This document shows, one piece after another, positions 1 through 64,000 of a stretch of 64,000 nucleotides of DNA. The notes beneath the pieces are model-generated. The model was not told where the DNA came from. It worked only from the letters and a program-made list of their open reading frames with translations, and made no database searches. The stretch comes from Solwaraspora sp. WMMA2065 (GTDB taxonomy: Bacteria; Actinomycetota; Actinomycetes; Mycobacteriales; Micromonosporaceae): positions 6,324,001-6,388,000 of the forward strand of contig NZ_CP128361.1 of assembly GCF_030345075.1 (NCBI RefSeq). The letters are read 5' to 3'. Position 1 is the stretch's first letter. Every line of letters starts with the position of its first letter. Position numbers and translations under genes: made by a program.

Positions 1-643
1 CGGCGTCGTGCAGCAGCAGGCGGAGCCGGCTCTCCATCGGTGATTCACTCAACGGTTCCGCGAGAGCAAGAAGATCCCTGACCTGTAGCAGGCCGCGCAG
101 CCCGGAGCGGGTGTCGATGTATGCGGCAAGGCTGTTGCGTGTGACAAGGCGGCGTTGGAGGAACGCGTCGAGGGCACCGAGCGCAGCGGCACGCGGCAAT
201 GATCGGCCCAGATCGAACGCGGTACGGACTTCAGTGGTCAAGGGAAGCCCACTCAAGGAGGTGATGTCGTCCGGGGTGAGCGTCCGGGATGCGTACCTGA
301 TCCTGGGGTGCGGATCAGGCCGGGCGGTCTTCGGCAGCGCGACGTGCACCGGTACCACCGTCTGTCTCGGGCCGCGTAGCGGCAGAAGATCAATCCCCCA
401 GAGAAAAGCCGCGCTGAGCTCGTGGATCGCCGCGCCGGGCGGCAGTCGTGCGGCGGCGGCTACACACCACATCCGGTGGTCCTCGGGTCGGTACGAACCT
501 TCGTGCACGTAGACGTCGGGCAGGATGCGGCGCCAGTGCGGGCCGTTGAGCATCCGTCGGGTGATCAGGCCGGCGGCGATGGCGCGGCTGCCGGAGAACG
601 GCTCGAAGCTCAACTCGCGGGGCACCGTGGCGGGGCGGGACAT
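1..643 (-). CDS. AbiEi/DUF559-like protein, C-terminus cut by window edge
   Basis: From the ATG at 643 the frame stays open leftward to base 1 (214 codons), so the C-terminal part is outside the window. The N-terminal ~60 residues contain SRAIAAGLITRRML and WRRILPDVYVHEG, and SAAFLWGIDLLP follows. This pattern is typical of actinobacterial proteins with an N-terminal AbiEi-like (type IV antitoxin) domain and a C-terminal DUF559 domain of Vsr-endonuclease fold. The DUF559 part is inferred because it would lie beyond the edge. No AbiEii nucleotidyltransferase partner is seen on the inner side, so a toxin-antitoxin role is not asserted. Confidence 0.75.
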   Translation of the reverse strand, partial: MSRPATVPRELSFEPFSGSRAIAAGLITRRMLNGPHWRRILPDVYVHEGSYRPEDHRMWCVAAAARLPPGAAIHELSAAFLWGIDLLPLRGPRQTVVPVHVALPKTARPDPHPRIRYASRTLTPDDITSLSGLPLTTEVRTAFDLGRSLPRAAALGALDAFLQRRLVTRNSLAAYIDTRSGLRGLLQVRDLLALAEPLSESPMESRLRLLLHDA

Positions 644-799
644 CGGACGAGCTTGCCGGGTCGTCGCCGTCGTTTTCTGCCCGGTACGCCGGTCCAGTCG
701 CGCATCCGACGCAAGAAAACCACCGCAATAGAAACCATCGCCGGCTCCAGACGCACCCGCCGGGTACAGGAGCACTGCCGGCAGCGTGGCCTTCGTAGT

Positions 800-1132
800 T
801 CAGCCGCGTGGGGCGTACATGATGACGGCGACGCCGATCAGGCAGATCGCCGCGCCGGTGATGTCCCAGCGGTCCGGCCGGAACCTGTCCACGACGACGC
901 CCCAGACGAGTGAACCGGCGACGAAGACCCCACCGTAGGCGGCGAGGATCCGGCCGAAGTGCGGGTCCGGCTGCAAGGACGCCGCGAACCCGTACAGCCC
1001 GAGCGCCATCACCCCGGCGGCGATCCACAGCAGGCCGCGGTGCTCCCGCCAGCCCTGCCAGATCAGCCACGCCCCACCGATCTCGGCCAGCGCGGCGAGG
1101 ACGAACAGGACCAGGGATCGCGTGACGGTCAC
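800..1132 (-). CDS. UPF0060 (YnfA-like) membrane protein
   Basis: This 110-residue protein matches the usual ~108-110 residue size of the YnfA/UPF0060 family of small four-helix membrane proteins, whose topology resembles SMR efflux pumps. Visible family signatures are [15 protein letters not shown] in the first helix, [18 protein letters not shown] in the third and a final [20 protein letters not shown]. The GTG at 1132 was chosen because it gives the family length. The frame extends further upstream, but that stretch runs through the inverted repeat at 1197-1254 and does not look like protein. The substrate is unknown; efflux is family-level inference. Confidence 0.88.
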
Positions 1133-1196
1133 GGCGCTGACCCTACCCAGACCTTCGCCGGCACCTGGGGGCGCCGCACCGCCGTCGTCCGCCGCA

Positions 1197-1254
1197 TCGA
1201 GGTGAGGCTGACACACCTCAAATCGCGAAATGACGTGCGTCAGCCTCACCTCGA
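1197..1254. repeat. Perfect 16-bp inverted repeat between divergent genes
   Basis: Arms 1197-1212 (tcgaggtgaggctgac) and 1239-1254 are exact reverse complements separated by 26 bases. The element sits between the divergent starts of the YnfA-like gene (1132, minus) and the methyltransferase (1319, plus), so it is not a terminator for either gene. It could be an operator or a cruciform-forming site. The left arm is followed by a second, shorter TGAGG...CCTCA symmetry at 1204-1220. Confidence 0.7.
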
Positions 1255-1318
1255 CGGTGTGACCACTCCGCACTTTAAAGACTTGCGTGTGTACGGGAAC
1301 GCTTTGAGTATCGTGTCC

Positions 1319-2089
1319 ATGACGAGCAGTGACCTATGGGGCGAGCAGGCAGCGCAGGCGTACGACAAGGGCTCGGCCGAGATGTTCGCCCCACACGTAC
1401 TTGCGCCGACGGTGAAGTTTCTGGCTCAACTGGCCGGCGCCGGTCCTGCGCTGGAGTTCGCGATCGGCACCGGTCGGGTGGCGATCCCGCTTTCCGCGAA
1501 GGGCATTCCGGTGAGCGGGATCGAGCTGTCGCAGCCGATGGTCGATCAGCTCCGCCGCAAGGTCCCACTGGCAGACGACCTGCCGGTCGTCGTCGGCGAC
1601 ATGGCGACGGCGACGGCTCCGGGGCGGTTCTCCCTGGTATACGTCGTGTACAACAGCATCGGCAACCTGCGTACGCAGGATGAGCAGGTGGAGTGCTTCC
1701 GCAACGCCGCCCGGCACCTCTCGCCGGGTGGGCGGTTCGTCGTCGAGCTGTGGGTGCCGGGTATCCGGCGGTTCCCACCGGGGCAGTCGGCGGTGCCGTT
1801 CGAGGTGACGGATCGGCATGTCGGCTTCGACACCTACGACATGGTCACTCAGCAGGGCACCTCGCACCACTACCGCCGGCGCGACGACGGCAGCGCCAGC
1901 TACGGTGCCAGCAACTTCCGCTACATCTGGCCGGCCGAGTGCGACCTGATGGCCCGGCTCGCCGGCCTGGAGCTGGAGCAGCGGGTAGCGGACTGGGACG
2001 GCTCGCCGTTCACCTCCGACAGCGAGAAACACGTCTCCGTCTGGCGCATGCCATCGACTGGCCCGGGGAGCGAGACCGATGAAAGATAG
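1319..2089 (+). CDS. Class I SAM-dependent methyltransferase
   Basis: A 256-residue protein with a Rossmann-type SAM-binding motif I near residues 45-55 ([14 protein letters not shown]), an acidic post-I strand ([10 protein letters not shown]), a motif resembling IV ([14 protein letters not shown]) and a post-motif stretch [20 protein letters not shown]. The last part is typical of small-molecule methyltransferases. The substrate cannot be told from sequence. ATG 1319 is taken as start; a GTG two codons upstream is an alternative. The 3' end overlaps the next small gene by 11 bases, which suggests coupled translation. Confidence 0.9.
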
Positions 2090-2312
2090 TGGGAACATCG
2101 TCGGTGAGGTGGCCGCTGACGCCGATTCCGATCGGCGTGCCGAGCTGCTGGAATCCCTTCGTGATCTACTCGACCGGCTCGACGTCGACCTCATCGAGCA
2201 GGACGAAGCCGACGACCACCAGACTCTCGCCGATGGCGGTCGGAATCCGGATGCGGACGGCGACGGTGAGCGGTTAGCGTCTGCAGACAACAGCGACGAC
2301 GGAGCCGAGTAG
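2079..2312 (+). CDS. Small acidic hypothetical protein
   Basis: This 77-residue open frame starts at ATG 2079 inside the end of the methyltransferase, with GGGAG about 8 bases upstream. The product is very acidic, with a short leucine-rich helical segment (ELLESLRDLLDRLDVDLI) followed by an Asp-rich, probably disordered tail. No family is recognised. The coupled start and Shine-Dalgarno sequence support a real gene, but the composition gives little else to go on. Confidence 0.45.
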   Translation: MKDSGNIVGEVAADADSDRRAELLESLRDLLDRLDVDLIEQDEADDHQTLADGGRNPDADGDGERLASADNSDDGAE

Positions 2313-2347
2313 CGGTTGCGCCCACCGGAGTGACAGAGAGCCGCCCA

Positions 2348-2573
2348 CAGCTGAGAGGGCGGACTCCGGCCCAGCCGTGAAGACCCTCCTGAGCTGCGGG
2401 AAAGAACGGCCCGTCCGGGCTCAGTAGACTCCCGCCGACTCGCCCACGTCACGGGTAAGCGAAGGCCGCGCCACGCGTACACGACGCGGTGGCGCGGTGA
2501 AGGTGTGGTGGCACCGCGAGGATCCCGCTCGCCCACACCTCTCTGGGGACGCGTTGCGCACACCGGAGGAGGT
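2348..2573 (+). promoter_or_regulatory. T-box riboswitch (tRNA-Asp specifier), translational type
   Basis: The leader of the downstream aspartyl-tRNA synthetase has a textbook T-box antisequestrator. Helix A1 is GGTGTGG at 2502-2508 paired with CCACACC at 2533-2539. The bulge TGGCACC lies at 2509-2515. Helix A2 is GCGAG at 2516-2520 paired with CTCGC at 2528-2532. Upstream is a short Stem I: CAGC 2348-2351 pairs with GCTG 2393-2396, followed by a UGA/CUGA kink-turn-like pair and GAGG/CCTC. The element GTGAA then GAC (2382-2384) sits where the specifier is expected and reads as an Asp codon. A 9-bp hairpin (2466-2474 with 2489-2497) lies between. ACCTC 2537-2541 can instead pair with GAGGT 2569-2573 of the Shine-Dalgarno, giving translational control by uncharged tRNA-Asp. 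The Stem I fold is my manual model; the antisequestrator is unambiguous. Confidence 0.92.
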
Positions 2574-2579
2574 CACCAC

Positions 2580-3884
<1,305 letters not shown>

Positions 3885-3943
3885 CCCTCGACGGTGTCGT
3901 CCGGTGTCCCGCGACCAGCAGGGCACCGGACCACCGCCGGTCG

Positions 3944-4442
3944 TCAGGGTCGCCGGAGCCGGACGGCGACGAAGGACGGCGACTGGCACAGCTTGTGGTA
4001 GGCCGCCTCGTCGACATCACGGAGACTGGGCACCGGGCGCGGTTCGACGAGCCGCTCCAGGCGCAAGCCGGCGTCCAGCAGCTCGCCCAGGAACGTCTCC
4101 AGCGTCATCCGTTGATAGTGGATCGACATCTGCCCGCCGGCCAGCGAAAGGTCCACCCAGTCGTCGGCGAAGTACGAGCCGCCGAAGTGTCGCCAGTCGG
4201 CGGTCGGGTGGGTCGTGGAGACCAGCAGCCACCCGCCCGGCCGGAGCACCCGTCGTAGCTCGCCGAGTAGCTGTCGCGTAGTGCCCGGCCCCGCAGCCGA
4301 CGTCGAGGATTCGCTGCCCGGCGACGTCCCCGGCGAGGGCGACCATCGCGGGCCGGTCGACGTAGGCGTTGTACGGGCTCGTGTCGGCGTGTCGGGCGAA
4401 GTGGTCGCCGAGCTCGTCGTGGTAGGCGGTGCGGGCGGGCAT
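3944..4442 (-). pseudogene. SAM methyltransferase pseudogene (internal deletion and frameshift)
   Basis: Two fragments of one class I methyltransferase lie in different minus-strand frames. The N-terminal piece starts at ATG 4442 and reads YHDELGDHFARHA and then motif I ILDVGCGAGHYA. The C-terminal piece begins LLGELRRVLRPGGWLLVS and runs to the stop at 3944. They meet near 4271-4279, where motif I is joined almost directly to the post-motif VLRPGG. The ~60-70 residues normally between these motifs are missing and the frame shifts. A working enzyme is therefore unlikely unless a sequencing or assembly error is responsible. Confidence 0.8.
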
Positions 4443-4534
4443 CCGGACAGCATCCCCGTCGTGCGCCGTCCAATGCGAACTGTTTAGCCGCGCCCGGTTG
4501 CCGGGCTCCGGGAACTCCAAGGTGCCGTCGCGGA

Positions 4535-4576
4535 CTTGATGCCACAGGTGCATCTTGATGCACCTGTGGCATCAGG
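4535..4576. terminator. Long near-perfect hairpin downstream of glpK
   Basis: GATGCCACAGGTGCATC at 4538-4554 is followed, after two bases, by its exact reverse complement at 4557-4573, with further pairing outward. It lies about 75 bases past the glpK stop on the minus strand. A transcription end for glpK is plausible. There is no clear T-tract, so a protein-binding palindrome or the relic of a small mobile element is an alternative. Confidence 0.55.
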
Positions 4577-4650
4577 CTCGACGGGTGGACCCGACCCGAA
4601 GAGGTGACGCTACGTGAATTTCTGGAAGCTGAACGGCGATGAAGCTGCCG

Positions 4651-6189
4651 TCAGTCGTCGACCCAGTCGAGGGTGCGGCTGACGGCCTTGCGCCACTGGG
4701 CGTACTCCCGGTCCCGGTGCGCCGACGACATCGCCGGCCGCCAGTGCGCGTCGGCCCGCCACTGGGCGCGCAGCGTGTCCAGGTCCGGCCAGAAGCCGAC
4801 CGCCAGCCCGGCCGCGTACGCCGCCCCCAGGCAGGTGGTCTCGCTGACCGCCGGGCGGACCACCGGCACGTCGAGGACGTCGGCGAGGAACTGCATCAGC
4901 AGCCCGTTGGCGGTCATCCCGCCGTCGACCCGCAGCCGGCGCAGCGCCACGTCGGAGTCGGCGTTCATCGCGTCGACCACCTCACGGGTCTGCCAAGCCG
5001 ACGCTTCCAGCACCGCGCGGGCCAGGTGTCCCTTGGTGATGTAGCCGGTCAGCCCGGTGACCACGCCCCGGGCGTCGGCCCGCCAGTGCGGGGCGAACAG
5101 TCCGGAGAACGCCGGCACGATGTAGCAGCCGCCGTTGTCGTCGACGCTGCGGGCCAGCTGCTCGATCTGCGCCGCGCTGGAGATCAGCCCCAGATTGTCG
5201 CGGAGCCACTGCACCAGCGAGCCGGTCACCGCGATCGCACCTTCGAGCGCGTAGTGCGCCGGGGCGTCACCGATCTGGTAGGCCACCGTGGTCAGCAGCC
5301 CGTGTTGCGAGGTGACCGCACTCGTACCGGTGTTGAGCAGTAGGAAGCTGCCGGTGCCGTAGGTGCATTTCGCCTCGCCGGGCTGGAAGCAGGTCTGCCC
5401 GAACAGCGCCGCCTGCTGGTCACCGAGCGCACTGGCGACCGGCACGCCGGCCAGCGCACCGCCAGCCACTGAGCTGTCCGCCGTACCGTAGATCGAGGCC
5501 GACGGGACGATCTGCGGCAGCATCGCGGCCGGAATGCCCGCCGCGGACCGGATCTCCTCGTCCCAGCGCAGCGTGCGCACGTCCATCAGCAGGGTACGGC
5601 TGGCGTTGGTGACGTCGGTGACGTGCCGGCCGGTGAGCTTCCAGATTAGCCAGGACTCCATCGTGCCGAACAGCACCTCGCCGCGTTCGGCCCGCTCACG
5701 CAGCCCGTCGACGTGTTCCAGCAGCCACATCGCCTTCGGCCCGGCGAAGTACGTGGCCAGTGGCAGCCCGGTGCGTTCCCGCAGCCGCTGCTCGCCGACG
5801 GCCGCGCCGAGCCGCTGCAGCTGCGGCCCGGTGCGGGTGTCCTGCCAGACGATCGCGTGGTGCACCGGGCGGCCGGTGGCCCGGTCCCACACCACGGTGG
5901 TCTCCCGCTGGTTGGTGATGCCGATCGCGGCGAGCTGGCCGGCACCAGCGCCGGCACCAACGCCGGCATCGGCCAGTGCCTGCCGGACCACCTGCTCGAC
6001 GTTGGCCCAGATTTCCTCGGCGTCGTGCTCGACCCAGCCTGGCCGGGGGAAGATCTGCCGGTGCTCCCGCTGCGCCATGGCGACGATCGCGCCGTCCGCA
6101 TCGAAGACGATGCACCGCGACGAGGTGGTGCCCTGGTCGATGGCGGCGACGTACCGCCCGGCGGTGGCCACGCTGGTCTGCTCCGTCAT
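4651..6189 (-). CDS. glpK: Glycerol kinase
   Basis: A 512-residue FGGY-family carbohydrate kinase that phosphorylates glycerol to sn-glycerol 3-phosphate with ATP. The N-terminal phosphate-binding motif [16 protein letters not shown] is intact, as are the glycerol-contacting [18 protein letters not shown] and [12 protein letters not shown] stretches and the C-terminal adenosine motif [15 protein letters not shown]. Length and motifs match GlpK better than xylulokinases or other FGGY members. It is transcribed away from the esterase gene at 6274, with about 84 bases of shared upstream region. No GlpF or GlpD neighbour is present here. Confidence 0.96.
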
Positions 6190-6273
6190 CGGGCCAGTAT
6201 GGCCGTAGCCAGGGCCGGCATGGCCGCAGACATCGGTCCCCGTCGGGTCGGCCGGCGCTGGTAGCGTGCCGCC

Positions 6274-7248
6274 ATGGCCTGGTTCGATCTTCCCCTCGAT
6301 CAGCTGCGGCGCTACCAGCCTGAGCTGTCACCCCCGGCGGATCTGCGCGAGTTCTGGGACGAGACGCTGTCCGATGCCCGGTCGATGGCGGTGCCGCCGG
6401 TGGCGACCCCGGTGGAAACCGCGCTGCGCATGATCAACACGTACGACGTCAGCTTCACCGGCTTCGCCGGCCAGGAGATCAAAGGCTGGCTCAACGTGCC
6501 GTCGGGCGCCGCCGGGCCGCTGCCGGTCGTCGTCGAGTTCATCGGGTACGGCGGCGGCCGCGGCCGCCCACACGAGTGGCTGCTGTGGGCCTCGGCCGGC
6601 TTCGCCCACCTGGTCATGGACACCCGGGGCCAGGGCGGGTCGTGGCGCGGCGGGGACACCCCGGACGCCGGGCCGGACGGGTCCGGGCCGACCACGCCGG
6701 GCTACCTGACCCGGGGTGTGCTGGACCCGGCCGGCTACTACTACCGCCGGCTGATCACCGACGCGGCCCGAGCGGTGGAGATCGCCCCTGACCTGCCCGA
6801 TGTCGACCGGTCCCGGATCGCCGTGGTCGGGACCAGCCAGGGCGGCGGGTTGGCGCTGGCCGCCGCCGCGCTCGCCGGGGACCGGGTCGGCGCGGTGGTG
6901 TCCCGGGTGCCGTTCCTGTGCCAGATCCGCCGCGCCGTCACGATCACCGACGCCGACCCGTACAACGAGCTGGTCCGGTTCTGCCGGATCCAACCGGAGC
7001 GGGCCGCGGCGGCGTTCACCACGGTCGACTACGTCGACGCCGCGCACCTGGTGCCGTGGGCCACCGCCCCGGCGCTGTTCAGCGCGGCGCTGATGGATCA
7101 GACCTGCCCGCCGTCGACAGTCTTCGCCGCCCACCACGCGTACGCCGGCCCGAAGGAGATCGAGGTGTACGAGTGGGACGGGCACGAGGGTGGCCGGGCG
7201 CACTTCGACCAGCTGTCGATCGAGTTCGTGCGCAAGCAGCTCGGCTGA
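6274..7248 (+). CDS. Acetyl esterase of the cephalosporin-C deacetylase/acetylxylan esterase family (CE7)
   Basis: A 324-residue alpha/beta hydrolase matching the CE7 (AXE1) family, whose members remove acetyl groups from short xylo-oligosaccharides and cephalosporin C. The N-terminus [16 protein letters not shown], the [10 protein letters not shown] motif and the nucleophile elbow GTSQGG near residue 186 are characteristic. A late His in WDGHEGG is placed to complete the triad. There is no signal peptide, so the enzyme is probably cytoplasmic. The actual substrate is not known. Confidence 0.92.
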
Positions 7249-7304
7249 GCCCGGCCGAGGGTCTCGCCGACTGCGCCCGTCCGGGGCTGACCTACCATCA
7301 CCTG

Positions 7305-8243
7305 GTGCGTGACATCGCAGTGTTCAGTGGCAGCGCCCACCCCGAGCTGGCTGCGGAGATCTGCACCCACCTCGACGTGCCGCTGCACCCGGTGCGGGTG
7401 TCCCGGTTCGCCAACGACTGCCTGGAGGTGCAGCTGCAGGCGAACTGCCGCGAACGGGACGTGTTCCTGATCCAGCCGCTGGTGCCGCCGGTGCAGGAGC
7501 ACCTGGTGGAGCTGCTGCTGATGCTCGACGCCGCCCGGGGCGCCTCCGCCGGCCGGATCACCGTGGTGCTACCGCACTACGCGTACGCCCGGTCGGACAA
7601 GAAGGACGCCCCACGGATCTCGATCGGTGCCCGACTCGTCGCCGACCTGCTGGTCTCCGCCGGTGCCGACCGGGTGCTCGCGATGACGCTGCATTCCCCG
7701 CAGGTGCACGGCTTCTTCAGCGTTCCCGTCGACCACCTGCACGCGCTGCGCGAGCTCGCTGCGCACTTCCACGACCAGGACCTGACCGACACCGTGGTCG
7801 TCTCACCCGACCTGGGCAACGCCAAGGAAGCCGCCGCCTTCGCCCGGATGCTCGGTCTGCCGGTCGCGGCCGGGGCCAAGCAGCGGTTCAGCGACGACCG
7901 GGTGCAGATCAGCGCGGTGATCGGCGACGTCGTCGACCGCGACGTGATCGTCCTCGACGACGAGATCGCCAAAGGCAGCACGGTGATCGAGCTGATCGAC
8001 CACCTGCGGGAGCTGAAGGTCCGGTCGATCCGCATCGCCTGCACCCACGGGCTGTTCTCCAGCGGTGCGCTGGACCGACTCAGCGACCAGGACGGCGTGC
8101 TGGAGATCGTCTGCACGAACACGGTGCCGATTCCGGCCGCCAAACGGGTGCCGAAGCTGCAGGTGCTCTCCGTCGCGCCGGCGCTGGCCGAGGCGATGCG
8201 CCGGATTCACAACGGCGAGTCGGTCAGCGCCCTGTTCGGCTGA
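7305..8243 (+). CDS. prs: Ribose-phosphate pyrophosphokinase (PRPP synthetase)
   Basis: This protein of 312 residues has the family architecture: IAVFSGSAHPELAAEIC at the start, RERDVFLIQPLVPPV, the PHYAYARSDKKDAPR catalytic segment and the C-terminal PRPP-binding loop VIVLDDEIAKGSTV. It makes PRPP from ribose 5-phosphate and ATP. The PRPP loop and the segment SPDLGNAKEA differ from the usual DD-x-I-D-T-G-G-T and SPDVGG patterns, so it may be a divergent second PRPP synthetase rather than the housekeeping copy. GTG 7305 gives the family start. Its end overlaps the convergent anti-sigma-like gene by 20 bases. Confidence 0.9.
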   Translation: MRDIAVFSGSAHPELAAEICTHLDVPLHPVRVSRFANDCLEVQLQANCRERDVFLIQPLVPPVQEHLVELLLMLDAARGASAGRITVVLPHYAYARSDKKDAPRISIGARLVADLLVSAGADRVLAMTLHSPQVHGFFSVPVDHLHALRELAAHFHDQDLTDTVVVSPDLGNAKEAAAFARMLGLPVAAGAKQRFSDDRVQISAVIGDVVDRDVIVLDDEIAKGSTVIELIDHLRELKVRSIRIACTHGLFSSGALDRLSDQDGVLEIVCTNTVPIPAAKRVPKLQVLSVAPALAEAMRRIHNGESVSALFG

Positions 8244-8742
8244 CCGGATCGTCCACCCCGGCCCCGGACGCCGCAGTCTCGGACATCCCGGCCCCGGACG
8301 CCGCAGGGCCGGACAGTCCGAGGCTGATCCGTACCGTGGTGCCCTCCGGGCCGGTGGCGACTGCCATGGTGTCGGTCAACCGCTCGGTGAGCCACAGTCC
8401 CCAGCCGCCCGCCGTGTTCGGCGCCGGGCGGTCCCGGTTGCGCAGCCGGTCGGACCCGATGCCCTGCCCGTTGTCGGCGACCTCGCAGTTCATCGACTGT
8501 GTGTCACGCCACATCCGCAGCCAGCCCTGGCCGCCGCCGTGCCGGACCGCATTGGTGATCAGCTCGTTGACGGCCAGCACGAAATCGTCGAGCCGCTGGC
8601 CGCTCATCCCGGCCGAACTGGCGCACGATGCGACGTGATGTCGCAGGTCAGTGACCTGCGACCGGTCGAAGGCCTCGCTGAGCAGATCCATCGGGTCGAT
8701 AGGCACGACCGTACGCGATGACGGGGGATCTGCGTCGGTCAT
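8224..8742 (-). CDS. RsbW-like ATP-binding regulator (anti-sigma type)
   Basis: A 172-residue protein with a GHKL/HATPase_c_2 domain: N-box VNELITNAVRHGGG, G1-box VADNGQGIG and a later GGWGLWLTERLTD. Such stand-alone domains act as serine kinases or anti-sigma factors for SigB/SigF-like sigma factors in actinobacteria. The C-terminal tail contains a 20-base direct repeat (8257-8276 and 8287-8306). There is no sigma factor or anti-anti-sigma partner next to it, so the target is unknown. Confidence 0.82.
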   Translation of the reverse strand: MTDADPPSSRTVVPIDPMDLLSEAFDRSQVTDLRHHVASCASSAGMSGQRLDDFVLAVNELITNAVRHGGGQGWLRMWRDTQSMNCEVADNGQGIGSDRLRNRDRPAPNTAGGWGLWLTERLTDTMAVATGPEGTTVRISLGLSGPAASGAGMSETAASGAGVDDPVSRTGR

Positions 8743-8880
8743 GGCCCATCCGGCTGCTGATCGTCAGTGCTTTCGCGGCATTCTCACCCTACGTTGACCT
8801 GTGGGGAAATGCACATCGGTCCGGGCGTGTTAGGCCGACCAGCCCTCGCCGGCCGCTCGGCTGTGTGCCATCGTCGGCGG

Positions 8881-10116
8881 GTGCGGCAGAGCCCCGCCCC
8901 GGTAGGCACCCTGATCGTCCCGTTGTGGCGGGCTCTCGCGGTGTTCCGGTTCACCGCCCTCGGCTATGTGCTGGTGCTGTACGCGCGCAACGCCGCCGAC
9001 TACGCCCATCCGCTCGTCGCCGTCCCGGTCCTGCTCGGCATGATCGCCTGGACGGTCGCCGCCAGCTGGGCGTACGCCCGGCCCCACCTGCGTCGCTGGC
9101 CGCTGCTCGCCGCCGACCTGTTCGTCGCGTTGGTCCCGCTGCTGGTCAGCCCGTGGATCATCGGGCGGCCCGCGTTGGCCGGCGGGGTGCCGACCATCGC
9201 GGTCGCCTGGCTCGCAGGTCCGGTGCTGGCCTGGGCGGTCGCCGGTGGCCGGCGCCTCGGGGCGACCGCCGCCCTGGTGCTGACCGCCGCCGACCTCGCG
9301 GTACGGGACCGGCTCAACGAGTCGTCGGTCACTCCCGGTGTGCTGATGCTGCTGGCCGGCATCGCCGTCGGGCACGTGGCCCGGCTGATCGGCGCGGCCG
9401 AGGACCGGTTGCAGCGGGCGGTCGAGCTGGAGGCGGCGACCCGGGAGCTGGCCGCCGCGACCCGGGAGCGGGAACGGCTGGCCCGCGACATCCACGACTC
9501 GGTGCTGCAGGTGCTGGCGATGGTCGCCCGGCGCGGGGCCGACCTCGACGGCGAGGCCGGTGAGCTGGCCCGGCTCGCCGGGGAGCAGGAGGCCGCGTTG
9601 CGGGCGCTGGTCACCAGCCGGGTCACCGTACCGCCGGACAAGCCCGCCGCGACGGCGGCGGACGGGCGGACAGCGGCCGACCCGCCGGCGGCGCTCGTCG
9701 CCGGGCCGGTCGACCTGCGGTCGGTGGTCAACGGGTACGCGTCGTCGCGGGTCTCGGTCGCCACCCCGGCCGAGCCGGTGCTACTGCCCGGTCGGCTCGC
9801 CGCCGAGCTGGGTGCGGCGCTCGGTGCCGCGGTCGACAACGCGGTGCGCCACGGCGGTCCGCAGGCGCGGGTGTGGGTGCTGGTCGAAGAGGAGCCGGAC
9901 GCGGTTACCGTGTCGATCCGGGACGACGGGTGCGGCATCCGACCCGGTCGGCTGGCGGAGGCGGCCGCGCAGGGTCGACTCGGGGTGAGCCAGTCGATCG
10001 AGGGGCGCGTCGCCGAGATCGGCGGCACGGTACGGATCGTCTCGGAGCCCGGCGCGGGCACCGAGATCGAGCTGCGGGTGCCGAGCCCGGACACGACGGT
10101 GGAGGAGTACGGGTGA
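8881..10116 (+). CDS. macS: MacS-family sensor histidine kinase
   Basis: A NarL-type sensor kinase of 411 residues. About five or six N-terminal membrane helices (from PLWRALAVFRFTALGYVLVL to GVLMLLAGIAVGHVA) are followed by a coiled segment rich in Ala/Arg/Glu, then the H-box RDIHDSVLQVLAMVARRGA near residue 200, and a HATPase domain with DNAVRHGG and IRDDGCGIRPGRL. It resembles MacS of the Streptomyces MacRS system that affects development and antibiotic production. GTG 8881 is preferred over the earlier in-frame start at 8767 because the intervening residues are non-membrane and atypical. Its stop overlaps the regulator start by GTGA. Confidence 0.9.
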   Translation: MRQSPAPVGTLIVPLWRALAVFRFTALGYVLVLYARNAADYAHPLVAVPVLLGMIAWTVAASWAYARPHLRRWPLLAADLFVALVPLLVSPWIIGRPALAGGVPTIAVAWLAGPVLAWAVAGGRRLGATAALVLTAADLAVRDRLNESSVTPGVLMLLAGIAVGHVARLIGAAEDRLQRAVELEAATRELAAATRERERLARDIHDSVLQVLAMVARRGADLDGEAGELARLAGEQEAALRALVTSRVTVPPDKPAATAADGRTAADPPAALVAGPVDLRSVVNGYASSRVSVATPAEPVLLPGRLAAELGAALGAAVDNAVRHGGPQARVWVLVEEEPDAVTVSIRDDGCGIRPGRLAEAAAQGRLGVSQSIEGRVAEIGGTVRIVSEPGAGTEIELRVPSPDTTVEEYG

Positions 10117-10787
10117 CGGCAGGTGCGCCAGCGGATGCGGTGGATCCGATCCGGGTGATGGTGGTCGACGACCATCCGATGTGGCGGGAAGGGGTGGCCC
10201 GGGACCTGACCGAGGCCGGCCACGAGGTGGTCGCCACCACCGGGGAGGGGCGCCAGGCCGTGCGGATCTGCGCGGCGGCCCGACCTCAGGTGGTGGTGCT
10301 GGATCTGCAGTTGCCCGACATCTCCGGGGTGGAGGTGATCCGCGGCATGCTGGCCGAGCAGCCCGGCGTCCGGGTGTTGATGCTGTCGGCCAGCGGAGAA
10401 CAGCAGAGCGTGCTCGACGCGGTCAAGGCCGGCGCGACCGGCTACCTGCTGAAGTCGGCCGGCCCGGCGGAGTTCCTCGACGCGGTCCGGCGGACCTCGA
10501 CCGGGGAGGCCGTCTTCACGCCGGGACTGGCCGGACTGGTGCTCGGCGAGTACCGCCGGCTGGCCGCCGCCGCGCGGCCCGCCGGGGACGAGCCCCGGCT
10601 CACCGACCGGGAGACCGAGGTGCTGCGGCTGGTCGCCAAAGGGTTGTCGTACAAGCAGATCGCTGGCCGGCTGGGGCTGTCCCACCGGACGGTGCAGAAC
10701 CACGTGCAGAACACCCTGGGCAAGCTGCAGCTGCACAACCGGGTGGAGCTCACCCGGTACGCGATCGAACGGGGCCTGGACGACTGA
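10113..10787 (+). CDS. macR: NarL/LuxR-family response regulator, partner of the upstream kinase
   Basis: The 224-residue regulator has a receiver domain (IRVMVVDDHPMWREG, phospho-acceptor Asp in VVVLDLQLPD near residue 65, Lys in YLLKSAG) and a C-terminal LuxR helix-turn-helix (LTDRETEVLRLVAKGLSYKQ, then LGLSHRTVQNHV). It overlaps the kinase stop by 4 bases, so the two are co-translated and form a cognate pair. The DNA target is not visible here. The symbol is by analogy with MacR. Confidence 0.93.
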   Translation: MTAGAPADAVDPIRVMVVDDHPMWREGVARDLTEAGHEVVATTGEGRQAVRICAAARPQVVVLDLQLPDISGVEVIRGMLAEQPGVRVLMLSASGEQQSVLDAVKAGATGYLLKSAGPAEFLDAVRRTSTGEAVFTPGLAGLVLGEYRRLAAAARPAGDEPRLTDRETEVLRLVAKGLSYKQIAGRLGLSHRTVQNHVQNTLGKLQLHNRVELTRYAIERGLDD

Positions 10788-10821
10788 CGGAACCGTCGCC
10801 AGCCGGCTGGCGACAGCTCCG

Positions 10822-11403
10822 TCAGCGCCCGATCGGGTGGTCCTCGGGCGACTCGGCCTCGTGGACCGCCAGTTCCTCGGCACTGGCCCCGCCACCGGCG
10901 GCTCCCGCGTCGGCAGCCACCGAGTCCGGTTCGTCGTCGGTGTGTGCTCCCTCGTCGGCTTCGACCAGCCGCCCCACCGTTCCGTTGTCCGCCCCACCGA
11001 GCCGACCGTGGTCGTAGAGCGAGACCGGTGAGTTCGGGTCCGAGTACGGGCCGGGGTCGAGCACGTCAGCGTCGCGTTGCGCCTGGGCGGCGGCCTGTTC
11101 GCTGTTGGCCTCGTCGCCGAGCGCCTGGTCGACCGGCCCACTGAGTGGATCGTCCACCGGCCTGCCCAGCGCCTCACGGGCGAGTTTGTAGTCCAACGAC
11201 TCCCCGTCGAGCTGTTCCTGGGCGGTGTTGCCGAAGTGGTCCACCGCCACCGGCACGTCGCCCGGGATGCTCTCCGGGTCCGGACCGTCGGCCTCGCGGC
11301 CGCTGGCCACGTCGTCGTACGCGGTCGAGTCGTCGTCCGCGGTCTGCGGGATTCCTTCGGACTCCGGGTCGGAAACCGGCCGGGGGAAGTCGTCTGTACG
11401 CAT
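10822..11403 (-). CDS. DUF5709-family protein
   Basis: A 193-residue hydrophilic, acidic protein beginning MRTDDFPRPVSDPESEG. The central block ESLDYKLAREALGRPVDDP matches actinobacterial DUF5709 proteins, whose function is unknown. There is no signal peptide or membrane segment. It is convergent with the response regulator and lies 28 bases downstream of the next minus-strand gene. Confidence 0.85.
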   Translation of the reverse strand: MRTDDFPRPVSDPESEGIPQTADDDSTAYDDVASGREADGPDPESIPGDVPVAVDHFGNTAQEQLDGESLDYKLAREALGRPVDDPLSGPVDQALGDEANSEQAAAQAQRDADVLDPGPYSDPNSPVSLYDHGRLGGADNGTVGRLVEADEGAHTDDEPDSVAADAGAAGGGASAEELAVHEAESPEDHPIGR

Positions 11404-11431
11404 GCCGTCCCATTACCCGGGTCGGTGGCGG

Positions 11432-11887
11432 TCACACACCTGGCCGGGGCGGGTCGGGGCGCCGGCGCGCCGGCGGCGGCGCGTCGTCACCGTCCGCGCC
11501 GGTCGGCACGGCCGGGTCGCCGACCGGTGCCGCCGGCGTCGCCGTGGTCCGACCGGCCGGCACCTGGTACGGGTGCGAGGCGGTGGTTGCAGATGATCCG
11601 CTCACCACGTCGGCGGCGAACTCCTCGTCCGCCGGCCGTCCCGGGTGGTACCCGAGGTCGGTCCCGGGCCGTTGACCGGCAGGCGCCACCGCTGGCCGTA
11701 CCCGCACCGGGCCGGCGGCCGGCGGCTGGCCCGGTGCGGCTCCGGCCGTCGGCTGGTCCACGGCCGGCCCCGTCGTGACGTCGGTTCCGCCGGACCTGGT
11801 CCGGCTGCCGAGCAGGTAGCCGACCGCCACCCCGGCCAGCAGCAGGGCGAGCCGGGCCGGGCCGGTCGAACTGTCGTGCCGTCCCAC
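11432..11887 (-). CDS. Hypothetical protein with one N-terminal membrane helix
   Basis: A 151-residue frame beginning with GTG two bases after the stop of the ATP-binding regulator (TGA, CA, GTG), so probably the second gene of that operon. Residues ~10-28 (PARLALLLAGVAVGYLLGSR) form one transmembrane helix. The rest is a low-complexity Pro/Ala/Gly/Thr-rich region, ending in Arg/Pro. No family is recognised. A membrane anchor for a disordered cytoplasmic or external tail is all that can be said. Confidence 0.6.
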   Translation of the reverse strand: MGRHDSSTGPARLALLLAGVAVGYLLGSRTRSGGTDVTTGPAVDQPTAGAAPGQPPAAGPVRVRPAVAPAGQRPGTDLGYHPGRPADEEFAADVVSGSSATTASHPYQVPAGRTTATPAAPVGDPAVPTGADGDDAPPPARRRPDPPRPGV

Positions 11888-11889
11888 TG

Positions 11890-12639
11890 TCAGTCTCCGT
11901 CCTGTGGATGGTCCGCCGGATCGATGGCCGCCCAGACGAGTTTGCCGCCGCGCAGCGGGGTACAGCCCCACCGCCGCGCCACCGATTCGACCAGCATCAT
12001 GCCCCGACCGCCCAGCGCGTTCGGTGCCACCGGGACCGGCCCGGCCGGGGTGGGCAGGCCGTCCGAGCCGTCGCGCACCGACATCCGCAGCCGGCCGTCC
12101 CGGAGGCCGATCCGCACCGACATCGGCGTGCCGGCGTGCACCACCACGTTGTTCACCAGCTCGGTGAGCGCCACGGCGGCCGGATCGGCCAGCTGCGGCA
12201 GCCCCCACCGGCGGCAGCCCTCGGCGAGCAGCGCCCGTGCGGTCCGCGCCGCTCCGACGACCGGATCCAGCTCGGCGCTCAGTGGCGCGGCCGGCGGAGC
12301 GCCGTCGACCAGCGCCGCCGCCAGGGTGGTGTCGGGCAGTACGGTCAGCCCTGCCGCAGACCAGGCCCGGCCGGTGCCGGGTGGCGCGGCGCAGCAGACG
12401 AAGCCGCCGGCCGGCCACTCGGCGACCGTACGGGCGAGCTCGCCGAGCCGCAGCAACGCGGCGGGCGCGGCGTCGCGTACTGCGGAGACGTCCACCGCGA
12501 CCGGGGCCGCCCGGTCGGCCAGGCAGTCCAGCAACGCTGCACGGACGTCGTCGACGGCGTGCCGGTCCAGCACCCCGACCAGCCGGATCACCGGATCGGT
12601 CGGGTCGCACTCCAGCACGCATCGCAGGTCGGTCGGCAC
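11890..12639 (-). CDS. STAS plus HATPase_c two-domain anti-sigma regulator
   Basis: This 249-residue protein carries an N-terminal STAS-like fold (VIRLVGVLDRHAVDDVRAAL...VAVDVSAVRDAAPAALL) and a C-terminal RsbW-like ATPase (ALTELVNNVVVHAGTP, MSVRDGSDGLP, GGRGMMLVESVA). Fusion of an anti-anti-sigma-like domain to an anti-sigma kinase domain is seen in actinobacterial stress switches. The STAS part lacks an obvious phospho-accepting Ser at the usual DVS-x-V-x-x-x position, so it may be constitutive. The start is GTG 12639 because GGGAGGAG lies just upstream; a longer frame to 12771 lacks such a signal. Confidence 0.85.
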   Translation of the reverse strand: MPTDLRCVLECDPTDPVIRLVGVLDRHAVDDVRAALLDCLADRAAPVAVDVSAVRDAAPAALLRLGELARTVAEWPAGGFVCCAAPPGTGRAWSAAGLTVLPDTTLAAALVDGAPPAAPLSAELDPVVGAARTARALLAEGCRRWGLPQLADPAAVALTELVNNVVVHAGTPMSVRIGLRDGRLRMSVRDGSDGLPTPAGPVPVAPNALGGRGMMLVESVARRWGCTPLRGGKLVWAAIDPADHPQDGD

Positions 12640-12934
12640 GTTTCTCCTCCCGGCACCCCGTACCGGCCCGGCGACAAGGACATCGGGCCCGGTCCCATCA
12701 GGCCCGATCGTCAGCCGCCCCGACGTACCCGTTGGGCGGAAGCGGCTGCTCTGCGTCCCGGTCGCTGCCATGCGTACGGGTACCCCGATTTGGGCGTGTC
12801 ATACCACCGGCGTGGTCGTCGTACTTCACCCGTGGATCTCACCCGAGGGTGGTGCTCGCCGGAACCGGAGGAATCCTCGTACCGCAGGGGTTAGAAAGAA
12901 CCGCTAGCACCCGTGACGAGCAACGGAGGTGAAG

Positions 12935-14323
12935 ATGCGCGTCGGTCTGGTGTCTGCCCACGATGGAGCTGCGATGGGTCACCCCGTACACCGTGACCTC
13001 GCACAGCGTGACCCCGGACGTCTCGACACCGCCGGGCAGCCGGTCACCGGCACCCGGCAGCACGTCGCCCGGCTCGCCACCGAACTGGCCGCTCTCGGCC
13101 ACGACGTCCGGGTCTACCAGCGGCGGACCGGACCGGACGAGCCGGACGGCGAGTCGTCGTCCGGCTACCAGTTGGTCCGGGTGCCGGTCGGTCCGCCGAC
13201 CAGGCTCGGCACCGCCGCACTGCTGGCCCACCTGCCGGAATTCGGGCGCTGGCTGGCGGGTCAGTGGGACGACGGGGAGTGGACGCCGGACGTGGTGCAC
13301 GGGCACTTCTGGCCGGGTGGTCTCGCGGCCGCCAGCGCGGTCGGCCGCAGCCGGGTTCCGCTGGTGCAGACCTTCCACAGCATCGGTGGTCAACAGCAGC
13401 GGCAGTTGGGTCCGGGCTACCGGGGGCCGCGGCAACGGATCGCGCTCGAGCAGGCGCTGTGCCGGGTGGTCGACGCGGCCGTCGCGCAGTGCAACGAGGA
13501 GGTGGACGAACTGGCCCGGATGGGGCGGGACCGCGCGTCGGTCGCGATGATTCCCCCTGGGGTGGACACCGTTCGGTTCGCGCCGGACCCCACGCCGCCG
13601 GTCCGGCGGCGTCGCCGGCTGCTCGCCGTCGGCGACCTCACCCCCGGCTCCGGGCATGACGAGCTGATCGGCGCGCTCCGGTTGGTCGGCGACGTCGATG
13701 TGCTCATCGCCGGCGGGCCCGACCGGGCCGAGCTGGCCGGGCATCCGGAGGCGCGGCGGCTGCGGGAGGTGGCCACCCGGTACGGGGTGGCCGACCAGAT
13801 CGAGCTGATCGGCGCGGTTCCGGCCGGGGAGATGCCGCAGCTGTACCGGTCGGTCGATGTGGTCGCCTGCACCAGCCGGTACGTGCCGGTGGGCACGGTG
13901 GCGTTGGAGGCGATGGCGTGCGGCGTGCCGGTGGTGGGGTACGCCCACGGCGGGGTGGCCGATTGCGTGGTGGACGCGGTGACCGGTCGGCTGGTGCCGC
14001 CTGGCGACGTCCGGGCGCTCGGCGTCGCGCTGCGGCGGCTGCTCGCCGATGAGGCCGAGCGGTTCGCGTACGGGCACGCGGCGGTCGACCGGGTCCGGTG
14101 CCGGTACGGCTGGGACCGGACCGCCGCCGCCATCGAACGGCTCTACCAGCGGGTGCTCGGGTCGCGCCACGGCGGCCCGGTGCCGGCGGGGTCGAGCGGC
14201 GTCGTCTCCGGGCAGTTGCCCGACGGCGATTCGGTCGAGCCGGTCGATGTGGAGATCGATCTGGCGGGGATCGAGGCGACCGCACCGGCGGAGGCCGCCG
14301 CCACGCCGATCCGGGCCGGCTGA
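12935..14323 (+). CDS. Family 4 glycosyltransferase
   Basis: A 462-residue GT-B enzyme of the GT4/GT1 superfamily. N-terminal Rossmann domain: GTRQHVARLATELAALGHDV, then DVVHGHFWPGGLAAA and VQTFHSIG. C-terminal donor domain: LAVGDLTPGSGHDELIGAL, then VALEAMACGVPVVGYAHGGV with the E-x7-E-type motif. It probably transfers a sugar from a nucleotide sugar to an unknown acceptor. Start ATG 12935 has GGAGG five bases upstream; the GTG at 12929 overlaps that signal. The last ~60 residues are low complexity and overlap the opposite-strand transporter gene. Confidence 0.92.
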   Translation: MRVGLVSAHDGAAMGHPVHRDLAQRDPGRLDTAGQPVTGTRQHVARLATELAALGHDVRVYQRRTGPDEPDGESSSGYQLVRVPVGPPTRLGTAALLAHLPEFGRWLAGQWDDGEWTPDVVHGHFWPGGLAAASAVGRSRVPLVQTFHSIGGQQQRQLGPGYRGPRQRIALEQALCRVVDAAVAQCNEEVDELARMGRDRASVAMIPPGVDTVRFAPDPTPPVRRRRRLLAVGDLTPGSGHDELIGALRLVGDVDVLIAGGPDRAELAGHPEARRLREVATRYGVADQIELIGAVPAGEMPQLYRSVDVVACTSRYVPVGTVALEAMACGVPVVGYAHGGVADCVVDAVTGRLVPPGDVRALGVALRRLLADEAERFAYGHAAVDRVRCRYGWDRTAAAIERLYQRVLGSRHGGPVPAGSSGVVSGQLPDGDSVEPVDVEIDLAGIEATAPAEAAATPIRAG

Positions 14324-15219
14324 CCTGTGCTGTCGGTCCGGTCTGCCTGGCCCGGGCTACCGGCCCAGGCCGGCCGCGTGGTCTCGGGCGCGTGCTGGGT
14401 CGTCGCGTACCGGGTCAGACCGAGCACGGCGGCCAGCGTGATCAGGAAACCGACCGCGGCCAGCCACTCGCGTCCGGGCCAGATCTTGTCGTTGAGCAGC
14501 AGCAGGCCGACGATGGCGGCCGGGACCGCGCCCGCCGCGTCCATCGCCGCGATGGCGGCGGTGACCGAACCGCGCTGCATCGCCAGGCCGATCAGCCACT
14601 GACCGATGGCTGAGTGCACGATCAGCAGGTAGAGCAGTGGTTCGGTGACCAGGTCCCGGTAGCTGGCGGTGCCGGCGAGCGGCCGGGAGGCGACCGCGGC
14701 GGCGGAGAAAGCGAACCCGGCGAGCAGTCCGAGCAGGACGGCTGCGGCCGGGCCGTCCAGCCGGGCGGCCCCGGCACCGAGAGCGGAGATCAGCAGGCCG
14801 GCTAGGGCGATGACGGCCACCGCGCGGGGGCCGAGCGGGTGCGCCGACGCGGGTCGGGCGGCGACGACCAGCGCGGTGACTCCGACCAGCAGCAGCACCA
14901 GCAGGACCACCTCGGCGGCTGGCAGCCGCCAGCCCATGGTCAGCACCCCGAGCAGGGCGGTCACGCCGAGCGCGGCGGCCACGCTCGCCTGGACCAGGAA
15001 CAGTGGCAGGTCCCGCCGGGCGAGGAAGGCCAGCACGAAGGCGAGGCACTGGCAGCCGAGGCCGATCAGGTACACCGGCTGCCGGGCGAGTCGCAGCAGC
15101 AGACCGGGGTCGAAGCAGCGGCGGACCGTGGTGCGGGCGGCGGCCACCGCCTGGAAGAGGTGTGCGACGCCGTACGTGGCGATCATCGCCGCGAGAAAAC
15201 ACCAACCGGTCGACGTCAC
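14143..15219 (-). CDS. DMT-superfamily membrane transporter
   Basis: A 358-residue protein with about nine or ten hydrophobic helices, starting at GTG 15219 (TGWCFLAAMIATYGVAHLFQ) and including GLLAGFAFSAAAVASRPLAG and AIVGLLLLNDKIWPGREWLA. The repeat layout and the LNDKIWPGREW-like loop before the last helix fit EamA/DMT drug-metabolite transporters. The C-terminal ~60 residues after the last helix are Ser/Thr/Pro-rich and are encoded antisense to the glycosyltransferase end (181-base overlap). The substrate is unknown. Confidence 0.85.
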   Translation of the reverse strand: MTSTGWCFLAAMIATYGVAHLFQAVAAARTTVRRCFDPGLLLRLARQPVYLIGLGCQCLAFVLAFLARRDLPLFLVQASVAAALGVTALLGVLTMGWRLPAAEVVLLVLLLVGVTALVVAARPASAHPLGPRAVAVIALAGLLISALGAGAARLDGPAAAVLLGLLAGFAFSAAAVASRPLAGTASYRDLVTEPLLYLLIVHSAIGQWLIGLAMQRGSVTAAIAAMDAAGAVPAAIVGLLLLNDKIWPGREWLAAVGFLITLAAVLGLTRYATTQHAPETTRPAWAGSPGQADRTDSTGQPARIGVAAASAGAVASIPARSISTSTGSTESPSGNCPETTPLDPAGTGPPWRDPSTRW

Positions 15220-15270
15220 CCGGCGAGGATAGACGGTCGCTCGATTCGCTCCATCTGAGACCGGCTGCGG

Positions 15271-16062
15271 TCAGCTGAGCCGGTGCAGCAGGTCGGAGTG
15301 CAGCCTGCCGTTGCTGGCCACGGCGCTGCCGCCGGCCGGGCCAGCCCGGCCGGTCAGATCGGTGAAGGTGCCACCCGCCTCGGTGACGATGGGAATCAAC
15401 GCTGCCAGGTCCCACAGCGACAGCTCCGGTTCGACCATCGCGTCCACCGCGCCCTCGGCGACCAGCATGTAGCCGTAGAAGTCTCCGTAGGCCCGGCTGC
15501 GCCACACCGACCGCATGATGTCCAGCATGGCCGGTAGTCGCCCGGACTCCTCCCAACTGGTCAGCGAGGAGTAGCAGAAGCTGGCGTCGGCGAGGCGGCG
15601 GATCCCGGAGACCCGGATCGCGGTCGCGGCGGCTGTGTGTCGTCCTGCGTACGCTCCGTGACCGACTGCGGCCCACCAGCGTCGGCCCAGCGCCGGTGCC
15701 GAGACCAGGCCGACCACCGGCTGATCCCCTTCCATCAGGGCGATCAGCGTGGCCCACACCGGTACGCCCCGGATGAAGTTCTTGGTGCCGTCGATCGGAT
15801 CGATCACCCACTGCCGGTTGCCGGGTCCCGCCGCCGCGACCGACGCGCCGAACTCCTCGCCCAGCACCCCGTCGCGGGGTCTGGTCCGGGCCAGGGTGGC
15901 GCGTAGCGCCTTCTCCACGGCGGTGTCCGCGTCGGAGACCGGCGTGAGATCCGGCTTCGCTTCGACCCGCAGGTCGAGCGCCCGGAAACGGGCCATCGAC
16001 ATCGAGTCCGCGGTGTCGGCGAGCAGATGGGCTAGGGAGAGATCGTCGGCGTACCGGGCCAT
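15271..16062 (-). CDS. hisN: Histidinol-phosphatase (inositol monophosphatase family)
   Basis: A 263-residue Mg-dependent phosphatase. It has the metal motif GEE (residues 68-70), the DPIDGTKNFIRG motif at ~88-99 and the second motif LSLWDLAALIPIVTEAGG near residue 215. The Leu/Trp-rich variant and neighbouring rsgA-aroA match actinobacterial HisN, which removes phosphate from histidinol phosphate in histidine synthesis. Inositol monophosphatase is the main alternative. It lies downstream of rsgA on the same strand after a 66-base gap. Confidence 0.9.
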   Translation of the reverse strand: MARYADDLSLAHLLADTADSMSMARFRALDLRVEAKPDLTPVSDADTAVEKALRATLARTRPRDGVLGEEFGASVAAAGPGNRQWVIDPIDGTKNFIRGVPVWATLIALMEGDQPVVGLVSAPALGRRWWAAVGHGAYAGRHTAAATAIRVSGIRRLADASFCYSSLTSWEESGRLPAMLDIMRSVWRSRAYGDFYGYMLVAEGAVDAMVEPELSLWDLAALIPIVTEAGGTFTDLTGRAGPAGGSAVASNGRLHSDLLHRLS

Positions 16063-16128
16063 GGCGGGAAAGGTATCTGATTACTCACCGCAATGGTCGG
16101 ATGTCCTACCGCGCAAGGTTCGGCCGGC

Positions 16129-17277
16129 TCACTCGCGGGTCGCGGTACGGCCCGTCTCGGTGTCCCCGGACCGCGAGTCCAGCAGCCGTCGGTACGACGC
16201 CAGCCGGCGCGGATCGGCGTTGCCGGCCGCCACCCAGCCGCCCAGCCGGCACCGGTCGGCGTCGCCGGTGTGCTCGCAGTTCGGCGGGCAATCGAGGCTC
16301 CCCTCGACCAGGTCGGCGAAGCCGTGCAGCAGGCTCTCGGCCGACACGTGGGCCAGCCCGAAACTGCGTACGCCGGGCGTGTCGACGATCCATCCGGGAT
16401 CGCCGGCCGGGACGACCCGCGCGTCGGCCCGAGTACCCACATCGGCATCGTCGGCCGGCGTGTCGGCACCGTCGGGCGACACGCCGGAGTACGGCAGCCG
16501 CAGGGCGACCGCGCTGGACGAGGTGTGCCGTCCCCGGCCGATCGCGCTGACCGTGCCGACCGCTCGCAACGCCTCCGGCACGAGCCGGTTGACCAGCGTG
16601 CTCTTGCCGACCCCGGAGTGCCCGACCAGCACCGAGAGCCGACCGGCCAGGCGGCGCCGCAGGTCGGTCAGGTCACCGCCGGGTCGGCACAGCACGTACT
16701 CCAGGTCGAGGTCCCGGTAGTAGTCGACAACCGGCGCCGGGTCGGCCAGGTCTGCCTTGGTCAGGCAGAGCAGTGGGTCGATCCCGGCGTCGTATGCGGC
16801 GACCAGGCAACGGTCGATGAACCCGGTCCGGGGCGGCGGGTCGGCCAACGCGCTGACGATCACCAGTTGGTCGGCGTTGGCGACGACCACCCGTTCCAGC
16901 CGACCTTCCGGCGTGCTCTCGTCGTCGTCGGCGGTACGGCGCAGCACCGAGGCCCGTTCGTCGATCCGGACGATCCGGGCGAGACTGCCGGCGTCACCCG
17001 AGACGTCGCCCACCAGCGCGACCCGGTCGCCCACCACCACCGCGCGCCGGCCGAGTTCCCGGGCCCGCATCGCGGTCACCACTGGAGGCGGGCCGGCGAC
17101 CGGCTGGGTGGCCGGCGGGCCGGTGAGCACGCAGCCGTAGCGGCCCCGGTCGACCGTGACCACGAAACCGTCGACCGCGTCGTCGTGCGCCGGGCGGGTG
17201 CGGGTACGCGGCCGGGACGACCGGCGGGGTCGTACCCGCACGTCGTCCTCGTCGTACTCCCTGCGCCTGCCGGCCAG
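16129..17277 (-). CDS. rsgA: Ribosome small-subunit GTPase RsgA, probable CTG start
   Basis: Circularly permuted GTPase that acts in late 30S maturation. It shows an N-terminal OB fold (DGFVVTVDRGRYGCVL), G4 (LLCLTKADL), G1 P-loop GHSGVGKSTLVNRL, G3 DTPGVRSFG and a C-terminal zinc site with C, C, H and C residues (CPPNCEH...C). The usual actinobacterial N-terminus (GRRREYDEDDVRVRP) is encoded, but its first codon is CTG at 17277, with AAGGAG (17289-17284) six bases upstream. No ATG, GTG or TTG in frame lies between there and the aroA stop. The only canonical start is a GTG at 17241, which lacks a Shine-Dalgarno and cuts off 12 conserved-looking residues. Confidence 0.9.
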   Translation of the reverse strand: MAGRRREYDEDDVRVRPRRSSRPRTRTRPAHDDAVDGFVVTVDRGRYGCVLTGPPATQPVAGPPPVVTAMRARELGRRAVVVGDRVALVGDVSGDAGSLARIVRIDERASVLRRTADDDESTPEGRLERVVVANADQLVIVSALADPPPRTGFIDRCLVAAYDAGIDPLLCLTKADLADPAPVVDYYRDLDLEYVLCRPGGDLTDLRRRLAGRLSVLVGHSGVGKSTLVNRLVPEALRAVGTVSAIGRGRHTSSSAVALRLPYSGVSPDGADTPADDADVGTRADARVVPAGDPGWIVDTPGVRSFGLAHVSAESLLHGFADLVEGSLDCPPNCEHTGDADRCRLGGWVAAGNADPRRLASYRRLLDSRSGDTETGRTATRE

Positions 17278-17299
17278 GATCGGCTCCTTCCCGTCGCGG

Positions 17300-18598
17300 T
17301 CAGTTTCCTGCCGCCACCGCCGACCATAGTGCCGGAAATTCCGGCAGCGTCTTGGCCGTGCACGCGACGTCGGTCAACTCGACGCCCGGCACCGCCAGCC
17401 CGAGCACGGCGGCGGCGTGCGCCATCCGGTGGTCGTCGTAGGTGCGGAACACCGCGCCGTGCAGCGGTTCGGGGGCGATCTCCAGCCCGTCGGGCAGCTC
17501 GGTCACCGCGGCACCGAGCCCGGTCAACTCGGCGGCGAGCGCGGCCAGCCGGTCGGTCTCGTGTCCACGGATGTGGGCGACGCCGGTCAGCCGCGACGGC
17601 GCGTCGGCGAGTGCGGCGAGTGCGGCGATCACCGGGGTGAACTCGCTGACCTGGCGCAGGTCGACGGTGACGCCGTGCACCGTGCCGGTGCCCCGTACGG
17701 TCAGCCCGTCGGCGTCGACCGTGACCGAGCCGCCGAGCTGCTCGATCAGCTCGATCAGCAGGCCTACCGGCTGGGCGCTCTGCGCCGGCCAGTCGGCCAG
17801 CGTGACCGTGCCGCCGGTGACCAGCGCGGCGGCGAAGAAGGGCAGCGCGCCGGACAGGTCGGGCTCGATCGGCCAGTCCCGCCCGCGCAGTTCGCCCGGC
17901 TCGACCCGCCAGGTCTGTGGCACCGAGTCGTCCACCACCGCGCCGGCGGCGCGCAGCATTTCGACGGTCATCCGGATGTGCGGGGCGGACGGCAGCACCG
18001 CTCCGGTGTGCCGGACCAGCACCCCGCCGGTGAACCGGGGCGCGGCCAGCAGCAGCCCGGAGACGAACTGGCTGGACTTCGAGGCGTCGACGTCGACCTC
18101 GCCGCCGGCGACCTGCCCGGTGCCGTGCACGGTGATCGGCAGGCCGCTGGTCGGTGCGGCGTCGATGCGCAGCCCGAGGTGGCGCAGACCGTCGAGCAGC
18201 GGGCCGAGCGGGCGGGCCCGGGCCTGCGGGTCGCCGTCGAAGGTGACCGGGCCGTCGGCCAGCCCGGCCACCGCCGGAAGGAACCGCATGATGGTGCCGG
18301 CAAGGCCGACGTCGACGTGCGTCGGGCCATGCAGTGCGGCCGGGACGACCGGCCAGCGCTGCGCGGAGCCGGTGTCGATCCCGGTCCCCATCGCGGCCAG
18401 GCCGGCGGCCATCAGCGTGGTGTCCCGGGCCCGGAGCGGGCGGACGACGCCGCCGGGGGTGGTGCCGAGCGCACTCAGCACCAGGGCGCGGGCGGTCATC
18501 GACTTCGAGCCGGGCAGTCGGAGGGTGGACCGGACCGGACCGGCGGCGCGGGGTGCGGTCCACGGTTGGTGCAGCGGGACGCTGCTCAGTTCAGGCAC
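17300..18598 (-). CDS. aroA: 3-phosphoshikimate 1-carboxyvinyltransferase (EPSP synthase)
   Basis: A 432-residue EPSP synthase, the sixth step of the shikimate pathway, joining PEP and shikimate 3-phosphate. Motifs include LRLPGSKSMTARALVLSAL (substrate loop), LAGTIMRFLPAVAGLA, SKSSQFVSGLLLAAPR and the late YDDHRMAHAAAVLGL. GTG 18598 begins VPELSSVPLHQPW, the usual actinobacterial N-terminus. It is followed 22 bases later by rsgA, so rsgA and hisN are probably in the same operon. Confidence 0.95.
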   Translation of the reverse strand: MPELSSVPLHQPWTAPRAAGPVRSTLRLPGSKSMTARALVLSALGTTPGGVVRPLRARDTTLMAAGLAAMGTGIDTGSAQRWPVVPAALHGPTHVDVGLAGTIMRFLPAVAGLADGPVTFDGDPQARARPLGPLLDGLRHLGLRIDAAPTSGLPITVHGTGQVAGGEVDVDASKSSQFVSGLLLAAPRFTGGVLVRHTGAVLPSAPHIRMTVEMLRAAGAVVDDSVPQTWRVEPGELRGRDWPIEPDLSGALPFFAAALVTGGTVTLADWPAQSAQPVGLLIELIEQLGGSVTVDADGLTVRGTGTVHGVTVDLRQVSEFTPVIAALAALADAPSRLTGVAHIRGHETDRLAALAAELTGLGAAVTELPDGLEIAPEPLHGAVFRTYDDHRMAHAAAVLGLAVPGVELTDVACTAKTLPEFPALWSAVAAGN

Positions 18599-18646
18599 CC
18601 GTACAGTGTGCCAACCCCGCCGGGCCGACCAACTAGCCTGGGCACC

Positions 18647-19417
18647 ATGTGTGGGCGGTACGCGACCACGCGCAGCGCGGCGGATCTCTCCGCGTTGTTC
18701 GAGGCGCTGGACGACACGGGCGGCCCGCTGGCGGCCGACTACAACGCGGCACCCACCGATCCGGTGCCCATCGTGCGGTTGTCCCGGGGCGACCGGGCCG
18801 GCCAGCCGCAGCCGCGCGCCGATCCGGCGGCCGCCCGCCGGGTGGTGAGCGTTGCCCGGTGGGGCCTGGTACCGCCGTGGGCGGCCGACCCCCGGATCGG
18901 CGCGCGGATGATCAACGCGCGGTCGGAGACGGTCGCGACCAGTAGGGCGTTCGCGCCGTCGTTCGCCCGCCGTCGCTGCCTGGTGCCGGCCGACGGCTGG
19001 TACGAGTGGGTACGCCCGCCCGGTGCCCGGCGCGGCGGCGGGCAGCCGTACTTCATGACCCCGGTCGACAGCCGGGTACTGGCGTTCGCCGGTCTCTGGT
19101 CGGTATGGGGCCGGGCCGAGCCAATGATCACGAGCAGTGTGCTTACCACTGCGGCGGTCGGGCCGTTCGCCGAGGTTCATGATCGAATGCCGCTGTTGCT
19201 GCCGGAGGACCGCTGGGCCGAATGGCTCGATCCGGACGTGGACGGCACCGCCCTGTTGGCTGCGCCGGATGACAATTACCTGGACCTCATCGAGATTCGG
19301 CCGGTGGGCACAGCGGTCGGCAACGTCCGCAACAACGCCGCTGAACTGGTGCAACGGGTCGCTCCGGGGGGCGGGTCGGGGCCGGCTGGTCCGACGGCGC
19401 AGCCGGAGCTCTTCTGA
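18647..19417 (+). CDS. SOS response-associated (SRAP/HMCES-like) protein
   Basis: A 256-residue SRAP protein; family members covalently capture abasic sites in single-stranded DNA through Cys2. The start MCGRYATTR leaves Cys2 free after Met removal. The family residues NARSET, CLVPADGWYEW and the late HDRMPLLLP (catalytic His) are all present. It is divergent from aroA, with only 48 bases between starts. No LexA box is obvious in that gap. Confidence 0.94.
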   Translation: MCGRYATTRSAADLSALFEALDDTGGPLAADYNAAPTDPVPIVRLSRGDRAGQPQPRADPAAARRVVSVARWGLVPPWAADPRIGARMINARSETVATSRAFAPSFARRRCLVPADGWYEWVRPPGARRGGGQPYFMTPVDSRVLAFAGLWSVWGRAEPMITSSVLTTAAVGPFAEVHDRMPLLLPEDRWAEWLDPDVDGTALLAAPDDNYLDLIEIRPVGTAVGNVRNNAAELVQRVAPGGGSGPAGPTAQPELF

Positions 19418-19667
19418 CCCTGCGGATGGTACCGCTCCCACACTCGGCGGCGGCACCAGGGTCCCGCGTTCGGTGATCGGCCGACTACGCAGGTGGAGGT
19501 TTGCCAGTGTTGGGACCGAATCGCCAGACGTATTTTCCCCAGAATCGATGCAGGCCCTTGTCTGCGCCTGCCGAAGTGCGATAGAAACCAGCGCCGAGAG
19601 TGGATTCCGATTCGCCGCAGATGAACGATGTTGATCAATGTCTAAGTTCCCACGGGGGAGGTGGGTA

Positions 19668-20060
19668 ATGACACGGGCGCGAATGCCCCGTCCACACGAG
19701 GTCGCTGCCGCGCGCCGCGACCCCAGGCTGCTCACAGCGATGGCGGAACGCCGCCTCGACGAGGCCTGGCGGACTCATGGGGTCTGTCAGAGCGTCGACC
19801 CGGAGACGTTCTTTCCCGCGCCGAGCGAACCGGCCGACGCGGCAGTCGCGCTCTGCCGTACCTGTCCGGTCCAGGGGCCGTGCCTGGCCTGGGCGCTCGA
19901 CGCCGGGGACAGCCACGGCGTCTGGGGGGCGACGACCCCACGGGAACGCCGGGCGATGCAGGTGGCCTGGCGGGACTCCGGTGGTCCGGATCCCGGTCCG
20001 GTCGACGAAGCCGGCCCCCCGGTCCGCGACCGGTTGCTCACCCTGGTGCCGCTGAGCTGA
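19668..20060 (+). CDS. WhiB-family Fe-S transcription factor
   Basis: A 130-residue WhiB-like protein with four cluster cysteines at residues 40, 63, 66 and 72 (GVC..., CRTCPVQGPC) and the turn GVWGA at 84-88, followed by the basic TPRERRA stretch. The turn has Ala instead of the usual final Gly. ATG 19668 is used because GGGGGAGG precedes it by about seven bases; an ATG at 19638 lacks one. A possible promoter TTGTCT (19559) - 18 bases - TAGAAA lies upstream but is weak. WhiB proteins bind a [4Fe-4S] cluster and usually work with the principal sigma factor. Confidence 0.92.
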   Translation: MTRARMPRPHEVAAARRDPRLLTAMAERRLDEAWRTHGVCQSVDPETFFPAPSEPADAAVALCRTCPVQGPCLAWALDAGDSHGVWGATTPRERRAMQVAWRDSGGPDPGPVDEAGPPVRDRLLTLVPLS

Positions 20061-20110
20061 TTGGGGCGTTGCCAGGCGGGTACGCCCGGCGACCACGGCA
20101 CAATGGTCCG

Positions 20111-20824
20111 GTGAAGCGAAGCCACCCGGACCAGCCGGAGGCGGTGGACCCGGGCGGGCCGGTGGGCCGGGGCGAGCCGGCCGACCCGGGCGCAACCGTG
20201 GGCCCGAGCGTCGACCGGCGGTCGGTGCCGACGCCGCGCGGGACCGCCTGGGTCGACCTGACGGTCCCGCCGGTGCCCCCGGCTGGTCTGCTGGTGCTCG
20301 GGCACGGTGCCGGCGGCGACGTGACCGCCGCCGACCTGTCCGCAGTGCGCTCGGCGGCGTCCCGGGCAGCGGTTGCGGTGGCCCTGGTGACCCAGCCGTA
20401 CCGGGTCGCCGGTCGGCGGGCTCCCGCGCCGGCCCACCACCTGGACGAGGCCTGGCGTGCCGTGGTCACCGAGGTGGTCGCCGGGCTCACCCCCGCGCCA
20501 CCGCTGATCGTCGGCGGACGGTCCAGCGGGGCGCGGGTGGCCTGTCGTACGGCTGCGGCGGTGCACGCCGACGCGGTCGTCGCCCTCGCCTTCCCGCTGC
20601 ATCCGCCCGGTCGTCCGGAGCGGACCCGGGCGGACGAGCTCGACACCGGTCGGCCGACCCTGGTGGTGAACGGCGACCGCGACCCGTTCGGGGTGCCGGA
20701 CCCGGCGGCTGGCCGAGACGTGGTGGTCCGGCCGGGTGAACGGCACGATCTGCGGGTCGACCCTGCCGGCACGGCCGACGTGGTGGTCGACTGGCTGGTC
20801 CGGCACGGCTGGGCGGGCCGGTGA
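20111..20824 (+). CDS. Alpha/beta hydrolase of the KANL3/TEX30 type
   Basis: This 237-residue protein has a strand-turn motif LLVLGHGAGGDV, a segment VTQPYRVAGRRAPAP, the nucleophile elbow IVGGRSSGARVACRTA and a late GDRDPFGVP before a His in GERHDLRV. This order is typical of the dienelactone hydrolase-like KANL3/TEX30 group, a poorly characterised family. GTG 20111 lies about 50 bases after the WhiB stop on the same strand. The first ~45 residues are variable and disordered. The substrate is unknown. Confidence 0.8.
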   Translation: MKRSHPDQPEAVDPGGPVGRGEPADPGATVGPSVDRRSVPTPRGTAWVDLTVPPVPPAGLLVLGHGAGGDVTAADLSAVRSAASRAAVAVALVTQPYRVAGRRAPAPAHHLDEAWRAVVTEVVAGLTPAPPLIVGGRSSGARVACRTAAAVHADAVVALAFPLHPPGRPERTRADELDTGRPTLVVNGDRDPFGVPDPAAGRDVVVRPGERHDLRVDPAGTADVVVDWLVRHGWAGR

Positions 20825-20988
20825 CCGCACGGCCGGGCCGTGTCCGGCGCCCGGTACCCGTCGTTGCATCGGGTGTCCGCGACGCCGAGCCGGCGTCCGG
20901 AGCGCCGCGGTGGCGACACCGCCGCGGGAACTCCCAGGCCCTTCCCGGTTCCGGAGCCCGTCACCGGGTTCCGGGGCCGGGACGGGTT

Positions 20989-21015
20989 GGAATGCGCTAC
21001 CACCCGGCCCGCGTT
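20989..21015 (+). promoter_or_regulatory. SigR-type promoter for sigR
   Basis: GGAAT at 20989-20993 and GTT at 21013-21015, separated by 19 bases, match the known SigR consensus (GGAAT, 18-19 bases, GTT). It lies 43 bases upstream of the long sigR start, so SigR very likely activates its own gene. Confidence 0.75.
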
Positions 21016-21057
21016 ACTACCCCGGGAGCTAAGTCTCGATGAAGGGGTGGAGAACCG

Positions 21058-21978
21058 GTGCGCATCCACATACGCGGCGCGACGCAGCCCGCGGGCCAGC
21101 CCGACGGTGGCCGTCGACTGCGGGACGCCTTCGAATGGTCACCCGAATTTCGGACCCTGGAAGGGCTTGCCGCGCCGGGGCCGTCCCGACCCCTCGGACC
21201 GGTCCGGCCGGCGTCAGCCGCGCGGCGGGTCGGTGAGCCCGCCCCGCGTTGGACGGGTCAGCCTGCCACACAACCGGTGAGTACGGGCACACCTGGTCGA
21301 ACCGCGACGGCCGGCCAGCCTTTGCGCGTATCCTCGGCGGGACAGTCGAGGGGGGACGAGCGGTTGACCCGATCAGAGCGGACAGACGAGCGGCGCGCGC
21401 GGTTCGAGCGTGACGCGTTACCCTTCGTCGATCAGTTGTACGCGGCCGGGCTGCGGATGACCCGCAACCCGGCCGACGCCGAGGACCTGGTGCAGGAGAC
21501 GTACCTGAAGGCGTTCTCCGCCTTCCACCAGTTCGAGGAGGGCACCAACCTCAAGGCCTGGCTCTACCGCATCCTGACGAACACGTACATCAACTCCTAC
21601 CGTCGGCGGCAGCGCCAGCCGGTGCAGGCGCCGACTGAGGAGATCACCGACTGGCAGCTCGCCGCCGCCGAGTCGCACACCTCCAGCGGACTGAAATCGG
21701 CCGAGACCGAGGCGCTGGAGCGGTTGCCGGACAGCGACATCAAGCAGGCCCTGCAGCAGCTGCCGGAGGATTTCCGGCTCGCCGTCTACCTTGCCGACGT
21801 CGAAGGCTTCTCCTACAAGGAGATCGCGGACATCATGGGGACTCCGATCGGGACGGTCATGTCCCGGTTGCACCGCGGGCGGCGCAATCTGCGCGGGATG
21901 CTGGAGCGCTACGCCACCGATCGCGGCCTCAACCGGGTCCGCTCGACCAAGCCCGCCGCGGCCGGCCAGGAGGTGTGA
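21058..21978 (+). CDS. sigR: SigR/SigH-family ECF sigma factor for thiol-oxidative stress
   Basis: The conserved part holds sigma region 2 ([38 protein letters not shown]) and region 4 ([20 protein letters not shown]), nearly identical in pattern to SigR/SigH. GTG 21058 (Shine-Dalgarno GGAG) gives 306 residues with a ~102-residue non-conserved N-terminal extension. TTG 21364, after GGGGGGA, gives a standard ~204-residue SigR. In Streptomyces coelicolor, SigR is made as a short stable form and a long unstable form from the SigR-dependent promoter; the same arrangement is likely here. It is followed by its anti-sigma gene with overlapping translation signals. Confidence 0.93.
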
Positions 21979-21983
21979 CGATC

Positions 21984-22268
21984 GTGCAAGGCGGTGACTC
22001 GTTCGACCAGGACTGCCGTCAGGTACTCGCCGAGGTCTACCTCTACCTGGACCTGGAGTGTGCCGAGGAGCGGCGGGAACTCATCCGGCACCATCTCGAC
22101 GAGTGCTCCCCGTGCCTGCGGGAGTACGGCATCGAGCAGGAGGTCAAGGCGCTCGTCGCGCGTTGCTGTGGCAACGAGACGGCACCGGCCGAGCTGCGGG
22201 ACCGGCTGCGCGCCAAGCTCAGCGAGTTCGTCTTCGACGCGGACTCGCGGGAGTACCTGCCGGACTGA
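21984..22268 (+). CDS. rsrA: Zinc-containing redox anti-sigma factor RsrA
   Basis: This 94-residue ZAS-family anti-sigma factor has Cys11, His37, Cys41 and Cys44 when counted from GTG 21984, exactly the positions of the zinc and disulfide-switch residues in Streptomyces RsrA. AGGAGG lies ten bases upstream of that GTG; an alternative GTG at 21975 sits on the Shine-Dalgarno itself. Oxidation of these thiols releases zinc and frees SigR, which then turns on mycothiol and thioredoxin genes. Confidence 0.95.
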   Translation: MQGGDSFDQDCRQVLAEVYLYLDLECAEERRELIRHHLDECSPCLREYGIEQEVKALVARCCGNETAPAELRDRLRAKLSEFVFDADSREYLPD

Positions 22269-22281
22269 CCCTGCTGCGGGC

Positions 22282-22306
22282 CGCCGGCCGGGTGGCCCGA
22301 CCGGCG
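22282..22306. terminator. Shared hairpin between rsrA and bL37
   Basis: CGCCGG, one mismatch, CGGG, a TGG loop, CCCG, one mismatch, CCGGCG. It sits between convergent rsrA (stop 22268) and the bL37 gene (stop 22317) and could end transcription from both sides. There is no T-tract. Confidence 0.55.
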
Positions 22307-22316
22307 ACCCACGGCA

Positions 22317-22391
22317 TCAGGAGTTGGGGCGCTTGCCGTGGTTGGCGGCGCTCTTCTTACGTGCCTTCTTCTTACGGGCCTTCTTGGCCAT
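22317..22391 (-). CDS. Ribosomal protein bL37, 24 residues
   Basis: A complete 24-codon gene: MAKKARKKKARKKSAA then NHGKRPNS. The very basic sequence with terminal ANHGKRPN is the signature of bL37, an actinobacterial large-subunit protein first recognised in mycobacterial ribosome structures. The Shine-Dalgarno GGGAGG lies a few bases before the ATG at 22391. Genes this short are often missed. Confidence 0.93.
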   Translation of the reverse strand: MAKKARKKKARKKSAANHGKRPNS

Positions 22392-22617
22392 CTGTCCTCC
22401 CGTCGGACGGTGTCTCCCGTAGACCGGGAGCTGACCCGTTGATGCTAGGCGGGTCCGACGAGCGGCATGCGCGACGGGCACGTCATCGGATACCTTTCGG
22501 ATGTCGCGCAACCGGCACATGCGGGACGGGCCGGTGGTTACGGGACGGGCCGGCCGATGGGCCGGCGCGAGGGACGGGGCCGCCCGGCGAGCCGGGCGTA
22601 CGGAGGAGGGCCGGCCG

Positions 22618-22833
22618 ATGGCCGAAGAGATCCGGGCCGAGATGGTGGCCAACGTCTGGAAGGTGGTGGCCGCCGCCGGCGACACCGTTTCCGACGGCGA
22701 CACCCTGGTGATACTGGAGTCGATGAAGATGGAGATCCCGGTGGTCGCCGAGTCCGACGGGGTGGTGCAGAAGCTCGCCGTCGACGAGGGCGACGTGGTC
22801 CAGGAAGGCGACCTGATCGCGGTCATCGAATAG
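22618..22833 (+). CDS. Biotin/lipoyl carrier domain protein
   Basis: A 71-residue single-domain carrier with the biotinylation motif ESMKMEIPV, Lys in the beta hairpin turn, flanked by GDTVSDGDTLVIL and DEGDVVQEGDLIAVIE. Its length and fold match stand-alone biotin carrier proteins of actinobacteria. These may serve an acyl-CoA carboxylase or have an unassigned role. ATG 22618 follows GGAGGAGGG. There is no carboxylase subunit next to it. Confidence 0.93.
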   Translation: MAEEIRAEMVANVWKVVAAAGDTVSDGDTLVILESMKMEIPVVAESDGVVQKLAVDEGDVVQEGDLIAVIE

Positions 22834-22859
22834 GTTCTTGCGGACCGGTCGACGGGGGA

Positions 22860-24656
22860 TCAGGCTCGGCCCAGCAGCCGACGGATCAGACCGGGCCGGC
22901 GCTGGCGCGGGACCCGCGCTGACCGGCCGGCGATCCGGCGTGCCGTGCTGGCGGTGTCCGGGTCCAGCTCCGGGGTCGCCAGGGCCAGGTGGGCCAACGA
23001 CCAAAGGATCGGCACGGTTCGGTGCCCGGCGACCTCCACCGCGTCGGCGAGCCGCTCCGCCACCACCCGGGCCACGTCCGGGCGTACCGCCGGATCCACC
23101 CAGGCGGCGGTGACCAGGGCGAACAGCGCGGCCTCGGCGGCCCAGTCCTCGACACCCCAGGCCACGTCGACGAGCACCCGGCGCCGGGTCGAGTCGGGCC
23201 AGGGTTCGTCGGTGCGGTGGTGCAGCATGCCCAGGCAGGCCCACACCTGCACGCACCGCAGCCAGCCGGCCGGGTCGGTGCCGGCGGGATCCGCTGGCGG
23301 CGGTGGGTGCACCAGCAGGCCGAGCAGGTCGTCCGCGTCGAGGGTGGCCAGGATCACCGCGCTGTCGTACGCCGCCGGCGGGTGGTGCCAGACAGGCTGG
23401 GCGATCTGCCGGATCCGCTCGCACGCCTGCGGCGACGGGTGGTCCAGCGCCGGGTCGGCCTGCCAGCCGGCGTAGCGCCAGAGCTGCCGTACCGAAGTGC
23501 GGCGTGGCTGACGGGGATCCGGTGTCGGAGTCCGCTCCACGGTGACCGGTAGTCCGGGCAGGGCCGTGCCGAGCAGCCGCATCGCGCTGGGCGGCTCCGG
23601 CTGGCGCAGCGACAGCCGGCTCGGCACCAGGCCACGGGTGAGCGCCCGTTCGAGAGTGGCGACCACCGGACCACCGGCCGCCGGCAGCCGGGCCAGCCAG
23701 GGCCGGTCGTGACAGCACTCAGCCAGGTCGTGGTGTTCGTGCGAGTCGTCCGGGTGGTCCCGCTGGAAGTCCGCCAGGGCGATCAGGTGGCGCAGGTCAC
23801 CGTCCCGCCGGTAGCGCAGCCGGTACGCGGTGTGCACCGCGCAGTCGAAGGTGGGGTTGCGGGCCAGCGCCCGCTCGATCCAGTCGATTGCCTCGTCGAG
23901 GCGCCCCACGTCGGCGAGGGTGCCGGCGATGTCGGCGTAGATGGACAGGTCGTCCGGGTCGTGGGCGCTCGCCCGGCGGAGGGCGGCGATCGCCGCGCCG
24001 GTGCGCCCGGCGCTGCGGTACGCGTACCCGAGCCACACCTCGGCCAGCTTGGACGGCTCGGCGCGGACCCCTTGGGTCGCCCAGTCCAGCGCGGTGGTGA
24101 TCTCCCCGAGCCGGCGGGCCAGCGCCGAACTGGCGCCGAGCAGCAGGCCGTGGTCCGGGTGTGCGGCGGTGGCGTGCCCGGCGAGCCGCAGATACGGCAG
24201 CAGGGGCGGCCGGTCGGCGGTGGGGACCGGGTCGGGCACGCTGGCGCAGATCTGCATCAGCACGATGGCGATCTGGTCCGGGTCGAGCCGGGCCGGCAGG
24301 TCCTCGGCACCCACCCAGGGCACCCCGGCCCAGTCCACGGTCGGCGCGTGCCCGGTCGCGGCGGCCAGCAGTTCGAGCCCTTCGCCGGCCCGGCCGGCGG
24401 CGGCCAGCAGATGCGCCCGGGCCACCACGGCGCCGATGAAGACCTGCTCGTCCAGCGGGAACAGGTCGAGCCCGCCGCCGGTGCGCGTGGCCAGCCGGGT
24501 GAGCATCTCGTGCACCTCGGGCAGGGTCGGCGCGTGTGTGATCGCACCGGCGACGTGGTCGGCGGCGTGCCGGTAGTCACCCTCGTCGAGTGCCATCCGG
24601 GCCAGTGCCAGCTCGCCCTCGGCGGCCAGCCGCGGGTCGTGCAATCCCTCGGACAC
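22860..24656 (-). CDS. Tetratricopeptide-repeat protein
   Basis: A 598-residue soluble protein made largely of TPR-like helical pairs. Clear examples are LAAEGELALARMALDEGDY near the start and a middle run including LGYAYRSAGRTGAAIAALRR and DEAIDWIERALARNP. The C-terminal third is a different alpha-helical region. No catalytic motif, signal peptide or membrane helix is visible. GTG 24656 (VSEGLHDPRLAAEG) is taken as the start; the frame continues upstream but becomes cysteine- and arginine-rich non-coding text. Probably a scaffold or sensor with unknown partners. Confidence 0.8.
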   Translation of the reverse strand: MSEGLHDPRLAAEGELALARMALDEGDYRHAADHVAGAITHAPTLPEVHEMLTRLATRTGGGLDLFPLDEQVFIGAVVARAHLLAAAGRAGEGLELLAAATGHAPTVDWAGVPWVGAEDLPARLDPDQIAIVLMQICASVPDPVPTADRPPLLPYLRLAGHATAAHPDHGLLLGASSALARRLGEITTALDWATQGVRAEPSKLAEVWLGYAYRSAGRTGAAIAALRRASAHDPDDLSIYADIAGTLADVGRLDEAIDWIERALARNPTFDCAVHTAYRLRYRRDGDLRHLIALADFQRDHPDDSHEHHDLAECCHDRPWLARLPAAGGPVVATLERALTRGLVPSRLSLRQPEPPSAMRLLGTALPGLPVTVERTPTPDPRQPRRTSVRQLWRYAGWQADPALDHPSPQACERIRQIAQPVWHHPPAAYDSAVILATLDADDLLGLLVHPPPPADPAGTDPAGWLRCVQVWACLGMLHHRTDEPWPDSTRRRVLVDVAWGVEDWAAEAALFALVTAAWVDPAVRPDVARVVAERLADAVEVAGHRTVPILWSLAHLALATPELDPDTASTARRIAGRSARVPRQRRPGLIRRLLGRA

Positions 24657-24824
24657 GTTCTTCCGATCCTCGTAGCCGATCGTCCCCCCTGGCTCCGGCA
24701 GCCTAGGGCACGAAGCGCCAAACGTCGTACCCCTGCGCATTGCTGCTCGCTTCATTGCGTAAGCCAGCCGAAAAGTGCAAGAATGATCACCGCTCAAGCT
24801 GAATCGCGCAGACAGGGAGGCGTC

Positions 24825-25982
24825 GTGACGCAGCGGAAGCCGGTGGCGGACCAGACCGGGACGGCTGACCGGGCAGCTGACGGGGCAGGTGCCGCCCGCC
24901 CCGGCGCCGGGATGGCCGCTGACATCGCCGAACAGCCGGCCGGCTACGCCCGGCTGCTGCAGCCGGCGTACGCCGAGCCGATCGCCGAGGTGGCGGCGGC
25001 GATCGCCGGCCGCCGCCCACGCCACGTGGTGTTCACCGCCCGGGGCACCTCCGACCACGCCGCGCTGTACGCCGCGTACCTGAGCGAAATCAGGCTCGGG
25101 CTGCCCGCCGGGCTGGCCTCACCGAGCGCCGTGACCCTCTTCGGCGCCCGCCCCGACCTGCGGGACGCGCTCGTCGTCGGGGTCAGCCAGAGCGGCGGCT
25201 CACCGGACCTCGCCGAGGTGCTGGCGGTGGCCCGGGAGCAGGGCGCGCTGACCGTGGCGGTGACCAACACCCCCGAATCGCCGCTGGCCGCCGCCGCCGA
25301 GCTCACTGTCGACATCGCCGCCGGCCACGAGCGGGCGGTCGCCGCCACCAAGACGTACACCGCCGAGCTGCTCGCCCTGCTGATGCTGGTCGAGGGGATT
25401 CGGGCCGGCGACGGGGTGCTGCCGCCCGACCAGCGGGCTGCCCTCGACGCCCTGCCCGCGCTCGCCGACCGGGTGCTGGCCGATCCCACTGCCGCCGAGC
25501 TGGCCCCGCGCTACCGGTTCGCCGCCCGGCTGGTCACCACCGGGCGCGGGTACGGCTACCCGACCGCGCGGGAGACCGCCCTGAAACTGATGGAGACGTC
25601 GTACCTGCCGGCGCTCGCCTTCTCCGGAGCCGACCTGCTGCACGGCCCGCTGGCGATGACCGACCCCGACGTGCCGGTGCTCGCCGTGGTCGGCTCCGGG
25701 CCCGGCGGCACCGCCATGCGCGACGTGCTGCGCCGGCTCGGTGAGCGGCGGGCCGACGTACTCGCCATCGGGGCCGGGGCCGGCGCCATCGGGACCGGCC
25801 CGACCGGTCCGGCTGCGGTGACCGGTCCGGCCGCGGTGATCGGGGTGCCCGACGTCGACGAGCGGTACGCGCCGCTGCTGGACATCCTGCCCGCGCAGCA
25901 GCTGGCCCTGGCCCTCGCGCTGGCCCGGGGCGAGGACCCGGACGCGCCCCGTGGGCTGGCCAAGGTCACCTCCACCCGGTGA
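24825..25982 (+). CDS. SIS-domain sugar isomerase-like protein
   Basis: This 385-residue protein has two SIS domains like the isomerase half of GlmS, without the glutaminase half. Family signatures are VFTARGTSDHAALYAAYL, VVGVSQSGGSPDLAEVL, AATKTYTAELLALL and TTGRGYGYPTARETALKLME. Such proteins are usually annotated as glucosamine-6-phosphate deaminase/isomerase-like (AgaS/NagB-II type). GTG 24825 has AGGGAGG upstream. It is divergent from the TPR gene, and no N-acetylglucosamine transport genes are nearby. Confidence 0.88.
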   Translation: MTQRKPVADQTGTADRAADGAGAARPGAGMAADIAEQPAGYARLLQPAYAEPIAEVAAAIAGRRPRHVVFTARGTSDHAALYAAYLSEIRLGLPAGLASPSAVTLFGARPDLRDALVVGVSQSGGSPDLAEVLAVAREQGALTVAVTNTPESPLAAAAELTVDIAAGHERAVAATKTYTAELLALLMLVEGIRAGDGVLPPDQRAALDALPALADRVLADPTAAELAPRYRFAARLVTTGRGYGYPTARETALKLMETSYLPALAFSGADLLHGPLAMTDPDVPVLAVVGSGPGGTAMRDVLRRLGERRADVLAIGAGAGAIGTGPTGPAAVTGPAAVIGVPDVDERYAPLLDILPAQQLALALALARGEDPDAPRGLAKVTSTR

Positions 25983-26022
25983 CGGCTGTGCCCGCCCCGC
26001 CGCCGCATGGCAGGCTACGAGG

Positions 26023-27540
26023 GTGTCCACGCTGCGTGATCTCGTCGAGGAGCACACCTCCCTCGGGCCGGTCGACATCGACCACCTGCACCGGCTCGCC
26101 GGGGAGTGGCAGCTGCTCTCCGACCTGTCCTTCGCCGACCTGCTGCTCTGGGTGCCGGTCGACGCCGACAGCTCGTTCCTGTGCGTGGCCCAGGTCCGGC
26201 CCACCACGGCGCCGACCGCGTACCAGGACGACCAGGTCGGGCGGACGGTGGACGGCCCGGAGGTGGCGCACCTGACCATCGCGTACGACCAGGGTCGGAT
26301 CTGGCGCGAGGGCGACCCCGTCTGGTACGGCAACACGCCGGCCCGGCACGAGGCGATGCCGGTCCGGATGCGCCCGACCGTCGGGGAGACCGGGCGGGTG
26401 ATCGCGGTGGTCGGCCGGGACACCAACCTGTCCACCGCCCGCACCCCCAGCCAGCTCGAACTGAACTACCTGACCACCGCCGACGACCTCGCCCAGATGG
26501 TCGCCGACGGCACCTTCCCGCCAGCCCGGCACCCGGGCGAGACCACCTCGGCGCCCCGGGTCGGTGACGGGCTGATCCGGCTGGACGCCAGCGGCAAGAC
26601 CACGTACGCCAGCCCGAACGCCCAGTCGGCGTTTCGCCGGCTCGGCTTCTCCGCACACCTGGTGGGTGAGGACCTCGCCGCGCTGTGCCACCGGCTCGCC
26701 GACGACCCGCTGGAGGGCACCGACGCAGCCAACCGGATCCTGGCCGCGCTGCGCGGCGAGGCGCCGGCCCGCAAGGAGATCGAGGCCCGTGGCGCCACCA
26801 TGCTCACCCGGGCGCTGCCGTTGATGCCGGCCGGTGTGCCGATCGGTGCGTTGGTGCTGGTCCGCGACATCACCGAGGTACGTCGTCGGGACCGAGCGCT
26901 GATCACCAAGGACGCCACCATCCGGGAGATCCACCACCGGGTGAAGAACAACCTGCAGACGGTGGCGGCGCTGCTGCGGCTGCAGGCACGTCGGGTGGAG
27001 CAGCCGGCGGCGCGGGCGGCTCTGGAGGAGTCGGTACGCCGGGTCGCGTCGATCGCCCTGGTGCACGAGACCCTCGCCATGTCCAGCGACGAGGCGGTCG
27101 AGTTCGACGGCATCCTGGACCGGGTGGCCAGCGCCGCCACCGAAGTGGCCGCCACCGAGGTCGAGGTGGTCATGCGCAGGGAGGGCACGTTCGGCGTACT
27201 GCCGGCGGAGATCGCCACCTCGCTGGTGATGGTGCTCAACGAGCTGCTGCTCAACGCGGTCGAGCACGGCTTCCCGCCGGCCGGCGAGGGCGGCGGAGCG
27301 TCGCAGCCGGCCGCCGAGGTGGTGGTGACGGTGCACCGGTTCCGCAAGCAGTTGCACGTGACGGTGGTCGACAACGGCCAGGGACTGCCGGCGGAGTTCG
27401 ACGCGACCGCGGGCGGCCGGCTCGGCCTGCAGATCGTGCGGGCCCTGGCCACCGGCGAGCTGCGCGGCACCATCGAGCTGCGCAACCGGGCGGGCGGCGG
27501 CACCGAGGCGGTGCTGGTGGTCCCGCTGGCCCGCAGGTGA
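26023..27540 (+). CDS. pdtaS: PdtaS-type sensor histidine kinase
   Basis: A 505-residue cytosolic kinase with the PdtaS layout: N-terminal GAF-like domain (~1-150), PAS domain (~170-290: IRLDASGKTTYASPNAQSAF, RRLGFS), a HisKA_2 domain with IHHRVKNNLQTVAALL near residue 305 and a HATPase domain (LNELLLNAVEHGFPPAGEG, VVDNGQGLP). In mycobacteria PdtaS phosphorylates the RNA-binding ANTAR regulator PdtaR. PdtaR is not adjacent here, as in other actinobacteria. GTG 26023 starts the conserved VSTLRDLVEEHTSLG. Confidence 0.95.
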   Translation: MSTLRDLVEEHTSLGPVDIDHLHRLAGEWQLLSDLSFADLLLWVPVDADSSFLCVAQVRPTTAPTAYQDDQVGRTVDGPEVAHLTIAYDQGRIWREGDPVWYGNTPARHEAMPVRMRPTVGETGRVIAVVGRDTNLSTARTPSQLELNYLTTADDLAQMVADGTFPPARHPGETTSAPRVGDGLIRLDASGKTTYASPNAQSAFRRLGFSAHLVGEDLAALCHRLADDPLEGTDAANRILAALRGEAPARKEIEARGATMLTRALPLMPAGVPIGALVLVRDITEVRRRDRALITKDATIREIHHRVKNNLQTVAALLRLQARRVEQPAARAALEESVRRVASIALVHETLAMSSDEAVEFDGILDRVASAATEVAATEVEVVMRREGTFGVLPAEIATSLVMVLNELLLNAVEHGFPPAGEGGGASQPAAEVVVTVHRFRKQLHVTVVDNGQGLPAEFDATAGGRLGLQIVRALATGELRGTIELRNRAGGGTEAVLVVPLARR

Positions 27541-27650
27541 CTCCCTGACCCCGCCGGCCGCAGGTGAGCCGGCCCACAGCCCGCCCGTCATGTGGGACGT
27601 CGGCTACGGTGCGCTGGTCTGACCGGTACGGATGTGGCAACATTCGTGCC

Positions 27651-27737
27651 ATGACCGCTGCCGTTGAGCGCCGCTTCGTGGCCCGCCGCCACGTCGATTA
27701 CGGTCGCGTCCGCAGCGCCATCTGTCCGGCTAACTGA
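27651..27737 (+). CDS. Candidate regulatory leader peptide upstream of sulfite reductase
   Basis: A 28-codon frame with ATG at 27651 encodes a basic peptide containing RRHVDYGRVRSAIC near its end and a single Cys codon five codons before the stop. Short peptides of the form R-H-V-D-x-x-R-V-x-S-A-x-C upstream of sulfur-assimilation genes recur in actinobacteria and are annotated as putative leader peptides. Cys-codon leaders act as cysteine-responsive attenuators in mycobacteria. No Shine-Dalgarno is obvious, so the message may be leaderless. It ends 129 bases before the sulfite reductase start; GCCCG/CGGGC around a T-rich loop (27740-27767) may form part of a switch. The regulatory role is inference. 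Confidence 0.72.
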   Translation: MTAAVERRFVARRHVDYGRVRSAICPAN

Positions 27738-27866
27738 GGCACGCCCGACCTTTTTGTGTTCCGGGCGGCATTCCGCGCCGGCCTTCCTTCTGGCCCCGTC
27801 GTCGATGACGGCGCAGGTGCCCGTGCCGCCCACCGAGATCGACCCGCAGACACGGAGGACGCCGCG

Positions 27867-29558
27867 ATGGCGCGCAGCAGCACCCCGACCCGACCCGGCC
27901 GCCGGCGTGGCGAGGGACAGTGGGCGCTCGGGCACCGCGAGCCGCTCAACCCCAACGAGCGGACCAAGAAGGACGACGATCCGCTCAACGTCCGGGCCCG
28001 GATCGAGAACATCTACGCCCACCGGGGCTTCGCCTCGATCGACCCGGCCGACCTGCGCGGCCGGTTCCGCTGGTGGGGCCTGTACACCCAGCGCAAGGCG
28101 GGCATCGACGGCGGGCGCACCGCCGTGCTGGAGCCGCACGAGCTGGAGGACGAGTACTTCATGCTCCGGGTGCGCATCGACGGCGGCCAGCTGAACCTGG
28201 CCCAGTTGCGCACCATCGCCGACATTTCGCAGCGGTACGCCCGGGGCACCGCCGACGTCACCGACCGGCAGAACATCCAGCTGCACTGGATCAGGGTCGA
28301 GGACATGCCGGCGATCTGGAAGGCCCTGGAGGACGTCGGGCTGGAGACCACCGAGGCGTGCGGCGACTGCCCCCGGATCGTGCTCGGCAGCCCGGTCGCC
28401 GGCGTCGCCGCCGCCGAGAAGATCGACCCCACCCCGGCGATCGACGAGATCGTCCGCCGGTACGTGGGCAGCAAGGAGTTCTCCAACCTGCCCCGCAAGT
28501 TCAAGTCCTCGATCTCCTGGCTGGCCGACACACCGTACGAGGTCAACGACATCTCGTTCGTCGGCGTCGACCACCCCGACCACGGCCCTGGGTTCGACCT
28601 GTGGGTCGGCGGTGGGCTGTCCACCAACCCGATGATCGCCCAGCGGCTCGGCGTCTGGGTGCCGCTGGCCGAGGTGCCCGACGTGTGGGCCGGCGTGGTC
28701 GGCATCTTCCGCGACTACGGCTACCGCCGGCTGCGGCACCGCGCCCGGCTGAAGTTCCTGGTCGCCGACTGGGGCACCGAGAAGTTCCGCGAGGTACTGG
28801 AAAAGGAGTACCTCGGCCGGACCCTGCTGGACGGGCCGGCTCCGGAGCTGCCGGCCAAGCCGCTGGACCACATCGGGGTGCACCCCCAGGCCGACGGCCG
28901 CCGCTACGTCGGAGTCGCCCCGGTGGTCGGGCGGGTCTCCGGCGGCCAGCTCGCCGCCCTGGCCGACCTGGCCGCCGAGCACGGCTCGGACCGGGTACGG
29001 CTCACCCCGTACCAGAAACTGCTGGTGCTCGACATCGCGCCGGACCGGGTCGAGTCGCTGGTCACCGGGATGCGCACGATCGGCCTGGAGGCCCGGCCGT
29101 CCACCTGGCGGCGCGGCACGATGGCCTGCACCGGGATCGAGTTCTGCAAGCTGGCCATCGTCGAGACCAAGCGGCGTGGCGAGGAGCTGGTGGCTCACCT
29201 GGAGCAGCGGCTGGCCTCGGCCGGTCTCGCTGAGGACGCCGACATCTCGATCCACATCAACGGCTGCCCGAACGCCTGCGCCCGTACCCAGGTTGCCGAC
29301 ATCGGGCTCAAGGGCCAGCTGGTCGTCGGGCCGGACGGCCAGCAGGTCGAGGGTTACCAGATCCATCTCGGCGGGGGCCTGGGCATGGCCCAGGGGCAGA
29401 CCGCCGGCTTCGGGCGCAAGGTACGGGGTCTCAAGACCACCGCCGACGAGCTGCCCGAGTACGTCGAACGCGTGGTCCGCCGCTACCTGGCCGGTCGTAC
29501 CGACGGCGAGCGGTTCGCCAGCTGGGTCGTCCGGGCCGATGAGGAGGAGTTGCGATGA
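27867..29558 (+). CDS. nirA: Ferredoxin-type sulfite reductase
   Basis: A 563-residue siroheme/[4Fe-4S] enzyme that reduces sulfite to sulfide. It has two NIR_SIR ferredoxin-like domains and two siroheme domains. The cluster cysteines sit in ACTGIEFCKLA and GCPNACARTQ. Tyr73 (WWGLYTQRK) and a Cys near 165 (EACGDC) fall where Mycobacterium tuberculosis NirA has its Tyr-Cys cross-link. ATG 27867 has CGGAGGAC upstream. It is the first structural gene of the sulfur operon, and the next three genes overlap or nearly overlap. Nitrite reductase is the alternative, but cysH and the chelatase argue for sulfite. Confidence 0.95.
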   Translation: MARSSTPTRPGRRRGEGQWALGHREPLNPNERTKKDDDPLNVRARIENIYAHRGFASIDPADLRGRFRWWGLYTQRKAGIDGGRTAVLEPHELEDEYFMLRVRIDGGQLNLAQLRTIADISQRYARGTADVTDRQNIQLHWIRVEDMPAIWKALEDVGLETTEACGDCPRIVLGSPVAGVAAAEKIDPTPAIDEIVRRYVGSKEFSNLPRKFKSSISWLADTPYEVNDISFVGVDHPDHGPGFDLWVGGGLSTNPMIAQRLGVWVPLAEVPDVWAGVVGIFRDYGYRRLRHRARLKFLVADWGTEKFREVLEKEYLGRTLLDGPAPELPAKPLDHIGVHPQADGRRYVGVAPVVGRVSGGQLAALADLAAEHGSDRVRLTPYQKLLVLDIAPDRVESLVTGMRTIGLEARPSTWRRGTMACTGIEFCKLAIVETKRRGEELVAHLEQRLASAGLAEDADISIHINGCPNACARTQVADIGLKGQLVVGPDGQQVEGYQIHLGGGLGMAQGQTAGFGRKVRGLKTTADELPEYVERVVRRYLAGRTDGERFASWVVRADEEELR

Positions 29559-29577
29559 ACGAGCGAGGTGAGGTGCG

Positions 29578-29742
29578 GTGAGCACCGAGACACGCGCGGC
29601 ACCGCTCTACTGCCCGTACTGCGGGGAGGAGAACCTCCGCCCGCACGCCGACGCGCACACCGCCTGGGAGTGCCACGACTGCGCCCGGGTCTTCACCGTC
29701 AAGTTCACCGGACTGCTGGCCCGCAAGGGGGTGTCCCGATGA
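29578..29742 (+). CDS. Small zinc-ribbon protein of the sulfite reductase operon
   Basis: A 54-residue protein with two CxxC pairs (YCPYCGEENL and ECHDCARVF), forming a rubredoxin-like or zinc-ribbon fold, then VKFTGLLARKGVSR. It lies between sulfite reductase and cysH in many actinobacteria and is often mislabelled as an insertion-element protein. Electron transfer or a structural role with the reductase is possible but unproven. GTG 29578 is preceded by GAGGTGAGG, and the stop overlaps the cysH ATG by four bases. An eight-codon mini-frame (29555-29581) with a strong Shine-Dalgarno bridges the nirA stop and this start. Confidence 0.85.
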   Translation: MSTETRAAPLYCPYCGEENLRPHADAHTAWECHDCARVFTVKFTGLLARKGVSR

Positions 29743-30500
29743 GCCCGGTGCTCGCCGCCGACCTGAACCTGATCCGGCTCGGCCCGGCCGCCGACCAGCA
29801 GCCGACCCGACGCAGCCCGGCCGAGCTGCAGGCCCTTGCCGACCGCGCCGGCCGGGAGCTGGAGGATGCCCCGGCCGAGGAGATCGCCCGGTGGGCGGTG
29901 CGGACCTTCGGTGACCGGTTCTGCGTGACCAGTTCGATGGCGGACGGGGTGCTGGCGCATCTGGTCTCCCGGGTGGCACCCGGCGTCGACGTGGTGTTCC
30001 TCGACACCGGGCTGCATTTTCCGGAGACGCTGCGGGTCCGTGACCAGGTGGCCGCGACCATGCCGGTGAACCTGCGGTCGATCCGGCCCCGGATGACCGT
30101 CGGCCAGCAGGACGGCGAGTTCGGTCCCCGGCTGTTCAACCGGTCACCGGACGAGTGCTGCGCGCTGCGCAAGGTCGAGCCGCTGGAGCGGGCGCTCGGC
30201 GACTACGACGCCTGGGCCGCCGGGCTGCGCCGTGACGAGTCGCCTACCAGGGCGAACACCCCGGTGGTCGGGTTCGACGCCCGACGCGGCCGGGTCAAGG
30301 TGAATCCGATCGCGGCGTGGACCCAGGCGGATGTGGACGCCTACGTGTCCCGGTGGAACATCCCGGTCAACGAGCTGTTCAAGCAGGGGTACACCTCGAT
30401 CGGCTGCTGGCCGTGCACCCGGCGTACCACCGCCGGCGAGGACCCGCGGGCCGGCCGCTGGGCGATGTTCGAGAAGACCGAGTGCGGCCTGCACGGATGA
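29739..30500 (+). CDS. cysH: Adenylyl-sulfate (APS) reductase
   Basis: The protein has 253 residues and a PP-loop-type adenylyl domain (CVTSSMADGVLAHLVSRVAP, VFLDTGLHFPET) and both cysteine pairs DECCALRK and GCWPCTRR that bind a [4Fe-4S] cluster. The cluster points to APS rather than PAPS as substrate. It makes sulfite for the upstream sulfite reductase. The C-terminal ECGLHG supplies the catalytic Cys. Translation is coupled to genes on both sides (ATGA overlaps). Confidence 0.95.
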   Translation: MSPVLAADLNLIRLGPAADQQPTRRSPAELQALADRAGRELEDAPAEEIARWAVRTFGDRFCVTSSMADGVLAHLVSRVAPGVDVVFLDTGLHFPETLRVRDQVAATMPVNLRSIRPRMTVGQQDGEFGPRLFNRSPDECCALRKVEPLERALGDYDAWAAGLRRDESPTRANTPVVGFDARRGRVKVNPIAAWTQADVDAYVSRWNIPVNELFKQGYTSIGCWPCTRRTTAGEDPRAGRWAMFEKTECGLHG

Positions 30501-31240
30501 CCGGGCCGATCGTGCTGGTGGCGCACGGCAGCCGGGACCTGCAGGCGGCGACGGCAACGCGGGCGCTGGTCCGGGCGGTCGCTGCGGCCCGGCCGGGGGT
30601 CGACGTCCGGGCCGCGTACCTGGACCACGCCGGACCGCGTCCCGGGGCGGTGCTGGCCGACCTGCAGACTGCCGGCTATCCGGGGGCGACGGTGGTGCCG
30701 CTGCTGCTGACCGAGGCGTTCCACGGCCGGGTGGACATTCCCGAGGTGGTGCGGGCTGCGTACCGCGACGGGCTGCGGATGCCGGTGACGACGACCCGGG
30801 TGCTCGGCCCGTCGGTCGGTTCCGACGCGGTGGACCCGCTGTTGACTGCCGGGCTGCGGCGGCGACTCGCCGAGGCCGGCACCGGCTGGGACGCCGTGGT
30901 GCTGGCCGCCGCCGGCACCCGGTCGGCTCCAGCCCGGGAGACGGTGGCGGTGGCCGCGACGGCGTTCGGCACCGAGGTCGGGGTGCCGTGTGTCGAAGGC
31001 TTCGCCTCGGCGGCACCGCCGACTGCGGGGGCGGCGGTCGAGACCCTGCGTGCGGCGGGTGCCCGGCGCGTCGCGGTGGCCGCGTACTTCCTGGCACCCG
31101 GCCTGCTCTATGACACGGCGATGGCGTCGGCCCGGCAGGCTGGCGCGGTCTGTGCGGCGGCACCGCTGGCCGGCGCACCGGAGCTGGCCCGGCTGGTGCT
31201 GCGGCGGGTCGACTGGGCGGCCGCGCCGGTGCCGGTCTGA
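30497..31240 (+). CDS. Sirohydrochlorin chelatase (CbiX/SirB-like)
   Basis: A 247-residue two-lobe chelatase that likely inserts iron into sirohydrochlorin to make the siroheme needed by the sulfite reductase. The first lobe starts IVLVAHGSRDLQAATATRAL with the metal His, followed by VPLLLTEAFHGRVDIPE with the second His. The second lobe has the degenerate VVLAAAGTRSAP and the hydrophobic RRVAVAAYFLAPGLLYDT. It overlaps cysH by four bases and ends the operon. Confidence 0.9.
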   Translation: MTGPIVLVAHGSRDLQAATATRALVRAVAAARPGVDVRAAYLDHAGPRPGAVLADLQTAGYPGATVVPLLLTEAFHGRVDIPEVVRAAYRDGLRMPVTTTRVLGPSVGSDAVDPLLTAGLRRRLAEAGTGWDAVVLAAAGTRSAPARETVAVAATAFGTEVGVPCVEGFASAAPPTAGAAVETLRAAGARRVAVAAYFLAPGLLYDTAMASARQAGAVCAAAPLAGAPELARLVLRRVDWAAAPVPV

Positions 31241-31297
31241 GTGGGTGCCGCGTACCGTGGCGGTTGCCGGCTCGGAGCCGCCGGGGTGCCAGGTACG

Positions 31298-31329
31298 ACG
31301 GCGCCCCGGAGACAGCTCCGGGGCGCCGT
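31298..31329. terminator. Strong hairpin between sulfur operon and wblE
   Basis: A perfect 14-bp stem (ACGGCGCCCCGGAG at 31298-31311 with its complement at 31316-31329) and a four-base loop. It lies between the convergent ends of the chelatase gene and wblE, so it can act in both directions. No T-tract follows. Confidence 0.75.
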
Positions 31330-31359
31330 ACGGACGTCGCTTGGTGGTGGTCGGGTGGG

Positions 31360-31617
31360 TCAGGCAGTTTGAGCGCGCAGGACGCGCAGTCCGCCGCGAC
31401 GCTTGACGGCGCGCCGCTCCTCTTCGCTCATCCCGCCCCAGACGCCAGCGTCCTGTCCGGACTCCAGCGCCCACTGCAGGCACTGGTCGGTCACGGAGCA
31501 GCGCCGGCAGACAGCCTTGGCCTGCTCGACCTGCAGGATCGCGGGGCCGGACGTCCCGATCGGGAAGAACAGCTCCGGGTCCTCGTCGCGGCAGACAGCA
31601 TGGTGACGCCAGTCCAT
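31360..31617 (-). CDS. wblE: WhiB1/WblE Fe-S transcription factor
   Basis: An 85-residue WhiB protein starting MDWRHHAVCRDEDPELFFP, with cysteines at 9, 37, 40 and 46, the same positions as in Mycobacterium tuberculosis WhiB1. The VWGG turn and the basic tail RRAVKRRGGLR follow. WhiB1/WblE is an essential nitric-oxide-sensitive [4Fe-4S] protein that binds sigma-A region 4. AGGAG lies about a dozen bases before the ATG. The tail is slightly different from, and shorter than, the usual RTKARTGV ending. Confidence 0.95.
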   Translation of the reverse strand: MDWRHHAVCRDEDPELFFPIGTSGPAILQVEQAKAVCRRCSVTDQCLQWALESGQDAGVWGGMSEEERRAVKRRGGLRVLRAQTA

Positions 31618-32041
31618 GGCGGCAACACTCCTCATTCTGGATCGGTGGCGGTAAATGCTCCGGTCTTTCTTTATGCGCCCGCGCAGTCGGCCACAACGGA
31701 TTGCATCCGTCGGATCGGCAGCGCGTGAGCAGGCGTAAGCCTGTGGAACGTTGCTCCTAGCTGCCGCGTGGCGAGCGCATCCAGGCAACGTCCCGGGTGA
31801 ATCGGTCCGCTTGTGAATACTTTCACGAACCCCTGCGATGTCAAGAGCAGCGCTCAGAAAAAGTCCAATCGGGTGAGCAACGTCACGACCCATTTGTCCG
31901 TTTTCTGACGCTCACCGACACCCGGAGTGCGACAGTCAAGAATCAATGTAGTACGTTCCGCGCCGCAGTGCAGGCATTTCGGCCACGTGTCTTCCGTGCC
32001 TCTGGTCACGCTCCGCAGTCGAAGCTCTGTTACGGAGAGTG
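31618..32041. other. 424-base intergenic region, lower GC
   Basis: Between the start of wblE (minus strand) and the end of the lipid kinase gene (minus strand). Apart from the candidate wblE promoter at 31814-31844 I see no coding frame with a ribosome site, no tRNA and no strong hairpin. The lower GC content and A/T-rich clusters near 31850-31950 suggest regulatory sequence for wblE, possibly a second upstream promoter. Confidence 0.5.
31814..31844 (-). promoter_or_regulatory. Candidate wblE promoter with overlapping palindrome
   Basis: On the minus strand TTGACA (31844-31839) is followed after 19 bases by TATTCA (31819-31814), or after 18 by GTATTC. The -10 region lies in a GTGAA-AGTA-TTCAC inverted repeat (31812-31826), which could bind a regulator. 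It would give a ~190-base 5' leader for wblE. The spacing is long, so this is a candidate only. Confidence 0.45.
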
Positions 32042-32992
32042 TCAGAAGACTACTCGCAAGGCCTCTCGGACCGCCGCGAAACGGACTTTGAGCCGCTCTC
32101 CGAGATAATCTCCGTCGAGTTGGAAGGCCTGCGGCTGTGTTGCGGATAGCGTAAATTCGGACAAATCGTGCAGTCGGACGAGTTGGCGGCCGCGCGGATC
32201 CGGTCGGCTGGCGGCGACCTGGGCCAAAGTGCGGGTGGTGCTCGGCACATGCAATTGGCGAAGCGCCATCACGTCCAGGCCGAGATCGAAGGACGCCTCC
32301 GGATTCGGATTGATCGCCCGCTCACCGATGAAGGTCCACGGCGCGGTGTTCTGCACCACGACGGTGGCGAGTTCCGTCGCCACCGGCTCACCGGCCCGCT
32401 CCAACCGGATCGCCGGATGCCGCCGGTCCATTCCGATGAAGAACTCGCTGACCATCGACCGCAGGTAGAGGCCGACGGTGGACCGGCGCCCGCGCAGTCG
32501 GGCCCGCTCGACCTGCCGGATCACCGCCGCGTCCAACCCCAGCCCGGCGCAGAAGGTGAAGTACCGGCCGTCGGCGCGGCCCAGCCCGACGGTACGGAAC
32601 CGCCCGGTCCGCAGACCCTCCAGCAGTACGCTCGTCGCCTCCGGCCACTGCGGCGGCAGCCCCACCGCGCGGGCGAAGACGTTCGTCGAGCCGAGCGGCA
32701 CCACCGCCAGCGCCGGCAGCCGGTCCGCTGCCGCACCCGGCAGCGTCTCCATCGCCGGAGTGGACGTCATCAGGCCGTTGACGGCCTCGTTCACGGTGCC
32801 GTCGCCGCCCAGCGTGACCACCACGTCGAAGCCGTCCTCAGCGGCCGCCCTGGCCAGTGCGACGGCATGCCCGCGCCGGTGGGTGGACGCCACCGACAGG
32901 TCGACTTCGCTGCGCAACGCCCGGACGATCACGTCCCGGGTGCGCTCGCTGGTGGTGGTGGCCTTCGGATTGACCACCAAGAGGGCCCGCAT
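32042..32992 (-). CDS. Diacylglycerol kinase-family lipid kinase
   Basis: A 316-residue DAGK/sphingosine-kinase-type protein: N-terminal MRALLVVNPKATT, the nucleotide-binding TLGGDGTVNEAVNGL, PLGSTNVFARAVGLP and a C-terminal beta domain ending in FQLDGDYLGERLKVRF. It probably phosphorylates a membrane lipid such as diacylglycerol. An in-frame ATG three codons upstream (33001) is possible. The upstream hypothetical membrane gene is divergent, 42 bases away. Confidence 0.9.
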   Translation of the reverse strand: MRALLVVNPKATTTSERTRDVIVRALRSEVDLSVASTHRRGHAVALARAAAEDGFDVVVTLGGDGTVNEAVNGLMTSTPAMETLPGAAADRLPALAVVPLGSTNVFARAVGLPPQWPEATSVLLEGLRTGRFRTVGLGRADGRYFTFCAGLGLDAAVIRQVERARLRGRRSTVGLYLRSMVSEFFIGMDRRHPAIRLERAGEPVATELATVVVQNTAPWTFIGERAINPNPEASFDLGLDVMALRQLHVPSTTRTLAQVAASRPDPRGRQLVRLHDLSEFTLSATQPQAFQLDGDYLGERLKVRFAAVREALRVVF

Positions 32993-33034
32993 GGGCGGCA
33001 CTTTATCGCGAGCCGGCGCGGGTATCGTGACGCC

Positions 33035-33424
33035 GTGACCATCGACGCACAGCCCACTCCGGTGACGTTGCGGTGGGCTGTGCGGTTGCTGGCCGGAGAA
33101 GCCGTGGCCGTCGGGCTGGTCGCCGGCTACCTCGCGTACCAGGATTTCACCAGCACCGCGACCGATCTCGCCTCGGCGCTGATCGTCACCGGGTTCGCCG
33201 TCGGAGGTGCGGCGCTGCTCGCGGTGCTGGCCCGTGCGGTGGCCCGCCGCCGTAGCGCGGCCCGGGCACCGGCGATCGTCGCGCAGTTGATGCTGCTACC
33301 GGTCGGCTACTACATGATCGTCGGCGGCCTGGTCTGGCTCGGCGTACCGCTGATCGCCCTCGGTCTGTCGGTGACGGTGCTGCTGGTGGCCCCGCCGACG
33401 ACCCGAGCCTTTGGGCTGGAGTGA
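33035..33424 (+). CDS. Hypothetical four-helix membrane protein
   Basis: The product has 129 residues and about four hydrophobic helices: LLAGEAVAVGLVAGYLAY, IVTGFAVGGAALLAVLA, and two close helices in VAQLMLLPVGYYMIVGGLVW and LIALGLSVTVLLVAPP. An RRRSAAR loop in the middle sets the topology. No family is recognised, although similar small actinobacterial integral-membrane proteins are common. GTG 33035 is the start; convergent with the next gene. Confidence 0.75.
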   Translation: MTIDAQPTPVTLRWAVRLLAGEAVAVGLVAGYLAYQDFTSTATDLASALIVTGFAVGGAALLAVLARAVARRRSAARAPAIVAQLMLLPVGYYMIVGGLVWLGVPLIALGLSVTVLLVAPPTTRAFGLE

Positions 33425-33461
33425 CCGACCGGCTGCCGGTCGGGGTGGGCCCACCGGTCGG

Positions 33462-33875
33462 TCAGTGCTGGCCGAACCGGCGGGTGAGCAGCCTGATGCT
33501 GGCCTGGCCGCTGCTGGCGGTCGCCGACGCCGACGTGGTCAGCGCCCGGAGCACCTTCCAGGCGAAGGAGGAGTCCGGTGGCAGTCGGGCACCGCGTACC
33601 GTCGCGACGGCGACCTCGACGGTCAGCGCGTCGTCGGTCACCGAGAACCGGCACTGCAGGTCCGCGTTGCGGGCGGCGACGGCGAGCAGCATGGCGCAGG
33701 CCTCGTCGACCGCGATCCGTAGATCCTCGATCTCGTCCAGCGCGAAGTGCAGGCGTGCGGCCAGCCCGGCCGTCGCGGTACGCAGCACGCTCAGGTAGCC
33801 GCCGTCGGCAGGCACGGTGAGCAGCACCACGTCATCGTCGACGGTCGGCTCGGATTGTGTGACCAGCGAACTCAT
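33462..33875 (-). CDS. RsbW/SpoIIAB-like anti-sigma regulator
   Basis: A 137-residue HATPase_c_2 protein: VVLLTVPADGGYLSVLRTAT, then LDEIEDLRIAVDEACAMLL, which corresponds to the N-box with D-E-A-C in place of the usual N-E-x-x-N. This pattern is typical of actinobacterial UsfX/RsbW anti-sigma factors of SigF-like sigma factors. The C-terminal half is shorter and no clear G-box is present. No sigma factor lies next to it. Confidence 0.8.
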   Translation of the reverse strand: MSSLVTQSEPTVDDDVVLLTVPADGGYLSVLRTATAGLAARLHFALDEIEDLRIAVDEACAMLLAVAARNADLQCRFSVTDDALTVEVAVATVRGARLPPDSSFAWKVLRALTTSASATASSGQASIRLLTRRFGQH

Positions 33876-34027
33876 CCCGGATACCCCCGCGTGGACTCTA
33901 CCGGTTGACGTCTATCCCTGCGGTGTCATCCGGAGTGATTCGTTGTCCGACCGAGCCGGGCGGGTGGTGTGCGGCAGCTGACACCTGCCACGGCCGTGGC
34001 AGGGCGACCTGCGCCCGGCGGCCCCGG

Positions 34028-34056
34028 CCGGCCGGTGCGCGTCGCGCACCGGCCGG
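34028..34056 (-). terminator. sodN terminator hairpin
   Basis: A perfect 13-bp stem (34028-34040 with 34044-34056) and a three-base loop, beginning nine bases beyond the sodN stop on the minus strand. GC-rich and without a T-tract. Confidence 0.7.
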
Positions 34057-34065
34057 ACCGACGGA

Positions 34066-34473
34066 TCACGCCTGCTTGGTCTCCCAGAAGATCTTCGCAA
34101 TCTCGTCGATCTTGACCAGCAGCTCGTCCGCCTTGGCCGGGTCGACCGACGCCTTGGTCCCGCCGCCGCCACCGGCGAGCTTGGTCGCCTCGTTGAACAG
34201 CTGGTGCAGCTGCGGGTACTTCTCGAAGTGCGGCGCCTTGAAGTAGTCGGTCCAGAGCACCCACAGGTGGTGCTTGACCAGCTCGGAGCGTTGCTCCTTG
34301 ATGATCAGCGCCCGGGTGCGGAACTCCGGGTCGGTGTTCGCCTGGTACTTCTCCGCGATCGCCTTGATGGATTCGGCCTCGATCCGGGCCTGCGCCGGGT
34401 CGTAGACGCCACAGGGCAGGTCGCAGTGGGCGCTGACCACCGTGCGCGGAGTAAACATGCGTAGAAGTCGCAT
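34066..34473 (-). CDS. sodN: Nickel superoxide dismutase precursor
   Basis: A 135-residue protein. The 15-residue propeptide MRLLRMFTPRTVVSA is followed by the nickel hook HCDLPCGVYDP, where His16, Cys17 and Cys21 become His1, Cys2 and Cys6 after cleavage. The rest is the four-helix bundle of Ni-SOD (HLWVLWTDYFKAPHFEKYP). ATG 34473 has GGAGGG five bases upstream. The divergent neighbour encodes the peptidase expected to remove the propeptide. Ni-SOD genes are often repressed by Nur; a 15-base palindrome in the shared upstream region may be relevant. Confidence 0.97.
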   Translation of the reverse strand: MRLLRMFTPRTVVSAHCDLPCGVYDPAQARIEAESIKAIAEKYQANTDPEFRTRALIIKEQRSELVKHHLWVLWTDYFKAPHFEKYPQLHQLFNEATKLAGGGGGTKASVDPAKADELLVKIDEIAKIFWETKQA

Positions 34474-34524
34474 CAGGACCCTCCGTGTGTTGGCCGGCGG
34501 CACGATCGCCGGCACGCGTAAGCT

Positions 34525-34539
34525 GGAGGATGATCCTCC
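34525..34539. promoter_or_regulatory. Palindrome in the sodN/sodX divergent region
   Basis: GGAGGAT-G-ATCCTCC is a perfect 7-1-7 palindrome between the divergent sodN and sodX starts. It lies just downstream of a possible minus-strand -10 (TAGGGT, 34551-34546), about where sodN transcription would begin. An operator is plausible. It does not match the TGCAA-type Nur box known to me. Confidence 0.4.
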
Positions 34540-34588
34540 CTGCCGACCCTATCGCGCATCGGCCTCGCTGACCGGGTGGGAGGTGCAA

Positions 34589-34912
34589 GTGCTTTCGCCG
34601 CTGTTCGCCGTGCTCGTGCACGGCCCGTCTATGGCACCCACCTTGCGGCACGGCGACGCGTTGCTGGTCCGCCGGGGCGGGCGGTCGGTCCGCCCCGGGG
34701 ACGTGGTGGTCGCCACCTTCCGGTCCCGTCCCGGACTGCTGGTGGTCAAACGAGTGGTACGGGCCGAGTCCGGCGGCTGGTGGCTGCGCGGGGACAACGA
34801 TCTGGTCACCGACGACTCCCGCGCCTTCGGGGTGGCCGACGTGCGTGGCCGGGTGCTGTGCCGCTATTGGCCACGGCCGCGCCGGGTAAGCCCGGGTCAC
34901 CGACTGCGGTGA
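34589..34912 (+). CDS. sodX: Nickel-type SOD maturation protease
   Basis: A 107-residue S26-family signal-peptidase-like protease. The catalytic Ser14 sits in VHGPSMAPTLRHGD and the catalytic Lys near residue 54 in LLVVKRVVRA; the C-terminal GDNDLVTDDSRAFG stretch is typical. There is no clear membrane anchor. It is expected to expose His1 of Ni-SOD. GTG 34589 is chosen because GGGAGG lies six bases upstream. It is divergent from sodN, 115 bases apart. Confidence 0.93.
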   Translation: MLSPLFAVLVHGPSMAPTLRHGDALLVRRGGRSVRPGDVVVATFRSRPGLLVVKRVVRAESGGWWLRGDNDLVTDDSRAFGVADVRGRVLCRYWPRPRRVSPGHRLR

Positions 34913-35051
34913 ACCACTTCGCAGGAAACCGCGCTGTGTGACACTATGCTCGACACGGAATCCGGGTGACCCCCGCAGCGCCTCGCCGGTCAACGCTGAC
35001 CTCGCGCCGAGCCGGCGGCGATCTATCACGCTCAACGGCTCTGGAGTCACC

Positions 35052-36218
35052 ATGTCTACTGTGGCAATCTCTGACCCGGTCTTCGACCTGCATCGGGGCG
35101 GCAAGATGGCGATCACGCCCACCGTCGCGCTGGCCGACCGGGACGACCTCTCACTCGCGTACACACCGGGGGTGGCCCGGGTGTGTGAGGCGATCGCGGC
35201 CGATCCGACCCTGGTCGACGACTACACCTGGGTGTCGCACACCGTCGCGGTGATCACCGACGGCACCGCGGTGCTCGGTCTCGGCGACATCGGCCCACGC
35301 GCCGCGATGCCCGTCATGGAGGGCAAGGCGGTTCTGTTCAAGCAGTTCGGCGACGTCGACGCGGTGCCGATCTGCCTGGACACCCGGGACATCGACGCGA
35401 TCGTGGCGACCGTCACCGCACTGGCACCGTCGTTCGGCGGGATCAACCTGGAGGACATCAGCGCGCCACGCTGCTTCGAGATCGAGCGACGCCTCGACGA
35501 GGCGCTGCCGATCCCGGTCTTCCACGACGATCAGCACGGCACCGCGATCGTGGTGCTGGCGGCCCTGCGCAACGCGGTCGCCCTGCTGGACCGCAAGCTC
35601 GGCGACCTGCGGGTGGTGGTCAGCGGCGCCGGCGCGGCCGGCGTCGCGGTGACCCGGATGCTGATCGCCGGCGGCGTCGATCCCGCGAAGACCGTGGTCT
35701 GCGACTCGCGCGGCATCATCCACTCCGACCGGGCGGACCTCACCGGGGTCAAGGCCGAGCTGGCCGCGATGACCGCCGCGTGTGCCGGTGGCATCGCCGA
35801 CGCGCTGGTCGGCGCCGACGTGCTGATCGGCCTCTCCGGCGGGCAGATCGACGAATCGGCGGTCGCCGGCATGGCACCCGGCGGGATCATCTTCGCGCTG
35901 GCCAACCCGACTCCGGAGGTCCACCCCGAGATCGCCCACCGGTACGCCGCCCTGGTGGCCACCGGCCGCAGCGACTTCCCCAACCAGATCAACAACGTGC
36001 TGGCGTTCCCCGGCGTGTTCCGGGGAGCCCTGGACGCCGGTGCCACCCGGGTCACCGAGGGGATGAAGGTTGCCGCCGCCGACGCGATCGCCGGCGTCGT
36101 CGCCGACCTGCTGCAACCGGAGGCGTTCGTGCCGTCGGCACTCGACCCCCGGGTCGCGCCGGCGGTCGCCGCAGCGGTCGCCGCCGCCGCCCGCCGCGAC
36201 GGCGTCGCCCGTCGCTGA
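35052..36218 (+). CDS. NAD(P)-dependent malic enzyme
   Basis: A 388-residue short-form malic enzyme that converts malate to pyruvate and CO2. Motifs are YTPGVARVCEAIA, GDIGPRAAMPVMEGKAVLFK, the metal-binding FHDDQHGTAIV and the nucleotide-binding VVSGAGAAGVAVTRML with VCDSRG. ATG 35052 has GGAG upstream; an upstream in-frame ATG at 34938 adds 38 non-conserved residues. A possible -10 TATGCT lies at 34945-34950 without a clear -35. The cofactor (NAD or NADP) cannot be decided. Confidence 0.94.
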   Translation: MSTVAISDPVFDLHRGGKMAITPTVALADRDDLSLAYTPGVARVCEAIAADPTLVDDYTWVSHTVAVITDGTAVLGLGDIGPRAAMPVMEGKAVLFKQFGDVDAVPICLDTRDIDAIVATVTALAPSFGGINLEDISAPRCFEIERRLDEALPIPVFHDDQHGTAIVVLAALRNAVALLDRKLGDLRVVVSGAGAAGVAVTRMLIAGGVDPAKTVVCDSRGIIHSDRADLTGVKAELAAMTAACAGGIADALVGADVLIGLSGGQIDESAVAGMAPGGIIFALANPTPEVHPEIAHRYAALVATGRSDFPNQINNVLAFPGVFRGALDAGATRVTEGMKVAAADAIAGVVADLLQPEAFVPSALDPRVAPAVAAAVAAAARRDGVARR

Positions 36219-36312
36219 CCCCGGGCACCGGCGTCGCCCGCCGTCGACACCGGACCGGTCGTGCCCGGTGTCGACGGCGTCGACCGAGCGGCTGGGCCGA
36301 CGAACGAACTGG

Positions 36313-36486
36313 TCAGCCGCCGAGCAGCCGGCCGATGGTGCGTACGAGATCGGCGTAGAAGGTGCCGTCGATCTCGCGGAACACGGCGAACGGGCTGCCC
36401 GCGTCGCCGAAGAAGGGCCGTAGCGTCCAGGCGAGTTGAGTGCCGACGAAACCGAAGAGCATGATCCAGATGTAGACGAGATTCAT
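36313..36486 (-). CDS. Small membrane protein, possible truncated remnant
   Basis: A 57-residue frame starting MNLVYIWIMLFGFVGTQLAW and ending FREIDGTFYADLVRTIGRLL. The block GTQLAWTLRPFFGD...PFAVFRE resembles the C-terminal end of a longer bacterial membrane protein. The upstream frame is not homologous, so this is either a short stand-alone form or the end of a decayed gene. There is no clear Shine-Dalgarno. Function unknown. Confidence 0.45.
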   Translation of the reverse strand: MNLVYIWIMLFGFVGTQLAWTLRPFFGDAGSPFAVFREIDGTFYADLVRTIGRLLGG

Positions 36487-36650
36487 GCTGGCCGGGCGCT
36501 GTGCCGCCCCCGCCCCCACCGGTGACGATGCGTGCGTATATCGGTGCGCTCCGTCACCGATGGGGCCTGTGTTCTCCCGAAGTCCCAGCTCAGCCGACCC
36601 CTCAGCCGACTCCGCGACGGCCCCGGACGTGGGCCGCCTAGGCTGGTCGG

Positions 36651-36941
36651 ATGGACCGCCCCGACCTGCGCGCCTCGGACGAGGACCGGGAGCGGGTCGT
36701 ACGCTGCATCGAGCGGCACACCTCAGCCGGTCGGCTGAGCCTCGATGAGCACGCCGACCGGGTGGAACGGGCCCTGTGCGCCCGGACGCACGGCGAACTG
36801 GCATCCATTCTGGCGGACCTGCCGGCCGAGCCGGCCGCGGCTGCCCCGGCCGGCCCGACCGCCACACACCAGCTGGTCGTGGCGTTCCTGATCGCCGGGG
36901 TGACACTCGCCGTACTCGCCGCGCTGCTCCTGCTGCGTTGA
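36651..36941 (+). CDS. DUF1707 SHOCT-like domain membrane protein
   Basis: A 96-residue protein with an N-terminal DUF1707 domain (LRASDEDRERVVRCIERHTS, GRLSLDEHADRVERAL, THGELASILADLP) and a C-terminal membrane helix LVVAFLIAGVTLAVLAALLLL. This domain is common in actinobacterial small membrane proteins; function unknown. ATG 36651 matches the family start MDRPDLRASD. Confidence 0.92.
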   Translation: MDRPDLRASDEDRERVVRCIERHTSAGRLSLDEHADRVERALCARTHGELASILADLPAEPAAAAPAGPTATHQLVVAFLIAGVTLAVLAALLLLR

Positions 36942-36981
36942 CGCTGCCGCGCTCACGTAGCTAGCTGCTAGCGTGCGGTGC

Positions 36982-37935
36982 ATGCGAGCTGTCTTCGCCT
37001 CGACGGTCGACGCCGACGACCCGCTCGCCGCGCTGCGCGTCGGCGATCTGCCCGAACCGGACCTGCCCGCCCCGGACTGGACGGTGGTCGAGGTCCGCGC
37101 CAGCTCACTCAACCACCACGACCTGTGGTCGCTGCGCGGTGTCGGACTGCCCGCCGACCGGTTACCGATGATCCTCGGCTGTGACGCCGCCGGCGTCGAC
37201 GACGCCGGCAACGAGGTCGTCGTCCACCCGGTGGTGCCCGACCCGGCGGACCCGCGCGGCATGTCGATCCTGTCCGAGCGCTACCCGGGCACGTTCGCCG
37301 ACCGGGTAGCGGTGCCCCGGTCGAACCTGATCCCGAAACCAGCCGGGCTGACCTTCACCGAGGCGGCGTGCCTGCCCACCGCCTGGCTGACCGCGTACCG
37401 GATGCTGACCACCCGGGGGCGGGCCGACCAAGCCGAGTCGGTGCTGGTCCAGGGAGCGGGCGGCGGGGTGGCGACGGCGGCCGTGGTGCTCGCCGTCGCG
37501 CTGGGCAAGCGGGTCTACGCGACCAGCCGGGACGAGAGCAAGCGGGACCGGGTCGCCGCGCTCGGCGCCACCGCCCTGGCGCCGGGCAGCCGACTACCGG
37601 AACGGGTCGACGTGGTGATCGAGACCGTCGGTGCGGCCACCTTCGACCATTCGATGAAGTCCGCCGCGCCCGGTGCCCGGATCGTCGTGTCCGGTGCCAC
37701 CAGCGGTCATCTGCCCGCCGTCGACCTGCGCCGGGTGTTCGCCATGCAGCTGGAGCTCCTCGGCACCTCGATGGGCACCCCCGACGAGCTGCGGGACCTG
37801 CTGGCGCTGTGTGCGCAGCGGGGCATCCGGCCGGTCGTCGACACCGAATACGGCTTCAGCGAGGTACGCGACGCCTTCACCCGGCTGCACACCGGCCGCA
37901 CGTTCGGCAAACTGGTGCTCGACCACCGGCGTTGA
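36982..37935 (+). CDS. Zinc-binding-type alcohol dehydrogenase/quinone oxidoreductase
   Basis: A 317-residue MDR-superfamily enzyme: a GroES-like N-terminal domain with SSLNHHDLWSLRGVGLPADR and LGCDAAGVD, then the Rossmann domain LVQGAGGGVATAAVVLAVAL and VDVVIETVG. The structural-zinc cysteine lobe is missing, so it is closer to quinone oxidoreductases or acryloyl-CoA-reductase-like enzymes, probably NADPH-dependent. ATG 36982 (MRAVFAS) is preferred to a GTG nine bases upstream. Substrate unknown. Confidence 0.9.
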   Translation: MRAVFASTVDADDPLAALRVGDLPEPDLPAPDWTVVEVRASSLNHHDLWSLRGVGLPADRLPMILGCDAAGVDDAGNEVVVHPVVPDPADPRGMSILSERYPGTFADRVAVPRSNLIPKPAGLTFTEAACLPTAWLTAYRMLTTRGRADQAESVLVQGAGGGVATAAVVLAVALGKRVYATSRDESKRDRVAALGATALAPGSRLPERVDVVIETVGAATFDHSMKSAAPGARIVVSGATSGHLPAVDLRRVFAMQLELLGTSMGTPDELRDLLALCAQRGIRPVVDTEYGFSEVRDAFTRLHTGRTFGKLVLDHRR

Positions 37936-37960
37936 CGAGCCGCGTCACCAACGGGCCGGG

Positions 37961-38923
37961 TCAGAGCTGGTTGTCGAAGACGGCGACCCCGGCCGGCGGG
38001 TCGTCGGCCAGCCGCCGCCGAGCGACGTCGTCGCCGTACAGCGTCCACCGCAGGAAGTCGGTGCTGGTGCCGAGTACCACGTCGTACGCCGGGTTGCCGG
38101 GCCGCAGCAGCGACTGACCGTGGTCGCCGTCGGGCAGGCTCAGCATCGCCTTCGGCCACGGCACCCGGTCGTACGCCGCCTTGCCCGACGCGTACGACAC
38201 CACCTCGTCCAGTTCGCCGTGGATGAACAGCTGCGGTGCGGCGGCACCGCTGAACGCCGTACCGACGCCGAGCGCGCTGCCGGCCAGCACCACGCCGGCG
38301 TCCAGCCGGTCGTCCCGGGCGGCGGTGAACAACCCGACGGTGGTGATCCCGCCGGCTGAATGCCCGGCGGCGGCGACCCAGTCGACGTCGAGCCGGCCGG
38401 CGAACTCGTCACCGTCGCGGCCGTCGAGCGCCAGCAGCTCGTCCAGTACGTGCGACGCGTCCGCCGGCTGGTTGAGCACGTCCAGTGCGTTGCCGCCGGA
38501 GCCGCCCTGACTGGTGAACGGGTAGGTCGGGGCGGCGACGACGAACCCGGCCGCCGCCCACTCGGACAGCACCGTACGGTAGTCGGCCGGCCTGCCGCCG
38601 AGGCCGTGGCTGAACAGCACGACCGGGTACGGGCCGTCTCCGCCGACCGGGTACCAGACGGTGACCGGCAGCGGCCGGTCACCGCGGCTGAGATCGAGGG
38701 TGCGGGTGCCGACGTCGAGCCGTCGCGTCGGTGCCGATCGGCCGGGTCGCTGGTCGGGCTGCGCGGACGTCGGGTCGGGCTGGCCGGCCGCCGGGGCGGT
38801 CTGCGTCGCAGTCGGGGCGTCGGCCACCGGGCCGGGTGCGGCGGCGGTGCCGCATCCGGCCAGCGAGGTGGTGAGCAGACCGACGGTGAGCAGGCCGGCT
38901 ACCGCCGGACGGAAGTCACGCAT
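37961..38923 (-). CDS. Lipoprotein alpha/beta hydrolase (chlorophyllase/PAF-hydrolase-like)
   Basis: A 320-residue secreted lipoprotein: signal peptide with lipobox SLAGC (Cys24), then a Pro/Ala/Gln linker, then an alpha/beta hydrolase domain with VVLFSHGLGGRPADYRTVL (oxyanion hole) and the nucleophile elbow AAGHSAGGITTVGL, plus a late HGELDEVVSY and DGDHGQS for Asp and His. The fold resembles platelet-activating-factor acetylhydrolase and chlorophyllase-type proteins. Attached to the outer face of the cell membrane; substrate unknown. ATG 38923 gives the correct signal-peptide length. Confidence 0.88.
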   Translation of the reverse strand: MRDFRPAVAGLLTVGLLTTSLAGCGTAAAPGPVADAPTATQTAPAAGQPDPTSAQPDQRPGRSAPTRRLDVGTRTLDLSRGDRPLPVTVWYPVGGDGPYPVVLFSHGLGGRPADYRTVLSEWAAAGFVVAAPTYPFTSQGGSGGNALDVLNQPADASHVLDELLALDGRDGDEFAGRLDVDWVAAAGHSAGGITTVGLFTAARDDRLDAGVVLAGSALGVGTAFSGAAAPQLFIHGELDEVVSYASGKAAYDRVPWPKAMLSLPDGDHGQSLLRPGNPAYDVVLGTSTDFLRWTLYGDDVARRRLADDPPAGVAVFDNQL

Positions 38924-38940
38924 TGGACGATTGTTACCGG

Positions 38941-38984
38941 CATCCGTCGGGTCGACCACCGGCATCCGTCGGGTCGACCACCGG
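38941..38984. repeat. Two tandem copies of a 22-base unit
   Basis: CATCCGTCGGGTCGACCACC plus GG is repeated exactly at 38941-38962 and 38963-38984, in the 114-base gap between the lipoprotein gene and the small membrane gene. Each unit contains the inverted motif GGGTCGACC. It may be an operator array or a simple duplication. Confidence 0.75.
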
Positions 38985-39037
38985 CTCGCGCCGGCCGGTC
39001 GTGGCAGCGTCCAGTCGACTTCGCTAGGGTCTTCGTC

Positions 39038-39202
39038 ATGTCTGACGAGTACGTCGATCCGAGCGGCAACACCGAGGCGTTCCGGGCCTTCCAGACCTCG
39101 CCGTCGCCGGTCGCCGACCAGCCATCCCGGCTGCCGCTGATCATTGGTGTCGCGGTGGCGGTGGTGATCGTGGTCGCGATCGCCCTCTGGCTGGTGCTCT
39201 GA
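39038..39202 (+). CDS. Small single-pass membrane protein
   Basis: A 54-residue frame: MSDEYVDPSGNTEAFRAFQ, a short polar linker and a C-terminal membrane helix LPLIIGVAVAVVIVVAIALW. No family is recognised. The coding composition and the clean tail-anchor layout support a real gene. It ends 25 bases from the convergent ackA stop. Confidence 0.65.
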   Translation: MSDEYVDPSGNTEAFRAFQTSPSPVADQPSRLPLIIGVAVAVVIVVAIALWLVL

Positions 39203-39227
39203 TCCTTTCCGGCCCCGGCGACCAGGA

Positions 39228-40355
39228 TCAGCCGGCGGTCAGCACCGCCCGCGTCTGACTGGCGATCTCGTACTCCTCGTCGGTGGGGACCACCCACACC
39301 TGCACCGGTGTGCCGTCCGGGGAGATCAATCGCTCGCCTCGGCCCTCGTCGTTGCGCCGCGCGTCGACCTGAACACCGAGCCGGTCGAGCCCGGCCAGCG
39401 ACGCCGCGCGCACCGGGGCGGCGTTCTCGCCGACCCCGGCGGTGAAGACGATCGCGTCGACCCGACCGAGCAGCGCGTGGTATCCGCCGACGTAGAACCG
39501 GATCCGGGCACAGTAGATGTCGAAGGCGAGCCGGGCCGCCGGATCCCCGTCCGCGCGGCGGCGCAGCACCTCGCGCATGTCGCCGGCCCCGGTCAGCCCG
39601 ACCAGGCCGCTGCGCTGGTTGAGCAGCCGGTCGACGTCGGCGGTCGACCAGCCGGCCACCCGCTCCAGGTGGAACACCACCGCCGGGTCGAGGTCACCGC
39701 TGCGGGTACCCATCACCAGGCCCTCCAACGGTGACAGCCCCATCGAGGTCGCCACGCTGCGCCCGCCGGCCACCGCGCAGACGCTGGCCCCGTTGCCCAG
39801 GTGCAGGGTGATCACGTCGACGTCGGCCGGCGCCCGGCCGAGCAGCGCGGCAGTCCGTCGGGACACGTACGCGTGCGAGGTGCCGTGGAACCCGTACCGG
39901 CGGATGCCGTACCGCTGCGCGGTGTCGACGTCGATCGCGTAGCTGGCCTGCTCCGGCGGCAGGGTGCGGTGGAAGGCGGTGTCGAAGACCGCGACCTGCG
40001 GTACGCCCGGCAGCAGCCGGCGGGCCTGGGCGATCCCGGTCAGATTGGCCGGGTTGTGCAGCGGGGCGAGCGGCACCAGCCGTTCGATCTCGGTGACCAC
40101 CCCGTCGGTGATCAGGGTCGGTTCGGCGAACCGGACACCGCCGTGCACCACCCGGTGCCCGACCGCGCCGAGCCCGGCCAGGTCGACCCGTTCGGCCATC
40201 AGCCGCAGCGCGGCCGCGTGGTCGGCCGGCCCGCCGCCGGGCTCGCCGATCCGTTCGACGGTGCCCTTGTCGACCACCCGGTCGCCGTCGAAGAGCTGGT
40301 ACTTCAGCGACGATGAGCCGCAGTTGAGCACCAGGATCCGGGCCGCGTCGCTCAC
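39228..40355 (-). CDS. ackA: Acetate kinase
   Basis: A 375-residue ASKHA-fold kinase interconverting acetate plus ATP and acetyl phosphate. Motifs are ILVLNCGSSSLKYQLF, GHRVVHGG, RRYGFHGTSHAYVSRR, ITLHLGNGAS and FTAGVGENAAPVR. GTG 40355 overlaps the pta stop (GTGA), so the pair is translationally coupled for acetate overflow or use. Confidence 0.97.
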   Translation of the reverse strand: MSDAARILVLNCGSSSLKYQLFDGDRVVDKGTVERIGEPGGGPADHAAALRLMAERVDLAGLGAVGHRVVHGGVRFAEPTLITDGVVTEIERLVPLAPLHNPANLTGIAQARRLLPGVPQVAVFDTAFHRTLPPEQASYAIDVDTAQRYGIRRYGFHGTSHAYVSRRTAALLGRAPADVDVITLHLGNGASVCAVAGGRSVATSMGLSPLEGLVMGTRSGDLDPAVVFHLERVAGWSTADVDRLLNQRSGLVGLTGAGDMREVLRRRADGDPAARLAFDIYCARIRFYVGGYHALLGRVDAIVFTAGVGENAAPVRAASLAGLDRLGVQVDARRNDEGRGERLISPDGTPVQVWVVPTDEEYEIASQTRAVLTAG

Positions 40356-42415
40356 TGCGCGGCCGCCTGGATCGCGGTGATCGCCACGGTGTTGACGATA
40401 TCGGGCACGGTGGCTCCCCGGGACAGGTCGTTGACCGGTCGGCGCAGACCCTGCATGACCGGTCCGACGGCGACCGCGCCGGCCGAGCGCTGGACCGCCT
40501 TGTAGGTGTTGTTGCCGGTGTTCAGGTCGGGGAAGACGAAGACGGTGGCCCGCCCGGCGACGTCGCTGCCGGGCAGCTTGGTGGCGGCGACCGTCGGATC
40601 GATCGCCGCGTCGTACTGGATCGGACCCTCGACCAGCAGGTCCGGGCACCGCTTGCGGACCAGGTCGGTGGCGGCCGCGACCTTGCGGACGTCGTCGCCG
40701 CTGCCGGAGGTCCCGGTGGAGTAGGACAGCATCGCGACCCGCGGCTCGATACCGAACCGGGCGGCGGTCTGCGCCGAGCTGACCGCGATGTCGGCCAGCT
40801 GCTCGGCGTCCGGGTCCGGGTTGACCGCACAGTCGCCGTACACCAGTACCCGGTCGGCGAGCAGCATGAAGAACACGCTGGACGCGACCGACACGTCCGG
40901 CAGCGTTTTGATGATCTCGAAGGCGGGGCGGATCGTCGCGGCGGTGGTGTGGGTGGCCCCGGAGACCATGCCGTCGGCGTGCCCGGTGTGCACCATCATC
41001 GTGCCGAAGTAGTTGACGTCACCCATCACGTCGTGGGCGAGCTCCCAGGTGACGCCCTTGTGCCGGCGCAGCTCGGCGTATCGGGACGCGAAGTCGTCGC
41101 GCCACGGGCTGACCGTCGGGTCGACCAGCCGCGCGCCGTCGATCTGCACGCCCAGCTCGCGGGCCCGGCGGCCGATGTCGTCGGCGTCGCCGAGCAGGGT
41201 CAGGTCGGCGACGCCGCGTCGGAGCAGGATCTCGGTTGCCCGCAGGATCCGTTCGTCGGTGCCCTCCGGCAGCACCAGCCGGCGGCGGTCGGCCCGGGCC
41301 CGGTCGATCAGCGCGTACTCGAACATCATCGGGGTCACCCGGGCCGACCGGGTCACGTCCAGCCGGCGGGCCAGCTCGGCCGTGTCCACGCTGGATTCGA
41401 AGGCGCCGAGTGCGGCTTCCACCTTGCGGGGGTTCGCGGTGCTGGGCCGGCCGGAGATGCGTCCGGCGGTGGCCACCGCGTGGAAGCTGTCCGCCGGTGC
41501 GGACAGCACCGCCAGGTTGGTGCCGAGCCGCTCCACCAGACGCATCGCCCGCGGATCCGGTCGTTCCCCCAGCGTCAGCGCCACCCCGGCCAGCGAGACC
41601 AGCCCGGCGGCGTGCGCCGCGCTGACCGCGACCAGCAGGTCCGCCCGGTCGCCGGGGGTGATCACCAACGCGCCGTCGACGAGATGGTCCAGCAGCACCG
41701 GAACGTGTGCCGCGCCGACCACGAAGTCCAGCACGTCGCGGGCCAACGCGGCGTCGTCGCCGGCCAGCACGGTGGCGTCGAGGGCTCCGGCGACCTCGGC
41801 GACGGTCGGCGCGGAGACCGCCGGGATCTCCGGGATGGCGTAGACCGGCACCGGCAGCGTCGGGGTCACCACCCCGGCGTCGACCCGGTTCGCGATGACG
41901 GCCAGCACCGTCGCGCCGAGTTCGGTCAACGAGTGGTACGCGCTGCGGGCCGCGCCGGCGACCTCGGCGCTGTCCCGGTGGATCCCGTCGACGAGAGCCA
42001 CCACCACACTGCCGAACTCGGTGGCCAGCCGGGCGTTGAACGCCAGCTCGCGGGGGAGACCGCCGTTGTCACCGGTGTCGTCGAAATCGCTGCCGACCAC
42101 CAGCACCGCCGGGCAGCGCCGCTCCAGTTCGCGGTACCGGTCGACAATCCGCGAGATCAGCTCCTCCCGCCGACCGTCGGCGACCAGCCCGGCCGCCTCG
42201 GCGTAGCTGACCCCGTACAGCTGATCGTCGGGCAGGTCGATCCGGTAGCGCTCACGCAGCAGCGTCAGGGTCGCGTCCGGGCCGGCACCGACGACCAGCG
42301 GCCGGAACACCCCGATCCGCTCGACCCGGCGGGACAGCAGCTCGGCCAGGCCGAGGGCGACGGTGGACTTGCCGCCACCGGGGCCGAGACCGGCTAGGTA
42401 GACACTTCGCGCCAC
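40352..42415 (-). CDS. pta: Phosphate acetyltransferase, long form
   Basis: A 687-residue Pta with three parts: an N-terminal P-loop BioD-like domain (VYLAGLGPGGGKSTVALGLA), a middle DRTGG domain (~210-320), and the C-terminal catalytic domain (RRLVLPEGTDERILRA, DGMVSGATHTTAATIRPA, FVFPDLNTGNNTYKA). It converts acetyl-CoA and phosphate to acetyl phosphate, then used by AckA. GTG 42415 (VARSVYLAG) is chosen; a TTG five codons upstream is possible. Confidence 0.95.
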   Translation of the reverse strand: MARSVYLAGLGPGGGKSTVALGLAELLSRRVERIGVFRPLVVGAGPDATLTLLRERYRIDLPDDQLYGVSYAEAAGLVADGRREELISRIVDRYRELERRCPAVLVVGSDFDDTGDNGGLPRELAFNARLATEFGSVVVALVDGIHRDSAEVAGAARSAYHSLTELGATVLAVIANRVDAGVVTPTLPVPVYAIPEIPAVSAPTVAEVAGALDATVLAGDDAALARDVLDFVVGAAHVPVLLDHLVDGALVITPGDRADLLVAVSAAHAAGLVSLAGVALTLGERPDPRAMRLVERLGTNLAVLSAPADSFHAVATAGRISGRPSTANPRKVEAALGAFESSVDTAELARRLDVTRSARVTPMMFEYALIDRARADRRRLVLPEGTDERILRATEILLRRGVADLTLLGDADDIGRRARELGVQIDGARLVDPTVSPWRDDFASRYAELRRHKGVTWELAHDVMGDVNYFGTMMVHTGHADGMVSGATHTTAATIRPAFEIIKTLPDVSVASSVFFMLLADRVLVYGDCAVNPDPDAEQLADIAVSSAQTAARFGIEPRVAMLSYSTGTSGSGDDVRKVAAATDLVRKRCPDLLVEGPIQYDAAIDPTVAATKLPGSDVAGRATVFVFPDLNTGNNTYKAVQRSAGAVAVGPVMQGLRRPVNDLSRGATVPDIVNTVAITAIQAAAQ

Positions 42416-42496
42416 CGCCCCAACGTACAAGGCGGAGGCGGCCGGAGTCTGGTGACCTTGGTCCCGGCCCGGGTGGGTCCGGCGTCAACGCCTGGC

Positions 42497-42673
42497 TCAG
42501 TCGTCCTCGTCGTCGAGCCGGGCCAGCCAGGTGGCGAACCGCTCCACCGGGGTCTCGAACTCCGGGTGCAGGTCGACGAAGTCACGCAGCCGTTCGGCGA
42601 GCCAGGAGATGGCGACCTCCTCCTCGCCGCGGCGCTGCGCCAGCTCCTCGATGCCCCGGTCGGTGAAGTACAC
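42497..42673 (-). CDS. DUF6104-family small protein
   Basis: A 58-residue protein: VYFTDRGIEELAQRRGEEEV, then AISWLAERLRDFVDLHPEFE and FATWLARLDDEDD. This small acidic protein is found next to the 2-oxoglutarate dehydrogenase gene in many actinobacteria (DUF6104). GTG 42673 has GGGAGG just upstream and lies 13 bases after the kgd stop, so it is probably co-transcribed. Function unknown; possible helper of Kgd is inference. Confidence 0.88.
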   Translation of the reverse strand: MYFTDRGIEELAQRRGEEEVAISWLAERLRDFVDLHPEFETPVERFATWLARLDDEDD

Positions 42674-42686
42674 GTGTCCCTCCCGG

Positions 42687-45600
42687 TCAGCGTCGCGGCA
42701 GCGCGGCGTCGATCAGCGCGGACTGCTCGGCGTCGTGCAGCTTCGTCGAACCGACGGACGGTGCCGCCGCCGCCGGCCGGGAGATCCGCCGCAGCCGTAC
42801 GCCGTCGAGGTGCTCCAGCAGGTTGAGCGCGACGAACGACCAGGCGCCCTGGTTGGCCGGCTCCTCCTGGACCCAGGCGAAGTCCTCGGCGTTCGGGTAG
42901 CCGGCCAGCGCCGCGCGGACCTGCTCCACCGGCAGCGGGTACAGCTGCTCCATCCGAATGATTGCGGTGTCGGTGTCGAGCTGACCGTTGCCGCCGGCGA
43001 CCGCGTGCCGCTCGACGCGGGCCTGCAGCAGGTCGTAGTAGATCTTGCCGGTGCACAGCAGCACCCGCTTGACCGCTGCCGGCCGGCCGTCGGCTACCGG
43101 GTCCGGCAGCACCGGCTGGAAGGTGCCGGAGGTGAAATCGGCGACGGGGGAGACGCACAGCTTGTGCCGCAGCAGCGACTTGGGGGTGAACACCACCAGC
43201 GGTTTGCGCTTCGGCGACAGGGCCTGCCGGCGCAGCAGGTGGAAGTAGTTCGCCGGGGTGGTCGGGATCGCGATGCGCATGTTGTCCTCGGCGCACATCT
43301 GCAGGTAACGCTCCGGACGCCCGGACGTGTGGTCCGGACCCTGCCCTTCGTGGCCGTGCGGCAGCAGCAGGGTCAGCGCCGACCGCTGCCCCCACTTGAC
43401 CTCGCCCGAGGAGACGAACTCGTCGACGATCGACTGGGCGCCGTTGACGAAGTCGCCGAACTGCGCCTCCCAGAGCACCAGCGCTTCCGGGTTCTCCACC
43501 GAGTAGCCGTACTCGAAGCCCATCGCCGCGTACTCGCTGAGCAATGAGTCGTGTACGAAGAACCGCGACTCGTCGGTGACCAGGCTGGCCAGCGGCAGGT
43601 AGTCGCGGCCGGTGTGGGCGTCGACCACCGAGGCGTGCCGCTGCACGAAGGTGCCCCGGCGGGAGTCCTGCCCGGCGAGCCGGACGGTGACCCCGTCGGC
43701 GAGCAGCGTGCCGAACGCGACGATCTCGCTGAAGCCCCAGTCGATGTCGCCGGAGACCGACATCTTCGCCCGCCGTTCCAGCAGCTGCTGGATGCGCTTG
43801 TGCGGGGTGAAGCCCTCCGGCAGGTCCACGTGCGCGTCGCCGACCGCCTGCACGGCGGCGGCGTCCACTGCGGTCGCCACCTGCGGCTCCGGCTCCGGCT
43901 GGCGGCCGGGCAACCGGCTGGTCGCCGAGGTGGCGGCGTCCCGGGTCGCCTTGAACACCTGCTCCAGTTGGGTTTGGTAGTCGCGCAGCAGCTCCTCGGC
44001 GTCGGTGATGGTGATGTCACCCCGGCCGATCAGCTCCTCGGTGTAGAGCTTGCGGACGCTGCGCTTGGAGTCGATGATCGCGTACATCAGCGGGTTGGTC
44101 ATCGACGGGTCGTCGCCCTCGTTGTGCCCGCGTCGCCGGTAGCAGACCAGGTCGATCACCACGTCCTTGTTGAACGCCTGACGGTACTCGAAAGCGAGCC
44201 GGGCGACCCGGACGACCGCCTCCGGATCGTCGCCGTTGACGTGGAAGATCGGCGCCTGGATCATCCGGGCCACGTCGGTGGAGTAGAGCGAGGACCGGCT
44301 GTGCTCCGGTGCGGTGGTGAAACCGACCTGGTTGTTGACCACCACGTGCACTGAGCCGCCGGTCCGGTAGCCGCGCAGCTGCGACAGGTTGAGCGTCTCG
44401 GCGACCACGCCCTGCCCGGCGAACGCGGCGTCACCGTGTACCAGCAGCGGCAGCACGGTGTAGCCCTCCAACTTGAGGTCGATCCGGTCCTGCTTGGCCC
44501 GGACGATGCCCTCCAGCACCGGGTCGACCGCCTCCAGGTGCGAAGGATTGGCGGTCACCGACACGGTGATGCCGTGCTCGCCGTCCGGGGTGGTGAACTT
44601 GCCGACCTGACCGAGGTGGTACTTGACGTCCCCGGAGCCCTGAGTGGACTTCGGGTCGAGGTGCCCCTCGAACTCAGAGAAGATCTTCTCGTACGGCTTG
44701 CCGACGATGTTGGCGAGCACGTTGAGCCGGCCCCGGTGGGCCATGCCGATGACCACTTCGTCGAGGTCGGCCCGGGCCGATGACTGCAGGACCTCGTCGA
44801 GCAGCGGGATCAGTGACTCGCCGCCCTCCAGTGAAAAGCGCTTCTGCCCGACGTACTTGGTCTGCAGGAAGGTCTCGAACGCCTCGGCTGCGTTGAGCCG
44901 GTTGAGGATGTGCTTCTGCTCGGCGGCGTCAAGTTTCTCGTAGCCGCGCTCGATCCGTTCCTGGATCCAGCGGCGCTCCTCCGGGTCCTGGATGTGCATG
45001 TACTCGATGCCGACCCGGCGGCAGTAGGAGTCGCGCAGCACGCCGAGGATCTGCCGCAGCTTCATCCGCTGCTGGCCGGCGAAGCCGTCCACCGGGAAGG
45101 TGCGGTCCAGGTCCCACAGGGTCAGGCCGTGCTGCAGCACGTCCAGGTCCGGGTGCTTACGGATCTTGAACTCGAGCGGGTCGGTGTCAGCCATCAGGTG
45201 CCCGCGCACCCGGTACGCGTGGATCAGCTCGTTGACCCGGGCGGTCTTGTTGATCTGTCCCTCGGAGCTGACCGCCACGTCGCGTACCCAGCGCACCGGC
45301 TCGTACGGGATCCGCAGCGCGGTGAAGAGCTGGTCGTAGAAGCCGTGCTCGCCGAGGATCAGCTCGTGCATGGTCTTGAGGAACTCGCCGGACTGCGCAC
45401 CCTGGATGATCCGGTGGTCGTAGGTGCTGGTCAGCGTGATGACCTTGCTGACCGCCAGGTCGGCGAGGGTCTCTTCGGACATCCCGGCGTACGGGGCCGG
45501 GTACTCCATTGCGCCGACACCGATGATCGCCCCCTGCCCGGTCATCAGCCGGGGCTGGGAGTGCACGGTGCCGATGCCGCCCGGGTTGGTCAGCGAGATC

Positions 45601-46592
45601 GTGGTGCCGTTGTAGTCGTCCATGGTCAGCTCGCCTCGGCGGGCGCGGCGGACCACGTCCTCGTACGCCTGCCAGAACTGCCGGAAGTCCATCTGCTCGC
45701 ACGCCTTGATCGACGGCACCACCAGGGTCCGGGAGCCGTCCGGCTTGGCCAGGTCGATGGCGATGCCGAGGTTGACGTGCTCCGGCGCGACCATGTTCGG
45801 CTTGCCGTCGATCTCGGCGAACGAGTTGTTCATCTCCGGGTGCTCGACCAGCGCCCGGACCATGGCGTATCCGATCAGGTGGGTGAAGCTGACCTTGCCG
45901 CCACGGCCCCGGGCCAGGTGGTTGTTGATCACGATGCGGTTGTCGACCAGCAGCTTGGCCGGGACCGCGCGCACGCTGGTCGCGGTCGGCACAGCCAGCG
46001 ACGCGTCCATGTTCTGCACGATCCGGGCGGCGACCCCGCGCAGCGGCGTCTGCCGACTGCCACCGGCCGCCGAACCGTTGTCGGCTGCTGTCTTGTCGGC
46101 TGGTGCCTTGCCCGCCGTTCTGGTCGCGGCGGGCTGGCTGCCGGTCGACCTGCCGGCGGTGGTCTTGCCCGTGCCCTCCTGACCGGCGGCCGGCTTGGCC
46201 GGTGCCGTCTTGCCGGCCGGTGCCGTCTTGCCGGCTGGTGCAGCCTTGCCGGCCGGCGCGGTCGCCCGGGTGGGGCTGCTCTTTGCCGTGGTGGTGGGCT
46301 CGGCCGCCCGGCGGGTGGTCCCGCGCCCCGGCGCGGGCGCCCCGGTCTGCTGAGCGGTCCGCGCGGCCGGCGCGTCGGTGCCGGCCCGGGCTGCCGCCGT
46401 GGTCGCCGTCGCGGCGGCCGCCTCGGTGGGCGAGGCGACCTGCTCGTGGCTGTAGTCGGCGAAGAAGTCGTGCCAAGCCGGATCTACGCTGGCGGGATCG
46501 GTGAGATACTTCTGGTACATCTCATCGACGATCCACTCGTTCGGGCCGAAGCCCGCCAGCGGATTGTCCTGCGAAGTCTGCTGGGTCGACAC
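42687..46592 (-). CDS. kgd: Multifunctional 2-oxoglutarate decarboxylase/dehydrogenase (Kgd/OdhA)
   Basis: A 1301-residue fusion that runs the E1 step, plus an E2-like succinyltransferase domain, in the TCA cycle. Layout: N-terminal segment ([19 protein letters not shown]), a ~130-residue Ala/Thr/Lys/Gly linker with repeated PAGKTA units, an E2 catalytic domain without a lipoyl domain ([16 protein letters not shown]), then the ThDP-dependent E1 domain ([39 protein letters not shown]-like loop) to the C-terminus. In actinobacteria it works with a separate E2/E3 and is inhibited by the FHA protein GarA/OdhI. ATG 46592 starts the usual [14 protein letters not shown]. Confidence 0.97.
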
Positions 46593-46747
46593 GGCCGGTA
46601 ATCGCCTCTTTCACGCGGTCGGATTTGTCACGCGGGGGACGCCACCAGGGTCGGGGCGCTGGTCGGGACGGCTACCAGGCTACGCCGTACGCCGACGGGC
46701 GGCATTGTCGCATGCGGCTCGTGTCACTTTTCACAACGGTTGCCCCA

Positions 46748-46785
46748 GCCGTACCGGCCGGCACGGCGGTTGCCGTACCGGCCGG
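46748..46785. repeat. 14-base direct repeat upstream of kgd
   Basis: GCCGTACCGGCCGG occurs at 46748-46761 and 46772-46785 in the 225-base gap upstream of kgd (minus strand) and just beyond the ABC permease stop. Each copy contains the palindrome CCGGCCGG. It may be regulatory or chance in high-GC DNA. Confidence 0.6.
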
Positions 46786-46817
46786 AATGGCAGGTCAGTG
46801 GTGGTAGGCCCGACCGG

Positions 46818-47645
46818 TCAGGAGATGTCCCGACGGCGGGTGATCACCGTACCGACGATGCCGGTCAACAGCGCGTAGCCGATCAGGATCAGCGCGCCGG
46901 TCCACCGGGGTGGGCTGTCCGGCAGGTCGGTGCCGGCGACCATCAACTGCGACGCGATCGAGGGCACCAACCACTGCAGGTCGCTGACCCAGTCGCCGAA
47001 CCGGGACGCCAGTGTGGCAAGGATGATCGCTGTGCCGAGGTAGCCACCCAAATAGAGCAGGATCGCCGAGACGGTGGCCCCGAGCTGACTGCGGATCAGC
47101 ACCCCGAAGCCGACCCCGAAGATCGCCCACAGCAGGTAGGCCAGGCCGTTGAGCCCGACCGCCTCCCAGACCGCGCCCGAGCCGAACTGTGCACCGATGT
47201 CGAACGTGGCCAGCACCAGCGCACCGGCGATCAGGTTGACCACCGTGGTGATCAGCCAGAAGACGAAGCCGAGCAGCGACGCGGCGGCCAGCTTCGCCAG
47301 CACCACCTCGGTACGTCGTGGGCTGGTCAGGAAGGTCGTGGTCGCGGTCTGGTGGAAGTACTCGTTGGTCACCACGATCACGCCGAGCAGCATCACGACC
47401 AGCAGCCCGAAGAACTGGCCGTTGGTGTAGAGGTTGGCTGCCAGCGCCGGCGCCTCGCTGACGGCGCTGAGCACCTCGTCGTTCTCCGGCGTCGTCGGGC
47501 CGAACCGCTCCGGGTCGGACAGCACGCTGGTCTGCACGTAGTTCACCAGCAGAGTGACCGCCCACAACGGCAGGTAGATCAGGCCGAAGACCCACCAGGT
47601 GGCGGTGGTGGTGATCTTGAGCAGCTCGCTGCGTACCAGGTTCAT
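46818..47645 (-). CDS. ABC transporter permease (ABC-2 type)
   Basis: A 275-residue membrane protein with about six helices, starting MNLVRSELLKITTTATWWVF and including GLLVVMLLGVIVVTNEYFHQ and LLYLGGYLGTAIILATLA. The start LVRSELLKIttT-x-x-W is typical of ABC-2 permeases that pair with a CcmA-like ATPase for export of lipids or antibiotics. It overlaps the ATPase gene by four bases (ATGA). Substrate unknown. Confidence 0.9.
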   Translation of the reverse strand: MNLVRSELLKITTTATWWVFGLIYLPLWAVTLLVNYVQTSVLSDPERFGPTTPENDEVLSAVSEAPALAANLYTNGQFFGLLVVMLLGVIVVTNEYFHQTATTTFLTSPRRTEVVLAKLAAASLLGFVFWLITTVVNLIAGALVLATFDIGAQFGSGAVWEAVGLNGLAYLLWAIFGVGFGVLIRSQLGATVSAILLYLGGYLGTAIILATLASRFGDWVSDLQWLVPSIASQLMVAGTDLPDSPPRWTGALILIGYALLTGIVGTVITRRRDIS

Positions 47646-48556
47646 CGGATGGCCGCCTTCGCGCTGGTCAGGTCCAGGAAGACCCGTTCCAGGTCGGGTC
47701 GTTCGGTGGTCAGCTCATGCAGCTCGACGCCCTCGGCCAGGGCGGTCCGGCCGACTGTCGGCGCGTCCGCCCCGACGACCAGCAGCGTGCCGTCCGGCGC
47801 GGTCTGCACCGTCGCCTCGGCCCGGCTCAACGCCGCTGTCAGCTTCTCGCCCTGCGGGGTGCGGACCCGGATCGTCGGGGCACCGGACATCGAGGCCATC
47901 ACCTCGCCGACCGGGCCGTGCCGGACCAGCCGACCGGCCGCGATGATCACCACGTCGTCGGCGAGCAGCTGCATCTCGGCCAGCAGGTGGCTGGAGACGA
48001 GCACCGTACGGCCCTGCGCCGCGAACGACTTGAGCAGGTCCCGCATCCAGCGGATCCCCTCCGGGTCCAGCCCGTTGGCCGGCTCGTCGAGGATCAGCAC
48101 CTTCGGGTCGCCCAGCATCGCCGCGGCGATCCCCAGCCGCTGCCGCATGCCGAGCGAGTAGCCCTTGAACTTGCGCTTCGCGGCCGGCGTCAACCCGACC
48201 AGGCCGAGCGTCTCCTCGGCGCGGCGCAGCGGCAACCCGGCGGCGGCGCAGATCACCCGCAGGTGGTTGATCCCGGAGCGGCCCTTGTGCGCGCTGGACG
48301 CCTCCAGCACCGCGCCGACGTGCCGCAGCGGATCGGTCAGGTCGGCGTACCGTCGCCCACCCACGGTGGCATGACCGCTGGTCGGCGTGACCAGGTTGAG
48401 CATCATCCGCAGGGTGGTCGTCTTGCCGGCCCCGTTCGGGCCGAGGAAGCCCGTCACCCGCCCCGGCTCCACCGTGAACGACAGATCGTCGACCGCGCGG
48501 ACATTGCGGTACTGCTTGGTCAGCCCGGAGACGACGATGCGTCCGTCCTCCGACAT
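47642..48556 (-). CDS. ABC transporter ATP-binding protein (CcmA/DrrA type)
   Basis: A 304-residue ATPase: Walker A FLGPNGAGKTTTLRMML, signature KGYSLGMRQRLGIAAAML, Walker B KVLILDEPANGLDPEG and the H-loop VSSHLLAEMQ, plus a C-terminal accessory domain. It resembles bacitracin/multidrug exporters with a separate ABC-2 permease, the next gene. ATG 48556 has GAGGAG upstream. Confidence 0.94.
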   Translation of the reverse strand: MSEDGRIVVSGLTKQYRNVRAVDDLSFTVEPGRVTGFLGPNGAGKTTTLRMMLNLVTPTSGHATVGGRRYADLTDPLRHVGAVLEASSAHKGRSGINHLRVICAAAGLPLRRAEETLGLVGLTPAAKRKFKGYSLGMRQRLGIAAAMLGDPKVLILDEPANGLDPEGIRWMRDLLKSFAAQGRTVLVSSHLLAEMQLLADDVVIIAAGRLVRHGPVGEVMASMSGAPTIRVRTPQGEKLTAALSRAEATVQTAPDGTLLVVGADAPTVGRTALAEGVELHELTTERPDLERVFLDLTSAKAAIR

Positions 48557-48582
48557 GTGGCTCCTCTCGTCACACCGCCCCG

Positions 48583-49341
48583 TCACCCGGCGGCGGGTCC
48601 GGCGATGGCGATCCAGGTCGCCCGGGCCGCCGCCAGCGGTTGTCCCGCAGCATCGTAGAGCGTCGTGCGTACCTCGGCCTTGCGGCCGCTGGTTTCGATC
48701 AGTTCGCCGACCACCACGCAGCGCTGGCCGGGTGCCGGCAGTGCGGCCACCGTCGCGGTCATCCGGCCCAGCAGGTACGGCCGGCCCGCGGCGAGCACCG
48801 TCCAGCCGCCGGGGCAGTCCAACGCGGCCCAGACCGTCGGCACCGTACGGTCGTCCGGGACGACGAACGGCGCGGCGGTGCGTCCGTCACCCGCCGGCCC
48901 GGGAAACACCCGCAGACCGTCGGGGTGCCGTGGGCCGCAGACGTAGCAGTCCGGGAACGGATGGGCGTCGTGTCCCGGGTACCGGGAGCTGGCAGCCTCC
49001 GCCGTGGCCAGGTCGACCGGCGGTACGGGCGGCCCGCCCGCCGGGCTGGCCGAGCCGTCAACCGGGCCGGTCAGCCCGCCGATCGAGCCGTGGACCGCCT
49101 CGGCCTCGGCGATCAGCGTGACCGGATCGGCGCCGGTCTCCACGCTCAGGGTGTCGTCGGCGGTACGCACCACCCGCAGCTCGGTGTCCAGCGGCGGCGG
49201 CCGGCGCAGGGTCACCCGGACCGGTCGACCGGGAACCACGGTGGCCGGGTCGGCGCGCAGCAGCGCCTGGGCGAACCGGCCGGCCGCGTACCCGCCGTTG
49301 GCAGAGCCGGTCGGGCCGTTGAACCGGGCGGAGATCAGCAT
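48583..49341 (-). CDS. Hotdog-fold/thioesterase-like hypothetical protein
   Basis: A 252-residue protein: MLISARFNGPTGSANGGYAA, then TVTLIAEAEAV-type strands, a central FPDCYVCGPRHPDGLRVFPG and a C-terminal VVVGELIETSGRKAEVRTTL followed by GQPLAAARATWIAI. The two halves look like tandem hotdog domains. The CYVCGP motif is conserved in unnamed actinobacterial proteins, but the catalytic Asp/Glu of thioesterases is not obvious. ATG 49341 starts the conserved block. Confidence 0.75.
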   Translation of the reverse strand: MLISARFNGPTGSANGGYAAGRFAQALLRADPATVVPGRPVRVTLRRPPPLDTELRVVRTADDTLSVETGADPVTLIAEAEAVHGSIGGLTGPVDGSASPAGGPPVPPVDLATAEAASSRYPGHDAHPFPDCYVCGPRHPDGLRVFPGPAGDGRTAAPFVVPDDRTVPTVWAALDCPGGWTVLAAGRPYLLGRMTATVAALPAPGQRCVVVGELIETSGRKAEVRTTLYDAAGQPLAAARATWIAIAGPAAG

Positions 49342-49461
49342 CGGACCATCCTCGCAGTCGGCCGCCACCGCCGTTCGATCGCCACCGCCGTTCACCGGAT
49401 CGACACCGGTGCCATCCGCTACCGACACGCCGACGGTTCCGGGGCACCTTAAACACATGAC

Positions 49462-50247
49462 ATGGCCGTGTTGCTGACCGCCGCCACCCCAACCAGGACC
49501 AGCGATTACGTCGTCTCGGTCGCCGATCACACCGACCAGGTCGCCGCCGCACAGCGACTGCGCCGCCAGGTGTTCGCCGCCGAGTTCGGTGCCGGTTGCG
49601 ACACCCGCTCCGGCGGGTTGGACGCCGACCGGGACATTGACGGGTTCGACGAACACTGTGACCACCTGATCGTCCGGCACGGCCGGACCGGTGCCGTGGT
49701 CGGCACCTACCGGCTGCTGCCGCCGGACCGCGCCGCCCGGCTCGGTCGCTGGTACGCCGACACCGAGTTCGACACCAGACCACTGCGGCTGATCGGTGAC
49801 CACCTGGTGGAGGCCGGCCGGGCGTGCGTGCACCCTGACCACCGGGGCGGCGCGGTGATCAACCTGATCTGGGCCGGCATCGCCCGCTACCTGCGGGAAC
49901 GTGACCTGCGTTGGCTGGGCGGCTGTGCGTCGGTGCCGCTGCACGACGGCGGGGCGAGCGCCCACGCGGTCTGGCGCACGGTCCGGGACCGGCACCTGGC
50001 CCCGCCGCTGCTGCGGGTGCGGCCACGTCGCCCCTGGCTCGCCGAACCCGAACCGCCACCCGCACCGGTCCTGCCGAGGACCGGCCGGGTCGGCATGCCG
50101 CCGTTGCTGCGCGGCTACCTGCGACTCGGCGCCTGGGTGTGCGGCGAACCCGCGTACGACCCCGACTTCGCAGTCGCCGACCTGTACGTGCTGCTGTCGC
50201 TGGACCGGATCGATCCCCGTTACCTGCGTCACTTCCTGGAGCTGTGA
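49462..50247 (+). CDS. GNAT N-acyltransferase (OlsB/hemolysin-like)
   Basis: A 261-residue acyltransferase of the OlsB type, which in other bacteria N-acylates ornithine with a 3-hydroxy fatty acid. Visible are AAAQRLRRQVFAAEFGAG, DEHCDHLIVRHGRTGAVVGT, VEAGRACVHPDHRGGAVI and LRWLGGCASVPLHDGG. The next gene, overlapping by one base, is a PlsC-like acyltransferase; together they fit a two-step OlsB/OlsA ornithine-lipid pathway. The acceptor is inferred, not shown. Confidence 0.85.
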   Translation: MAVLLTAATPTRTSDYVVSVADHTDQVAAAQRLRRQVFAAEFGAGCDTRSGGLDADRDIDGFDEHCDHLIVRHGRTGAVVGTYRLLPPDRAARLGRWYADTEFDTRPLRLIGDHLVEAGRACVHPDHRGGAVINLIWAGIARYLRERDLRWLGGCASVPLHDGGASAHAVWRTVRDRHLAPPLLRVRPRRPWLAEPEPPPAPVLPRTGRVGMPPLLRGYLRLGAWVCGEPAYDPDFAVADLYVLLSLDRIDPRYLRHFLEL

Positions 50248-51221
50248 TGGCACCGAGATCGCTCGCCAGGTCACCGCGACCGCTCGCCAGGTCACCGCGA
50301 CCGGTCGGGCACGGCACTTTCTGGCGACCCCGATCCGGGTGTGGGGCCGGCTGTCTGCCGCCCCCGCCCACCGTGCCCGCCGCCGGCCGATTGACCCGGT
50401 TGACCCGGCTGACCGGTGTGCTCGGCATGCTCGCCGCCGGGCTGGTCCTGCTGGTGCTGCTGCCGCTGCTCACCCGGCGGCTACGCCCGGTCGCCGGGCG
50501 ACTGTGGGCCCGCGGACTGCTGCGTACGCTCGGCGTCCGGCTGCGGCTCGTCGGCCGGCTGCCGGTCCGGGCGGCGCTGCTGGCCGCCAACCACGTCTCG
50601 TGGCTGGACACCCTGGCCATCCTCGCCGTCACCCCGGCCCGGCTGCTGGCCAAGCGGGAGATCCGCGGCTGGCCGGTGATCGGCGCGCTGGCCCGGGTCG
50701 GCGGCACCCTGTTCATCGACCGCGACCGGCCGCGTACGCTGCCCGGCACGGTCGCTGACGTCGCCGCTGCGTTGCGCGCCGGGCACCAGATCGCGGTGTT
50801 CCCGCAGGCCACCACGACCTGCGGCACCGCCGGCCGGGCCACCTCCGCCGGTCGGTGCAGTTCGGGTGCGCCGCGCCCGGCACCGTTTCGTCCCGCGCTG
50901 TTCCAGGCTGCGCTCGACGCGGAGGTGCCGGTCGTCCCGCTCACCCTCACGTACCACTTCGCCTGCCCGGCCAGGACCCCGCCAGCCGGGCCGGCCGGCG
51001 CGGTCCCGGCCGGGCCGGTGCCGACCAGCGTGGCGGCGTTCATCGGAGACGAGGCGTTGTGGCCGTCGGTACGGCGGGTGCTCGGGCTGCGGGACCTGGT
51101 GGTGACGCTGGACGCCGGTGCGCCGCTGCCGCCGGACCGGTTCCGGCACCGGCGGGCCCTCGCCCGGCTCGCCGACCGCGACCCGGCACCGGCCCGCTCC
51201 GCCCTCGACCTTGTCGGCTGA
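50247..51221 (+). CDS. PlsC/OlsA-like 1-acyltransferase
   Basis: A 324-residue acyltransferase. One or two N-terminal membrane helices (GVLGMLAAGLVLLVLLPLLT) precede the HX4D active site NHVSWLDTL and the following motif RLLAKREIRGWPVIG, GGTLFIDRDR. Motif III is FPQATTTCG instead of the usual FPEGT, so the Glu and Gly are changed. The first ~50 residues are low complexity and include a 21-base tandem repeat. It likely adds the second acyl chain after the upstream GNAT protein. Confidence 0.85.
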   Translation: MAPRSLARSPRPLARSPRPVGHGTFWRPRSGCGAGCLPPPPTVPAAGRLTRLTRLTGVLGMLAAGLVLLVLLPLLTRRLRPVAGRLWARGLLRTLGVRLRLVGRLPVRAALLAANHVSWLDTLAILAVTPARLLAKREIRGWPVIGALARVGGTLFIDRDRPRTLPGTVADVAAALRAGHQIAVFPQATTTCGTAGRATSAGRCSSGAPRPAPFRPALFQAALDAEVPVVPLTLTYHFACPARTPPAGPAGAVPAGPVPTSVAAFIGDEALWPSVRRVLGLRDLVVTLDAGAPLPPDRFRHRRALARLADRDPAPARSALDLVG

Positions 51222-51250
51222 GGTCACTCGTCCGGGCGTGGAGCTCACTC

Positions 51251-51277
51251 TCAGCTGATTGTCAGCGGCTCCCCAGG
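51251..51277 (+). promoter_or_regulatory. TCAGC direct-repeat operator before the response regulator
   Basis: TCAGC at 51251, TCAGC at 51262 and CCAGG at 51273 are spaced by exactly 11 bases, one helical turn, as expected for an OmpR-family binding site. It lies 33-60 bases upstream of the response regulator start. The same array occurs before the htrA gene (53628-53654), which suggests autoregulation. Confidence 0.6.
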
Positions 51278-51300
51278 CCGAACCCAGACCGATCCGGGAT

Positions 51301-51320
51301 GATGCGGTCATGACCGCATC
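51301..51320. promoter_or_regulatory. Perfect 20-bp palindrome spanning the regulator start codon
   Basis: GATGCGGTCA joined directly to TGACCGCATC. The palindrome includes the ATG at 51310 and would form an operator or a start-codon hairpin in the mRNA. Confidence 0.5.
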
Positions 51321-52011
51321 GCAGACCGAGGCGAAGCTGCTCGTCGTCGAGGACGACCCGAACATCCTCGAACTGCTCTCCGCCAGTCTGCGGTTCGCCG
51401 GATTCGACGTCACCACCGCGACCAGCGGCAGCGCCGCGCTCAACGCCGCCCGCGAGCGCCGGCCCGACCTCGTGGTGCTCGACGTCATGCTGCCCGACCT
51501 GGACGGCTTCGAGGTGATCCGGATGATGCGGGAGGCCGGCACCCGTACCCCGGTGGTCTTCCTCACCGCGCGGGACGCCACCGACGACAAGATCCGCGGG
51601 TTGACCCTCGGCGGCGACGACTACGTCACCAAGCCCTTCTCGCTGGAGGAGCTGACCGCCCGGATCCGGGCGGTGCTGCGGCGTACCAGCAACGGCGGTC
51701 AGATCTCGTCCCGGCTCACCTTCGCCGACCTGGAGCTGGACGAGGAGACCCACGAGGTCTACCGGGCGGGCAACCGGGTGCAGCTGTCACCGACCGAGTT
51801 CAAGCTGCTGCGCTACCTGATGCTCAACGCCAACCGGGTGCTGTCCAAGGCGCAGATCCTCGACCACGTGTGGAACTACGACTTCCGGGGCGACGACAAC
51901 ATCGTCGAGTCGTACATCTCGTACCTGCGCCGCAAGATCGACAACACCCAGCCCCGGCTCATCCACACCCTGCGTGGCGTCGGCTACGTGCTGCGCAAAC
52001 CAGCGGCGTGA
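51310..52011 (+). CDS. OmpR-family response regulator (MprA-like)
   Basis: A 233-residue regulator: receiver domain (KLLVVEDDPNILELLSASLR, Asp in LVVLDVMLPDLDGFEVI, Lys in YVTKPFS) and winged-helix C-terminus (VQLSPTEFKLLRYLMLNANR, VESYISYLRRKID, LIHTLRGVGYVLR). Gene order regulator, kinase, HtrA protease is the same as mprA-mprB-pepD in mycobacteria, where the system answers envelope stress. Its stop overlaps the kinase GTG. Confidence 0.93.
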   Translation: MTASQTEAKLLVVEDDPNILELLSASLRFAGFDVTTATSGSAALNAARERRPDLVVLDVMLPDLDGFEVIRMMREAGTRTPVVFLTARDATDDKIRGLTLGGDDYVTKPFSLEELTARIRAVLRRTSNGGQISSRLTFADLELDEETHEVYRAGNRVQLSPTEFKLLRYLMLNANRVLSKAQILDHVWNYDFRGDDNIVESYISYLRRKIDNTQPRLIHTLRGVGYVLRKPAA

Positions 52012-53624
52012 GCAGGCCGACGCTGGCGCCCGCCCCGGTGACGGGCTGGCTGCGCGGCGTACCGCTGCGGGTCAAGCTGGTCACGTCGGTGCTCAGCCTG
52101 GTCCTCACCGCGCTGCTGGTGATCAGCGTGAGCAGCGCGTTCTTCCTGCGCAGCTACCTGGTCGACCAGATCGACACGGACCTGCGCGACTACGTCGTGA
52201 AGCTGCGCGAGGAGGTCAGCAACGCGCAACGCCTGCCGGTGTGGGACCAGCCAGCTTCGGTGGACGCCCCGCTGCCGACCAACTACCTGGTGGTCGTCTC
52301 GTACCAGGACGGCCCGATCGGCGGGCCCTACTACGACGACGACCGGATCGCCACCGGCGAGCTGCCGCGCTGGCCGGCCGACTGGGACGGCTTCGCCGCG
52401 CTGCAGGGCGAGCCGAAGACGGTGTACGCCCGCAACGGCGCCCCACGCTGGCGGATGCTCTACGCGTCGCTGCCCACCGGCGACGTCATCGCGGTCGGGC
52501 AGAGCCTCGTCGACGTCGACCGGGCCGTCAGCCGGCTGGTCTGGATCGACATCCTGGTCGGCATCGGAGTGGTGACGCTGCTGGCACTGGCCGGTGCCGC
52601 GATCGTACGGACCAACCTGCGGCCGCTGGTCGAGATCGAGCAGACCGCGGCGGCCATCGCCGCCGGTGACCTGAGCCGGCGGGTGCCCGACCCGGAGCCG
52701 GGCGTGCACGTGCCGCAGACCGAGCTGGGCCGGCTGTCCCGCACGCTCAACGCGATGCTGACCCAGATCGAGGCGGCGTTCACCGCGCGGGCGAGCTCCG
52801 AGTGGGCGGCCCGGATGGCTGAGGCGTCGGCCCGGGAAGCCGCCGTCGCGGCCCAGTCCTCGGAGACCCGGGCCCGCCGGTCCGAGGAGCGGATGCGCCA
52901 GTTCGTCGCCGACGCCTCGCACGAGCTGCGCACCCCGTTGACCACCATTCGCGGCTTCGCTGAGCTGTACCGGCAGGGGGCCGCCGCCGCGTCGCCGCAG
53001 GAAGCGGCCCGGCTGGTCCGCCGGATCGAGGACGAGGCGGCCCGGATGGGTCTGCTGGTGGAGGACCTGCTGCTGCTGGCCCGCCTCGACCGGGAACGCC
53101 CGTTGGATCTGGCGCCGGTCGAGCTGCCGGTGCTGGCCAGCGACGCGGTGCAGGCGGCCCGGGCGGTCGACCCGCAGCGCCGGGTGGAGCTGGACATCGG
53201 GCCCGGTGCCGGCCGGCTGGTCGTGCTGGGCGACGATGCCCGGCTGCGTCAGGTGATCGGCAACCTGATGACCAACGCGATCAACCACACTCCGGCCGAC
53301 ACGCCGGTCACTCTGCGGTTGCGAGCCACCGAGCCGGGGTTCGCCACGGTCGAGGTGGCCGACGAGGGGCCCGGTCTGACCCCGGAGCAGTCCGAACGGG
53401 TCTTCGAGCGGTTCTACCGGGCCGATGCCGCCCGTACCCGCAGCACGGGGCGGCCGACCGGCACCGGACTCGGGCTGGCGATCGTCGCCGCCCTTGTCGC
53501 CGCCCACTCGGGCACCGTCGAGGTGCACAGCGAGCCCGGCCGGGGCGCCACCTTCCGGGTCCGGCTTCCGCTGGCCGACACGGACCTCGCCGACTCCGAA
53601 TCCATCGACGACAGCGAATCATGA
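52008..53624 (+). CDS. Sensor histidine kinase (MprB-like)
   Basis: A 538-residue membrane kinase: TM1 (VKLVTSVLSLVLTALLVISV), an extracytoplasmic domain (~60-165), TM2 (ILVGIGVVTLLALAGAAIV), a HAMP segment, the H-box VADASHELRTPLTTIRGFAE, N-box NLMTNAINHTPAD and ATPase G-boxes VADEGPGLTPEQ and GTGLGLAIVAALVAAH. GTG 52008 overlaps the regulator stop. Presumed to sense envelope or surfactant stress by analogy with MprB. Confidence 0.93.
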   Translation: MSRPTLAPAPVTGWLRGVPLRVKLVTSVLSLVLTALLVISVSSAFFLRSYLVDQIDTDLRDYVVKLREEVSNAQRLPVWDQPASVDAPLPTNYLVVVSYQDGPIGGPYYDDDRIATGELPRWPADWDGFAALQGEPKTVYARNGAPRWRMLYASLPTGDVIAVGQSLVDVDRAVSRLVWIDILVGIGVVTLLALAGAAIVRTNLRPLVEIEQTAAAIAAGDLSRRVPDPEPGVHVPQTELGRLSRTLNAMLTQIEAAFTARASSEWAARMAEASAREAAVAAQSSETRARRSEERMRQFVADASHELRTPLTTIRGFAELYRQGAAAASPQEAARLVRRIEDEAARMGLLVEDLLLLARLDRERPLDLAPVELPVLASDAVQAARAVDPQRRVELDIGPGAGRLVVLGDDARLRQVIGNLMTNAINHTPADTPVTLRLRATEPGFATVEVADEGPGLTPEQSERVFERFYRADAARTRSTGRPTGTGLGLAIVAALVAAHSGTVEVHSEPGRGATFRVRLPLADTDLADSESIDDSES

Positions 53625-53627
53625 TTT

Positions 53628-53654
53628 TCAGCAAAACCTCAGCCGCAAATCAGG
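53628..53654 (+). promoter_or_regulatory. TCAGC direct-repeat operator before htrA
   Basis: TCAGC at 53628, TCAGC at 53639 and TCAGG at 53650, again with 11-base spacing, in the short gap between the kinase stop and the htrA start. It matches the array before the regulator, so the response regulator likely also drives htrA from its own promoter. Confidence 0.65.
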
Positions 53655-53686
53655 TGCGTCAAAGTGCCGGGGGGCAATCTGAGTAC

Positions 53687-55228
53687 ATGAGCGAGCACGA
53701 GACCACGCCGCCGGCGGAGCCGTCGGACAAGGCTCAACCGCCGGCCAGCCCTTGGCAGGCCCCGGCTGGGTCGGGCCAGCCCGACCCGGCCGCCGGGCGT
53801 CCGTCCACCGACTGGACGCCGACCAACCAGCCGTACGCCGGCTCACCCGCACCGGCTCAGCCCGCGCCCAACTCACCCGCACCTGAGGCTCCCGCGTCTG
53901 TGACTCCCGCGTCTGTGACTCCCGCGCCCGAGGCACCCGCGCCCGAGGCACCCACGTCGGCTCAGCCGGTCACCGGAGCGCCGCTCAGCGGCCAGCCGCA
54001 GGCCGGCCCGTACGCTCCCGGCTACGCCCAGGTGTCGTACGGGCACGGGCAGTGGAGCCACGGCCAGCCGTACGCTGGGCACGGCTACAGCCAGCCGCAC
54101 GTCAGCTGGTCGCCGCCGCCCGGTGCCGCCGCCCAGGCCGGCGCACAGCCGCCGCCGAACCGGCTCGGTCGGATCGTCGCCGGCTCGGCGGTCGTCCTCG
54201 CCCTGATGCTCGGCTCCGGTGCGGTCGGTGGTGCGGTCGTCGCCGCCTTCGACAACGGCGGCGCGGCGCCAGCGGTGCAGACCGGCAGCAACGGTGGCGG
54301 CAGCGCGGCACCGGTGATCGACCGCTCGTCGCTCGCCGAGATCGCCGACGCCGTCCAGGACAGCGTGGTGTCCATCTCCACCGGCTCCGGTGAAGGCTCG
54401 GGTGTGGTGCTCAATGCCGAAGGCTTCATCCTGACCAACAACCACGTCGTCGAGTCGGCGCGCGGCGGATCGGTCACCGTGTACTTCGCCGACGGCGGCT
54501 CCGCGTCCGGCGGCGTGGTCGGCACCGACGCGCGCACTGACCTGGCCGTGGTCAAGGTCGACGACGTGGACGGGCTGTCCCCGGCGACCCTCGGCGACAG
54601 CAGCACGATGCGGGTCGGTGACACCGTACTGGCCCTGGGCAGCCCGCTGGGTCTGCAGGGTTCGGTGACCGCCGGGATCATCAGCGCGCAGGACCGCACC
54701 ATCTCGGTGGGTGGCGGCCAGCAGCAGAGCCCGTTCGGCGGCGGGGGCCAGGTCAGCTCGATGTCCGGGCTGTTGCAGACCGACGCCCCGATCAACCCGG
54801 GGAACTCCGGTGGCGCCCTGGTCAACACCAACGGTGAGGTGATCGGCATCAACACGGCGATCGCCACCTCCGGTCAGGGCGAGGGCAACATCGGGGTCGG
54901 CTTCGCGATCCCCAGCAACAAGGCCAACGACGTGGCCGAAGCGCTGATGGCCGGCGAGGAGGTCAGCCACCCGTACCTCGGAGTGAGTGTGACCGCGGCT
55001 GACGAAGGCGGCGCGTTGATCGCTGCGGTCGAGGACGGCAGCCCGGCCGACCAGGCTGGCCTGGCCCAGGGCGACGTGGTCGTGCGGATCGGCGACACCC
55101 CGGTGAACGACTCGGATGATCTCGTCGCGGCGGTGCAGTCCGGCCAGGTCGGGGAACAGATCGAGATCACCTACGAGCGCGACGGCGAGGCGCGGACCGC
55201 CTCCGCGACCCTGGTCGACGCGCCGTGA
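53687..55228 (+). CDS. HtrA/DegP-type serine protease (PepD-like)
   Basis: A 513-residue protein: a long disordered Pro/Ala/Gln N-terminus (with duplicated PASVT and PAPEA units), one membrane helix (VAGSAVVLALMLGSGAVGGA, ~residue 165-185), a trypsin-like domain with His (ILTNNHVVESA), Asp (TDARTDLAVVKV) and Ser (INPGNSGGALVN), and a C-terminal PDZ domain (HPYLGVSV...DQAGLAQGDVVVRIGD). The protease domain is extracytoplasmic and handles misfolded envelope proteins. ATG 53687 (MSEHETTPP) is chosen over 53621, which overlaps the kinase stop without a ribosome site. Confidence 0.94.
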   Translation: MSEHETTPPAEPSDKAQPPASPWQAPAGSGQPDPAAGRPSTDWTPTNQPYAGSPAPAQPAPNSPAPEAPASVTPASVTPAPEAPAPEAPTSAQPVTGAPLSGQPQAGPYAPGYAQVSYGHGQWSHGQPYAGHGYSQPHVSWSPPPGAAAQAGAQPPPNRLGRIVAGSAVVLALMLGSGAVGGAVVAAFDNGGAAPAVQTGSNGGGSAAPVIDRSSLAEIADAVQDSVVSISTGSGEGSGVVLNAEGFILTNNHVVESARGGSVTVYFADGGSASGGVVGTDARTDLAVVKVDDVDGLSPATLGDSSTMRVGDTVLALGSPLGLQGSVTAGIISAQDRTISVGGGQQQSPFGGGGQVSSMSGLLQTDAPINPGNSGGALVNTNGEVIGINTAIATSGQGEGNIGVGFAIPSNKANDVAEALMAGEEVSHPYLGVSVTAADEGGALIAAVEDGSPADQAGLAQGDVVVRIGDTPVNDSDDLVAAVQSGQVGEQIEITYERDGEARTASATLVDAP

Positions 55229-55270
55229 CCGCAATGTGACACAGATGGACCTGCCTCCCCCGAAAAGAGC

Positions 55271-55311
55271 GGCGGGTGGTGTGACCAAGGGGGTTGGTCA
55301 CGCCGCCCGCC
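55271..55311 (+). terminator. htrA terminator hairpin
   Basis: A ~16-bp stem (GGCGGGTGGTGTGACC with a complementary arm ending CCCGCC) and a nine-base loop, about 43 bases past the htrA stop. It is followed by a pyrimidine-rich stretch. Confidence 0.7.
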
Positions 55312-55347
55312 GTTCGCTTCTTCCCTGGCGTTCGCTACCTTCCCGGC

Positions 55348-55803
55348 GTGCGCACCGAGACCTTCACCGACCGGTTCACCGTCGCGGCGGCACCGGACCG
55401 GGTGCACGCCCACCTGGCCGACCCGGCCAACCACATCGGGCTTTCGCCGCTGATCGTCGCGGTCCGTGACATCGAGCGGAGCACCGACGCCGACGGCCAC
55501 ACCGTGCTGCGGTACATCGCGGTGGAGCGGTTCAAGATCGTCGGACCGCTGCGGTACGACAACATCCTGCACGTCCGGCAGACCGATACCGATCCGGGCC
55601 GCCGACTCGTGATGCAGGTACGCAGCCCGGCGCGGGTGTCGGTGCGGTTCGTGATGGAGACCGAGCCCGATGGCACCGGATCGGCGGTCACCGTCACTGT
55701 GAGTCTCACCATGCCGACCCTGCTGCGCTCCTATGTGGTGCGCACGGCCAGGCGGGTGCAGATGTTCCGGGCCCGTACCCTGGCCGAAAGGATGAGCGGC
55801 TGA
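55348..55803 (+). CDS. SRPBCC-superfamily (START-like) protein
   Basis: A 151-residue protein with the helix-grip fold pattern: VRTETFTDRFTVAAAPDRVH, AHLADPANHIGLSPLI, VMQVRSPARVSVRFVMETEP and a final helix TARRVQMFRARTLAERM. Members bind hydrophobic ligands or act as polyketide cyclase-like proteins; the ligand is unknown. GTG 55348 follows a short gap after the htrA terminator. Confidence 0.82.
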   Translation: MRTETFTDRFTVAAAPDRVHAHLADPANHIGLSPLIVAVRDIERSTDADGHTVLRYIAVERFKIVGPLRYDNILHVRQTDTDPGRRLVMQVRSPARVSVRFVMETEPDGTGSAVTVTVSLTMPTLLRSYVVRTARRVQMFRARTLAERMSG

Positions 55804-55929
55804 CCCCGGCGTAGTCGATCGACGGGACTTTTTCCGCACGACATGCTGTCCGAAGCGGTTGAGCAGTCGCGTGCGGTCGACAAGGCGGTCTAACCTGCAG
55901 CCGCAAGTAGCGGCGGAGGAGCAGGCACA

Positions 55930-58900
55930 GTGACGGTCGTCGAGACCAGGATGAGCGTGTGGGAGGCCCTGGCCGGCCGGGCACCGGGCCAGCCGGTCGC
56001 CCCGGCCGACGCCGGGCTGTGGGGTGCCGTCGTCGAACGGCTCAACCCGGCCCGGGCCCGGCCGGTGCTGCGGCCCGGTATCGAACACGTCGAGCTGACC
56101 TCGGTACGCGGGATGCCGTACGTGATGCTCCGCTCGCCGGACGGTCGCGGCGGTGCCTGCTACCTGCGGCTGGCCTCGGACGAGTGGCGGCTCGCCCAGC
56201 TGATGGACGGCAGCCGCACGGTGGCCCGGTTGGTCGCGGAGTTCGCCCGGATCGCCGGCCGGCTTGCCCCCGACCAGGTCACCCGGGTCGTCGCCGATCT
56301 GGCCGGCAACCGGATGCTCGCCGAGCTGCCGGTCGACGCGTTCCGCCCGCTGGCCCGGGTGCACCGCCGGCCGTGGCCGTTGCGGTTCGGCCGCACCCTG
56401 CTGGCCGTGGCGCAGGGCCGGCGTACCGTGCTGGCCGACGTCGACCCGCTGGTCGGCGCCCTCTACCGGGGCGGCGGCCGGTTCCTGTTCACCCGGCTGG
56501 CGGCGGTGCTGCTGGCCGTCGTCGCGCTGGCCGGGTTCGCCGCGTTCTGCTGGACCTGGTGGCGCGGCGAGCAGGCAGTCTTCCTCACCGGCGGGTCGTA
56601 CGCGGCCGGCGCGGCGGTGCTGCTCGGGTTGAACGTGGTTGCCCTCGCCTGCCACGAACTCGGCCACGCCCTGGCCACGAAACACGCCGGCCGGCGGGTG
56701 CCGGCCGCCGGCTTCCTCATCTATTTCGGCATCCCGTCGGTCTTCGTCGACACCACCGACGTCTGGCTGGCCGGTCGCCGGCAACGGCTGATCACCACCG
56801 CCGCCGGGCCGGCCGCCGGGCTGGTGCTGGCCGGCGTCGCCGGCATCGTCGGGCTGATCTTCCCGGCCGCCGCACCGTGGACGTTCAAACTCGCCTTCGC
56901 CTGGTACCTCAACGCTCTGTTCAACCTCAATCCGTTCCTCGCCCTCGACGGCTACTACCTGTTGATGGACTGGCTGGAGATCCCGAATCTGCGTACCCGT
57001 GGCCTGGCCTACGTCGTCGGCCGGCTGCGCCGGCGCGGCCCGCGCTGGTCGGCGCTGGACCGGGAGGGCAGGCTGGTCGCCCTGTACGGGACGCTCGCCG
57101 TGCTCTGGGTGGTCATCGCGGTCAACCTGTTCTGGCGGATCTGGACCGACCGGGTCGCCGGCCTGGTCCTCGGCCTGTGGCGGTCCGGGTGGCCGGCCCG
57201 GCTGCTGCTCGCCGCGGTGGTCGCCGGCCTCGCCGCCCCGCTTGTCTACCTGGCAGCCGGCTGGCTGGCCCAGCGCTGGCGGCGGCTGCGCGGCGCGCTC
57301 GCCGAGCGGCGGCACGCCAGCGACACCCCACGGCGGCTGGACGCGCTGCGTGCCAGCGCGCTGCGGACACTGCCGGCCAGCGCGTTGAACCGGCTCGCCG
57401 CCCAGGCGCGCTGGGTGCACCCGCGTACCGGTCAGCAACTCGTCGCCGCCGGCGCGGCCCAGCCGGCGGTCTACGTCGTGGTCGACGGCGCGGTGGAGGG
57501 CCGGGCGCCCAGTGACCCGGCCGGCACGGTCCGGCAACGGCTCGGGCCGGGCGGCCTGGTCGGTCTGGCCAGCGCCCTGACCGGTACGCCGGCCACGCTC
57601 ACCTGGCGCACCGCCGGTACGACGCTGCTGGCGGTGCCGCCGACCGCGGTCGCCACGGTCGTCGGCCCGCTGCCCGGTCCGCCGTCGACCGACCGGACCG
57701 CCGCCGAGTCGCTGTTCGCCGAGACCCCCGCACTGTCCGGGCTGACCCCGGAGGACCGGCTGGGGCTGGTGTCCCGGGCCCGGCCGGTGACGTTGCCGCC
57801 CGGCGCGCCGGTCCGGCTGTCCGGCCCGTACGACGCGGTGGTCCTCGAATCGGGTGTGATCGCCCTGATGGACGGCCTCGAACTGCGCCGGGGCACAATG
57901 ATCGGCCCGGTCGGTGCCGATCCGCCGGACGTGGTCGCGACCACCCGTACACAGACCCGGCTGTGGCAGTTGCCGGCCGTCGCCGGGCTGCCGATGCTGC
58001 TCGGCGCGGCGCCGTCGCAGGTGGCCGAGGCCGCTGCGGCGACGGTCCGCGGCGGTCCGCCGACCAGCGGCGTGCATCCGCCCGCCGACTATCCGCCGCT
58101 GGCCGCCCCGCCCGGCCCGCCACCACCGGGGGACACCGACGACCGGGTGGACCGGCGGTTCGAGCGCCGGCTGTGGTGGCTGGTGCTGCTCCTGCTGCTG
58201 TTCGCGTTGCTGATCAGCGGCGGCAACCTGCTGCCCGGGCCGGCCTGGGCGGAGATGCCGGCCGACCGGGCGCTGCTGCGGGCCGAGCGGGGCACCGTCG
58301 AGGTGCGCACCGCCGGTGGGCGGCTGTTGACGTTGCGCGATGGTGCGGCGGCATACGTCGCCGAGGGGGACCGGATCGAGGTCGCCGACCGGTCGGCCGG
58401 TGAACTCGTCTTCCGGGGCGGGGCCGCCACGGTGCTCTGCGCCTGGGTCGAAGCCGAGGTGGGGGCGCTGTGGAGCGACGGCACCCGGCCGGTCGCGCCC
58501 AGCGGGGAGCTGACCCTGGACCGGGGCCGGATCCTGGCCGACACTGCCAGCGTCTCCGGTGCCTTCCGACCGTTGGCGATGACCGTGATCAGCCAGGACT
58601 CGGTACTGGCGAACCGGGGCGAGGCCTGGTTCGCGGTGAACGCCGGAACGGCCCGGGTGTCGCTCGGTGAGGTACGGCGCAACGGGGTGTCCCTGCGGGC
58701 CACCGGGGAGCAGCTCGGCTGCGGTGACGGCCAGGTCGTCGACCCGCCCGGCGGTACGCCGAGCGCCCCCGCTCCGGGCGCTACCAGCGGATCGCCGACG
58801 GTGCAGAGCCCGTCGCCGGATCTTTCCGCGACCAGCCAGCCGACGCCGGTCCCGGCGCCGAACCCCGGCGTGACTCGCCAGCCGCAGCCGACTACCCCGA

Positions 58901-59421
58901 CCGCGCAGCCGAGCCCGCCCGGCCCGCCGCCGACCAGCGCCCCGGCGCCGACCACGGCAGCGCCGACGACCGGTCCGCCGACCGGTACGCCACTGGAGAC
59001 CACGGCGCCGCCGACCACCGCCCCACCGCCGACCACCGCCCCACCGCCGACCACCGCCCCACCGCCGAATGAGCCTCCGGTGATCGGCTGGGAGATCGAG
59101 CCGCAGGGCCCGATCACCCTGGTGACCGATAACGGGCCCTGCAGCGACTACCCGAGCAGCGTGCGTTGGATGGTCGTGGTCTCGGACGACTCGCCTGCCG
59201 GGTTGACCGTCGTCGCGCGGTACAGCGGGTTGGTGGAGCGCGTGGAGACCTTCCGTGGTGCGGGGACACACGAGGGCACCGTCGGCCCAGTGGCGTCCAA
59301 CGAGTCGATCGGGACCGGGTCCGTGACGATCACGGTCACCGTCACGGACAGTGGCAAGCTCAGTCGGCAGGTGAGAAGCGATGTATTGGTTGTCGGCTGC
59401 GCGTTCGGCGAACAGACGTAG
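55930..59421 (+). CDS. Multidomain membrane protein: PqqD-like, M50 protease, cNMP-binding-like and FecR-like domains
   Basis: A 1163-residue fusion. Residues ~76-135 (YLRLASDEWRLAQLMDG, LVAEFARIAGRLAPDQVTRV) look like a PqqD-type peptide-recognition domain. Residues ~185-445 form an M50 metalloprotease: zinc motif HELGH at 242-246, with NLNPFLALDGYY at ~332-343 providing the third ligand. Residues ~485-580 and ~600-700 resemble two degenerate cyclic-nucleotide-binding folds. A single membrane helix (LWWLVLLLLLFALLIS) lies at ~748-763, then a FecR-like domain (~780-940), a Pro/Thr linker (~950-1060) and a C-terminal domain with two Cys. GTG 55930 has GGAGGAG upstream. It may recognise and cut or export a peptide, then report it across the membrane; this is inference. 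Confidence 0.85.
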   Translation: MTVVETRMSVWEALAGRAPGQPVAPADAGLWGAVVERLNPARARPVLRPGIEHVELTSVRGMPYVMLRSPDGRGGACYLRLASDEWRLAQLMDGSRTVARLVAEFARIAGRLAPDQVTRVVADLAGNRMLAELPVDAFRPLARVHRRPWPLRFGRTLLAVAQGRRTVLADVDPLVGALYRGGGRFLFTRLAAVLLAVVALAGFAAFCWTWWRGEQAVFLTGGSYAAGAAVLLGLNVVALACHELGHALATKHAGRRVPAAGFLIYFGIPSVFVDTTDVWLAGRRQRLITTAAGPAAGLVLAGVAGIVGLIFPAAAPWTFKLAFAWYLNALFNLNPFLALDGYYLLMDWLEIPNLRTRGLAYVVGRLRRRGPRWSALDREGRLVALYGTLAVLWVVIAVNLFWRIWTDRVAGLVLGLWRSGWPARLLLAAVVAGLAAPLVYLAAGWLAQRWRRLRGALAERRHASDTPRRLDALRASALRTLPASALNRLAAQARWVHPRTGQQLVAAGAAQPAVYVVVDGAVEGRAPSDPAGTVRQRLGPGGLVGLASALTGTPATLTWRTAGTTLLAVPPTAVATVVGPLPGPPSTDRTAAESLFAETPALSGLTPEDRLGLVSRARPVTLPPGAPVRLSGPYDAVVLESGVIALMDGLELRRGTMIGPVGADPPDVVATTRTQTRLWQLPAVAGLPMLLGAAPSQVAEAAAATVRGGPPTSGVHPPADYPPLAAPPGPPPPGDTDDRVDRRFERRLWWLVLLLLLFALLISGGNLLPGPAWAEMPADRALLRAERGTVEVRTAGGRLLTLRDGAAAYVAEGDRIEVADRSAGELVFRGGAATVLCAWVEAEVGALWSDGTRPVAPSGELTLDRGRILADTASVSGAFRPLAMTVISQDSVLANRGEAWFAVNAGTARVSLGEVRRNGVSLRATGEQLGCGDGQVVDPPGGTPSAPAPGATSGSPTVQSPSPDLSATSQPTPVPAPNPGVTRQPQPTTPTAQPSPPGPPPTSAPAPTTAAPTTGPPTGTPLETTAPPTTAPPPTTAPPPTTAPPPNEPPVIGWEIEPQGPITLVTDNGPCSDYPSSVRWMVVVSDDSPAGLTVVARYSGLVERVETFRGAGTHEGTVGPVASNESIGTGSVTITVTVTDSGKLSRQVRSDVLVVGCAFGEQT
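59013..59066 (+). repeat. Three tandem 18-base repeats in the Pro/Thr linker
   Basis: GACCACCGCCCCACCGCC is repeated at 59013, 59031 and 59049, encoding Thr-Thr-Ala-Pro-Pro-Pro units of the extracellular linker. The copy number may vary between strains. Confidence 0.85.
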
Positions 59422-59445
59422 ACATCGATCCGAGCGGAGATACAG

Positions 59446-59661
59446 GTGCTTTGTTGGTTCTGTCCGAAGGCGGCGCGGGGTGGCTGCCGGTTCTGCGGTC
59501 GAGGCGTGTGTGAGGACCACGCCCGCTTCGGTCCGTATCTGCTGGAGGTGCACCGGTCGGAGCGGCGGGGACGGGCGGAAGGGCTGGTCGTCGAGGACGC
59601 GTTGCAGTGCGGCACCTGCCGGCCCAGGCCGCAGCCTGTACCAATGCCGGAGCTGGACTGA
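59446..59661 (+). CDS. Small cysteine-rich zinc-finger-like protein
   Basis: A 71-residue protein: VLCWFCPKAARGGCRFCGRG, CEDHARF and later QCGTCRPRPQ, giving three CxxC pairs plus a Cys/His, enough for one or two zinc sites. GTG 59446 lies 24 bases after the fusion protein stop, so the two are probably co-transcribed. No named family; an adaptor within the same system is possible. Confidence 0.7.
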   Translation: MLCWFCPKAARGGCRFCGRGVCEDHARFGPYLLEVHRSERRGRAEGLVVEDALQCGTCRPRPQPVPMPELD

Positions 59662-59766
59662 TCGAGGAGACGTCCGGTCACCGGCGACCCGCGCCGGACG
59701 CCGCCGGGCTCGTGGCGGATTGTGGCCCCGGACTACCCTGGAGCGACATCGACGAGGGGACCGGTG

Positions 59767-60606
59767 ATGAGTGACTTCGACACCGCGCTCGAACGCCTGC
59801 TGACCGACCCTGGATTCGCCGCCGCGCTGGCCGCCGACCCGACTGCGGCGCTAGCCGGCTATCAGCTCACCGCCGAGGAGCAGGAGCTGCTGCGGACCCA
59901 GATGGGCGGTGCCGGGGGCGGCTCGACGGCGGCGGTGGAGACGCGGGCGAACCAGTCCAGCGCGTTCGGGCTGCTGAGCCCGTTGACCGGGATGATGGGC
60001 GGCTTCGGCGACATCGGCGCGGCGGCCGGTGCCGTCGACGAGGCTCTCGGCTCTGCCGGTGCGCAGAGCGGCTTCGGGCCGGCCGGTGCACAGAGCGGCT
60101 TCGGGCCGGCCGGGTCCGGCGGTGGGTTCGGTTCGGCCGGGGAAGACAGCGGCTTCGGGGCACGGCCGGAGGGCGCCGGTCCGCCGGTGCCGGACCGGTC
60201 CGCCGGGCTCGGCACGGCACCCCAGCCGGTCGAGCCGGCGGTGCCGGAGGACTACCGGACCCGGGTGGACGTCGACGGCGACGGCGAGTGGGACCGGCAC
60301 ATCGTCCGGGGACGGGCGGACGGCGGGGTGGACATACTGGTTGACCAGGACGGCGACGGTCGGGCCGACTTCGTCGGCCGGGACGACGACGCCGACGGTC
60401 TGGTCGACTCCGCGGCGTACGACACTGACGGTGACGGGTTCTTCGAGCAGACCCATTATGACGACGACGGCGACGGGTGGCTCGACCGCAGCGTCACCAA
60501 CCAGCCCCCGCCCACCGGACCACCCCCGCCCACGCCGCCATCCCCGCCCCCGGCCGGCGGCGGGCTGATCGGCGACAACCTGCGGCTTCCCGAGGAACTG
60601 CGCTGA
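59767..60606 (+). CDS. Protein with RiPP-leader-like N-terminus and Asp-rich calcium-type repeats
   Basis: A 279-residue protein. Residues 1-45 (FDTALERLLTDPGFAAALAA, DPTAALAGYQLTAEEQELL) form a helical domain resembling LigA-type or Nif11-like leader domains that recognition domains bind. A Gly/Ala/Ser/Phe-rich segment follows, with two 27-base repeats at 60055-60108 encoding AGAQSGFGP. The C-terminal third has four or five DxDGDG units (DVDGDGEWDRH, DQDGDGRADFVG, DTDGDGFFEQ, DDDGDGWLDRS) like EF-hand or thrombospondin type-3 calcium loops. The end is Pro-rich. ATG 59767 has GAGGGG upstream. It could be the substrate or partner of the PqqD-M50 protein; no secretion signal is visible. Confidence 0.75.
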   Translation: MSDFDTALERLLTDPGFAAALAADPTAALAGYQLTAEEQELLRTQMGGAGGGSTAAVETRANQSSAFGLLSPLTGMMGGFGDIGAAAGAVDEALGSAGAQSGFGPAGAQSGFGPAGSGGGFGSAGEDSGFGARPEGAGPPVPDRSAGLGTAPQPVEPAVPEDYRTRVDVDGDGEWDRHIVRGRADGGVDILVDQDGDGRADFVGRDDDADGLVDSAAYDTDGDGFFEQTHYDDDGDGWLDRSVTNQPPPTGPPPPTPPSPPPAGGGLIGDNLRLPEELR

Positions 60607-60730
60607 CCTTCCCGACGGTCGCCGTCGGCGGTGCCGCCGCCGACCGCTCACCGGCGGTCGCGGGCCGTCCGTCGACAGGGGCTGGCGTCGATGGCCGCTG
60701 GGCCTGACGATGGGGTCAGGAGGTGATCGC

Positions 60731-62101
60731 GTGGTCGCCATCGCCACCGACCGGCTGACGAAGGTCTTCGACGACGGCACTGTCGCAGTCGACGGGGTGA
60801 GTCTCGCGGTCCCGTCCGGCCAGTTCCTGGTGCTGCTCGGGCCGACCGGGTGCGGGAAGTCGACGATCCTGCGGCTGGTCGCCGGCCTGGAGACTCCGAC
60901 GTCCGGGCACGTGCTGATCGACGACCGGGTGGTGGACGGCTGGTCGGCGCAGCGACGACAGGTGTCCATGGTGTTCCAGGACTACGCGCTGTACCCGCAT
61001 CTGAGCGTCGCCCAGAACATCGCCTTTCCGCTGCGCGTGGGGCACGGCCCGGCGGTGGAACAGCGGATCCGGCAGGTGGCCGCTGAGCTGGGCATCGCCG
61101 AACACCTGCACCGGCAGCCCGCCGTGCTGTCCGGAGGGCAACGTCAACGGGTCGCCATGGCCCGGGCCATCGTGCGCCAGCCGAAGGCGTTCCTGCTGGA
61201 CGAACCCTTGTCCAATCTGGATGCTGGGCTGCGCGCCGAGCTGCGGGCCGACGTGACGGCGCTGGCCCGCCGGCACGGGGTGACCACCGTCTACGTGACC
61301 CATGACCAGACCGAGGCACTGACCATGGCGGACCAGCTCGCGGTGCTCCGCAAGGGCCGGCTGCAGCAGACCGGGCCGCCAGCGCAGGTGTACGGTGACC
61401 CGGCGAACCTGTTCGTCGCGGCGTTCCTCGGCACCCCGCGGACCAGCCTGCTGCAGGGGGCGGTCTACGCCGAGCCGGACCGGATGGTGATCGATCTCGG
61501 TTCGCAGGTGCTGGAACTGCCGGTGGGCGACGCCCGGGTGGCCCGGCTGGCCGAGCACCACACCGAGCGGGTGACCGTGGCGTTGCGGGCCGACGCGCTG
61601 CACCCCGTACCGCCGACCGGCGCTGACCCGGCGCTGCCCGGCGGCCCGGACCCGGCAGGGTCCGACCGGACGCTGTCAGTCACCCTGCGCGGCACGGTCC
61701 GGGCCGTGGAGAACCTCGGCCACGAGGCACTGGTCTGGGTGGATACCGGCGGTGTGCCCACCTCCCCGGCCGAGTCGCAACTGGACCTGCCGGATCCGCA
61801 GAACCACCTGGCCGAGCTGCTGGCCGAGGATCCGCCGCCCCGGCACCAGCTGCGGGAGACCATCGCCCGGATGATTCCGCAGCAGCGCCGTCCGGACCGG
61901 CCGGCGACCGCTCGGACCCGGTACGGTTTCTACCCGGTGTACGAGCCGGATCCGTCCGACCCACCGGGCGGTGACGGTGACGTCGTGGTCCGGGTGCCGG
62001 CGGCGGCGCCGCCGCAGCCCGGCGAGACGATGACCATGGCGCTGGATCTGGACCGGCTCCTGCTGTTCGACCGGTCCGGGCATCGCATCCGCCTGCACTG
62101 A
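60731..62101 (+). CDS. Carbohydrate-type ABC transporter ATP-binding protein (MsmX/UgpC-like)
   Basis: A 456-residue ATPase with Walker A LLGPTGCGKSTILRLVAGLE, VFQDYALYPHLSVAQNIAFP, signature LSGGQRQRVAMARAIVR, Walker B FLLDEPLSNLD and H-loop THDQTEAL, then a C-terminal regulatory (TOBE/MalK-like) domain that is longer than usual, with an inserted Pro-rich stretch. GTG 60731 follows AGGAGGTGATCGC. No permeases are adjacent; the ATPase may serve distant sugar importers. A link to the upstream cluster is only positional. Confidence 0.9.
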   Translation: MVAIATDRLTKVFDDGTVAVDGVSLAVPSGQFLVLLGPTGCGKSTILRLVAGLETPTSGHVLIDDRVVDGWSAQRRQVSMVFQDYALYPHLSVAQNIAFPLRVGHGPAVEQRIRQVAAELGIAEHLHRQPAVLSGGQRQRVAMARAIVRQPKAFLLDEPLSNLDAGLRAELRADVTALARRHGVTTVYVTHDQTEALTMADQLAVLRKGRLQQTGPPAQVYGDPANLFVAAFLGTPRTSLLQGAVYAEPDRMVIDLGSQVLELPVGDARVARLAEHHTERVTVALRADALHPVPPTGADPALPGGPDPAGSDRTLSVTLRGTVRAVENLGHEALVWVDTGGVPTSPAESQLDLPDPQNHLAELLAEDPPPRHQLRETIARMIPQQRRPDRPATARTRYGFYPVYEPDPSDPPGGDGDVVVRVPAAAPPQPGETMTMALDLDRLLLFDRSGHRIRLH

Positions 62102-62144
62102 CACGCCCGTACCGCGACCCGGTTGGTGCCGTGGCTGCCGGCGG

Positions 62145-63686
62145 TCAGACAGCGGCACCGGCCAACTGGTCCAGTGCCGAGTCCAGCTTGTCGGCGTACG
62201 CGTAGGTGATCGCGCCTTCGTCGGCGCGGATCCGCACCTTGCGGCGCAGTTGGTCGACGTCCCGGTCGATGTCCGCGGTGCCACTGGTCAACGACGTCCG
62301 CAGGTTCCGGACCAGGTTCTGCAGGTCGAGGCCGGCATCGCGGCGGATCGCACCGTCCGTTAGCCCGTCGTCGATCACCTGACCGAGCAGGGTGATCGCC
62401 TCGTCGACGGTCGGAACGACCGGTGCGGTCGCCGCTGGTGCGGTGTCGGTTGCCGTGGGGGTCGGCGCGGCGCCGGTGGCTGGCGCGTCGGTGGGCGGTG
62501 CGTCCGCCGACGTCCCCGGCTGTGTCGGCTGCGTCGGCGGGGTGGGACCGGCGGGTGTACCGGTGGACTGCGGTTGCCCGCCGGGCGGCGGATGGTCGCT
62601 GCCCGGCCGCCGCAGCACCTCGGGCTGCAGCAGCAGGATCACGGCGACCGCGACGGCGCTGACCACCAGTAGCGTGGCGACCCTGGAGTCGAGCCGGCCG
62701 ACCCGCCGTCGACCGTCGACAGCCGGTGCTCCGGCGTCTGGGGCCGGTGAATCGGAGCCGAGGGCCGATGTTTCGGCGGCGGCGGGTGGCGCAGCGTCGT
62801 ACTCGGTCATCGTCGGCAGGGCCATCGTCGGCGCGAGCATGGTCGCCGCCTGCGGATCGGCGGGTAGCAACTGGTCCCGCAGCGCGGCGCCGACCTGGTG
62901 CGCGGTGGGGCGGCTCAGCGGGTCCCGGGACAGGCAGCGCAGGCAGATCTCGGCGACCGGGGTGGGCAGTCCGGGCACCGTCAGCGGCGGGATCTCCTGA
63001 TCGAGTGCCCGGTGCAGGTCGTCCCAGGTGTCAGCGGGGTACGGCACCCGGCCGGTGAGGGTCTCGTAGAGCAGGACGCCGAGCGAGTAGACGTCGGTGG
63101 CGGGCTGTGCCGGCCGGCCGTCGAGGCGTTCCGGGGCCACGTACGCCGGGGTGCCGAAGGTCTCGCCCTCCTCGTCCTCGTCGGGGGCACCGATCTGGGT
63201 GGCGATCCCGAAGTCGAGCACCTTGACGCCGATCGAGGTCATCATGATGTTCGCCGGGGTGACGTCGCGGTGCACGATGCCCAACCGGTGCGCGGCGGCC
63301 AGCGCCTCGGCGACCTGGGCGCAGGTCTCCACCGCCGCCGGCCAGGCCAGCGGGCCGGCGGTGAGCCGGGCGTCCAACTCCTCGCCGGACAGCAGCTCCA
63401 TCACCACGAACGCGGTGACGGTGCCGTCCGGTGCGACCGCCTCGCCGTAGTCGTGCACCGCGGTCACGTGTGGATGGATCAGCTGGGCGGCGGACCGCGC
63501 CTCCTCCCGCACCATGCTGCGGAACCGCGCGTCGGCGGCCAACGACGCGGCGAGCACCTTGACCGCGACCACCCGGTCGAGCACCTCATCGCGGGCGCGC
63601 CAGATGACCGACATGCCGCCGGCACCGATCCGGTCGATGAGACGGTATCTGCGGGCGAGTAGTTCGCCCGCTTGCAGCGATGCCAT
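62145..63686 (-). CDS. Hanks-type serine/threonine protein kinase
   Basis: A 513-residue kinase: P-loop IGAGGMSVIWRARDE, VAVKVL, catalytic loop VHRDVTPANIMM, LDFGIA and YVAPERLDG. The catalytic-loop Lys common in this family is Thr here. After a disordered linker comes a membrane helix (VATLLVVSAVAVAVILLL, ~residue 340), a Pro/Thr-rich spacer and an extracellular helical domain ending LDSALDQLAG. No PASTA repeats. It is convergent with the ABC gene. The substrate is unknown. Confidence 0.92.
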   Translation of the reverse strand: MASLQAGELLARRYRLIDRIGAGGMSVIWRARDEVLDRVVAVKVLAASLAADARFRSMVREEARSAAQLIHPHVTAVHDYGEAVAPDGTVTAFVVMELLSGEELDARLTAGPLAWPAAVETCAQVAEALAAAHRLGIVHRDVTPANIMMTSIGVKVLDFGIATQIGAPDEDEEGETFGTPAYVAPERLDGRPAQPATDVYSLGVLLYETLTGRVPYPADTWDDLHRALDQEIPPLTVPGLPTPVAEICLRCLSRDPLSRPTAHQVGAALRDQLLPADPQAATMLAPTMALPTMTEYDAAPPAAAETSALGSDSPAPDAGAPAVDGRRRVGRLDSRVATLLVVSAVAVAVILLLQPEVLRRPGSDHPPPGGQPQSTGTPAGPTPPTQPTQPGTSADAPPTDAPATGAAPTPTATDTAPAATAPVVPTVDEAITLLGQVIDDGLTDGAIRRDAGLDLQNLVRNLRTSLTSGTADIDRDVDQLRRKVRIRADEGAITYAYADKLDSALDQLAGAAV

Positions 63687-63889
63687 CGTTGTCGCACCTG
63701 CCTGGGGAGTGGAGGTCGTATCAGGCTGCGCGAATTGGCACGTCCTGTCAACGGCACGTTAAACAGGTGAACATTTATCATTTAACCCGACATAAACCGG
63801 CATTGGCGATGAGCCGGTAGTTCCGACCGAGCCCGGGCGGCGGGACCGACCTGACCGGCGGCCACCGGGCCCGTGCCAGGATGAACGCC

Positions 63890-64000
63890 ATGGTCAACGG
63901 TCCGGTCGCCTTCGTGCTGGGTGGCGGCGGGGTACTCGGCGCGGTCGAGGTCGGCATGCTGCGCGCCCTGTTCCGCTCCGGCATCGAGCCCGATCTCGTC
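63890..64000 (+). CDS. Patatin-like phospholipase, cut by window edge
   Basis: The frame reads VAFVLGGGGVLGAVEVGMLR, containing the Gly-rich oxyanion-hole motif of patatin-like phospholipases. It runs off the right end before the GxSxG serine. ATG 63890 is preferred, with AGGA eight bases upstream; an in-frame ATG at 63881 is possible. It is divergent from the kinase gene, with an AT-rich region (63760-63800) between. Confidence 0.85.
   Translation, partial: MVNGPVAFVLGGGGVLGAVEVGMLRALFRSGIEPDLV

Follow-up and report, generated by a model that had tools for sequence, protein, structure and literature searches.

What does a large M50-type membrane protease cut when its gene lies two places upstream of one for a calcium-loop protein with a RiPP-type leader, and what are its many other domains for? 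The locus that raises this question was found in a 64,000-nucleotide stretch of Solwaraspora sp. WMMA2065 (contig NZ_CP128361.1), hereafter the window. From the letters of this DNA the sequence-only reading had described a 1163-residue protein of the order PqqD, M50, cyclic-nucleotide-binding (cNMP) folds, transmembrane (TM) helix and FecR, with HELGH and LDG motifs; this layout was confirmed, and an Ig-like domain follows as well.

55930 to 59421, + strand: protease gene (1163 aa), with PqqD/RRE-like domain, M50 site-2-type protease, two cNMP-type folds, TM helix, FecR-like domain, proline-rich linker and Ig-like domain
56062 to 56349, + strand: PqqD/RRE-like domain (residues about 45–140; profile match and model)
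56470 to 57279, + strand: M50 membrane protease core (residues about 181–450; profiles, hydrophobicity and model)
56653 to 56667, + strand: HELGH zinc motif (residues 242–246)
56944 to 56952, + strand: LDG motif (residues 339–341)
57313 to 57999, + strand: two degenerate cyclic-nucleotide-binding folds (residues about 462–690)
58141 to 58224, + strand: single TM helix preceding the FecR-like domain (residues 738–765)
58255 to 58734, + strand: FecR-like beta domain (residues about 776–935; weak match in 4 of 22 members, plus model)
59080 to 59394, + strand: Ig-like C-terminal domain (residues about 1051–1155; modelled strands)

Together with the HELGH and LDG motifs, hydrophobic segments between residues 190 and 443 mark the core as a site-2-type M50 protease, although its PF02163 score of 21.8 lies below the Pfam cut-off of 27.2. 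The RRE-like domain fused to it is predicted from a profile match that begins at residue 74 and from the order of secondary-structure elements in the model. Both cNMP-type domains have the CNB fold, and full-length searches with VIA-align and Foldseek returned matches that were taken up by this part of the protein; sequence searches of the PDB gave weak matches only. By eye, the Glu and Arg of the cNMP phosphate cassette are missing in the window protein and present in a distant relative, L149. The window protein had no match to FecR (PF04773) at E ≤ 1, and so does not reach the gathering score; the matches of the four family members were weak (best E 0.0045). The Ig-like region matched Big_13 in 1 of 22 members (E 0.061). 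At residues 4–7 (55939–55950) the protease carries a conserved VETR, the same letters as a motif in the partner's linker, a likeness that is probably due to chance. Searches of the locus for an RNA element or a sigma-70-type promoter found neither.

Between the protease and partner genes, the small Cys-rich gene that had been noted earlier was borne out:

59446 to 59661, + strand: Cys-rich zinc-finger-like protein (71 aa)

Seven Cys and one His (C3, C6, C14, C17, C22, H25, C55 and C58) are invariant in all 100 copies adjoining an M50 gene, as are P68, E69 and D71 of the PELD tail. The protein is 73–99% identical across 107 family genomes, reaches no Pfam or NCBIfam family cut-off, and in the protease gains a clear companion. 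Second copies of the locus in two genomes (L098 in G068 and L100 in G063) lack a zinc-finger match; the frame 5′ of their leaderless partner reads (L/I)PELD, resembling the end of the zinc-finger protein, which points to deletion of the gene in these copies. In another genome (G349) the zinc-finger gene still adjoins a leader-bearing partner (L157, 3687–4817) with no M50 profile match beside them; a copy of M50 with HELAH is found at another place (L110).

The partner itself is tripartite:

59767 to 60606, + strand: partner protein (279 aa), with NHLP leader, disordered linker and Ca-loop domain
59767 to 59904, + strand: Os1348-type NHLP leader with short helices (residues 1–46)
59935 to 59970, + strand: linker motif VExR...SSxFG, candidate recognition or cleavage region (residues 57–68)
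60244 to 60498, + strand: Ca-loop (DxDxDG) strand-repeat domain (motif, alignment and model)

The earlier description of a RiPP-type leader followed by a DxDGDG-repeat body holds for this protein. NF038399, the Os1348-family NHLP leader, scored 40.8 and 43.4 bits against a cut-off of 40, PF14407 scored 26.9 bits, below its cut-off of 48, and the leader, predicted by the model to be an ordered helical domain, matched the fold of 6lk7 by VIA-align with a modest Z. The body carries 3–6 DxDxDG-type loops in all 57 leader-bearing partners (222–613 aa in length) and 3–5 in all 18 leaderless ones, and many loop Asp and Gly positions are invariant across both kinds in a 40-sequence alignment. EF-hand Pfam matches occurred in up to 8 of 40 Ca-domain members, while the helix-loop-helix fold around the loops was not seen in the model, which predicts strands. 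The partner is not a RiPP precursor with a short core and adjacent modification enzymes, and no maturase was recognized among the six window genes searched. Export of the calcium protein, as proposed in the sequence-only reading, finds no support: none of the 57 leader-bearing and 18 leaderless partners has a TM-like stretch, and none of the six window genes searched is recognizable as a peptide exporter. The ABC gene further downstream looks like a MalK/UgpC-type importer ATPase.

A scan of genome contigs yielded 21 loci, in genera of the Micromonosporaceae. Relatives with the locus include Asanoa and Couchioplanes, which are soil genera. In 18 of the 21 the M50 gene is preceded by genes for a response regulator, a histidine kinase and an HtrA protease, as in the window (51259–55228); L006 and L017 lack them, and L004 has little upstream sequence. 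We take this trio to resemble the mycobacterial MprAB-PepD envelope-stress locus. The other window genes searched nearby encode SRPBCC-like, zinc-finger-like, partner and MalK/UgpC-type ABC ATPase proteins, in addition to HtrA. Across the family, the PqqD region (90-aa query) matched 117 of 354 genomes at E ≤ 0.001, 115 strongly and two weakly (G104 and G143), and the zinc-finger gene was found in 109, strongly in 107. Co-occurrence had been proposed as a check, and the genes passed it: PqqD region and zinc-finger gene occur together in 105 of the 115 strongly matching genomes, and a leader-bearing partner adjoins the protease gene at 57 of 113 loci. The zinc-finger gene occurs without a PqqD-region match in G071 and G101. 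The NF038399 leader matched 98 of the 354 genomes, above the cut-off in 42 of the 98, and the Ca domain matched 118 at 1e-8; some of these copies sit in genomes without an M50 match, so the Ca domain also occurs outside the system.

The relatives provide a natural experiment on the protease and the leader. Together with the window, 118 retrieved stretches gave 119 scored loci, of which 113 were usable. Six were left out as truncated: L059, L072 and L105 have HELGH and come from leader-matching genomes; L119 (HELGH), L140 (HEAGR) and L111, whose motif is unreadable through a stretch of N, come from genomes in which the leader has no match. Three leader-bearing loci of one genus (L038, L039 and L045, genus g30), whose M50 frames end early at 651, 911 and 789 aa stop to stop, were retained in the count, and L079 and L110 were scored as partnerless at the M50 locus, since their leader partner sits elsewhere in the genome. 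HExxH is intact at all 57 loci with a leader-bearing partner, a result that none of the six left-out loci contradicts, and broken at all 18 with a Ca partner lacking the leader (as REYAR, REWAR, HELAR, HELSR, RELGR or REFAR). By these motif counts the M50 active site appears tied to the leader, in keeping with the proposal that the protease acts on it. Two genomes, G063 and G068, each carry both kinds of copy, with the HExxH state matching the leader state. At the 38 loci with no adjacent partner the motif is intact in 30 and broken in 8.

Changes in the partner run alongside. A VExR...SSxFG-type pattern is present in all 57 leader-bearing partners and VExR in none of the 18 leaderless ones, which all show a W[S/A]EFG-type sequence close to the N-terminus; a slightly looser form of the latter occurs in 10 of the 57. 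The simplest reading of the combined absence of leader and VExR from these sequences is that the leaderless species would encode the mature partner directly. A leader hidden 5′ of the leaderless partner was rejected at L082, the locus inspected for this, where the zinc-finger ORF runs to about 3977 and the partner begins at 3996, leaving no room. A second, intact protease in the leaderless-Ca genomes was likewise rejected, as there is one place per genome and the extra copy in G063 and G068 bears the leader.

Phylogeny bears on whether this association could be a coincidence of lineage, one clade having lost leader and catalysis independently while the protease acts on some unrelated substrate. 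The trees were quick, with SH-aLRT support only, and parsimony rates on them are rough; the second tree was built without the M50 columns and omits the outgroup L139. The 18 leaderless-Ca loci and two partnerless ones form a single clade (SH-aLRT 100) whose sister comprises 26 partnerless loci, and both subclades hold on the tree without M50 columns (SH-aLRT 97 and 100). The locus is reconstructed as having lost the leader on three occasions, in groups of 3, 5 and 46 rows, and HExxH stays intact in the two small groups. Catalytic His residues were lost at least five times (H246R once; H242 to R, Y or Q at least four times), always inside the 46-row leaderless clade. If losses were proportional to branch length, the probability that all fall in leaderless branches would be 0.018 for five events and 0.008 for six. 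A coincidence would fit the confinement of the leaderless Ca-partner group to one clade and of the His losses to one larger clade, the many partnerless loci that retain HExxH, and an independent-pairs test that was not significant with its 4 usable pairs, which give it no power. It fits poorly with at least five separate His losses against a leaderless background and none on the larger leader-bearing branch length, and with the two paralogues of G063 and of G068, whose leader and HExxH states match copy by copy. We regard it as very unlikely.

Rates of change locate where the constraint was lost. Changes were counted per site per unit of branch length, and each value gives the 46-row leaderless clade relative to the leader-bearing branches. 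On the tree without M50 columns the rate was 4.5-fold for the HELGH helix, 3.3-fold for the LDG surroundings and 2.0-fold for the whole M50 core, compared with 1.0-fold for PqqD and 0.8-fold for cNMP; the first tree gave the same picture. In 30-residue windows the peak lay at 241–270 (6.2 in one subclade, 5.3 in the other). The rate climbed again over the juxtamembrane and TM segment at 721–780 (2.0–3.7), and there were smaller rises elsewhere in M50, at 121–180 (1.2–2.1) and in the FecR-like part (1.2–2.0). PqqD residues 45–140 evolved without the leader at 0.73–1.01 of the rate with it, though their windows scatter, from 0.76 to 1.45 within 61–120 (1.45 for 61–90 in one subclade) and 1.6–1.7 at the end (121–150). 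Among M50-core columns invariant in the 57 leader-bearing loci, 45 of 94 vary in the leaderless-Ca clade and 8 are changed in at least 90% of it, H246 included; the corresponding numbers for PqqD are 7 of 40 and 0. Because relaxation is centred on the active site and leaves PqqD and cNMP unrelaxed, these sequence comparisons support a coupling of catalysis to the leader, and PqqD and cNMP have seemingly been retained for some other role. Decay of the active site in the lineage that lost the leader likewise indicates that protease and partner probably work together.

Working together need not mean cleavage: the leader could be a permanent docking domain that tethers the calcium protein to a membrane complex and is never cut, the protease decaying once the complex was lost. 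The ordered helical leader of the model would suit such a role, as would the protein/protein contact through which structured NHLPs engage an enzyme, as given in the available text of PMC12455567. However, the relaxation is centred on the active site and TM segment, and PqqD, cNMP and the Ca partner are still under constraint in the leaderless-Ca clade, which does not look like the loss of a complex or of its role. We consider permanent docking quite unlikely.

More distant relatives indicate which parts may be oldest. Outside the family, weak matches were found in 5 of 394 class genomes. At four of the five places (L147–L150) a PqqD-M50-cNMP protein is followed directly by a zinc-finger gene; the fifth, L151, was dropped because the M50 profile was unmatched. 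These four thus have in common with the window protein the order PqqD, M50 and double cNMP and the adjoining zinc-finger gene. Unlike the window, they show no leader or Ca profile match within the 16–17 kb retrieved, and the cNMP domains of the three scanned (L147, L149 and L150) match Pfam far above the cut-off (E 5e-28 to 9e-40). The L149 and L150 proteins stop after the cNMP domains, lacking TM and FecR, and keep HELGH. Both loci have a Crp-type regulator encoded downstream, past the zinc-finger gene (L149, 9675–10346; L150, 7319–7972), a neighbour which suggests that their intact cNMP domains sense a cyclic nucleotide. The L147 protein runs on into a peroxiredoxin-like domain and is directly preceded by a relative of ATP-grasp ribosomal-peptide maturases (TIGR04187, E 4e-49, 167 of 350 bits). 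Since the distant relatives keep PqqD-M50-cNMP and the zinc-finger gene without a leader or Ca match, the older unit looks like these parts, to which TM/FecR sequence and a leader-bearing Ca partner would have been added later. The proposal that the PqqD-like domain is there to bind the leader is not supported, given its unchanged rate without the leader and its retention in these four relatives, although it may also touch the leader or linker.

Alternatively, the protein could carry out regulated intramembrane proteolysis, either in cis, with M50 cutting the TM helix that bears the FecR-like domain, or in trans on a different membrane protein. The cytoplasmic PqqD/cNMP part would be released as a signal, with the calcium protein a ligand or regulator rather than a substrate. 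E. coli RseP cleaves FecR, as stated in the portion of PMC8144685 relevant here, and in the window protein a FecR-like domain is fused to a site-2-type protease; the juxtamembrane (721–750) and TM (751–780) segments relax alongside the active site (2.0–3.7-fold), the regulator, kinase and HtrA genes stand upstream at 18 of 21 loci, and 30 loci without an adjacent partner keep HExxH. On its own, however, it leaves unexplained both the decay of the active site in the leaderless lineage and the joint loss of leader and linker motif, and L149 and L150 keep HELGH without TM or FecR. We judge this account unlikely.

We consider it reasonably probable that the partner is docked through its leader, that M50 cleaves within the linker and that this sets the Ca domain free. 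The basis for this model is gene linkage, the leader family, the loss of catalytic His tracking loss of the leader, and relaxation centred on the active site. The 1163-aa protein would be a site-2-type (M50) processing protease, embedded in the membrane and equipped with an RRE, that acts mainly on the NHLP-tagged partner with its Ca domain. The folded helical leader would dock the partner on a surface of the protease, M50 would cut the disordered stretch after it, probably in or near VExR...SSxFG, and the cut would free the linker and Ca-loop domain. The PqqD-like and cNMP-type domains are constrained without leader or catalysis and should therefore have a further job, most simply holding the zinc-finger protein, and the state of the envelope or of Ca2+ may be relayed from the FecR-like ectodomain via the TM helix to the protease. 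Against this model, 24 of the 30 partnerless loci with intact HExxH come from genomes in which NF038399 has no match at all, which leaves room for other substrates, and a co-relaxing TM segment would fit self-cleavage too, given the RseP/FecR precedent as far as the text of PMC8144685 describes it. More tentatively, a RiPP-style pair of leader and RRE-protease might have been taken over to serve a resident calcium-binding protein instead of a natural product, maturing it as an envelope-tied switch. In one lineage the partner gene would then have been trimmed to yield the mature form directly, and the protease would persist as a working pseudoprotease scaffold whose PqqD ligand is the zinc-finger protein and not the leader. 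The locus points to leader-guided membrane proteolysis outside natural-product biosynthesis. It sets two evolutionary states cleanly side by side, a tagged substrate next to an intact protease and a pre-trimmed one next to a dead protease, and it opens the assignment of a substrate to an orphan site-2-type protease to direct test.

The sequence-only reading knew of no described system with this layout, which stands in part. MpaP of the daptides (PMC10036551) is an RRE-fused site-2 protease assigned to leader removal; described RRE-site-2 fusions and M50-type peptide-processing enzymes further include EpeP, TglG and TmoG (PMC10885120) and TmcP (PMC13252029). Searches of the open-licence PMC literature brought up no paper recognizable as describing the cNMP/FecR extension with a zinc-finger gene and a Ca-domain partner. 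Like MpaP, the window protein fuses an RRE/PqqD-type region to M50, and NF041824 aligns to residues 74–432 (E 2.8e-37). It differs in scoring 128.8 bits against the NF041824 cut-off of 300, in its two cNMP-type folds, TM, FecR-like and Ig-like domains, and in its partner, a 279-aa Ca-loop protein, and the window genes searched include no daptide enzyme. A daptide cluster was rejected on the missed cut-off and the lack of adjoining daptide biosynthesis genes. The YydH/EpeP/LiaK epipeptide protease (NF058609) is also a peptide-processing M50 in the text available from PMC10885120, but the match is weak (E 5.9e-11; 42.5 bits against a cut-off of 225) and no epipeptide gene is among the window genes searched. 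With Os1348 and Franean1_4349 NHLP peptides (NF038399, PF14407), as portrayed in parts of PMC7726476, the partner has the leader in common; it carries a long linker and Ca-loop domain instead of a short core, and no modification enzyme was recognized among the window genes searched. RseP/FecR, in the relevant part of PMC8144685, likewise combines a site-2-type protease and a FecR-like domain, but here the two are fused in one chain, the FecR match is weak, and the adjacent window genes searched include no sigma factor. Fusions of an RRE to a site-2 protease are already known; what is unusual here is the presumed substrate and the extra domains.
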